Position numbers and translations under genes: made by a program
Notes under the pieces: generated by a model
What the model was told of the DNA's origin: nothing
Seen by the model: the letters and a program-made list of their open reading frames with translations, nothing else
Database searches by the model: none
DNA from: Ignavibacteria bacterium
GTDB lineage: Bacteria; Bacteroidota; Ignavibacteria; Ch128b
NCBI GenBank assembly: GCA_026415235.1
Contig: JAOAHM010000085.1
Span: 1 to 33,176, forward strand
Length of the DNA: 33,176 nt
Direction: 5' to 3'
Shown here: positions 1 to 33,176 of the stretch, piece after piece
Layout: every line of letters begins with the position of its first letter
How positions within the stretch are numbered: the first letter of the stretch is position 1

Positions 1-662
1 TCTGCTGCAACATGATAATCTTTGTCACCTACTTTGAAAGCGGAATTTCTCAGATATGTCCAGAGAATTGTAACCATTCCAAGTTCATGTGCGTATTGGA
101 ATGCTTGAGAAATCTCTTGAATTTGTCTTTTTGATTCAGCAGAGCCATAATAAATTGTTGCACCAATTGCTACAGCGCCAAGGTCGAATGCTTGTTTAAC
201 AGATGCAAATAGAATTTGATCGTAAGTGTTTGGATAACTTAGAAATTCATTATGATTAATTTTTAAGATGAATGGAATTTTATGAGCATATTTTCTTGCA
301 ACTGAACCGAGAACTCCAAGCGTCGAAGCAACAGCGTTGCATCCGCCTTCAATTGCAAGTTTTACTATGTTTTCTGGATCAAAGTAAATTGGATTTGGTG
401 CAAATGATGCTCCAGCTGAATGTTCAATTCCTTGATCAACTGGAAGAATTGATAAGTAACCTGTACCAGCAAGTCTACCAGTATTGAAAAGAAGTTGCAG
501 ATTTCTCAGAACCTGTGGATTTCTATCAGAAGGTACGAAAATTCTATCAACAAAATCAGGTCCTGGAAGGTGAAGCATATCCTTAGGAACAGTTTTGCAT
601 TCGTGTTTCAGTAGGTAGTCTGCTTCATTTCCCAGAAGTTTTACAATTTCATCTATTGTCAT
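1..662 (-). CDS. fbaB: Class I fructose-bisphosphate aldolase (FbaB/DhnA type), 3' part truncated by the window edge
   Basis: Reverse-strand translation from ATG at 660-662: [42 protein letters not shown]...[52 protein letters not shown]...[10 protein letters not shown]...; DQGIEHS and KINHN motifs of archaeal-type class I FBA; no stop before base 1. Confidence 0.88.
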
Positions 663-1097
663 TTTTATCTCTCCAATTTTAGTTGTGGTTTTCGACAAAT
701 ATAAGAAAAATCAGTAGTCGAATTTTTTGATGGTTGTTAATTAATTAGAACTTAAACTGGATTTGTTAAAAAATTGAAAGATTATCCGCATTTTTAATCT
801 AAAATATAAAATTGATAAGTAAATAACCGAACAAATCTTGGAAAATAAAAGGAATAAATTTCTCGCAAAGACGCTAAGACGCGAAGTTTATTTACAATTA
901 TAAAATTCAGATTGTTGTGATTATGTTTAAAAAATCTTAATTAACCAAAGCACCTTTTAGTTAAAATGAAACTTTTTAATTACAAATAATTAAAAGAGAA
1001 GAAACTTATGTGAACTTGAAATAATCAAAACTTATTTTTTTTTCGTTCTAAACTTAGTAAATTGTTTCGCTATAATGAAATAAATTGAAGGATATAG

Positions 1098-1916
1098 TTG
1101 AAGAGAGTACAATCATCTGACGATCAAAAACTTCAGGAAAAGTTAAAAGCCAAAGGCAATTTACCACGGCATATCGCCATTATTATGGATGGTAATGGTA
1201 GATGGGCAAAGAAACGAGGACTTCCTCGTGTTGCTGGTCATTCTGAAGGTGTAAAAAGCGTTCGAGATGTAGTAGAAGCCTGTGCTCAACTTGGTATTGA
1301 ATATTTAACTTTGTTTGCTTTCTCCACGGAGAATTGGAGACGACCTAAAGAGGAAGTTTCTACTTTAATGAAATTGCTTCTCAAAACTCTCAAAACAGAA
1401 ACAGATGAGCTTCATAAAAATAATATTCGTCTTCGAATGATTGGCGATTTTGAAACTCTTCCTGAAGAAGTTCAGAAACAACTTAGAGAAGCAATAAAGA
1501 AAACAGAAAACAACACAAGATTAAATTTGATTTTAGCTCTTAGCTATTCTGGTAGATGGGATATTCTTCAAGCAACAAAAAAAATTGCTGATGATGTAGC
1601 TCGCAAGAGAATCAAAACTTCGGAAATAAATGAAGAGTTATTTAAGCGTTATCTTTCCACTTCACAATTTCCTGAACCTGATTTGCTCATTCGCACCAGT
1701 GGGGAAATGCGAGTAAGTAATTTTCTTCTCTGGGAAATTGCCTACACTGAACTATATGTTACCGAAACACTCTGGCCAGATTTCAGAAGAAAAGAATTGT
1801 ATAAAGCTATTGAAGATTATCAGAAGAGAGAAAGAAAATTCGGTTTGGTAAGTGAGCAGATAAAGAAAATTAAAGGATATGGCAAAAATGTTTTTACCCT
1901 CAAGCAGTCTAAATAA
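1098..1916 (+). CDS. uppS: Isoprenyl transferase (undecaprenyl diphosphate synthase family)
   Basis: HIAIIMDGNGRWAKKRGLPRVAGHSEGVKSVRDVV and LLIRTSGEMRVSNFLLWEIAYTELY motifs; TTG start preceded by GAAGG. Confidence 0.95.
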   Translation: MKRVQSSDDQKLQEKLKAKGNLPRHIAIIMDGNGRWAKKRGLPRVAGHSEGVKSVRDVVEACAQLGIEYLTLFAFSTENWRRPKEEVSTLMKLLLKTLKTETDELHKNNIRLRMIGDFETLPEEVQKQLREAIKKTENNTRLNLILALSYSGRWDILQATKKIADDVARKRIKTSEINEELFKRYLSTSQFPEPDLLIRTSGEMRVSNFLLWEIAYTELYVTETLWPDFRRKELYKAIEDYQKRERKFGLVSEQIKKIKGYGKNVFTLKQSK

Positions 1917-4389
1917 ATCTCTCAAAATTTTGTTTTTCATTTTAGCTTTATTAGTTGAGTTAACTTTAGCTCAACAAAATCTTCCTACTTATAAGATTTT
2001 AGGAATTTCTGTTGAAGGAAATGTAACTGCAGATCCAGCTGTAATAATTGCTGCAAGTAGCTTGAAAATTAATGACGAAATTCAAATTCCAAGCGATGCA
2101 ACAATAAATGCGATTAAAAGAATTTTAGCTTTAAATATTTTCTCCGATGTACAGTTAATCAAAGAACGACAGGTTGGCAATGGAATTTATATTCTTATAA
2201 AAGTTCAGGAATATCCTCGATTAGAAGATTTTGTTATTGTAGGTAATGATGAAATTGGAGAAAAAGATTTAAAGAAAGAGATTACATTAATTAAAGGTCA
2301 AACATTAAAGCCACAAGATATTAGCAAACTGAAACGAAACATTCTTCGTCTTTACGAAGAAAAGGGAATGCTTAACGCTAACATTACTACAACACTCTTA
2401 GAATTTTCAAAAGTTGATACAACAAAGAAAAAATTACTTATCCGTTGGATTAATAGATACGATAGTGAAGATACTCACACTATGGAAATTGATAGAAGCG
2501 ACAAAGCAGCAGTTGAAAATATCGAGAGAATGAAAAATAGAGTACTCTTAAAAATTAAAATTGATGAAGGCAATGTTGTATTAGTCAAAAAAATAAATTT
2601 CTTCGGAAATAAAAATTTCTCTAAAAGCAAACTTATTAGTCAATTTGATGAGACAGTTGAAAAGAGATGGTGGCGCTTCTGGAAGAAAGAAAAATTTGAT
2701 AAAAAGAATTTCGAGAAAGATAAAGAAGCATTAATAAAATTTTATAAAAAGAACGGATATAAAGACGCAACCATACTTCAAGATTCAGTTTATCTTGACG
2801 AAAACAAAAAAAATCTTTTCATAGATATTTATCTCTACGAAGGTCCTCAATATAAAATTCGAAATATTCAATGGATTGGCAATACAGTATTTCCAACGGA
2901 AGTTTTGAATAAGCGACTTGGTTTCGAGAAAGGTGATATCTTTGATTACGAGAAATTTGAAAGAAATCTTAGACAGAACGAACAACAATCTGATGTCTCT
3001 TCACTTTACTTTGATAATGGCTATCTCGGATTTTCATTAAAGACCGAAGAAGTTAAAGTGGCAGATGACTCTTTAGATATTATTATCAAGATAGCTGAAA
3101 GAAATCAATTCAAGATTGGATATGTTGAGATTAAAGGTAACGACAAAACGATGGATAAAGTTATTCGTCGTGAGCTTTTCACAAGGCCTGGTGATTATTT
3201 CAATCGTGGACTTTTATTGAGAAGTCTTCAGCAACTTGCTAATCTTCAATACTTCAATCCTGAAAAATTATATCAGGAAGGAATTGATTACTTCCCTACT
3301 TCAGATTCAACCGTTGACATTACTTACAAAGTCGAAGAAAAGTCAAGTGATTATTTAAATGCTTCGGTTGGTTATAGTGGCAGTTGGGGATTTAGTGGTG
3401 CAGTAGGAATTACTCTCACAAACTTTTCACTTTCCAATCCATTCAAACTTGGTGGTGGACAAATTTTAAATTTCAATTGGCAGTTTGGTATTGGTAATTA
3501 TTATAGAACATTTCAACTTGGATTTACCGAACCATGGTTTATGGATACTCCAACTTCTGTTGGCTTTGATGTTTTCGATACAAGACAAATTTACATTTAC
3601 GAATTAAGGCAATATGGTGGAAGTATTCGAGTTGGTAGAAGACTCTCTTGGCCTGACGATTATTTCACAGTAAATGGTAGTCTCAGATATTATATGAATG
3701 ATGTTAAAGGTGGTGGTGGTTACTATCGAGAAGGAATGTATAAACAATATTCACTCGCATTTGGAATTGGAAGAAAAGATATTGATAATCCAATCTTTCC
3801 AAGCACTGGAAGTATTTTTAATGTTGATTTTGATTTATCTGGTGGACCTTTCCTTCCTGGTGATGTTGATTATCTAAAAACAGACATTAATCTCGAAGTT
3901 TATAGACGATTGTTTGGTTCAAATAAGATTACTTTCTTCCTCGGTAATTATTATGGATTTATTTACGAGCTTGTACCTAACACACCAATTCAACCATTTG
4001 AATATTATTACATGGGAGGAAGTGGATTAATTATTGCAACTGAACCTTTGCGTGGATATGATGACCGTTCAATTGGTCCAAAGAATGTTAATGGAAATGT
4101 AATTGGTGGAAAAATATTTGTTCGAAATACAGCAGAACTTAGACTTGCCGTTACACTTCAACCAATGCCTCTTTATGTACTGGCATTTGCTGAAGCTGGA
4201 AATGTATGGAGAGATATGAAAGATGTTAATATATTTGATTTGAAACGAAGTGTTGGATTTGGTGCTCGTGTATTGATTAATCCAATTGGAATGATTGGAT
4301 TTGATTTTGGTTATGGATTTGATAGAAAATCTGTTAGTGGTTTTGATCCACAATGGATATTTCATTTTCAATTCGGTAGAGGAATGTAA
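1879..4389 (+). CDS. bamA: Outer membrane protein assembly factor BamA (POTRA repeats plus Omp85 barrel)
   Basis: N-terminal signal-like hydrophobic segment, repeated POTRA-like segments (VEGN, FFGN, WIGN, IKGN), C-terminal barrel GFDFGYGFDRK...WIFHFQFGRGM ending in an aromatic-rich strand; followed by skp genes and lpxD. Confidence 0.93.
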   Translation: MAKMFLPSSSLNKSLKILFFILALLVELTLAQQNLPTYKILGISVEGNVTADPAVIIAASSLKINDEIQIPSDATINAIKRILALNIFSDVQLIKERQVGNGIYILIKVQEYPRLEDFVIVGNDEIGEKDLKKEITLIKGQTLKPQDISKLKRNILRLYEEKGMLNANITTTLLEFSKVDTTKKKLLIRWINRYDSEDTHTMEIDRSDKAAVENIERMKNRVLLKIKIDEGNVVLVKKINFFGNKNFSKSKLISQFDETVEKRWWRFWKKEKFDKKNFEKDKEALIKFYKKNGYKDATILQDSVYLDENKKNLFIDIYLYEGPQYKIRNIQWIGNTVFPTEVLNKRLGFEKGDIFDYEKFERNLRQNEQQSDVSSLYFDNGYLGFSLKTEEVKVADDSLDIIIKIAERNQFKIGYVEIKGNDKTMDKVIRRELFTRPGDYFNRGLLLRSLQQLANLQYFNPEKLYQEGIDYFPTSDSTVDITYKVEEKSSDYLNASVGYSGSWGFSGAVGITLTNFSLSNPFKLGGGQILNFNWQFGIGNYYRTFQLGFTEPWFMDTPTSVGFDVFDTRQIYIYELRQYGGSIRVGRRLSWPDDYFTVNGSLRYYMNDVKGGGGYYREGMYKQYSLAFGIGRKDIDNPIFPSTGSIFNVDFDLSGGPFLPGDVDYLKTDINLEVYRRLFGSNKITFFLGNYYGFIYELVPNTPIQPFEYYYMGGSGLIIATEPLRGYDDRSIGPKNVNGNVIGGKIFVRNTAELRLAVTLQPMPLYVLAFAEAGNVWRDMKDVNIFDLKRSVGFGARVLINPIGMIGFDFGYGFDRKSVSGFDPQWIFHFQFGRGM

Positions 4390-4403
4390 AACAATAATAA
4401 AAA

Positions 4404-4949
4404 ATGAGGTTAACAGTGAAAGCTATCAATTTAATTTTATCTTTGATTATTTTCTTATCAATTACTTTGTATGCACAACAACCACAATTAAAAGTCGGTG
4501 TTGTAGATTCAGAAATAATTTTAAGTCAATTGCCTGAATACAAAAAAGCTCAAGATCAATTAAATGAGATTGTGAAAAAATGGCAGGCAGAGCTCGATAG
4601 CCTTTCGATGGAATATCAAGAAAGGCTCGAAAATTACAGAAAGCAAGAAGCAATGATGACCGACGATGTGAAATTGAAAGAACAACAAGAAATTATGAAA
4701 TTAGAGCAGGAGATTTATACTTTCCGTCAACGAAAATTTGGTCAGCAAGGTGATTTTGCAATGGAACAGGAAAAACTTCTTTCACCAATTAAACAAAACA
4801 TCATCAAAGCTATTGAAAAAGTAGCTAAGGAAGAGAAAGTTACATTAGTTTTAGATAAAGCTGGTGAAGTTGTTGTTCTTTATTCCGATCCATCTTATGA
4901 TTTAACTTTCAAAGTCCTCGACCAACTAAGAAGAGGAAAAGTAAAATAA
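4404..4949 (+). CDS. skp: OmpH/Skp family periplasmic chaperone (copy 1)
   Basis: Signal peptide, then VGVVDSEIILSQLPEYKKAQDQLNEIVKKWQAELDSL coiled-coil typical of OmpH/Skp. Confidence 0.88.
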   Translation: MRLTVKAINLILSLIIFLSITLYAQQPQLKVGVVDSEIILSQLPEYKKAQDQLNEIVKKWQAELDSLSMEYQERLENYRKQEAMMTDDVKLKEQQEIMKLEQEIYTFRQRKFGQQGDFAMEQEKLLSPIKQNIIKAIEKVAKEEKVTLVLDKAGEVVVLYSDPSYDLTFKVLDQLRRGKVK

Positions 4950-4963
4950 TTTAAGAGGCTTTT

Positions 4964-5470
4964 ATGAAAAAGCTAATCATTCTCTTCGCATTCTTTTTTA
5001 TTTCTGTTCCAATTTTTGCTCAGGTAAAAATTGGGTTCATAAATTCAGAAGCAATTATGAAAGAGCTTCCTGAAGCACAAGATGCTCAAAGAAAACTTGA
5101 TAATCTTGTTCAAGAATGGCAAGCAGAGCTTCGTCGTCTCGAAAGCGAATGGAAAATGAAATACGATGCATATGATCGAGATAAATTAATTATGAGCGAT
5201 CAAACACGAGCTGAAAAAGAAAAAGAGCTTGTTGATTTGGAAAATAGAATTATGCAATACCGAGAGCAAAAATTTGGACAGAACGGAGAGCTTTTCCAAA
5301 AACAAGAAGAGTTCATGAAACCAATTCAAAATAAAATCTTCACAACCCTTGAGAAGATTGCGAAAGAAGAAGGATATGATTTTGTTTTCGATAAAAGTGG
5401 TGAAATCTTATTGCTCTATGCAAACGAAAAATATGATTTAACAAACAAAGTCTTACAAGCATTGAAGTGA
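4964..5470 (+). CDS. skp: OmpH/Skp family periplasmic chaperone (copy 2)
   Basis: Signal peptide, KIGFINSEAIMKELPEAQDAQRKLDNLVQEWQAELRRLE; clearly similar to the preceding ORF. Confidence 0.88.
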   Translation: MKKLIILFAFFFISVPIFAQVKIGFINSEAIMKELPEAQDAQRKLDNLVQEWQAELRRLESEWKMKYDAYDRDKLIMSDQTRAEKEKELVDLENRIMQYREQKFGQNGELFQKQEEFMKPIQNKIFTTLEKIAKEEGYDFVFDKSGEILLLYANEKYDLTNKVLQALK

Positions 5471-5476
5471 AAGTTT

Positions 5477-6523
5477 ATGGAAATAACAGTAGAAGAAATT
5501 GCTTCGTTGGTTGGTGGCGAGGTCGTCGGTGATGGAAAGAAGATAATTCGTAATGTAGCTAAAATCGAAGAGGCTGGTGAAGATGATTTGACCTTTCTTT
5601 ATCAAGAAAAGTATGAGAAATATTTAAGTCCAGACTCTTCATTTGCAGTTCTTGTTAACAAAGATTTTTCGAAATCATATCCATCGCTGACATTTATAAA
5701 AGTCGCTGAACCTTATCTCGCATTCATCAAAATCATTGAAAAATATTTTATTCCTGAAGTTGAACTGCCACCACTTTTTAGCAAAACAAAAGATGAAGTA
5801 AACTTTTCCTTTGGAAAAAATTTTAGATGCGGAGAGAATGTATCAATTGGTAAAAATTGTAAAATTGGCGATGATGTAACAATCTTTTCGAATGTAGCAA
5901 TTTTAAATGATGTTGAAATTGGAGATGGAACTGTAATCTACCCAAATGTTACAATTAGAGAACGCTGCAAAATAGGAAAGCGAAACATAATTCATTCAGG
6001 AGTTGTGATTGGAAGTGATGGCTTTGGTTATTACAAGTTAAGCGATAAGTCGTACAAAAAAATTCCGCAAATTGGAATTGTCGTCTTAGAAGATGATGTT
6101 GAAGTTGGTGCAAATACATGTATTGACCGAGCAAGCATAGGCGAGACAAGAATTAAAAAAGGAACCAAGATTGATAACTTAGTTCAGATTGCTCACAATG
6201 TTGTGATTGGTGAAAATTGTGCAATCTCTGGTCAAACTGGATTTGCTGGAAGTACAAAAGTTGGAAATAATGTGATTGTAGCTGGTCAGGTAGGATTTGC
6301 TGATCATATTGTCGTTGAAGATGATGTTGTTGTTATGGCAAAGACTGGCGTTTCTCACAGTCTAAAGAAGGGCAAAGTTTATTTTGGTTATCCAGTGATG
6401 GAAGTTAGAGAAGCATTTAAGTTGCATGCTCTCTATAAAAATCTTCCAGAACTGAGAGAAAAAATTTTTGAATTAGATAAGAAATTAAATGAGTTAGTTC
6501 AGAAATTGAATGAAAGCAAATAG
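5477..6523 (+). CDS. lpxD: UDP-3-O-acylglucosamine N-acyltransferase
   Basis: Left-handed beta-helix hexapeptide repeats, GSDGFGYY, NTCIDRASIGETRI..., IAHNVVIGENCAISGQTGFAGSTKVG; lipid A gene context. Confidence 0.95.
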   Translation: MEITVEEIASLVGGEVVGDGKKIIRNVAKIEEAGEDDLTFLYQEKYEKYLSPDSSFAVLVNKDFSKSYPSLTFIKVAEPYLAFIKIIEKYFIPEVELPPLFSKTKDEVNFSFGKNFRCGENVSIGKNCKIGDDVTIFSNVAILNDVEIGDGTVIYPNVTIRERCKIGKRNIIHSGVVIGSDGFGYYKLSDKSYKKIPQIGIVVLEDDVEVGANTCIDRASIGETRIKKGTKIDNLVQIAHNVVIGENCAISGQTGFAGSTKVGNNVIVAGQVGFADHIVVEDDVVVMAKTGVSHSLKKGKVYFGYPVMEVREAFKLHALYKNLPELREKIFELDKKLNELVQKLNESK

Positions 6524-6534
6524 GAGAACTCAAA

Positions 6535-7953
6535 ATGGTTGAAAAGCAGAGAACGATTGCTAAACCTGTTACTGTAAGTGGAATAGGGATTCATACTGGA
6601 ACTCAATGCACAATGACATTCAAACCAGCACCAGAAAATTATGGAATAAGATTTATTCGAGTTGATTTAGGAGGAAATCCTGAAATTCCTGCTATAGTCG
6701 AAAATGTTGTGGATGTTTCACGAGGAACCACCATTGCAGTAGGTGAAGCAAAAGTTCATACTGTTGAACATGTTTTAGCTGCTGTTTATGGATTAAAGAT
6801 AGATAATCTGAAAATTGAATTAGATGGAATTGAACCACCAATTGGTGATGGAAGTGCAAAACTATATGTTGATGCATTGCTCGAAGCAGAAATTGTTGAA
6901 CAAGAAGCTCCGAAAGATTATTTAGTAATTGATCAAACTGTAATGTATCACGATGAAGAAAGAGGAATTGATATTGTTGCTCTTCCGTTGGACGATTTCA
7001 GAATTACAATAATGATTGATTACAACAATCCAGCTCTTGGAAGTCAACACTCATCTTTATTTAGCCTTGAAAAAGAATTCATTACAGAATATTCAACTGC
7101 AAGAACATTTTGTTTCTTGAGTGAAGTAGAACAACTTGTAAATCAAAACTTAATCAAAGGTGGTGATATTGATAATGCAGTTGTTATTGTTGACAGAAAA
7201 CTTTCAGACGAAGAATTAAATAATCTTGCTCAAAAACTAAACATCAAACATCCACTTTTCCTTGGTGAGAATGGAATTTTGAACAACGAAACTTTGCGTT
7301 TCAAAAACGAACCTGCAAGACATAAAGTTTTAGATTTGATTGGTGACCTTGCACTGATTGGCGTTCCTTTGAAAGCTCAAATTCTTGCTGCTCGTCCAGG
7401 CCATAAAGCTAATGTTGAATTTGCTCGAATGATTAGAAAACTTTATCAGCAAAAGAAACTTGAGAAAAAATATCAGTTCATTAAAAAAGAAGGTGTTGTT
7501 TTTGATGCAAATGCAATCTTAAGAATTCTGCCTCATCGCTATCCTTTTGTTTTAGTTGATAAGATTGTTGATTTGAAGATGGGCGAAAAAGTTGTTGGAA
7601 TTAAAAATGTGACAATTAACGAACCATACTTTCAAGGACATTTTCCTGGTCAAATGGTTATGCCTGGAGTTTTAATAATCGAAGCACTTGCACAAACAAG
7701 TGGAATTCTTTTGCTTAATTCAATTCCTGATTTTGATAATAATCTCGTTTACTTTATGGCGATTAATAATGCAAAGTTCAGAAGACCTGTTGTTCCTGGT
7801 GATCAGTTAATACTTGAAGTAGAGCTTGTTAATCAAAGAAGCAAAACATTTACAATGAAAGGTCGTGCAATAGTTGATGGTAATCTTGCAGCTGAAGCAG
7901 AATTTATGGCTGCAATTGTTCCGAAGGAAGAAAGTCAAAAATCACAGAAATAA
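6535..7953 (+). CDS. lpxC/fabZ: Bifunctional LpxC (UDP-3-O-acyl-GlcNAc deacetylase) / FabZ (3-hydroxyacyl-ACP dehydratase)
   Basis: N-terminal half: SGIGIHTG, VHTVEHVLAAVYGL, ARTFCF, HKVLDLIGDLALIG (LpxC). C-terminal half: ILPHRYPFVLVDKI, YFQGHFPGQMVMPGVLIIEALAQ (FabZ). Single uninterrupted ORF. Confidence 0.95.
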   Translation: MVEKQRTIAKPVTVSGIGIHTGTQCTMTFKPAPENYGIRFIRVDLGGNPEIPAIVENVVDVSRGTTIAVGEAKVHTVEHVLAAVYGLKIDNLKIELDGIEPPIGDGSAKLYVDALLEAEIVEQEAPKDYLVIDQTVMYHDEERGIDIVALPLDDFRITIMIDYNNPALGSQHSSLFSLEKEFITEYSTARTFCFLSEVEQLVNQNLIKGGDIDNAVVIVDRKLSDEELNNLAQKLNIKHPLFLGENGILNNETLRFKNEPARHKVLDLIGDLALIGVPLKAQILAARPGHKANVEFARMIRKLYQQKKLEKKYQFIKKEGVVFDANAILRILPHRYPFVLVDKIVDLKMGEKVVGIKNVTINEPYFQGHFPGQMVMPGVLIIEALAQTSGILLLNSIPDFDNNLVYFMAINNAKFRRPVVPGDQLILEVELVNQRSKTFTMKGRAIVDGNLAAEAEFMAAIVPKEESQKSQK

Positions 7954-7961
7954 AAAATTGT

Positions 7962-8735
7962 ATGCCTGAAATTCATCCTACCTCAATCGTATCAAAAGAT
8001 GCTCAAATTGCAGACGATGTAATAATTGGTCCCTTCTGTATTGTAGAAGGAGATGTGAAAATTGAAAGTGGAACGAAATTATTGAGTCATGTTGTGATTT
8101 ACGATGGTGCAAGAATTGGAAAGAACAACAAAATTTTTCCCGGCACTGTGATAGCAGCTGTTCCACAAGATTTGAAATTCAACAACGAGTACACAGAAGT
8201 TTTTATTGGTGATAATAATACAATTCGAGAAGCTGTAACAATTAGTCGTGCAACTTCTGCAACAAAAAAAACAATTGTTGGAAGCAATTGTCTTTTAATG
8301 GCTTATGTTCATGTTGCTCATGATTGTGTTGTTGGAAATAATTGCATACTTGCAAATTCAGTTGAACTTGCTGGTCATGTTCATGTCGAAGATTATGTAA
8401 TAATTGGTGGACTTACAGGAGTTCATCAATTTACTTCCATTGGTCAACATTCTATGGTTGGTGCTTGTTCAAAAATTGTTAAAGACATTCCACCTTATAC
8501 TTTGTTTAGTGGAAATCCAATTAGATACGAAGGATTAAACATAATTGGACTTCGACGAAGAGGATTTTCATCCGATGCAATAGCCTCATTGAAAGAAGCT
8601 TACAACATTTTATATAGTCCGTATTACAACACAACTCAAGCAGTTGAAAAAATTAAATCTGATGTAAAACAAACAAACGAAGTAAAAGCATTGCTTGCTT
8701 TCATTGAAAAAAGTCGTCGTGGTATTAGCAAATGA
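7962..8735 (+). CDS. lpxA: Acyl-ACP--UDP-N-acetylglucosamine O-acyltransferase
   Basis: HPTSIVSKDAQIADDVIIGPFCIVEGDVKI, AHDCVVGNNCILANSVELAGHV, GLTGVHQFTSIGQHSMVG; C-terminal LpxA helical region. Confidence 0.95.
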   Translation: MPEIHPTSIVSKDAQIADDVIIGPFCIVEGDVKIESGTKLLSHVVIYDGARIGKNNKIFPGTVIAAVPQDLKFNNEYTEVFIGDNNTIREAVTISRATSATKKTIVGSNCLLMAYVHVAHDCVVGNNCILANSVELAGHVHVEDYVIIGGLTGVHQFTSIGQHSMVGACSKIVKDIPPYTLFSGNPIRYEGLNIIGLRRRGFSSDAIASLKEAYNILYSPYYNTTQAVEKIKSDVKQTNEVKALLAFIEKSRRGISK

Positions 8736-9478
8736 ACTTTTGGAAATTTCTTGATACAGGTGAGAACACAGGCAAATTCAATATGGATTTTGATTTGAGT
8801 TTGGTTGAAAGAGTAAATAGTGAAGGAGTTTCTTTTATTCGATTTTATCAATGGAAGCCTTATGCAATTTCGCTCGGATATCATCAAAAAATTGAAAGCA
8901 TAAATGTTGAGCTTTGCAAAGAACATTCAATTGATATCGTGCGAAGACCAACTGGTGGTAGAGCAATTTTACATTCTGATGAATTAACTTATTCGGTAGT
9001 TACTCCCATCAAAAATTTTTCACCACACGAGCTTTATTACAAAATTAATCTTGCTTTAATAGAAGGTTTACATAGTTATGACATCAGATTAAAAGATGTT
9101 GAACTCGAGAAAGCACAAATTGATTTTAAAAACTTCTACAAGTCATCGAAGTCAATTCCATGTTTTTCAAGTTCAGCAAGAAATGAAATAAAATTTCAAA
9201 ACAAAAAGCTTGTAGGTTCTGCTCAGAGAGTTATAAATGATGTGCTTCTTCAACATGGTTCAATTTTGATTGGTGAGTATCATAAGAAAATAGTTGAATT
9301 TTTGAATTTGAATGATGATGAAAAAGCAATGCTAAAAAATGAATTGGATGAAAAAACAATTTCACTAAAAGAAATATTAAATGAAGAAATTAATCTCAAT
9401 AATTTGAAAAACTCTCTCCTGAAAGGTTTTGAAAAAATTTTTGAAATAAGTTTGATTGAAAGTGAGGTAACAATATGA
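8732..9478 (+). CDS. Lipoate--protein ligase / octanoyltransferase (LplA/LipM-like)
   Basis: [54 protein letters not shown] motifs of the LplA/LipB/LipM fold; ATGA overlap with lpxA. Confidence 0.85.
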
Positions 9479-10290
9479 GTACAACAACTGAGATTAAGAA
9501 AGTTACAACTCGTAGAATTCAAGAGATGAAAGATCGAGGAGAGAAAATCACCGCACTTACTGCATACGATTTTTTAATTGCAAGATTGTGTGATAGAGCA
9601 GGAATTGATATTATTCTTGTAGGCGATTCTGTTGGCAATGTTTTTCAAGGACATCTTACCACTTTACCTGTAACTCTTGAGGATATGATTTATCACACTA
9701 AAGCTGTTCAGCGTGGTGTAAAGCGAGCAATGATTGTTGTTGATATGCCCTTTATGAGTTATCAAACAAATGTTGAAGAAGCATTTCGTAATGCTGGCAG
9801 AATTATGAAAGAAACAGATGCAGGTGCAGTAAAAATAGAAGGTGGTGAAATATTTGCTGAAACTGTTGCTAAACTTACCGCTAATGGAATTCCAGTGATG
9901 GGACACATTGGATTAACTCCACAATCAATTCATCGTTTTGGTGGATATCAACCGAGAGGAAAAGAAAAAGAAGAAGCTCAACAATTAATTCGAGATGCAA
10001 AAGCACTTGAAGAAGCAGGTGCATTTGCAATTGTTATTGAAAAAGTACCAGCTAAACTCGCAAAACGAATAACTCAATCAGTAAAAATTCCAACAATTGG
10101 TATCGGTGCAGGAAAATATGTAGATGGACAAATTCTTGTTGTTTATGATATGCTTGGATTAACAGAAGAATTCAACCCACGATTTGTTAGAAAATATGCC
10201 CATCTATCAGAAACAATTTTCGATGCTTTCAAACATTACATCGAAGATGTTCGCAGTGGCGACTTCCCAAATGAAAAAGAAAGCTATTGA
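9475..10290 (+). CDS. panB: 3-methyl-2-oxobutanoate hydroxymethyltransferase
   Basis: [54 protein letters not shown] and [19 protein letters not shown] are hallmark PanB sequences. Confidence 0.97.
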
Positions 10291-10532
10291 TTAATTGATT
10301 TAATTCTTCTCATCAACACACTCACTCTTTCAATTTTCATAAAATATTTATTACACAATTTTTTATTATTCTTCTTTCCAGAAACTCATTCAACTTTTTT
10401 TGAATTAATTTGTGAAAAAATTTTTTGTTGAGAAGTCCATTGAAAAATTTTTTTGATTTCATCAGAGAAAATTTTTTCAATCACTTTGATTAAAAAAAAT
10501 TTTTTTGATGATAAAGTTGTTTAAGAAGATGT

Positions 10533-10578
10533 ATCACATCATTCAAAAAACTTTATGTTGAATGAATGATGATGTGAT
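10533..10578. repeat. Inverted repeat ATCACATCAT/ATGATGTGAT (10-bp perfect arms, 26-nt spacer) upstream of the ATP-grasp operon
   Basis: Arms at 10533-10542 and 10569-10578 read directly from the sequence. Confidence 0.55.
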
Positions 10579-10625
10579 GTTGTTAAAAAGTGTGATGAAA
10601 AAATTTAAAAGTTGTTGAAAAACTA

Positions 10626-10653
10626 TTGACAAAAAATTTTTAAATAATATATT
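10626..10653 (+). promoter_or_regulatory. Candidate sigma-70-like promoter of the ATP-grasp/KamA operon
   Basis: TTGACA (10626-10631), 16-nt spacer, TATATT (10648-10653), about 50 nt upstream of the first ORF. Confidence 0.45.
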
Positions 10654-10700
10654 AGCAATAGAATCAAAAAAATATGTTGAACAAATTGAGAGAGTGATTT

Positions 10701-11783
10701 ATTAGTACTAATACTTCTTCTGATAAAAGATTGAATGTTGTTCTTACCTACAACATAAAACAAGAAAGTTTTAACACACCATCGGCTAAGTATCCTTTTC
10801 TCAAAAAATTCAATTACTCAGCTAACATTAGTGAAGATACATTTGCAGAGTGGGATACAGAAGAAACAATTAATGCAGTTCGTGATGCACTTTCAATTTA
10901 TCACGATGTAACTTTAGTTGAAGCAGATAACGATGCATTCGAAACATTTCGTGAATTGAATCCAGATATTGTTTTCAACATCGCTGAAGGTTTTAATGGC
11001 ATTAGTCGTGAAGCACAAATTCCAGCAATGTTAGAGTTTTTGAACATTCCTTACACAGGTTCTGATCCAGTTACACTCGGAATTTGTCTTGATAAATCTC
11101 GAACAAAAGAAATTTTATCTTACTATAAAATTCCTACTCCACAATTTCTTCTCGTTGAAAGAGGAGATGATTACTCGACAATTGACTTTCCGCTTCCAGC
11201 AATTGTTAAACCAGTTGCAGAAGGTTCAAGCAAAGGAATTTATAATTCTTCTGTAGTGAGAACAAAAGATGAGTTGATAAGAGAGATTAAGAAAATTCAC
11301 GAAATTTATAATCAAGCAGCTTTAATTGAGAAATTTCTTGAAGGAAGAGAATTTACCGTTGCAATACTGGGAAATGGAAAAGATGCTCGTTGTCTTCCAA
11401 TTATCGAAATGAAATTTGAAGAATTACCTGAAGGAATTCTACCAATTTATTCATACGAAGCAAAATGGATATTTGATACACGAGAAGAACCACTTGATAT
11501 TTATGAATGTCCAGCAAACATAGACGAAAATCTAAAAGCAAAAATTGAAAAAGTCGCCCTCGATACTTACCGAGTTTTGAAATGTCGTGATTGGTCAAGA
11601 ATTGATATTCGACTGGATGAAAATGGAATTCCAAATGTATTAGAAATAAATCCTTTGCCTGGTATTTTACCAAATCCAAATGATAATTCTTGTTATCCAA
11701 AAGCAGCTCGTGCAGCAGGTATGACTTACGAAGAAATGATTAATGCTGTATTGAATGAAGCAAGAAAAAGGTATGGCATATGA
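10701..11783 (+). CDS. D-alanine--D-alanine ligase-like ATP-grasp protein (1)
   Basis: PDIVFNIAEGFNGISREAQIPAMLEFLNIPYTGSDPVTLGICLDKSRTKEIL, IVKPVAEGSSKGI, RIDIRLDENGIPNVLEINPLPG; Ddl-type ATP-grasp. ORF track starts at TTG 10731; an upstream in-frame ATT at 10701 with GAGAG about 8 nt ahead fits better. Confidence 0.85.
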   Translation: MSTNTSSDKRLNVVLTYNIKQESFNTPSAKYPFLKKFNYSANISEDTFAEWDTEETINAVRDALSIYHDVTLVEADNDAFETFRELNPDIVFNIAEGFNGISREAQIPAMLEFLNIPYTGSDPVTLGICLDKSRTKEILSYYKIPTPQFLLVERGDDYSTIDFPLPAIVKPVAEGSSKGIYNSSVVRTKDELIREIKKIHEIYNQAALIEKFLEGREFTVAILGNGKDARCLPIIEMKFEELPEGILPIYSYEAKWIFDTREEPLDIYECPANIDENLKAKIEKVALDTYRVLKCRDWSRIDIRLDENGIPNVLEINPLPGILPNPNDNSCYPKAARAAGMTYEEMINAVLNEARKRYGI

Positions 11784-12826
11784 AAGAAAACATTAAAGTC
11801 TTACTTGCTTACAATCAACCTGTTGGTGGAATTTATGAAAGTTACGATGGGAAGCGAAAAAAATCGGAAGCTTCAAATGTTATAGACCTTTCCGAAGTAG
11901 GTGTGATTGAAGAATACGAAGAGATTAAAGAAACTCTTACTGCAAAAGGAATAGAAACAGAAACCTTTAATTTACTCGATAACATTCAAGAACTTTGTTC
12001 GAAATTAGCTTCGAAAGAATACGATGTAGTTTTCAATCTTGTTGAAAGCGTTGGTGGAGAATCGGTAAAGGAAATGTATGTTGCAGGAATTTATGAATTG
12101 TTTAATGTACCTTACACTGGATGTAGTGCAGTTACACTTGGATTGTGTTTGAACAAACATCGAGCAAAGTTGTTTATGAAAGGTGCAGGTTTTAATGTTC
12201 CAAATTGGCGCTTATACGAAACACCAAATAAAATTTCTTTTGATTTGAAGCCAGAGTTCCCGTTGATTGTTAAACCATCTCGTGAAGATGCAAGCGTTGG
12301 AATTAGTGAACAATCAGTTGTTTTCAATGAACAAGAATTAAAAGAACAAGTCGAATATCTCTTCACAACATTGAAACAACCAATTTTAGTTGAAGAATAT
12401 ATAGATGGAAGAGAAATTAACTCAGCAATTTTAGGTGATAAAGAAAAAATTGCTCTTCCACTTTCCGAAATTAGTTTCGATACTTTACCTGATGATTTAC
12501 CAAAAATTGTAACTTATGAAGGAAAGTGGATTAAAGAGAGTTTGTATTATCAAAATACAATCCCAGTTTGTCCTGCACCTTTGGAAGAAAAACTATCTAA
12601 TCAATTAAAACAAATTGCACTTGAAGTTTCAAATCTTTTTGGTTGTCGAGATTATTGCAGAGTTGATTTAAGATTGGATAAAGAAAATCGTCCTTATGTT
12701 CTTGAAGTAAATCCCAATCCAGATATATCAATTGATGCAGGTTTTGCAAGAGCAGCAAAAGCTTATGGATTATCTTACGACGAGTTGTTAATCAAAATAA
12801 TTGAATTCGCATTAGAAAGAAGATGA
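11780..12826 (+). CDS. D-alanine--D-alanine ligase-like ATP-grasp protein (2)
   Basis: YDVVFNLVESVGGESVKEMYVAGIYELFNVPYTGCSAVTLGLCLNKHRAKLF, PLIVKPSREDASVGI, CRVDLRLDKENRPYVLEVNPNPDI; ATGA overlap with the preceding gene. Confidence 0.85.
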   Translation: MKENIKVLLAYNQPVGGIYESYDGKRKKSEASNVIDLSEVGVIEEYEEIKETLTAKGIETETFNLLDNIQELCSKLASKEYDVVFNLVESVGGESVKEMYVAGIYELFNVPYTGCSAVTLGLCLNKHRAKLFMKGAGFNVPNWRLYETPNKISFDLKPEFPLIVKPSREDASVGISEQSVVFNEQELKEQVEYLFTTLKQPILVEEYIDGREINSAILGDKEKIALPLSEISFDTLPDDLPKIVTYEGKWIKESLYYQNTIPVCPAPLEEKLSNQLKQIALEVSNLFGCRDYCRVDLRLDKENRPYVLEVNPNPDISIDAGFARAAKAYGLSYDELLIKIIEFALERR

Positions 12827-13308
12827 TAATTAGAGAAATGAAAAAAGAAGATAGAGAACAGTTAAAAGAAATTTTGTTCAATACTCAAAATTTTTCAATT
12901 GAAGAGAAAGAAGTAGGATTGGAGCTCATTGATATTGCTCTGAATAATCCGAACCAAAAAGATTATTATTTCAAAGTTGCCGAAGAGAACGAAAGAGTTT
13001 TAGGTTATTATTGCATTGGTCATCGTGCTTTGACAGATGGAGTTTTTGATTTGTATTGGATTGTTGTCTCACCAGATGCAAGAGGATTGGGAATTGGAAC
13101 AAAATTGATTGAAGACGCAGAAGAATTTGTTAAATCAAAAAATGGAAGATTAATTCTTGCTGAAACTTCATCACGTGATGATTATGCAAGCACAAGAGAG
13201 TTTTATAAAAAAAATAATTATAAAGAAGTAGCTATCATCAAAGATTTCTATCGTGTTGGTGATAGCTTAATAATCTTCGGCAAATACATAAACAACCAAG
13301 GAGAGTAA
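12823..13308 (+). CDS. GNAT family N-acetyltransferase
   Basis: DLYWIVVSPDARGLGIGTKLIEDAEEFVKSKNGRLILAETSSRDDYASTREFYKKNNYKEVAII: GNAT motif A (RGLGIG) and C-terminal FYKKNNY; ATGA overlap with the upstream gene. Confidence 0.9.
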   Translation: MIIREMKKEDREQLKEILFNTQNFSIEEKEVGLELIDIALNNPNQKDYYFKVAEENERVLGYYCIGHRALTDGVFDLYWIVVSPDARGLGIGTKLIEDAEEFVKSKNGRLILAETSSRDDYASTREFYKKNNYKEVAIIKDFYRVGDSLIIFGKYINNQGE

Positions 13309-13310
13309 CT

Positions 13311-14444
13311 ATGGAACTCTGGCAAAAAATGATCAGAGATAGCATTCATTCAGTCGATCAACTCGTCGAAAAATTTAAACTCGATAGACGAGTGGCTGAA
13401 AGGCTGGACAAATTTTTCCAGGCTCGCATTAATCCATATTACTTAAGCTTAATTCGTTACCCTGGTGACCCAATCTGGCTTCAATGTGTACCTGATGAAA
13501 CAGAATTAAGCGACATTGATGCTCCCGAAGATCCACTTGGCGAAGACTCGATGAGTCCCGTTCCAAACATTACTCATCGTTATCCCGATCGTGTCTTGTT
13601 CTTAACAACAAGTCAGTGCGGAATGTATTGTAGATTTTGTACAAGAAAAAGAAAAGTTGGTGACTCGTCTAAAATTTCAATGCGAGGACTCGAAGCAGCA
13701 TTTAAGTACATTGAAGAACACACTGAAATTAGAGATGTAATTCTTTCTGGCGGTGATCCATTGATGTTAACAGATACAATGCTCGAAAAAATTCTTCAAA
13801 GATTAAGACAAATTCCTCATGTTGAAATTATCAGACTTGGTACAAGAATGCCCGTTGTTTTACCACATCGAATTACTCCAAAACTTGTTCGAATGCTCAA
13901 AAAATATCATCCGATTTATGTGAACACTCATTTCAATCATCCTTGGGAAATTACTCCTGAAAGTAAACGAGCTTGTGAACTTTTAGCTGATGCTGGTATT
14001 CCAATTGGTAATCAAACAGTTCTGATGAAGGGTGTGAACGATGACCCTGAAATTATCAAAGAACTATTCAGAAAATTATTGCTAATGCGAGTTCGACCAT
14101 ATTATCTCTATCAAGCCGATTTGACAAAAGGTGCAAATCATTTCAGAACTCCTGTGAAAGTTGGTCTTGAAATAATGGATAAGTTAAGAGGACATACTTC
14201 TGGACTTGCTGTTCCTTACTATGTAATTGATGCACCAGGTGGTGGAGGTAAAATTCCATTGCTTCCACAATACATCTTATATCAAGATGATGAAAAGTTA
14301 ATCTTAAGAAATTACAAATACGAAACTTTTGTCTATCCAGATGTCAAACCAGAAGAATATCGAAGTGGAATTCCAATTCAAACTGATAACTATGAAAGCA
14401 CAACAACTATATCGTTGCCTGTAATTCAAAATCAAAATGAATAA
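13311..14444 (+). CDS. KamA-family radical SAM protein (lysine 2,3-aminomutase-like)
   Basis: CGMYCRFCTRKRKVG (CxxxCxxC), VILSGGDPLMLTD, RLGTRMPVVLPHRIT, THFNHPWEIT, LMKGVNDDPEIIKELFRKLLLMRVRPYYLYQADLTKGANHFRTPV, DAPGGGGKIPLLPQY. Confidence 0.92.
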   Translation: MELWQKMIRDSIHSVDQLVEKFKLDRRVAERLDKFFQARINPYYLSLIRYPGDPIWLQCVPDETELSDIDAPEDPLGEDSMSPVPNITHRYPDRVLFLTTSQCGMYCRFCTRKRKVGDSSKISMRGLEAAFKYIEEHTEIRDVILSGGDPLMLTDTMLEKILQRLRQIPHVEIIRLGTRMPVVLPHRITPKLVRMLKKYHPIYVNTHFNHPWEITPESKRACELLADAGIPIGNQTVLMKGVNDDPEIIKELFRKLLLMRVRPYYLYQADLTKGANHFRTPVKVGLEIMDKLRGHTSGLAVPYYVIDAPGGGGKIPLLPQYILYQDDEKLILRNYKYETFVYPDVKPEEYRSGIPIQTDNYESTTTISLPVIQNQNE

Positions 14445-14532
14445 TCATTTTAATTTTGATGAAGACCGATTGATTTTAATGTAATTGTTCCAATTTATTA
14501 AAGTTACTTTGTTTGAGTTTAATCAATTCGAT

Positions 14533-14561
14533 ATTATTTCTTTTCTTAAAAGCGAAATAAT
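14533..14561. repeat. Imperfect AT-rich hairpin ATTATTTC-TTTT...AAAA-GC-GAAATAAT downstream of the KamA operon
   Basis: Arms 14533-14544 and 14548-14561 pair with a 2-nt bulge; only a weak T-run follows, so a terminator role is unproven. Confidence 0.3.
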
Positions 14562-14841
14562 TATTCTTCTTGATTTAGCAAAAATTCGAGCATCGTTACT
14601 TGAAGCTTAGCCAGTTGAAAATACTAATTTTAAATTAAGTTTTATATTACTTCCTTTCGCTTTTTATCTGAGATTAGGTTGATTAAAAATTTTTTTGTTC
14701 TCTCATTAACTAATGAAATCAATTCAAAACAAAAGTTATTGTAATCATTCCGCTTTTAATTTTCAGAGAGATTAAAATATAAAATGAGAATGTTTTTATA
14801 ATTTTTTTCTTTTCTTATCTTTTAATAAAAATTTTATTACC

Positions 14842-16260
14842 ATGAAAAATATTTTTGAAAATTTTGGTTTGTATCTTGATTACTACGAACTCACAATGGC
14901 TCAAGGTTACTTTTTGAGTAACCGTCATGAATTAAGAGCCAATTTTGATTATTTCTTTAGAACCAATCCATTTGGTTCGGGTTACACAGTTTTTGCTGGA
15001 CTTGCAGATTTCATCGAGCTTCTTCAAATGTTTCGATTTGGTTCTGAAGGAATAGATTACTTGCATCAAAAAGGATTTAAAGATGATTTTTTGGAATACC
15101 TCAAAAACTTTTCATTTAAAGGAACAATTTACTCGGCGCAAGAAGGTGAAATTGTCTTTCCCTATGAACCATTAATTCGTGTTGAAGGAAATATTGTTGA
15201 GACACAGATTATTGAGTCCATGCTTTTGAATATTATCAATTTTGAATCTTTAATTGCTACTAAATCAAGAAGAATAAGGTTTGCTGCAAAAGATAAAATA
15301 TTCTCTGATTTTGGTTTGCGTAGAGGTCAAGGACTTGCTGCAATTTTCGCAAGTCGTGCTGCTGTAATTGGCGGAGCTAATAGTACATCAAATGTTTTAG
15401 CTGCGTTCAATTACGATTTAACTCCTGCAGGAACTCAAGCACATTCATGGATTCAAAGTTTTGGAGATGAACTTGAAGCATTTAGAAAATTTGCTGAATT
15501 CTATCCAGATAATTGTGTTTTGCTTGTTGATACTTTTGATACTTTGAGAAGCGGAATACCAAATGCAATTAAAGTTGCAAAAGAACTTGAGCAAAAAGGT
15601 AAACGATTAAAAGCAATAAGACTCGATAGTGGTGACCTTGCTTACTTCTCAAAGAAAGCAAGACGAATGTTAGACGATGCTGGTCTTACTTATGTAAAAA
15701 TTGTTGCTTCAAATCAGCTCGATGAATATTTGATTAAAAGTCTTGGAGAACAAAACGCCCCAATTGATTTTTTTGGTGTTGGAACTAATCTAATAACTGG
15801 TCAGAAAGATGCAGCTCTTGATGGTGTTTATAAAATCAGCATGATTGAACATAATCCAACCATTAAACTTTCAGAAGATATAAGTAAAGTAACTTTGCCA
15901 GGGAAAAAGAAAGTCTATCGTTATTTTAATGGAGAGAATAAATTTTATGCAGATTGTATTGCTCTGGAGGAAGAAGATGAAATTGAGATGATGCATCATC
16001 CCTTTGACATTTATAAAAAATGTAACTTAAAAGGTTTGAGTCGAGAAGAAATTTTGCACAAAGTTGTTGATGAAGGAAAAATTCTTCTTGAGAATAGATC
16101 GGTCAATCAAATTGCGGAGTATAATGAATGGAGATTTTCTCAGTTGCCTGATGAACATAAGCGATTTGAATATCCACACATCTATAAAGTTGGTGTGAGT
16201 ACAAAACTTTTAAATCTTAGAGATGAATTAATTAAGAAAAATAAGGAGGAAAAATTATGA
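14842..16260 (+). CDS. pncB: Nicotinate phosphoribosyltransferase
   Basis: LYLDYYELTMAQGYF, FDYFFRTNPFGSGYTVFAGL, SDFGLRRGQGL, AIRLDSGDLAYFSKKARRMLDDAGL, FFGVGTNL. Confidence 0.93.
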   Translation: MKNIFENFGLYLDYYELTMAQGYFLSNRHELRANFDYFFRTNPFGSGYTVFAGLADFIELLQMFRFGSEGIDYLHQKGFKDDFLEYLKNFSFKGTIYSAQEGEIVFPYEPLIRVEGNIVETQIIESMLLNIINFESLIATKSRRIRFAAKDKIFSDFGLRRGQGLAAIFASRAAVIGGANSTSNVLAAFNYDLTPAGTQAHSWIQSFGDELEAFRKFAEFYPDNCVLLVDTFDTLRSGIPNAIKVAKELEQKGKRLKAIRLDSGDLAYFSKKARRMLDDAGLTYVKIVASNQLDEYLIKSLGEQNAPIDFFGVGTNLITGQKDAALDGVYKISMIEHNPTIKLSEDISKVTLPGKKKVYRYFNGENKFYADCIALEEEDEIEMMHHPFDIYKKCNLKGLSREEILHKVVDEGKILLENRSVNQIAEYNEWRFSQLPDEHKRFEYPHIYKVGVSTKLLNLRDELIKKNKEEKL

Positions 16261-16805
16261 AAGCCTTGTTCATAGTTGATTTGCAAAATGATTTCTGTCC
16301 ATGGGGAGCTTTACCAACTCCAAAAGGTGATGTAATAATTCCTGTGATTAACAAATTAATGGATAAGTTCGATATGGTTCTTGCATCAAAAGATTGGCAT
16401 CCAGAGGATTCAATTCATTTTCAGAAATGGCCTGTACATTGTGTTCAAGGAACAAAGGGAGCAGATTTCCCCGAAGGTCTAAACTCTGAAAAAATTCACA
16501 AAGTATTTTTGAAAGGAACTGGAAATAAAGACGATGGTTATTCCGCATTCGAAGCAACAAATGAAAACCTCGCAGAATTTTTAAGACAAAATAATGTTGA
16601 TGAGCTATATGTAACAGGACTCACTGCTGAGTATTGTGTGAAGCAAACAGTTTTAGATGCACTTAAAAATGGTTTTAAAACATTTGTTATCAAAGATGGT
16701 GTTGAAGGAATTCATCAAAATGAAGGTGATTTTGAAAAAGCAATGAAAGAAATGGAAGAAGCTGGTGCAGTGATTGTAAATTCTAATGATTTGAAGTTTG
16801 AGTGA
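16257..16805 (+). CDS. pncA: Nicotinamidase / isochorismatase family
   Basis: ALFIVDLQNDFCPWGALPTPKGD, SKDWHPEDSIHF, WPVHCVQGTKGADF, VTGLTAEYCVKQTVLDA; ATGA overlap with pncB. Confidence 0.95.
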   Translation: MKALFIVDLQNDFCPWGALPTPKGDVIIPVINKLMDKFDMVLASKDWHPEDSIHFQKWPVHCVQGTKGADFPEGLNSEKIHKVFLKGTGNKDDGYSAFEATNENLAEFLRQNNVDELYVTGLTAEYCVKQTVLDALKNGFKTFVIKDGVEGIHQNEGDFEKAMKEMEEAGAVIVNSNDLKFE

Positions 16806-17147
16806 ATTTTTGTTTTTCAACTTTATAAAGAAATTACTTAGGTAAACTGAAAATTTTATAACCTAATTTTTACATTTTAAATTTATCGCATCTTTGCATT
16901 AAACATAAATAACAACTACAATTTTATTTCAAAATTTTTATTAACCACATTGTTTTTCTTTTTTCGATTCATCTAAACTATTTCAATCTCTCTGCATAGA
17001 TTTTACACCGACAAAGCTTTTTTAGTTAAATAGAATTGTTAATGTTAATCGTTCAAAAATTATTTTGCTAATCATTTCTTTGAATTAATTAACTTTTGAA
17101 AAGCCTATCACAATTTTTATTTTTGAAGAAATTTTCAAGGTAAGGTA

Positions 17148-18842
17148 ATGAGATTATCGAAAGCATTTATTCCAACAACTAAAGAAGCCCCAGCAGATGC
17201 AGTTATTCCAAGTCACATTTTAATGATGCGAGCTGGAATGATTAGACCACTCGCTGCTGGTATTTATTCATTTCTTCCTCTCGGTTATCGAATGATTAAA
17301 AAAGTTTGCGACATCATTCGAAGAGAAATGGATGCAATTGGTGGACAGGAATTTCATCTTCCTGCTCTAAATCCAAAAGAAATTTGGGAAAAAACCAATC
17401 GTGTTGAAGCTTTTGGTGATATTTTGTTTCATGTTAAAAATCGTGATTATGTTCTCGCTCCGACACACGAAGAAATAATTGCTCAAATTGCAGCTGACCA
17501 TGTTAAATCTTACAGAGATTTACCACAAATTTGGTATCAAATTCAAACCAAATTTCGAAATGAACCAAGACCACGAAGTGGTGTAATTCGTGGAAGACAA
17601 TTTTTAATGAAAGACTCTTACTCGTTAGATCGAGATTGGGAAGGACTTGATCGAAGTTACGAACTTCATGCAGAAGCTTATCGAAGAATTTTTACGGCAT
17701 GTGGATTAAAATTTTTTGAAGTTGGTGCATCAACAGGTGCAATGGGCGGAACAGGTTCACAAGAGTTTATGGTTGAGTCCGATGCTGGTGAAGATACATG
17801 CGCAATTTGTGATAATTGCGGTTATGCTGCTAATGTGGAAGTAGCAAAAGCAAAAGTTGAAGATTATCCACGAGAAGAAAAATCGGAAGAGCTTCATGAA
17901 ATTTATACTCCAAATGTCAGAACAATTGATGAACTTTCAGAATTCTTAAAGATTCCAACAACAAAATGTGCAAAGTCGAGAGTTTACATTCATAATGGAA
18001 ATCCTGTTTTAATTTTGATGTTAGGCAACGATGAAGTCAACGAAGAAAAATTAGTTGCAGCACTTGGTGGGAAAGTGCGTCCTGCTCATCCAGAAGAATT
18101 AATGGAAATTACTGGTGCCGATGCTGGCTCAATAGGTCCAATTAATACTTCACTTAGAGTTATTGCCGATGTAAAATTGCGTCATGCAAACAACATGGTT
18201 AGTGGTGCAAATAAAAATGATTATCACATCGGTGGAATTGACTTTGACCGTGATTTACCGAATGTGGAATATTTTGATTTACATTTTGTTAATGCTGGTG
18301 ATAAATGTGTTCAGTGTGAAAGCCCATTGCGAGTTGTAAGAGCAATTGAACTTGGACATATTTTCAAATTAGGAACAAAGTATTCAGAAGCCCTTGGTGC
18401 AAAATTCTTAGACGAAAGAGGAGAAGAACAACCAATTGTGATGGGAAGTTATGGAATTGGCGTTGAAAGAATTGTTGCTTGTTTGATTGAACAAAATCAT
18501 GACGAGAAAGGAATCATCTGGCCTAAAGAAATTGCACCATTCAAAGTTCATTTGATTGGTGTTAATATGAAAAATGAAGAAATCAAGCGAACATGCGAAA
18601 AACTTTATCATGAAATGATTGAAAATGATATCGAAGTTCTTTATGATGACCGTGATGATGTCTCAGCTGGATTTAAGTTTAACGATGCCGATTTACTTGG
18701 AATGCCTTTGCAAGTAATTGTTGGAGAAAAAAATCTTTCCATGAATAAAGTTGAAATTAAATTCAGAGCAACAGGAGAAAAGAAAATCGTAGAACTTGGA
18801 ATGCTTCTCAGAACAATTCAAGATGAATTATATTTGCCATAA
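17148..18842 (+). CDS. proS: Prolyl-tRNA synthetase (bacterial type with editing insertion)
   Basis: MRLSKAFIPTTKEAPADAVIPSHILMMRAGMIRPLAAGIYSFLPLGYR, FRNEPRPRSGVIRGRQFLMKDSYS, MGSYGIGVERIVACLIEQNHDEKGIIWP. Confidence 0.97.
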   Translation: MRLSKAFIPTTKEAPADAVIPSHILMMRAGMIRPLAAGIYSFLPLGYRMIKKVCDIIRREMDAIGGQEFHLPALNPKEIWEKTNRVEAFGDILFHVKNRDYVLAPTHEEIIAQIAADHVKSYRDLPQIWYQIQTKFRNEPRPRSGVIRGRQFLMKDSYSLDRDWEGLDRSYELHAEAYRRIFTACGLKFFEVGASTGAMGGTGSQEFMVESDAGEDTCAICDNCGYAANVEVAKAKVEDYPREEKSEELHEIYTPNVRTIDELSEFLKIPTTKCAKSRVYIHNGNPVLILMLGNDEVNEEKLVAALGGKVRPAHPEELMEITGADAGSIGPINTSLRVIADVKLRHANNMVSGANKNDYHIGGIDFDRDLPNVEYFDLHFVNAGDKCVQCESPLRVVRAIELGHIFKLGTKYSEALGAKFLDERGEEQPIVMGSYGIGVERIVACLIEQNHDEKGIIWPKEIAPFKVHLIGVNMKNEEIKRTCEKLYHEMIENDIEVLYDDRDDVSAGFKFNDADLLGMPLQVIVGEKNLSMNKVEIKFRATGEKKIVELGMLLRTIQDELYLP

Positions 18843-18854
18843 AAAGGAGGAAAT

Positions 18855-19091
18855 ATGGATAAACCAAACATTGCATTAAAAATGCCAGCAGTTTTAGAAC
18901 TCGAACCAGGAACATACTGGTGGTGTCGTTGCGGATTATCTAAAAATCAACCTTTTTGTGATGGTTCACACAAAACAACATCTTTTTCACCAATGGAATT
19001 AAAAATTGAAGAGAAAAGAAGAGTTGCTTTGTGTCAATGTAAGCATTCTGAAAAAATTCCATTCTGTGATGGTACTCATAGAAAATTGTGA
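18855..19091 (+). CDS. Tandem CDGSH iron-sulfur domain protein
   Basis: Two CxC...CDG(S/T)H motifs: CRCGLSKNQPFCDGSHK and CQCKHSEKIPFCDGTHR; AAGGAGG RBS. Confidence 0.93.
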   Translation: MDKPNIALKMPAVLELEPGTYWWCRCGLSKNQPFCDGSHKTTSFSPMELKIEEKRRVALCQCKHSEKIPFCDGTHRKL

Positions 19092-19133
19092 TTAGTTAAG
19101 TAACTCAAAATTTAAATTCATTGAGAGGGAAAA

Positions 19134-20255
19134 ATGAATAGTAGATTGTATAAACTTTTGAAAATTGGTCAGAGCATCTGGCTTGATAACATTAGTCGTT
19201 CATTGATTAAATCAGGTGAATTGAAATCGTTGATTGAAAAAGGCGTAAGGGGAGTTACATCAAATCCAACAATCTTCGAAAAAGCAATTTTAAGCAGCAA
19301 CGATTACGATGAACAAATTCAAAGTTTAATTTCAAAAGGATTGAAGTCAGAAGAAATTTTAGAAGAGTTGATGGTTGAAGATATTAAAGAAGCGTGTGAT
19401 ATCTTTCGCACTGTATTTGAAGAGACAAATGGAAATGATGGATTTGTCAGCATCGAAGTAAATCCTTTGCTTGCTTATGAAACTGAAAAAACAATCGAAG
19501 CTGTAAAGAGAATTTGGCAAAAAATTAATCGTCCAAATTTAATGGTTAAAATTCCTGCAACTAAAGAAGGATTAAAGGCAATTGAACAATCCATAGCTGA
19601 TGGAATAAATGTAAATGTTACTTTAATCTTTTCAATCGAAAGATATAAAGAAGTTGCCGAAGCATACATCAAAGGCATTGAGAGAAGATTGAGCAAAGGA
19701 GAAGATATTAAAAATGTAAATTCAGTTGCGAGTGTCTTTGTAAGTCGAATTGATACTTTAGTTGATAACGAAATTGTGAAACTGATTAATCAAGGTAAAC
19801 CTGAATTGACAAAATATCTTGGCAAAGCAGCTGTTGCCAATACAAAACTACTTTATCAAGAATTCAAGAAAATATTTTTTGATGAAAGATTTAAAAAGCT
19901 AAGTGAAGCTGGTGCAAAAATTCAACGACCCCTCTGGGCAAGCACAAGCACTAAAAATCCCATGTATAGTCAGCTACTTTATGTTGACGAACTTTTTGCC
20001 CCTCACACTGTGAATACTCTTCCACCAAAAACCTTAGAGATTATGATGGAAGAAAGTATTGTTGAAGATAGAATTGAAAAGAATTTAGATGATGCAAGAA
20101 AGTTAATTGATGATTTGAAATCCTTAGGAATTGATTTTAATCAAATATTTGAAAAGCTTGAAAAAGATGGTGTAAAAGCTTTTGAAGTTTCATACTTAAA
20201 CTTGCTTTCTTCTCTTGAGCAAAAAGTTAAAATACTTCAAATGCTTGAAAATTAA
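19134..20255 (+). CDS. tal: Transaldolase
   Basis: SIWLDNISRSLIKSGELKSLIEKGVRGVTSNPTIFEKAI, NLMVKIPATKEGLKAIEQSIADGINVNVTLIFSIERYKEVAEAYIKGIE, RPLWASTSTKNPMYSQLLYVDEL. Confidence 0.95.
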   Translation: MNSRLYKLLKIGQSIWLDNISRSLIKSGELKSLIEKGVRGVTSNPTIFEKAILSSNDYDEQIQSLISKGLKSEEILEELMVEDIKEACDIFRTVFEETNGNDGFVSIEVNPLLAYETEKTIEAVKRIWQKINRPNLMVKIPATKEGLKAIEQSIADGINVNVTLIFSIERYKEVAEAYIKGIERRLSKGEDIKNVNSVASVFVSRIDTLVDNEIVKLINQGKPELTKYLGKAAVANTKLLYQEFKKIFFDERFKKLSEAGAKIQRPLWASTSTKNPMYSQLLYVDELFAPHTVNTLPPKTLEIMMEESIVEDRIEKNLDDARKLIDDLKSLGIDFNQIFEKLEKDGVKAFEVSYLNLLSSLEQKVKILQMLEN

Positions 20256-20266
20256 CTTAAAAATTT

Positions 20267-21316
20267 CTAAGAGTTCGCATTAATTGAAACTGATTGAAGT
20301 TCTTTTCTAATTACAGGTGCAACTTTATCTCCAAAAAGCTCAATTGATTTTAAAACTTTTTTGTGTGGCAATGTACCTATTGTGAATTGAAGCATAAATC
20401 TATCGTGCTTAAAAATTTCGTATTGATATAAAATTTTTTCTATAATTTGCTCAGGACTTCCTACAAAATTTGCACCTTTTAATGAAGTTGAAAATAAAAA
20501 TTGTTCGTAGGTCATTGGAGGCCAACCTCTCTCTCGACCAAGTTTATCCATTTGATATTTTATTGCAGGAAATGAAAGTTCAAGTGCCTCTTCAGTTGTT
20601 TCAGCAATAAATCCATGGGAGTTAATACTGAGTTTAGTTTGGTGATTAAACTTTTCAGCAGTAGAGCGATAAAGCTCTGCAAAATATTTAAATCGTTCAG
20701 GCATTCCCCCAATGATTGCAATTGCCATTGGTAATCCAAGTTTTCCTGCTCTCACTGCTGATTCAGGAGTTCCACCAATGGCAATCCAAACAGGAATTGG
20801 ATTTTGAACTGGTCTCGGATAAACTCCACGATTTACAATTGTGTGAGTGAATTTTCTTCCTTTCCAATTGATAATTTCAGATTTACGAAGTTCGAGTAAT
20901 AGTTCTAATTTTTCTTCAAAAAGTTCTTCATAATCACTCAAGTTGTAACCGAACAAAGGAAAAGACTCAATGAAAGAACCTCTTCCAACCATAATTTCAG
21001 CACGACCACCAGAAATCAAATCAATTGTTGCAAATTGCTGGAAGATACGAATTGGGTCATCGGAACTTAAAACATTTACAGCACTTGTTAACCGAATTCG
21101 CTTTGTAATTGTCGAAGCAGCTGCTAAAACAATCGCAGGTGATGAAATGATATAATCTGGTCTGTGATGTTCACCTATACCAAACACATCAAGACCAACT
21201 TCATCAGCGAGTTTTATCTCTTCCATTAATCTTCGGTATCTTTCCTCTTCGCTAATTAATTCACCAGTGTGAAAATCTTTTGTTCTATCACCAAATGAAA
21301 AAATTCCAAGTTCCAT
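20267..21316 (-). CDS. LLM-class flavin-dependent oxidoreductase (luciferase-like)
   Basis: [79 protein letters not shown]. Confidence 0.92.
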
Positions 21317-21440
21317 CTTTCACTATTTTTTTCGTATAAAACATTATAAATCAATTAACAATTCCATTGCAATCAATTTCAAAGGCGATTTAATAATTTT
21401 GTATCAATTGATAATTTCAAAAACAAAAACTAATTGCAAA

Positions 21441-22145
21441 ATGAAATACAAAAATCTTGTAATTGTAGCAGGACATGCAGTTTATATTGGAAAAAATTTC
21501 AATAATGTTTTTGATGATGCTAATTGGTTTCTTTATCCCTTTCAAAAAGGCGAACCGAAACTTTATATAGAGCACATCAAAGTAGGTTGTGAGATTGCTC
21601 GAAGTGATGAAAACTCTTTTTTAATTTTTACTGGAGGTCAATCAAGAAAAGAAGCATACTTCCGATCTGAAGCTCAAATGTATTGGGAAATAGCAAATCA
21701 CTTAGGTTATCTTGATGAAGATTTGAAATCACGAACAACAACAGAAGAATTCTCTCGTGACTCATTTGAAAATCTTTTATTCCCTATTTGTCGTTTTCGT
21801 GAATATCTCGGTTATTATCCTGAGCACATAACAATGGTAACTTTCAAATTCAAAGAAGTGCGTTTTCATTTGCATCGAAAAGCACTAAGAATTCCTGAGA
21901 GTATGGTTACTTTCGTCGGTCCAAATAATCCCGATGATGTTGAACTTGCACGCAAAGGTGAAGCAAAAGCAATTGAACTAATGAAGAATGACCCTTATTG
22001 CTGTAATGACGAATTACTTGAAAAGAAAAATCAGCGTAATCCTTGGAAGCGTCAACATGGTTATACGATAAGTTGTCCCGAACTAAAAGAATTACTTGAG
22101 TATCGTGGTAGAAAAATTTTTAACGGTAAATTACCATGGGATTAA
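21441..22145 (+). CDS. DUF218 (YdcF/ElyC-like) domain protein
   Basis: LVIVAGHAVYIG...HIKVGCEIARSDENSFLIFTGGQSRKEAYFRSEAQMY...TTEEFSRDSFENLLFPICRFRE; ATG at 21441 preferred over the track start at 21399. Confidence 0.75.
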   Translation: MKYKNLVIVAGHAVYIGKNFNNVFDDANWFLYPFQKGEPKLYIEHIKVGCEIARSDENSFLIFTGGQSRKEAYFRSEAQMYWEIANHLGYLDEDLKSRTTTEEFSRDSFENLLFPICRFREYLGYYPEHITMVTFKFKEVRFHLHRKALRIPESMVTFVGPNNPDDVELARKGEAKAIELMKNDPYCCNDELLEKKNQRNPWKRQHGYTISCPELKELLEYRGRKIFNGKLPWD

Positions 22146-23014
22146 AAATTAAAATTCTGAGTTTCCTTCTGATTTCATTTCTATTTTTTAATTGTGGTGA
22201 AAAGAGAATTGAGGAAAAAGGTTTAGTTGTAAAAGATGATATAGGAAATGAAATCAAATTAAAAACTTATCCGAAAAGAATAATCTCTTCTGCACCAAAT
22301 ATTACTGAAATTATTTATGCAATTGACGCTCAGGAATTACTTGTGGGTAGAACTTCTTTTTGTAATTATCCAGAAGATGTAAAAAGAATTCCTGTTGTTG
22401 GTGATATGCTTAATTTGAACTTTGAACGAATTGTTGAGCTTCAACCAGATTTAATTATTATGACTGTTGAAGGTAATACAAAAGAGACTTTTGATAAATT
22501 GAAAACACTTGGGATTCAAGTTTATGTAACAAATCCGAGAGATATCAATGGAATTCTTAAATCAATCAAAGCGCTCTCGATTATTCTCAACAAAAAAGAT
22601 ACTGCTGAAGTTTTATTGAAATTCTTTTCTCAAAAACTTGAACAAATTCGGATGCAGAATTTAAAAGAACAAACGGTAATGTTTGTGGTCTCTTTAGTTC
22701 CATTAATTGTCGCAGGACATAATACCTTTATTAATGATTTACTCAATGTGTTAAAACTAAAAAACATCTCACCAAATTCAACAACTGCTTATCCGATTCT
22801 CTCAAGGGAAGAAGTGATGAAGAAGAATCCAGATTGGATAATTCTACCTTCAGGTTATACGATGGAAGAAATATTAAGAAGTTATCCTGAGTGGAAAAAA
22901 TTAGATGCAGTCAGAAAACAAAAAATAATTTTTGTCAATCCCGATTTATTCTTTCGACCTGGACCAAGATTTATTGACGCCATTGAGTTTTTAATGGGAA
23001 AAATCCAATTTTAA
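22136..23014 (+). CDS. BtuF/FecB-like periplasmic substrate-binding lipoprotein (cobalamin/Fe3+-siderophore ABC type)
   Basis: Lipobox-like LFFNC after a hydrophobic N-terminus; KTYPKRIISSAPNITEIIYAIDAQELLVGRTSFCNYPEDVKRIPVVGDMLNLNFERIVELQPDLII. Confidence 0.88.
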   Translation: MGLKIKILSFLLISFLFFNCGEKRIEEKGLVVKDDIGNEIKLKTYPKRIISSAPNITEIIYAIDAQELLVGRTSFCNYPEDVKRIPVVGDMLNLNFERIVELQPDLIIMTVEGNTKETFDKLKTLGIQVYVTNPRDINGILKSIKALSIILNKKDTAEVLLKFFSQKLEQIRMQNLKEQTVMFVVSLVPLIVAGHNTFINDLLNVLKLKNISPNSTTAYPILSREEVMKKNPDWIILPSGYTMEEILRSYPEWKKLDAVRKQKIIFVNPDLFFRPGPRFIDAIEFLMGKIQF

Positions 23015-23279
23015 TTATGTTCCAAACATACTATTTAATTTTAAGCAAATAATCATCATTTAAGATAATTTCTCCGAGAGGCATCGTCATTTACAGCAAT
23101 GCGAGTTGAGAGGGAAATGAAATGTTCAAATGATTACCAATCTTGTTCATAGAAAATTTTTTCCCTAAAAGATGATAAAACTACCGCTCTTCTGCACTGC
23201 TGCTCAAAGGATATTTTTTTGTAAATTGATTTAGTTACCAAACTTTCCTGATTTTTGTAAACAATAAAGTGGATTATTT

Positions 23280-25172
23280 ATGATTAATTTTAGAGATAAA
23301 AATCTAATTCCCATTTGGGAAAAAGTTCAGCGTGGTGAAGAATTATCATTTGAAGATGGAATTACTCTATATAAATCTTCGGACATCATCTCAATTGGTA
23401 AAATGGCGCATTGGCTTCAGCGAGAAAAAAATGGTGATGCCGTTTACTTTGTAGTAAATCAAAAAATTGAACCGACAAACATTTGTGTACTTTCGTGTAA
23501 GTTCTGCGATTTTGCCGTTAAGAAAAATTCTCCTGAAGCTTATGAAATGACAATTGAAGAAATTTTATCGAAACTTCATCCTGAACTTCTTGAGGTTCAC
23601 ATCACTGGTGGATTGCATCCTGATTGGGAATGGGAATATTATGTCGGAATGGTTCGAGAGATTAAAAAACATTTTCCCAAAATTGATGTTAAGGCATTCA
23701 CTGCAGTTGAAATAGATTTCTTTTCAAAAAAATTCAAAAAATCAATTGAAGAAGTTTTGCTTGAATTAAAAGAAGCTGGACTTAGAACATTGCCTGGTGG
23801 TGGTGCAGAAGTTTTTTCTGAGAGAGTTAGGAGACTTCTTTTCAATCAAAAGATTGGCGCAAAACGATGGCTCGAAATTCATAAGAAAGCTCACGAACTT
23901 GGAATTCGTTCAAATGCGACTTTACTTTATGGTCACATCGAAACAATTGAAGAAAGAGTTAATCACTTCTTGTTGTTAAGAAATTTACAAAAGGAAACAG
24001 GTGGATTTCTTTCGTTCATTCCTCTTGCTTTTCAACCTGGTGATACAGGAATTAAACCAAGAAATCAATTTACTTCTGCGATTGATGATTTGAAGACAAT
24101 TGCCATTTCACGATTGATGCTTCATAATTTTGATCACATTAAAGCTTATTGGATTATGCTTACTGAAGAGCTTGCTGCAGTGGCTTTAAATTTCGGCGCT
24201 GATGATATGGATGGAACTGTAGGTGGTGAAAGAATTGCTCACGATGCTGGTGCAATTACTCCAATGCAACTGGCAAAAAATAAATTGATTAAAATTATTA
24301 ATGATGCGAACAAAATTCCTGTTGAAAGAGATATCTTTTATAAACCAGTTAGACTTCATTCTAATAATGTTATAGGAAGAGTTTCATATTTGAATACACT
24401 TCCTTTCTTCAAATATCTCGATAATCGTGAATACAAAATTTTTCCTGCTACACCACGACAACTTGGAATGCTTTTCAAAGATGGAAATATTGATGCAGGA
24501 ATTGTTTCGCTTGTTGATTTCTTTGAGAAAGAAAATGATTTTACTTATTTGAAATATGGAATAGTTGGAAATAAAAATGTTAAAAGTGTTCTACTTTACT
24601 CTAAATTTCCAATTGAACAGTTGGATAAAAAAAGTATTGCTGTGACGGATGAAACTTCAACATCGTTTAGATTGCTTCAGGTTTTGCTTGAGTTGAAATA
24701 TGGACTTGATGTAGTTTATGTGCGTGAGAAAATTTCTGCACGAGAAAAAACACTTCCGAATTTCGATGCATTTCTAACAATTGGCGATGAGGCTTTAAAA
24801 TTTTTGAAAAATAAACTTGATGGATTTAATTACATTTACGATTTAGCTCAACTATGGTATGATTGGAAAAATCTTCCTTTTGTTTTTGCTGTCTGGGCAG
24901 TGAAAAAAGATTTACCTCAAACTAAAATTGATGCTCTTGATAAACTTTTGAACGATGCATTAAACAAATTCTTTTCTTCTACAACAGAGATTGAAGAATA
25001 TTACAATGTAAAAATTGGTTTCACCCAAAAAGAAATTCAGGACTATCTGAATAACATAGTTTACAGATTGGGTGAAAAGGAAATTCAATCAATTAGTTTA
25101 TTCAAAGAATATTATCAAACTTTACTGCTGAAGCATTCTGAGGAAGAAAAAAAAGTTAAGTTATCCCATTAA
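23280..25172 (+). CDS. mqnE-mqnA: Fused aminofutalosine synthase (MqnE, radical SAM) - chorismate dehydratase (MqnA)
   Basis: N-terminal: TNICVLSCKFCDFAVKK, HITGGLHPDWEWEYYVGMVREIKKHFP, GGGAEVFSERVRRLL, HIETIEERVNHFLLLRNLQKETGGFLSFIPLAFQP, HNFDHIKAYWIM. C-terminal from about residue 360: VIGRVSYLNTLPFFKYL, ATPRQLGMLFKDGNIDAGIVSLVDFFE, SVLLYSK, MqnA-like. No internal stop. Confidence 0.9.
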   Translation: MINFRDKNLIPIWEKVQRGEELSFEDGITLYKSSDIISIGKMAHWLQREKNGDAVYFVVNQKIEPTNICVLSCKFCDFAVKKNSPEAYEMTIEEILSKLHPELLEVHITGGLHPDWEWEYYVGMVREIKKHFPKIDVKAFTAVEIDFFSKKFKKSIEEVLLELKEAGLRTLPGGGAEVFSERVRRLLFNQKIGAKRWLEIHKKAHELGIRSNATLLYGHIETIEERVNHFLLLRNLQKETGGFLSFIPLAFQPGDTGIKPRNQFTSAIDDLKTIAISRLMLHNFDHIKAYWIMLTEELAAVALNFGADDMDGTVGGERIAHDAGAITPMQLAKNKLIKIINDANKIPVERDIFYKPVRLHSNNVIGRVSYLNTLPFFKYLDNREYKIFPATPRQLGMLFKDGNIDAGIVSLVDFFEKENDFTYLKYGIVGNKNVKSVLLYSKFPIEQLDKKSIAVTDETSTSFRLLQVLLELKYGLDVVYVREKISAREKTLPNFDAFLTIGDEALKFLKNKLDGFNYIYDLAQLWYDWKNLPFVFAVWAVKKDLPQTKIDALDKLLNDALNKFFSSTTEIEEYYNVKIGFTQKEIQDYLNNIVYRLGEKEIQSISLFKEYYQTLLLKHSEEEKKVKLSH

Positions 25173-25193
25173 GTTAGTTTGGAATGTCTATTG

Positions 25194-25442
25194 TGTCACC
25201 CTGAGCCTGACGAAGGGTGACAGTTTAATTTCAATATTGCTATTGCGCTCCAGTTGTCATCCTTCGTCCTTGCTCAGGAAGACAACAAGTAGTTTGAAAT
25301 TTTTGCTTTGTCACTCTGAGCCTGACGAAGGGTGACAATAGTCAGATTGAAATTATGAGTTTATTAAAATCAGTCAGGCTTCGTAAAGTTCAGCCTGACA
25401 AAAAGAACTTACTGTCATCCCGAGCAACAACGAGGGGTGACA
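25194..25442. repeat. Cluster of five REP-like imperfect palindromes (TGTCACCCTGAGCCTGACGAAGGGTGACA family)
   Basis: Copies at 25194-25222, 25255-25285 (opposite orientation, degenerate), 25309-25337, 25373-25399 (GTCAGGCT-11 nt-AGCCTGAC) and 25413-25442. Confidence 0.85.
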
Positions 25443-25479
25443 TTGATATGTTCTATTAAAAAGAAAAGAAAGAAAAACT

Positions 25480-26580
25480 ATGCTTACGAAAGATATACTA
25501 AAAAAAGTTATTGATGGCGAAAGAATATCTAATGAAGAATGTTTACAACTTCTCCAATACAATGATATACTCGAACTTGGTGAAGTTGCAAATGAAATTC
25601 GCTTCAGAAAAAATCCTGAAAACTATGTAACATTTGTTGTAGATACAAATCCAAACTACACAAATGTTTGTGAAATTGATTGTACCTTCTGTGCATTCTA
25701 TCGTCATAAAGATGAGCCCGATGCTTACACTTATTCGGTAGACGAGTTAATCAAAAAATTTAAAGACGCAGCTAAGAGAGGCGTTACTACTGTTCTTCTT
25801 CAAGGTGGTGTTAATCCAGATTTACCTTTTGAATATTATCTCGAACTTGTTGAAAGAACAAGAAAAGAAGTTCCAGAAATTCATCCTCACTTCTTCTCTA
25901 CTTCAGAGATTATTGGAATGAGTGAGGTGAGTGGACTTTCAATTAGAGAAGTTCTTATAAAATTAAAAGAAGCTGGTCTCAATACAATTCCAGGTGGTGG
26001 TGCAGAAATTTTAAGTGACCGTGTTAAAAGAAAAATAAGTAAGAAGAAAGGAACAAGTGCAGACTATCTAAATGTAATGCGTGAAGCTCATTTGCTTGGA
26101 TACAAAACAACCGCAACAATGATGTTTGGTCACATTGAAAGCGATGAAGATATTGTAATTCATCTCGAAAGTATTAGAAAACTTCAAGATGAAACTGGAG
26201 GATTTACTGCATTCATTCCATGGAGCTTCAAACCCGAAAACACTCCACTCGAAAAACACATCAAATCATTTGCTTCGCCATATCGCTATTTGCAAATCAT
26301 AGCAATCTCAAGAATTTATCTTGATAACTTCCCTCACATTCAAGCATCGTGGTTTAGTGAAGGTAAAAAGATTGGACAAGTTGCATTACACTTTGGTGCA
26401 GATGATTTTGGTGGAACACTTGAAGAAGAAAATGTTCATGCTGCAGCAAATTTCATAAACAAAAGCTCAACAGAAGAAGTAATTGATTTAATTCATGGTG
26501 CTGGTTTCGATGCTGCACAAAGAGATACGCTGTATAATATTTTGAAAGTGTATGCCCAAAATGCAATCAAGATTTTATGA
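25480..26580 (+). CDS. mqnC: Cyclic dehypoxanthinyl futalosine synthase (MqnC, radical SAM)
   Basis: TNVCEIDCTFCAFYRHKDEPDAYTYSVDELIKK, LLQGGVNPDLPFEYYLELVERTRKEVPEIHPHFFS, GGGAEILSDRVKRKIS, HIESDEDIVIHLESIRKLQDETGGFTAFIPWSFKPENTPLE. Confidence 0.95.
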   Translation: MLTKDILKKVIDGERISNEECLQLLQYNDILELGEVANEIRFRKNPENYVTFVVDTNPNYTNVCEIDCTFCAFYRHKDEPDAYTYSVDELIKKFKDAAKRGVTTVLLQGGVNPDLPFEYYLELVERTRKEVPEIHPHFFSTSEIIGMSEVSGLSIREVLIKLKEAGLNTIPGGGAEILSDRVKRKISKKKGTSADYLNVMREAHLLGYKTTATMMFGHIESDEDIVIHLESIRKLQDETGGFTAFIPWSFKPENTPLEKHIKSFASPYRYLQIIAISRIYLDNFPHIQASWFSEGKKIGQVALHFGADDFGGTLEEENVHAAANFINKSSTEEVIDLIHGAGFDAAQRDTLYNILKVYAQNAIKIL

Positions 26581-27613
26581 ACATTAGTAATTCAGATAAA
26601 TCTTTAATTCCTTTAGATTCATAATTAACCTTAGAAAGATAATCTTCTATTAAGCTTATTTCTAAATCTTTTTTCTCCTGTATTACATAAAGGGAAAAAA
26701 TGATAGCAGAAAATATAACATTAAATAAATCTGGTTGAAATGATTGATCTGGGTGAATTGATTTGTTTCTATAATTATTTAATTTGAAACCAAATCTAAC
26801 TAATTCAAGAGGGCTTTCAGCAATAATTATAGATAAAGAATTATTTTCTTGCCATACAAATTCTTTACTAGTTAAAATTAATTTTTCAGCTTGATATTTA
26901 TTTTTTTCAAAATCTCTTTTCAATTCCTCATCGCTTTTTGAATTTCTTAAAAAAGAAATTAAACAACTATGATAAAGATGTATAATTAATCTATAATAAA
27001 TATAACTTGATGTAATGTTTTTAAGGTTAAGCATTAAATTCAATATTATATTAATATTATCTAATATTTCCCATTGAATTTCAAAAGGTAATTTACTATT
27101 TGAAATTTTGCGTTTGATTTTCTTATTAAACTTAAATATATCAAATAGATAATATTCTTTTTCTAGTTCTTCCAAGATTTTTCTTATACCTATATCGAAC
27201 CAGTCCTGTAGTCCAGCGTCTTTTCTACTTTTGTCAAATGTATAAACTACCAATCCTTTTTTAACTAGTTCTTGATGTTCTTCTGATAAGTCTAAGGCCT
27301 TAAACTGTCCTGAATAAGTACATATTTTAGAAATGGGGCAAATTGAAAAAGCTTTTTTAATGATTTCAAAACCAGAATCTCTTCTGCCTCCTTTATGTGA
27401 TTGTTGCGTAAAATCAATATCAATAAATAGAATATGATAAAAATCGTTCTTTTCATTGGCCTCCGATAATTTACTAATAGCTTTTTCTGGAAATTCACAT
27501 TCAATTATATCAAATTCATATTCTGAATTTTCTTTTAACTTATAAAGTTCTTCTATCAAAATATCTCTTGCTTCGATGGTATCTTCTGCTATCAATACTT
27601 TAAATTTTTTCAT
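26567..27613 (-). CDS. Response regulator (REC) with C-terminal all-helical HEPN-like domain (candidate RNase)
   Basis: REC: KVLIAEDTIEARDILIEEL (acidic pair), ILFIDIDFT (phosphoacceptor Asp), KICTYSGQ, VYTFDKSRKD (Lys). C-terminal helical region with LNNYRNKSIHPDQSFQPDLF, matching the HEPN catalytic pattern R(N/D/H)x3H (R282-H287). No recognisable DNA-binding output domain. Confidence 0.72.
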   Translation of the reverse strand: MKKFKVLIAEDTIEARDILIEELYKLKENSEYEFDIIECEFPEKAISKLSEANEKNDFYHILFIDIDFTQQSHKGGRRDSGFEIIKKAFSICPISKICTYSGQFKALDLSEEHQELVKKGLVVYTFDKSRKDAGLQDWFDIGIRKILEELEKEYYLFDIFKFNKKIKRKISNSKLPFEIQWEILDNINIILNLMLNLKNITSSYIYYRLIIHLYHSCLISFLRNSKSDEELKRDFEKNKYQAEKLILTSKEFVWQENNSLSIIIAESPLELVRFGFKLNNYRNKSIHPDQSFQPDLFNVIFSAIIFSLYVIQEKKDLEISLIEDYLSKVNYESKGIKDLSELLMFIKS

Positions 27614-28526
27614 ACTTAATTAATTTTGGTACTTGTAATTTTATTATAGTTTGAGATTTATCACTATCAATTTCGAATTTACTCTCAATATGTAAGTTAT
27701 GACACCATTTTTTTACCAATCTTAATCCAACTTTAGATGATTTAGACATAGGTATTTCTTCTGTCAGATTTTCTTGATTTGAATTAAACCAATCAGTCTC
27801 GGTTTTAGAAATTATACGATTATTATAAATTGCTACTTTAATAAACATTTCATATTCTATAATTTCTATATGAATTTTGGGATCTTCTTCGTCAGTGTAT
27901 TGAAAAGCGTTTCTCAATAAATCTTTGCATATTAGTTCTAATGCTGTTTCAAGATTATCGTCAATTTCTATTTCACATATACCTTTTGTAAAAATGGGAA
28001 TATTTAGGTTTAGAAGTTTATTTTTATGCTCTCTAATAGATAATCTTAATGAATCTATACCTTCTTTAATTGTATAAATTTGTGCTTCTATTAAATTTTT
28101 TAGATTTACTTTATGTATTTCTTTGGCTTTTGGTAATCTTTCTTTATTCAAATCCCACATAATTAGATTGGTAATGTCTCTAATTCTTGTAATATTATGC
28201 TTAGCTTTTTTTATCAAATGAAAGTATTCAACGGTTTGAGGGATACTATTCAGATATGAGAGAGCTGCAAATACATCGGTATTAATTGAATGCGACATTT
28301 CATCAACAATCTTTTTCCAAGTATTTAATTGTGAATTTAGTTCTTTCTCCCTTAGAAGTGAATTGAGAGTTTTCTTTTGAAATTTAATTCTTTCTTTAAT
28401 TAATTCGTTGAATGTTTTTTCCCTATGTAATTCTTTTTCTTTTATTTCAGAAATTTCCTTTCTTAAATTTTCATTTTCATTTTTTAAGTTTTCAATTAAA
28501 TTCAATAACTCTTTAATTTCATCCAT
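27600..28526 (-). CDS. Soluble sensor histidine kinase (coiled-coil N-terminus, DHp-like, HATPase_c)
   Basis: Long N-terminal coiled coil; candidate H-box DEMSHSINTDVFAALSYL; N-box LICKDLLRNAFQYTDEEDPKIHIEI; G-box SSKVGLRLVKKWCHNLHIESKFE. No transmembrane segment. Start overlaps the REC-HEPN gene's start by 14 nt. Confidence 0.75.
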   Translation of the reverse strand: MDEIKELLNLIENLKNENENLRKEISEIKEKELHREKTFNELIKERIKFQKKTLNSLLREKELNSQLNTWKKIVDEMSHSINTDVFAALSYLNSIPQTVEYFHLIKKAKHNITRIRDITNLIMWDLNKERLPKAKEIHKVNLKNLIEAQIYTIKEGIDSLRLSIREHKNKLLNLNIPIFTKGICEIEIDDNLETALELICKDLLRNAFQYTDEEDPKIHIEIIEYEMFIKVAIYNNRIISKTETDWFNSNQENLTEEIPMSKSSKVGLRLVKKWCHNLHIESKFEIDSDKSQTIIKLQVPKLIKYEKI

Positions 28527-28543
28527 TTTAATTAAGTGTTTTT

Positions 28544-29740
28544 TTACTTACGAATTTTCTCTAAAAAATTTTCATATTTTTTCTCAAGTGTATAACTGAA
28601 TAAATTACCTGGGTTTTTAAAAACATTAAATATTGGAGAAAATTCATTTATTAAATTCAGATAGACTTGATAATCAATCATTGTTTTTTCTTCATAGAAC
28701 GAAATTTTTGTATTTTCTTTTAACCAGCTTAAAACTTCTATTTCTTTTGTTTTTTGTTCTTCAGTTAATATTGCCTTTAAATACTTTAGTAACTCGTTAC
28801 ACTTTCCTAAATCCATAAGAAATGGTTCATAGATTTCATCTGATAATGAACCACTAGTATGACCAATATAAATATATGGACGAGTTTGTACATATTCAGA
28901 AGCTTCTTTTAACGGAAATTCTTTTCCTGTAAAAATTACAGCATAAATTCCAGCATCATAATATAATTTTAATGCTTCATCCCAGGGAGTTAGGTTTTCT
29001 CTAAAATATTTCTTTAAGAACTCAATATCATCGGTTAAACTTATATAATTGTTTTCATCTATATGGAATCGCTCAGAATTTTCAATTAAAGCATTCTTTA
29101 TTAGTGATAAATCATCAATTTCTAAACCAAAATGTAATTTTAATAATAAGGGAATATTATCTAAATGCAGTTTATTACTATTTCTTACTAAACTTGCAAT
29201 ATGTTTAGCAATTATGTATGACTTATAATCTTCCTTATATAAGCAAAAATGAAGTTCGTTAGATTTTCTTACTTTATCAATTATAAAATGATTTTCTGTA
29301 ACTAAAATACGGAAAACTTTGTTAAGGAAATCTATGTCACAAAGTTCTAACATCCTGGGTTCTTTACTAAAGAATAAATTTTTAAATTGTTTTTGGATAA
29401 AATCTAAAGTTTTATCACTATAAGAGAACACATATACTTTTCTAGTAAGAAATACACAATTGAATATATCTACAATTGCTTTTTTAAATACATCTTGGCT
29501 GATTAGATAACTTTCTTTAATGTGTTCTAAATTAATTTTTGAATATGTTGGTTTCCTAATAATTTCATAAAAATTTAGTAATTCTATACCATAATCTTGA
29601 TAATCAAATTGTATAGGTAACTCTTCTTTTTCAAAAAAGAGATGACTTATTTTTTTTAACTTAACGGGTTTTCCTTCCTTATCAAGATAATTTTTAACAT
29701 CATTAATTTTTTGTTTTAAATTTAATTCTGATACAACCAT
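28544..29740 (-). CDS. Protein of unknown function in the CARF/HK/REC-HEPN cassette (398 aa)
   Basis: Long ORF, same strand, 17 nt upstream of the HK gene; low-complexity-free, well-mixed sequence. Possible winged-helix-like segments (e.g. LIKNALIENSERFHIDENNYISLTDDIEFLKKYF). No confident family assignment. Confidence 0.65.
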   Translation of the reverse strand: MVVSELNLKQKINDVKNYLDKEGKPVKLKKISHLFFEKEELPIQFDYQDYGIELLNFYEIIRKPTYSKINLEHIKESYLISQDVFKKAIVDIFNCVFLTRKVYVFSYSDKTLDFIQKQFKNLFFSKEPRMLELCDIDFLNKVFRILVTENHFIIDKVRKSNELHFCLYKEDYKSYIIAKHIASLVRNSNKLHLDNIPLLLKLHFGLEIDDLSLIKNALIENSERFHIDENNYISLTDDIEFLKKYFRENLTPWDEALKLYYDAGIYAVIFTGKEFPLKEASEYVQTRPYIYIGHTSGSLSDEIYEPFLMDLGKCNELLKYLKAILTEEQKTKEIEVLSWLKENTKISFYEEKTMIDYQVYLNLINEFSPIFNVFKNPGNLFSYTLEKKYENFLEKIRK

Positions 29741-29826
29741 ATTTGAAATTCCTTTTATTATCTTCTTTCATTCAAAATTAACGAACTTTCTAAAGAATTT
29801 ATTTACTGAAATATTTCCGCAACTTT

Positions 29827-30810
29827 TCAATTTTCGATTTTTATCTTTTCTAAATCCAATAAAATTCCATAAAACATTGCACCTTTCTTGCCGTGACTAA
29901 CTATTTGATAATACCTTGAGATTTTGTCGTCATTAAGTAGAATTTTAATTTTTTTATTTAATCTTGAAATATTTGCTCTGAATGTAGTAGTTGATAAAGG
30001 CTGCTTATTATATATAATTTTTTTTAATACTAATCTGTGCAATTCAAGATCGGGAAAACTTTCTTCATGATATATATATATTTCATTGATTATTTCAAGC
30101 GGGACAAATAATCCTGACATTTTTACTTCACTAATACCTTGTAGTTTTTTTTCTACAAAGAATCTGTAATAGGAGAACTCAATTGGAGAAAATGGAACTT
30201 CATATTGTCCAATGTAAACTCTGCCTTTCTTAATCTGCAATATTAGTTCTGGTAATAATGATTTTTTAATATTGTTTAATTCATTTTCTAACCTTATTAT
30301 TTTTGGCAAAGTTGTGTTTAATTTAACTTCTTTAATATCACCACCATACTTTGGGTTACGAATATATATTAGTTTAAGTGGAAATTCTTTTGAAAAGTCA
30401 CCTGACTCACTCAATAGTATCCAACAAACTTGCATCGCTGGAGTGCCTGATGAAATTGAAGCGGTATATTCAATAAATTCATTTTTCGGTAAAGTATCAC
30501 AAAAAGTTTTGAGCTTTTCATATATTTCATTATGGTCTACAACATCGTTAATATTAAGTTCGAATAGTAATACTTTATTTGAAAGTTTCCTTTTTTTAAT
30601 TTCTTTAATTAAGTATAAGCCTATTCCTTTAAAATCAATCTCTGAACTTGAATTGTATAATAGAATAATCTCATCATATTTCATTTGTTTAAGTATTGTT
30701 AAGATAGCCCCATCTTCTTGACCCATCAATTTTCCAGCGTCATTTGTTCCAATAAAGGATAGCAAAATTTTTTTTATTTTTTTCATAAATTCATTGGAGT
30801 TTTTAATCAT
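29827..30810 (-). CDS. CARF-domain protein (RtcR-like sensor) with probable C-terminal winged-helix domain
   Basis: LLSFIGTNDAGKL...AILTILKQMKYDEIILLYNSSSE (beta-strand 1 region) and YTASISSGTPAMQVCWILL (the S/T-x-GT-x-x-M/Q-x-x-W motif of CARF/RtcR N-termini), KLIYIRNPKYGG. C-terminal EVPFSPIEFSYYRFFVEKKLQG...TTTFRANISRLNKKIKILL resembles an OmpR/PhoB-type wHTH. Alternative ATG at 30786. Confidence 0.72.
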   Translation of the reverse strand: MIKNSNEFMKKIKKILLSFIGTNDAGKLMGQEDGAILTILKQMKYDEIILLYNSSSEIDFKGIGLYLIKEIKKRKLSNKVLLFELNINDVVDHNEIYEKLKTFCDTLPKNEFIEYTASISSGTPAMQVCWILLSESGDFSKEFPLKLIYIRNPKYGGDIKEVKLNTTLPKIIRLENELNNIKKSLLPELILQIKKGRVYIGQYEVPFSPIEFSYYRFFVEKKLQGISEVKMSGLFVPLEIINEIYIYHEESFPDLELHRLVLKKIIYNKQPLSTTTFRANISRLNKKIKILLNDDKISRYYQIVSHGKKGAMFYGILLDLEKIKIEN

Positions 30811-30821
30811 TTAATAGTTAT

Positions 30822-30839
30822 TTATAAATTAAATTATAA
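30822..30839. promoter_or_regulatory. Near-perfect AT-rich palindrome TTATAAATT|AAATTATAA in the divergent intergenic region (candidate operator)
   Basis: 18 bp with one mismatched pair, between the CARF gene and the hemerythrin-like gene. Confidence 0.3.
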
Positions 30840-30859
30840 TAAAATGTCAATATTTTCCA

Positions 30860-31360
30860 ATGAAACGATTTGAACAATTATATTATCTTTCGTGGGATCA
30901 TCGCTCTGCTTTGATGGAAGCTTTTAACGTCTCAAAGTATGTTGATGAATTCGATAATCTTCAAACTCTTGAGAAAAGAAATTCTATCATTAATTTTTAT
31001 GAAAAAGATTTGCTTCTTCATTTCAGAGCTGAAGAAGAAATTCTTTTACCAAGAATGACTTTAAATTCTGAAGTGAACATCGAATTAATCAGAAAGACTC
31101 TTGATGATCATATACTCATCCATAGTTTAATTATTTTATTAAAAAAGGAAACCAACGATTTTCAGAAATTGAAATCTATCCTAAAAGAATTTGCAACGAA
31201 CTTAACAGCACACATCAGATTTGAAGAACGAGAGCTTTTTGAACATGCTCAATCTATTTTGAACAATAATGATTTTAACGAAATACAAAAAGAAATCACC
31301 GAACGATATGGAGATAAATATCTCTCACCTTCCTGCGATTTACCAGAAGAACTTGCATAG
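30860..31360 (+). CDS. Hemerythrin-like (HHE cation-binding) domain protein
   Basis: WDHRSALM, LLLHFRAEEEILLPRM, LDDHILIHSLI, LTAHIRFEERELFEHA: spaced H/E ligands typical of the HHE family. Confidence 0.88.
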   Translation: MKRFEQLYYLSWDHRSALMEAFNVSKYVDEFDNLQTLEKRNSIINFYEKDLLLHFRAEEEILLPRMTLNSEVNIELIRKTLDDHILIHSLIILLKKETNDFQKLKSILKEFATNLTAHIRFEERELFEHAQSILNNNDFNEIQKEITERYGDKYLSPSCDLPEELA

Positions 31361-31452
31361 AAATTGACTTGAAGAACTTAAATTCTTTACTAACTTTTAA
31401 CAAAAATTTTTTTCATTGCAAAAGTAATTGTTCAGATTTTTAAATTGTCACT

Positions 31453-32835
31453 ATGAGCATCGTAAAATTTGAAGCATCTTTGAACATTTCACCTTTCGAA
31501 CTTTTCAGTCGAATTCATCCTGAAGAAGGTTGGATTTTTTTTGATACTTCTCTTCAAAATGTTCCTTACTCAAACTACTCAATAATTTGTATCAAACCGA
31601 AGATTATCGTTTCATTCGATGGAAATAAGTTCACTATAAGAGACCAACAAAAAGTTGAAAATGTAACTTCAACTGAACCATTAAAATTTCTAAGAGAATT
31701 ATTTCTAAAGCTCAAAAATGATTACACTTCGGAAGTTGTATCTAACACTTTCACATCTGGATTTGCTGGATATTTTTCCTATGACTTTGGAATGAAGATT
31801 GAAAAAGTTGGAAGTAAAAATCCTTCATCTACAAATCTACCAGAAATTTTTCTTGCGTTTTTTGAAAATGTTTTAGTCTTTAATCATTCAACAAAAAAGT
31901 ATGAAGTCTATTCATATAATTCACCAAAAGAGTTTTTGGATTTTATTTTCAGACGATTAGAAACTCCTAAAAAACCTTTGCAACAAAATTTTAAAATTGA
32001 ATTCAAATCAAATTTTTCTAAAGAGGAATATCTTAAGACAATCGAACGAGTGAAGAAGTATATTGAAGAAGGTGATGTGTATCAGATAAATTTATCTCAA
32101 CAATTTCAGTGTAATGTCAATCTTCATCCAATTGAAATATATTCACGACTTAGAGAGAGAAATCCCGCTCAGTTTTCAGCTTTGATTTGTGTTAATCAAA
32201 ACCAATGGATTTTAAGTTCTTCCCCTGAACTATTTATTGATTTGAAAGGGAAAAAAGTTATCACAAAACCAATCAAAGGAACGATTAGGCGAGGAAAAAA
32301 TTCAGACGAAGATGAAGAGCTAAAAAATCAATTACTAAATAGCGAAAAAGATTCAGCTGAATTGCTTATGATTGTTGATTTGGAAAGAAATGATTTTGGA
32401 AAAATTGCTCGTGCTGGTAGTGTTAAAGTTAATTCATTAAAGCGAGTTGAGACTTATGCAAGTGTTCACCATCTCGTCGCTGAAATTGAAAGTGAACTTA
32501 TGAATGATAAAGATATTTTTGATTTGATTGAAGCAATGTTTCCTGGTGGTTCAATAACAGGAGCACCAAAAAAAAGAGCAATGGAAATTATTGATGAACT
32601 CGAAAAAACAAAGCGTGGTGTTTACACTGGTTCAATTGGCTATATTGATTTGAATGGTAATTCGATGTTCAACATTGCAATTAGAACTTTGATTTATGAA
32701 AATGGAAAATTGTTTCTCAATCTTGGAGGAGGAATTGTTTACGATAGTAATCCAGAAAAAGAATTCGATGAGACATTGCAAAAAGGTAAAGCTATCTTTC
32801 AATCTTTATTAGGAGATATTCTTGAAACAGATTGA
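31453..32835 (+). CDS. pabB: Aminodeoxychorismate synthase component I / chorismate-binding enzyme
   Basis: YLKTIERVKKYIEEGDVYQINLSQQF, SSSPELFIDLKGKKVITKPIKGTIRRG, LLMIVDLERNDFGKIARAGSV, FPGGSITGAPKKRAMEIIDELEKTKRGVYTGSIGYID. Confidence 0.92.
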   Translation: MSIVKFEASLNISPFELFSRIHPEEGWIFFDTSLQNVPYSNYSIICIKPKIIVSFDGNKFTIRDQQKVENVTSTEPLKFLRELFLKLKNDYTSEVVSNTFTSGFAGYFSYDFGMKIEKVGSKNPSSTNLPEIFLAFFENVLVFNHSTKKYEVYSYNSPKEFLDFIFRRLETPKKPLQQNFKIEFKSNFSKEEYLKTIERVKKYIEEGDVYQINLSQQFQCNVNLHPIEIYSRLRERNPAQFSALICVNQNQWILSSSPELFIDLKGKKVITKPIKGTIRRGKNSDEDEELKNQLLNSEKDSAELLMIVDLERNDFGKIARAGSVKVNSLKRVETYASVHHLVAEIESELMNDKDIFDLIEAMFPGGSITGAPKKRAMEIIDELEKTKRGVYTGSIGYIDLNGNSMFNIAIRTLIYENGKLFLNLGGGIVYDSNPEKEFDETLQKGKAIFQSLLGDILETD

Positions 32836-33176
32836 TCCATTCTCAAATACTTCTTACAAATTTGGTTTTGGCTTCTTTGAAACAATGCGAGCAATCTATG
32901 AAAAAATTATTTTTTTCGATGAACATATTGCAAGATTGAACACTTCGTTGAAGAAATTCAATCTCAATAAAGTTGATAAAGAGATTATCTATCAAAATAT
33001 TTTGAAAGAAATCAAAAAGAAAAAATTTAAAGATGCTCGAATTCGTATCACTTACTCACTTCAAAATGATAATTCAATCATAACTTATGAAGTTCAAAAA
33101 TTTGAACATACTTTTCCTGATCGTGCAAAAATTTCCTTCTCTAAAATTAAATTAATTCACGGTGATGAACTTAGAC
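32822..33176 (+). CDS. Aminotransferase class IV (PabC/4-amino-4-deoxychorismate lyase-like), truncated at the window end
   Basis: TTG start with AGGAG about 7 nt upstream, 14-nt overlap with pabB; translation KQIDPFSNTSYKFGFGFFETMRAIYEKIIFFDEHIARLNTSLKKFN matches the class IV fold N-terminus (GxGFFET, HxxRL). Confidence 0.82.
   Translation, partial: MKQIDPFSNTSYKFGFGFFETMRAIYEKIIFFDEHIARLNTSLKKFNLNKVDKEIIYQNILKEIKKKKFKDARIRITYSLQNDNSIITYEVQKFEHTFPDRAKISFSKIKLIHGDELR

Follow-up and report, generated by a model that had tools for sequence, protein, structure and literature searches.

Nucleotide ligands, guide RNA, antitoxins or AMPylation are the usual gates of defence HEPN RNases, and in the anti-phage system Detocs the response regulator is fused to a cell-killing effector. 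A summary of Detocs (PMC11728103) describes a histidine kinase and response regulator acting against phage; DtcA is the kinase, DtcB a phosphate buffer and DtcC the response regulator. REC domains occur in further defence proteins, namely Type I-B CoCoNuT and Cam2 (PMC11090510, PMC11229360), the latter without a histidine kinase partner (PMC11229360), and RtcR-like CARF proteins are found near restriction-modification (R-M) systems (PMC4012209). In this study, a four-gene cassette encoding a CARF protein, a protein here called X, a soluble histidine kinase (HK) and a putative REC-HEPN fusion was analysed in a 33,176-nt stretch of an Ignavibacteria bacterium genome, hereafter the window. The first-pass annotation knew of no described system with this layout and put it forward as a candidate undescribed one; we likewise did not find it described in the searchable literature, while its building blocks are all known.

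The cassette resembles Detocs in combining a histidine kinase with a response regulator, in what would be an anti-phage use, but it has no second REC 'buffer' protein (X is not REC-like), its effector is of HEPN type, and a CARF regulator and protein X are added. PADLOC, in a version that may or may not hold Detocs models, gave no match for HK, X or REC-HEPN. As in Csm6/Csx1 of type III CRISPR, one system combines CARF with an RNase motif of HEPN type, whereas here they lie on separate proteins and the HEPN is fused to a REC domain. Unlike type III CRISPR ancillary genes, the cassette is not tied to a Cas10 locus, and only a distant kinase/REC-HEPN pair (L022) adjoins cas genes, directly upstream of cas6 and cas10. 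Cas10 matches were found in five of ten system genomes and in none of the others (G000, G377, G306, G408 and G447), two of which are of high quality (G377, a 100%-complete draft, and G306, a single contig), ruling out Cas10 as an obligate partner. The likeness to RtcR-like CARF regulators (RtcR_PspF; CoCoNuT superoperons) is that an RtcR-type CARF presumably controls by transcription an operon with a HEPN RNase or R-M genes, and it extends to sigma-54 promoters in the RtcR-type loci of the cassette. However, the cassette lacks a McrBC/CoCoNuT GTPase and places its effector behind a histidine kinase and REC, and the CARF domain of the window protein is followed by a C-terminal domain of CARF5 type, with AAA-HTH absent. 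For Type I-B CoCoNuT, REC phosphorylation was a suggestion, while the cassette kinase is adjacent to the REC protein and coevolves with it.

The four genes are an accessory unit (Table 1). Their minus-strand open reading frames and spacing were as first annotated, with 86 nt between CARF and X, 17 nt between X and HK, and a 14-nt overlap of HK and REC-HEPN. The mqnC-like gene is convergent with REC-HEPN, their 3' ends overlapping by 14 nt. The immediate neighbours of the cassette in the window are metabolic genes, with no defence genes among them. In three close relatives lacking the cassette (G467, G468 and G469), the hemerythrin gene directly follows mqnC; exactly the four cassette genes lie between these two genes in the window, a clean insertion relative to the three relatives, and their G+C content is 25% against 30-33% in the flanks. 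The cassette is portable, and its horizontal acquisition forms part of our best explanation, to which we give roughly even credence.

Table 1. Features of the cassette and its flanks (positions in the window)
Feature	Position	Strand	Remarks
MqnC-like radical SAM gene (left flank)	25480-26580	+	outside system
REC-HEPN gene	26567-27613	-	348 aa
HK gene	27600-28526	-	308 aa, soluble histidine kinase
Protein X gene	28544-29740	-	398 aa
Degenerate operator-like site	29814-29830	-	TTGAAAAGTTGCGGAAA on minus strand, right after CARF stop
CARF protein gene	29827-30810	-	327 aa
Hemerythrin HHE-domain gene (right flank)	30860-31360	+	Pfam Hemerythrin 1.1e-11; outside system

The first-pass annotation had made its proposal depend on the four genes occurring together beyond this strain, and homologues of all four were indeed found together outside it. 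X-HK-REC-HEPN is accompanied by an adjoining CARF gene in all six loci with an assembled upstream end, the gene order is kept in other genera at 33-40% REC-HEPN identity, and CARF homologues 46-53% identical head the same cassette in other loci; in G446, two tandem X-HK-REC-HEPN copies stand behind a single CARF gene. The family was detected in few genomes, all of one class and patchily distributed, and what the profiles hit elsewhere in the class, in other families, was short and generic to REC domains. A degenerate-peptide scan of GTDB contigs with protein X alone returned no relatives, REC-HEPN was absent from the plasmids and viral contigs searched and HK from the phages searched, and the CARF protein was absent from the viral contigs searched, with one plasmid carrying only an RtcR-like half match. 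Distances of the kinase and of REC-HEPN are correlated across nine loci (r=0.92): the two proteins coevolve.

REC-HEPN consists of a receiver domain (1-130) and an all-helical domain (150-348). The receiver assignment held up in the AlphaFold model (pLDDT 88.7), in a Foldseek match with the REC domain of ComE (target-normalised TM 0.81) and in residues D11, D65, D67, T99 and K128, which all 11 homologues share, with E or D at position 10; the phosphoacceptor proposed earlier, D66, did not, residue 66 being Ile and D65 the likely acceptor. The RNKSIH motif corresponds to R282-N283-xxx-H287, whose R, N and H are invariant in 12 sequences; the helical domain has five invariant positions in all, three of them in this motif, and RNxxxH conforms to the HEPN-type R-x4-6-H pattern with a polar residue after R. 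The earlier HEPN call thus stands as to the motif and finds no counterpart in a family profile: the model of the helical domain is confident and all-helical, but no HEPN family profile matched, no HEPN protein was among the 50 fold matches listed, and a solved-structure sequence search with this region gave nothing useful. The HEPN fold, assigned on motif and all-helical prediction, is putative, as is the RNase activity. HK comprises a predicted coiled-coil N-terminus, an H-box with H79 (AHSINTD type), an N-box with N206 and a G-box with G267, these three residues being invariant among nine homologues, in agreement with the N- and G-boxes annotated at first; HATPase_c matched six of the nine (best 1.2e-7). 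The G1 box is divergent, NN replacing DxGxG, and kinase activity is therefore uncertain. The invariant residues strongly suggest autophosphorylation at H79 and transfer of the phosphate from there to D65.

Protein X, the least conserved cassette protein (19-24%) although fixed in position before HK, has a helical/winged-helix-like body and a degenerate GIY-YIG-like C-terminal domain (~262-390). Pfam GIY_YIG_2 matched seven of eight homologues, partially and at best with 3e-5; the AlphaFold model is confident in the C-terminal half, the best Foldseek matches were mostly winged-helix proteins with none significant, and a solved-structure sequence search gave nothing useful. Neither the GIY nor the YIG tyrosine is conserved, so that X lacks a conserved catalytic Tyr/Tyr/Arg/Glu/Asn set, and an active GIY-YIG nuclease is rejected on residue conservation. 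Low conservation, the fixed place before HK and a GIY-YIG-like segment fused to a HATPase at another locus (L074) make the fast-evolving X, a putative sensor, a better candidate than CARF for kinase input. L074 and a further locus, L081, were also considered as true kinase/REC-HEPN homologues; profile comparison supported neither, yielding no more than a weak match to REC for L081, and both are therefore treated as analogous.

The CARF protein carries an RtcR-like CARF domain (~13-160), consistent with its first annotation (Pfam RtcR PF06956 1e-7, above cut-off; PADLOC RtcR_PspF2 1.8e-18, Csx1/Csm6 3.8e-12, CARF5 2.4e-9); a solved-structure sequence search gave nothing useful. Its C-terminal domain (178-326), which the first-pass annotation did not mention, is common to the PADLOC CARF5 family and is putatively a winged-helix DNA-binding domain, with zero Pfam HTH matches. 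The AAA+ sigma-54 domain and HTH present at homologous loci L017 and L018 are missing from the window protein, which is therefore no true RtcR. The type of CARF partner is exchangeable, being either a CARF protein whose C-terminal domain is of DNA-binding type or, in three loci, an RtcR-type CARF-AAA-HTH sigma-54 activator. The defence link proposed in the first annotation is supported by the neighbours of close CARF homologues, which also stand at the front of operons for Type I R-M, YhcG and OLD-like ATPases that contain neither HK nor REC. A sigma-54 (-24/-12) promoter, TGGCACG-N4-TTG, precedes X in all three RtcR-type loci, and a TTGC-type operator-like motif lies 4-9 nt past the CARF stop codon in seven loci, in weaker form in the window, where one half-site (TTGCGG) is good. 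The window site differs from CCGCAACGTTGCGG by 4 mismatches (p<0.001, 1000 shuffles), against 0-3 mismatches at the same place in other loci; no exact consensus match was found in the window's genome. In G306, G266, G424 and G446, all five genome-wide motif matches adjoin CARF genes, and the genes downstream include known restriction systems. Because of the exchangeable type, the other defence operons headed and the matching promoter and operator elements, the most likely role of the CARF protein is to regulate transcription of the cassette rather than to feed the phosphorelay.

Our best explanation, at about an even chance of being right, is a horizontally acquired, CARF-regulated stress or defence cassette under two layers of control, CARF induction and HK gating of a HEPN RNase with X as sensor, most likely serving anti-phage defence by abortive infection. 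CARF would bind an infection or RNA-damage signal, possibly RNA ends with 2',3'-cyclic phosphate by analogy with RtcR or else a cyclic nucleotide, and control X-HK-REC-HEPN transcription through the site just past its own stop codon. The nucleic-acid-binding-like X would then detect the threat and control HK, which would autophosphorylate at H79 and pass the phosphate to D65. Phosphorylation may dimerise REC, bring two RNxxxH motifs together and switch on the RNase, so that cleavage of cellular or phage RNA halts growth; cyclic-phosphate ends made by the RNase could feed back on CARF.

The overlapping HK and REC-HEPN genes, their strong coevolution and the patchy distribution would also suit a toxin-antitoxin-like arrangement, in which REC-HEPN is active by default and blocked by HK binding or phosphorylation until infection or X lifts the block; moreover, the sign of REC control is not readable from sequence. 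However, HEPN RNases usually gain activity by dimerising, which REC phosphorylation typically favours, and the REC switch residues are all conserved, making this reading unlikely. HEPN dimers are noted in PMC13092281.

Unlikely, too, is a non-defence two-component system for envelope, redox or RNA-repair stress, in which the helical domain is catalytically dead and acts in output or binding. The metabolic neighbours, the missing HEPN profile match and a CARF domain nearest to RtcR, an RNA-repair regulator, are in keeping with it, but the share of RNxxxH among the invariant helical-domain positions, the accessory insertion with patchy spread, and the company of CARF homologues and the distant pair (R-M, YhcG and type III CRISPR genes) argue against it, as does the lack of rtc genes in the cassette. 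Finally, CARF domains often gate nucleases directly and the CARF gene adjoins X in all assembled loci, yet a direct phosphorelay sensor whose ligand-bound form contacts X or HK to gate REC-HEPN, close to the first-pass wiring of CARF to HEPN through HK, is very doubtful and conflicts with the RtcR-type replacements, the homologues heading unrelated operons, the promoter and operator elements fitting the two CARF types, and the two X-HK-REC-HEPN copies behind one CARF in G446.

Returning to the CARF-induced, HK-gated cassette, we tentatively propose, at somewhat below an even chance, that sensor X, the histidine kinase and REC-HEPN together make up a defence module of a class not described before. 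Its phosphorelay would control a HEPN RNase, the module would be exchangeable behind different CARF transcription factors, and divergent versions would act as a type III CRISPR ancillary effector. The exchangeable CARF regulator with its recognisable operator also provides a DNA signature for finding more defence operons. If the proposal is true, a reversible phosphorelay would gate a HEPN RNase, joining two-component signalling to RNA-degrading immunity.

The four minus-strand genes were recovered as open reading frames with the coordinates proposed in the first-pass annotation, and with the same gaps of 86 nt and 17 nt followed by a 14-nt overlap. In the window, contig C17 of a 2.14 Mb draft genome that is 89% complete, exactly these four genes separate an MqnC-like gene from a hemerythrin gene, and the two flanking genes are directly adjacent in three relatives, two from the window's genus and one from its family. 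The G+C content of the cassette is 24.9%, against 30-33% in the flanks, and no obvious target duplication was found at the insertion in the window. The MqnC-like gene also adjoins a 630-aa ORF (23280-25172), which by eye resembles an MqnE-type radical SAM enzyme fused to an MqnA-like domain (futalosine menaquinone pathway).

Genes of the cassette in the window
Gene	Position	Strand	Basis
CARF	29827-30810	-	ORF
X	28544-29740	-	ORF
HK	27600-28526	-	ORF
REC-HEPN	26567-27613	-	ORF

The cassette is a conserved unit of patchy distribution, with homologues in 9/81 genomes of one related family, 1/6 in the window's order and 4/399 in a phylum sample; carriers among the named relatives are metagenome assemblies of Ignavibacteria/Chlorobiota. 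HK lies directly upstream of REC-HEPN in every homologue locus examined, X precedes HK wherever the contig extends far enough, and a CARF gene adjoins X in all six loci with an assembled upstream end. Three of these six carry the window's CARF type (46-53% identity), and the other three a divergently transcribed RtcR-type CARF-AAA-HTH protein; PADLOC RtcR_PspF2 matched the two tested at 4e-153 and 2e-160, and the third was assigned by position, size and BLAST similarity. At one locus (L019, G446:C31, 6914-14670), two diverged tandem X-HK-REC-HEPN sets lie behind a single CARF gene.

The phosphorelay residues are invariant. H79, N206 and G267 of HK are kept in 9/9 homologues, six of which match HATPase_c, and the G1 box is divergent. 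The switch residues D11, D65, T99 and K128 do not vary in 11 REC-HEPN homologues, and the REC half of a good AlphaFold model (pLDDT 88.7) matches ComE and PorX structurally. HK and REC-HEPN distances are correlated (r=0.92 over nine loci). Across 12 sequences the helical half has only five invariant positions, Y, L and the R, N and H of RNxxxH; no HEPN profile matched it, so we infer HEPN from motif and fold class. X is the fastest-evolving cassette protein, with a weaker distance correlation. The window's copy has no domain match above cut-off, GIY_YIG_2 matches 7/8 homologues at E<=0.05 (best 3e-5), and the GIY and YIG tyrosines are not conserved. In the AlphaFold model of X, confidence is limited to the second half; its closest structural matches are for the most part winged-helix proteins, and no match is significant.

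The N-terminal domain of CARF is RtcR-type (Pfam RtcR 1e-7; PADLOC RtcR_PspF2 1.8e-18, Csx1/Csm6 3.8e-12), and residues 178-326 match PADLOC CARF5 proteins; no Pfam HTH model matches the protein, so its C-terminal domain is only putatively winged-helix. CARF is probably a regulator of modular use: YhcG/DUF1016 nuclease genes, an OLD-like ATPase operon and Type I R-M operons are also found behind close homologues of the window's protein. At locus L074 (G424:C98, 7777-11019), another such homologue heads a GIY-YIG-like/HATPase fusion gene followed by a short REC-like gene whose product ends SDHGVHP; this order mirrors X-HK-REC-HEPN and is a hint that the kinase receives its input from X.

Directly 3' of the CARF stop codon, an operator-like sequence resembling GTTGCNGCAAC-RTTGCNG, readable as a palindrome or an 11-bp direct repeat, is present in seven loci (L007, L008, L019, L074, L075, L076, L077), the weakest being L077 (5 mismatches, p=0.026). 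In the window this sequence is degraded (4 mismatches, p<0.001), and loci L053, L078 and L080 have none at this position. All five genome-wide pattern matches in genomes G306 (single contig), G266, G424 and G446 adjoin a CARF gene; the window's genome gave none. Additional matches are present in G298, G134, G444, G408 and G447, and in L078 (G298:C1), a CARF-headed Type I R-M operon, the motif (7351-7365) lies between YhcG/DUF1016 and hsdR. Upstream of X, the three RtcR-type loci have a -24/-12 element, TGGCACG-N4-TTG, with agreement at 12, 11 and 11 of 12 positions (p<0.001). Because two unrelated regulator types each carry a fitting DNA element, we argue from sequence that CARF probably acts on transcription.

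On a short contig (L022, G399:C185, 1-3129), cas6 and cas10 directly follow a distant HK gene and a REC-HEPN homologue of full length (hhalign E 3e-24; R-N-xxx-H retained), a pair that may serve a type III CRISPR locus as an ancillary effector linked to a phosphorelay. Cas10 is not required in the cassette family: 5/10 genomes with the family have any match, and none was found in G377 (100% complete) or G306. Another locus (L081, G406:C198, 8828-13518) encodes an RtcR_PspF2-like regulator and, after it, a HATPase-like protein and a protein of 505 aa that has a REC-like N-terminus and an RNWTAH motif, an analogous CARF/kinase-like/REC-HEPN-like arrangement whose profile similarity is weak.

A precedent for kinase/response-regulator defence exists in Detocs (PMC11728103 gives a summary). 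HEPN-bearing defence operons under CARF/RtcR control are likewise known (PMC11090510), and RtcR-like CARF proteins have been noted close to R-M genes (PMC4012209). A HEPN survey leaves histidine kinases unmentioned, and has receiver domains only as a HEPN replacement in a membrane-protein family (PMC3710099); HATPase and REC domains appear among predicted, unvalidated systems in a 2026 machine-learning survey (PMC13092281). Our search of open-licence papers turned up no description of the CARF, X, HK and REC-HEPN combination. We propose that CARF would bind a ligand, as RtcR binds tRNA 5' halves with 2',3'-cyclic phosphate ends (PMC7790460), that X may serve as sensor, and that phosphotransfer within the cassette would let REC drive dimerisation of HEPN, which would act as an RNase, with abortive infection as the putative outcome.

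Follow-up and report, generated by a model that had tools for sequence, protein, structure and literature searches.

This locus raises the question of whether a response regulator can carry an RNase as its output domain. One minus-strand gene in the 33,176-nucleotide stretch of Ignavibacteria DNA analysed here (the window) joins an amino-terminal receiver (REC) domain to a carboxy-terminal helical region containing the motif RNKSIH, which a sequence-only reading had taken for the catalytic signature of an HEPN RNase. No response regulator with an HEPN or RNase output is described in the open-access literature that we searched. The gene, termed REC-HEPN below, belongs to a cassette of four genes on the same strand, encoding in order a CARF protein, a protein termed X, a histidine kinase and the REC-HEPN protein (Table 1).

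Table 1. Coordinates of the REC-HEPN cassette, its genes and the residues discussed in the text (positions within the window).
Feature	Position	Strand	Basis and remarks
Whole four-gene cassette	26567..30810	-	Between mqnC and the hemerythrin gene
REC-HEPN protein, 348 aa	26567..27613	-	ORF; N-terminal receiver and C-terminal HEPN-like helical domain
Receiver (REC) domain, residues 1-128	27230..27613	-	Fold and invariant residues
D11	27581-27583	-	Receiver residue, invariant in 11/11
Phospho-acceptor D65	27419-27421	-	Codon checked, invariant in 11/11
S101	27311-27313	-	Receiver residue, invariant in 11/11
K128	27230-27232	-	Receiver residue, invariant in 11/11
HEPN-like helical core, residues 177-311	26681..27085	-	AlphaFold models; layout compared with PMC3710099
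RNKSIH motif (R282, N283, H287)	26753..26770	-	Translation; Rx4H with a polar residue after R
Soluble histidine kinase, 308 aa	27600..28526	-	Coiled coil, H-box H79, HATPase domain; 14-base overlap with REC-HEPN
Kinase H79	28290-28292	-	H-box histidine, motif checked
Protein X, 398 aa	28544..29740	-	Position shared by its homologues; N-terminus variable, C-terminal domain conserved
CARF (RtcR-type) protein, 327 aa	29827..30810	-	Pfam RtcR, E 1e-7; PADLOC CARF-RtcR, E 1.8e-18

Judged by sequence and structural model, the amino terminus is a genuine receiver domain. The full-length AlphaFold model (eight sequences; pLDDT 85, pTM 0.85) shows residues 1–128 in the alternating strand-helix arrangement of a receiver, for which the top Foldseek matches in the PDB are REC domains, e.g. 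that of ComE (4mld). Phosphorylation of a receiver requires the residues corresponding to D11, D65, S101 and K128, all four of which are retained throughout the family. A family profile run against 396 genomes of the phylum yielded no new REC-HEPN protein, picking up ordinary response regulators only, over the receiver part. The original designation of the product as a REC protein is therefore supported by its fold, by the nearest solved structures and by the invariant phosphorylation residues.

The remainder of the protein had been described as helical and devoid of a DNA-binding motif, a description that held: the AlphaFold model contains nine helices beyond residue 155, the C-terminal domain modelled alone is all helical with a pLDDT of 89, and no credible match to a DNA-binding family was obtained. 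A DNA-binding response regulator is rejected for lack of a supporting family match. The core of the domain comprises helices 177–195 and 204–223, an insert at residues 228–266, and helices 269–286 and 296–311, with R282 located near the end of helix 269–286 and H287 just past it. HEPN domains consist of two helical hairpins with an insert between helices 2 and 3 and a motif ending core helix 3, the motif being Rx4–6H with a polar residue directly after the arginine (PMC3710099). Assigned by helix order alone, the motif here also closes the third core helix, and the insert falls between core helices 2 and 3. Many HEPN families, but not all, additionally possess an acidic residue in helix 2, often as part of Ex3[KR] (PMC3710099); position 219, within helix 204–223, is Glu or Asp in the ten homologues and Ile in the window protein.

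Translation of the minus-strand interval given in Table 1 yields RNKSIH, so that both the residue numbering and the coordinates originally assigned to the motif are correct. By itself the motif constitutes weak evidence, because shuffling the C-terminus yields Rx4H by chance in 8.8% and R[NDH]x3H in 1.4% of cases. We therefore turn to the ten homologues, which derive from eight other genomes and are 22–40% identical to the window protein. R282, N283 and H287 are invariant in all 11 aligned proteins, which rules out a chance motif and bears out the conservation of Arg and His on which the sequence-only reading had staked its proposal. The alignment contains 20 invariant columns, 14 in the receiver region and 6 in the C-terminal region, the latter (6 of 199 positions) being Y214, L260, R282, N283, H287 and I322. 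For six randomly placed invariant positions to include R, N and H, the probability is ~1.5e-5, with the residue-type bias of conservation ignored.

Comparisons with known folds and families returned no significant match for the C-terminal domain. Foldseek gave none in either the PDB or BFVD, the best HEPN entry in the PDB being 7ae6_B (E 4.4, TM 0.41; not significant). Helical bundles often obtain poor Foldseek scores. Sequence and profile searches of the PDB with the whole protein and with the C-terminus resulted in just REC or chance matches, and scanning the window protein against Pfam, NCBIfam and PADLOC produced no meaningful match; in 10 of the 11 members, these collections provide no HEPN support for the domain. 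The sole HEPN-related family match is that of one diverged member to TIGR02391 (E 0.0016, under the cut-off). The seven TIGR02391 (Ymh) proteins found here also have RNPxxH, and hhalign against them aligned the RNx3H motifs with a score at noise level, no better than the control. Of the proposed HEPN output domain, the motif, its conservation and the helix order thus stand, whereas a significant Foldseek, HMM or profile match to a known HEPN was not obtained. We therefore term the domain HEPN-like, on the basis of motif and topology, and treat homology to HEPN as putative.

The gene overlapping REC-HEPN encodes, as predicted from its sequence, the cognate kinase of the receiver. H79 of the H-box and the N-box asparagine N206 are invariant in all ten kinase homologues, seven of which match HATPase_c (best E 1.2e-7). 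Kinase activity is uncertain, because the ATP site (G1 box) has NN in place of the typical HATPase DxG. Among 391 genomes of the class, the kinase profile matched solely REC-HEPN carriers and one truncated copy. This copy (G649:C97:4549-4902) contains a stop codon and is likely a relic of a lost cassette.

Protein X would serve as a sensor or accessory factor, its C-terminal domain exhibiting weak similarity to GIY_YIG_2 (PF20815) in seven of eight members (best E 3e-5). The N-terminus of protein X is fast-evolving, and in the window copy the GIY and YIG elements are spaced ~24 residues apart, longer than usual. The CARF protein is predicted, again from sequence, to be the regulator of the cassette: its residues 178–326 match the CARF5 C-terminal region in PADLOC and contain a probable wHTH, and homologues with 46–52% identity are found in three other cassettes. 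The window copy has no AAA match and scores far under the NF038308 cut-off.

The order X, kinase, REC-HEPN, with genes overlapping or nearly touching, recurs in the loci that could be read, and the kinase–receiver pair is present in ten loci, as a tandem duplicate in one. The complete CARF-X-kinase-REC/HEPN order is also found in genomes G300, G338 and G534. The locus in G534 (L036:3789-11545) has a single CARF gene and, after it, a tandem duplication of the X-kinase-REC/HEPN triplet, which could correspond to two signal inputs or to two RNase outputs. A full-length RtcR-like activator, whose CARF-AAA-HTH domains were checked in G408 (L012), stands divergent from the X gene in G408, G664 and G727 (L012, L024 and L030, respectively). 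Between activator and X, each of these loci contains a sigma-54-like promoter, TGGCACGCTATTTGCA in G408, TGGCACGGTAGTTGAA in G664 and TGGCACGGTTATTGGA in G727; the chance expectation for such patterns is 0.01 per locus, with the G664/G727 pattern having been picked after the sites were seen. No sigma-54 site was found in the window itself.

The cassette is flanked in the window by futalosine-pathway menaquinone genes (mqnE-like and mqnC; 23280-26580) and by the hemerythrin gene together with anthranilate synthase component I (30860-32835). Three relatives, two congeneric and one from the same family (G001, G002 and G004), lack the cassette and retain an uninterrupted mqnC-hemerythrin-trpE arrangement, in which the hemerythrin gene starts within ~35 bases of mqnC and is followed by trpE. 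This uninterrupted site rules out the cassette as a fixed part of the chromosome. Its GC content is 0.23–0.27 compared to 0.31–0.35 for the flanks, and its spread is patchy: in the main host family, it is present in 8 of 80 genomes. From these sequence features, the cassette appears to have been acquired as one unit and to be mobile. Searches of phage, plasmid and viral-contig collections found no cassette copy.

The phylum-scale search initially returned three REC-HEPN homologues, and ten were found in all. No relatives were found among 60 near genomes, and a single-sequence scan of genome contigs with the window protein gave no match. When the family alignment was used to scan 84,980 species genomes, six loci were recovered, all of them on contigs already found and all from MAGs carrying the label Ignavibacteria, Ignavibacteriaceae, Ignavibacteriales or Chlorobiota. 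In these genome scans, the REC-HEPN family proved rare and was encountered only within the Ignavibacteria class.

One carrier genome places the kinase–receiver pair next to CRISPR genes. On a contig of G689 (L032:1-4413, G689:C185), a diverged pair of kinase and REC-HEPN genes lies 5 bases upstream of cas6, which is followed by cas10/csm1; this REC-HEPN protein is 22% identical to the window protein and still has the motif, as RNSAAH. A second contig (L074, G689:C408) begins inside cas10, runs through csm2-csm3-csm4-csm5 and goes on into unrelated genes. The cas10 pieces on the two contigs correspond to residues 3–353 and 507–802 of a relative, and from the gene content we infer that both contigs belong to one type III-A locus. 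No csm6 was found on the two contigs; a csm6 gene further upstream is possible, because the kinase-bearing contig ends there. The L074 contig starts with MCIRDR, resembling a sequencing-adapter remnant at a contig end. Cas10 was found in five of nine carriers; the window's own genome, at 88.8% completeness, yielded none, suggesting that the window carries a stand-alone cassette independent of type III CRISPR.

The strongest support for reading the C-terminal domain as an HEPN RNase comes from the dedicated kinase, the CARF regulator, the mobility of the cassette and the homologue adjoining type III-A CRISPR genes. Overall, we lean towards a four-gene cassette for stress or defence that moves horizontally and in which a phosphorelay-controlled HEPN RNase acts in defence or dormancy. 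Sequence and models provide the gene set, the receiver, the invariant H79 and RNx3H, the mobility, the promoters and the III-A neighbour, and every functional step of the mechanism, RNase activity included, is what we infer from them. The RtcR-type CARF factor would switch the operon on in response to RNA damage, sensed probably as 2',3'-cyclic phosphate at RNA ends, while a second signal would be picked up by protein X, by the kinase coiled coil, or by both. The kinase would then autophosphorylate on H79 and pass the phosphate to D65 of the receiver. Phosphorylation would alter receiver dimerisation such that two HEPN-like domains pair, forming a composite, metal-independent RNase site from R282 and H287, and the resulting RNA cleavage would lead to dormancy or abortive infection. 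The cyclic-phosphate ends of the HEPN products could in turn feed back on the CARF regulator; such a loop has been proposed for CoCoNuTs (PMC11090510) and would fit here too.

Other readings of the same data concern either the role of the cassette or the nature of the domain. A housekeeping stress two-component system unrelated to phage, for example one tied to RNA repair and using RNA cleavage for translation control, would be in line with the RtcB encoded in the window's genome and in five other carriers, and with the response of an RtcR-type CARF to damaged tRNA in Salmonella (PMC7790460). Three carriers are, however, without detectable RtcB, and a mobile defence module accounts better for the patchy spread, the low GC content, the precise absence in three relatives and the copy within a type III-A CRISPR locus, which leaves the housekeeping reading possible but doubtful. 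Were the HEPN-like RNase constitutively active and bound by protein X or the kinase as an antitoxin, with no phosphotransfer, the cassette would instead be a toxin–antitoxin system. Overlapping genes, the degenerate ATP-binding G1 box of the kinase and the frequent pairing of HEPN toxins with an inhibitory partner (PMC3710099) point in this direction; as the full conservation of the receiver phosphorylation residues and of kinase H79 would then be left unexplained, we regard a toxin–antitoxin system as improbable.

With respect to the domain, an HEPN-derived but non-catalytic output could bind RNA or protein, with the response regulator controlling protein X or another partner. Many response regulators work via protein–protein contact (PMC5847659), the window member has lost the helix-2 acid (I219), and there is no significant fold match to catalytic HEPNs. 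Non-catalytic HEPNs, however, typically lose the motif (PMC3710099), whereas R, N and H make up three of the six invariant C-terminal residues across 11 proteins, down to 22% identity, and we consider a non-catalytic output unlikely. The domain might also not be HEPN at all but a lineage-specific helical output whose RNx3H arose independently, e.g. for ligand or metal binding, as could be argued from the lack of significant Foldseek matches in the PDB or BFVD, of support from Pfam, NCBIfam or PADLOC for 10 of the 11 members, and of an hhalign score above noise against the seven TIGR02391 proteins. Against this, the motif spacing, the polar residue, the helix position, the insert and, in 10 of 11 members, the helix-2 acid agree with the HEPN description, and the diverged member weakly matches TIGR02391, whose seven members have RNPxxH; we find an origin outside HEPN quite unlikely.

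Each part of the phosphorelay-controlled cassette is known or resembles a known part, and it is the wiring that is new. Detocs, reportedly described by Rousset and colleagues in 2023, is said to be a two-component defence system consisting of a kinase, a separate receiver 'buffer' and a response-regulator effector. On this description, Detocs shares with the cassette a histidine kinase and a response regulator with a killing-effector output, whereas the cassette has no separate receiver 'buffer' gene, its effector is HEPN-like, and a CARF regulator and protein X are present. The HEPN superfamily RNases catalogued by Anantharaman et al. 2013 (PMC3710099) are alike in R[N]x3H, the motif at a helix end, the preceding insert and, mostly, the helix-2 acid; in contrast to them, the cassette domain is fused to a receiver, paired with its own histidine kinase and not significantly similar to any of the HEPN families catalogued. 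Csm6/Csx1, the CARF-HEPN effectors of type III CRISPR, likewise combine an HEPN-like RNase with a CARF link, and one REC-HEPN relative is situated in a III-A locus. In the cassette, however, CARF and HEPN reside on separate proteins, with no CARF match in the REC-HEPN protein, the CARF protein resembles a transcription regulator, and gating is by a REC domain, for which the predicted requirement is phosphate and not cyclic oligoadenylate.

CoCoNuT systems (PMC11090510) also contain RtcR-like CARF regulators with HEPN RNases and, in some subtypes, REC, whereas the cassette lacks a McrB-type GTPase (CnuB), helicase or nuclease genes and unites REC and the HEPN-like domain in one response regulator with a dedicated kinase. 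The sigma-54 activator RtcR (PMC7790460) is similar in its CARF type, and in three loci the CARF-AAA-HTH architecture and a sigma-54-like promoter before X extend the likeness; the operon controlled is X-HK-REC-HEPN, not rtcBA, and the window's CARF protein is without an AAA+ domain. Cam2, a type III CRISPR effector (PMC11229360), similarly places a REC domain within a CRISPR effector, but is a membrane protein that lacks a kinase and is presumed to be a nucleotide binder, in contrast to the REC-HEPN protein with its always adjacent kinase.

Tentatively, these cassettes may add a third mode of control over HEPN immune RNases, with a His-Asp phosphorelay taking the role that cyclic oligonucleotides or a bound antitoxin play elsewhere. 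The kinase and REC-HEPN pair would replace csm6 in the III-A locus, and a self-amplifying loop would be closed in the stand-alone cassettes by an RtcR-type CARF that senses the HEPN-made cyclic-phosphate RNA ends. If true, a global RNase would be switchable by protein phosphorylation, tying two-component sensing to defence or dormancy, and a type III CRISPR system may command its effector through a kinase. With both a CARF regulator and an HEPN RNase, the cassette would also be a clean case for testing the proposed cyclic-phosphate feedback loop.

Two further type III neighbourhoods were noted in carrier genomes. A G689 contig (L077, G689:C52; 232-5639) contains type III cas10 and cas6 beside a UG34 (defence-associated RT) reverse transcriptase, and in G664 (L072, G664:C36; 2364-5062) a type III-A csm operon is directly preceded by a UvrD-like helicase gene and an ORF of 474 aa that was not recognised.
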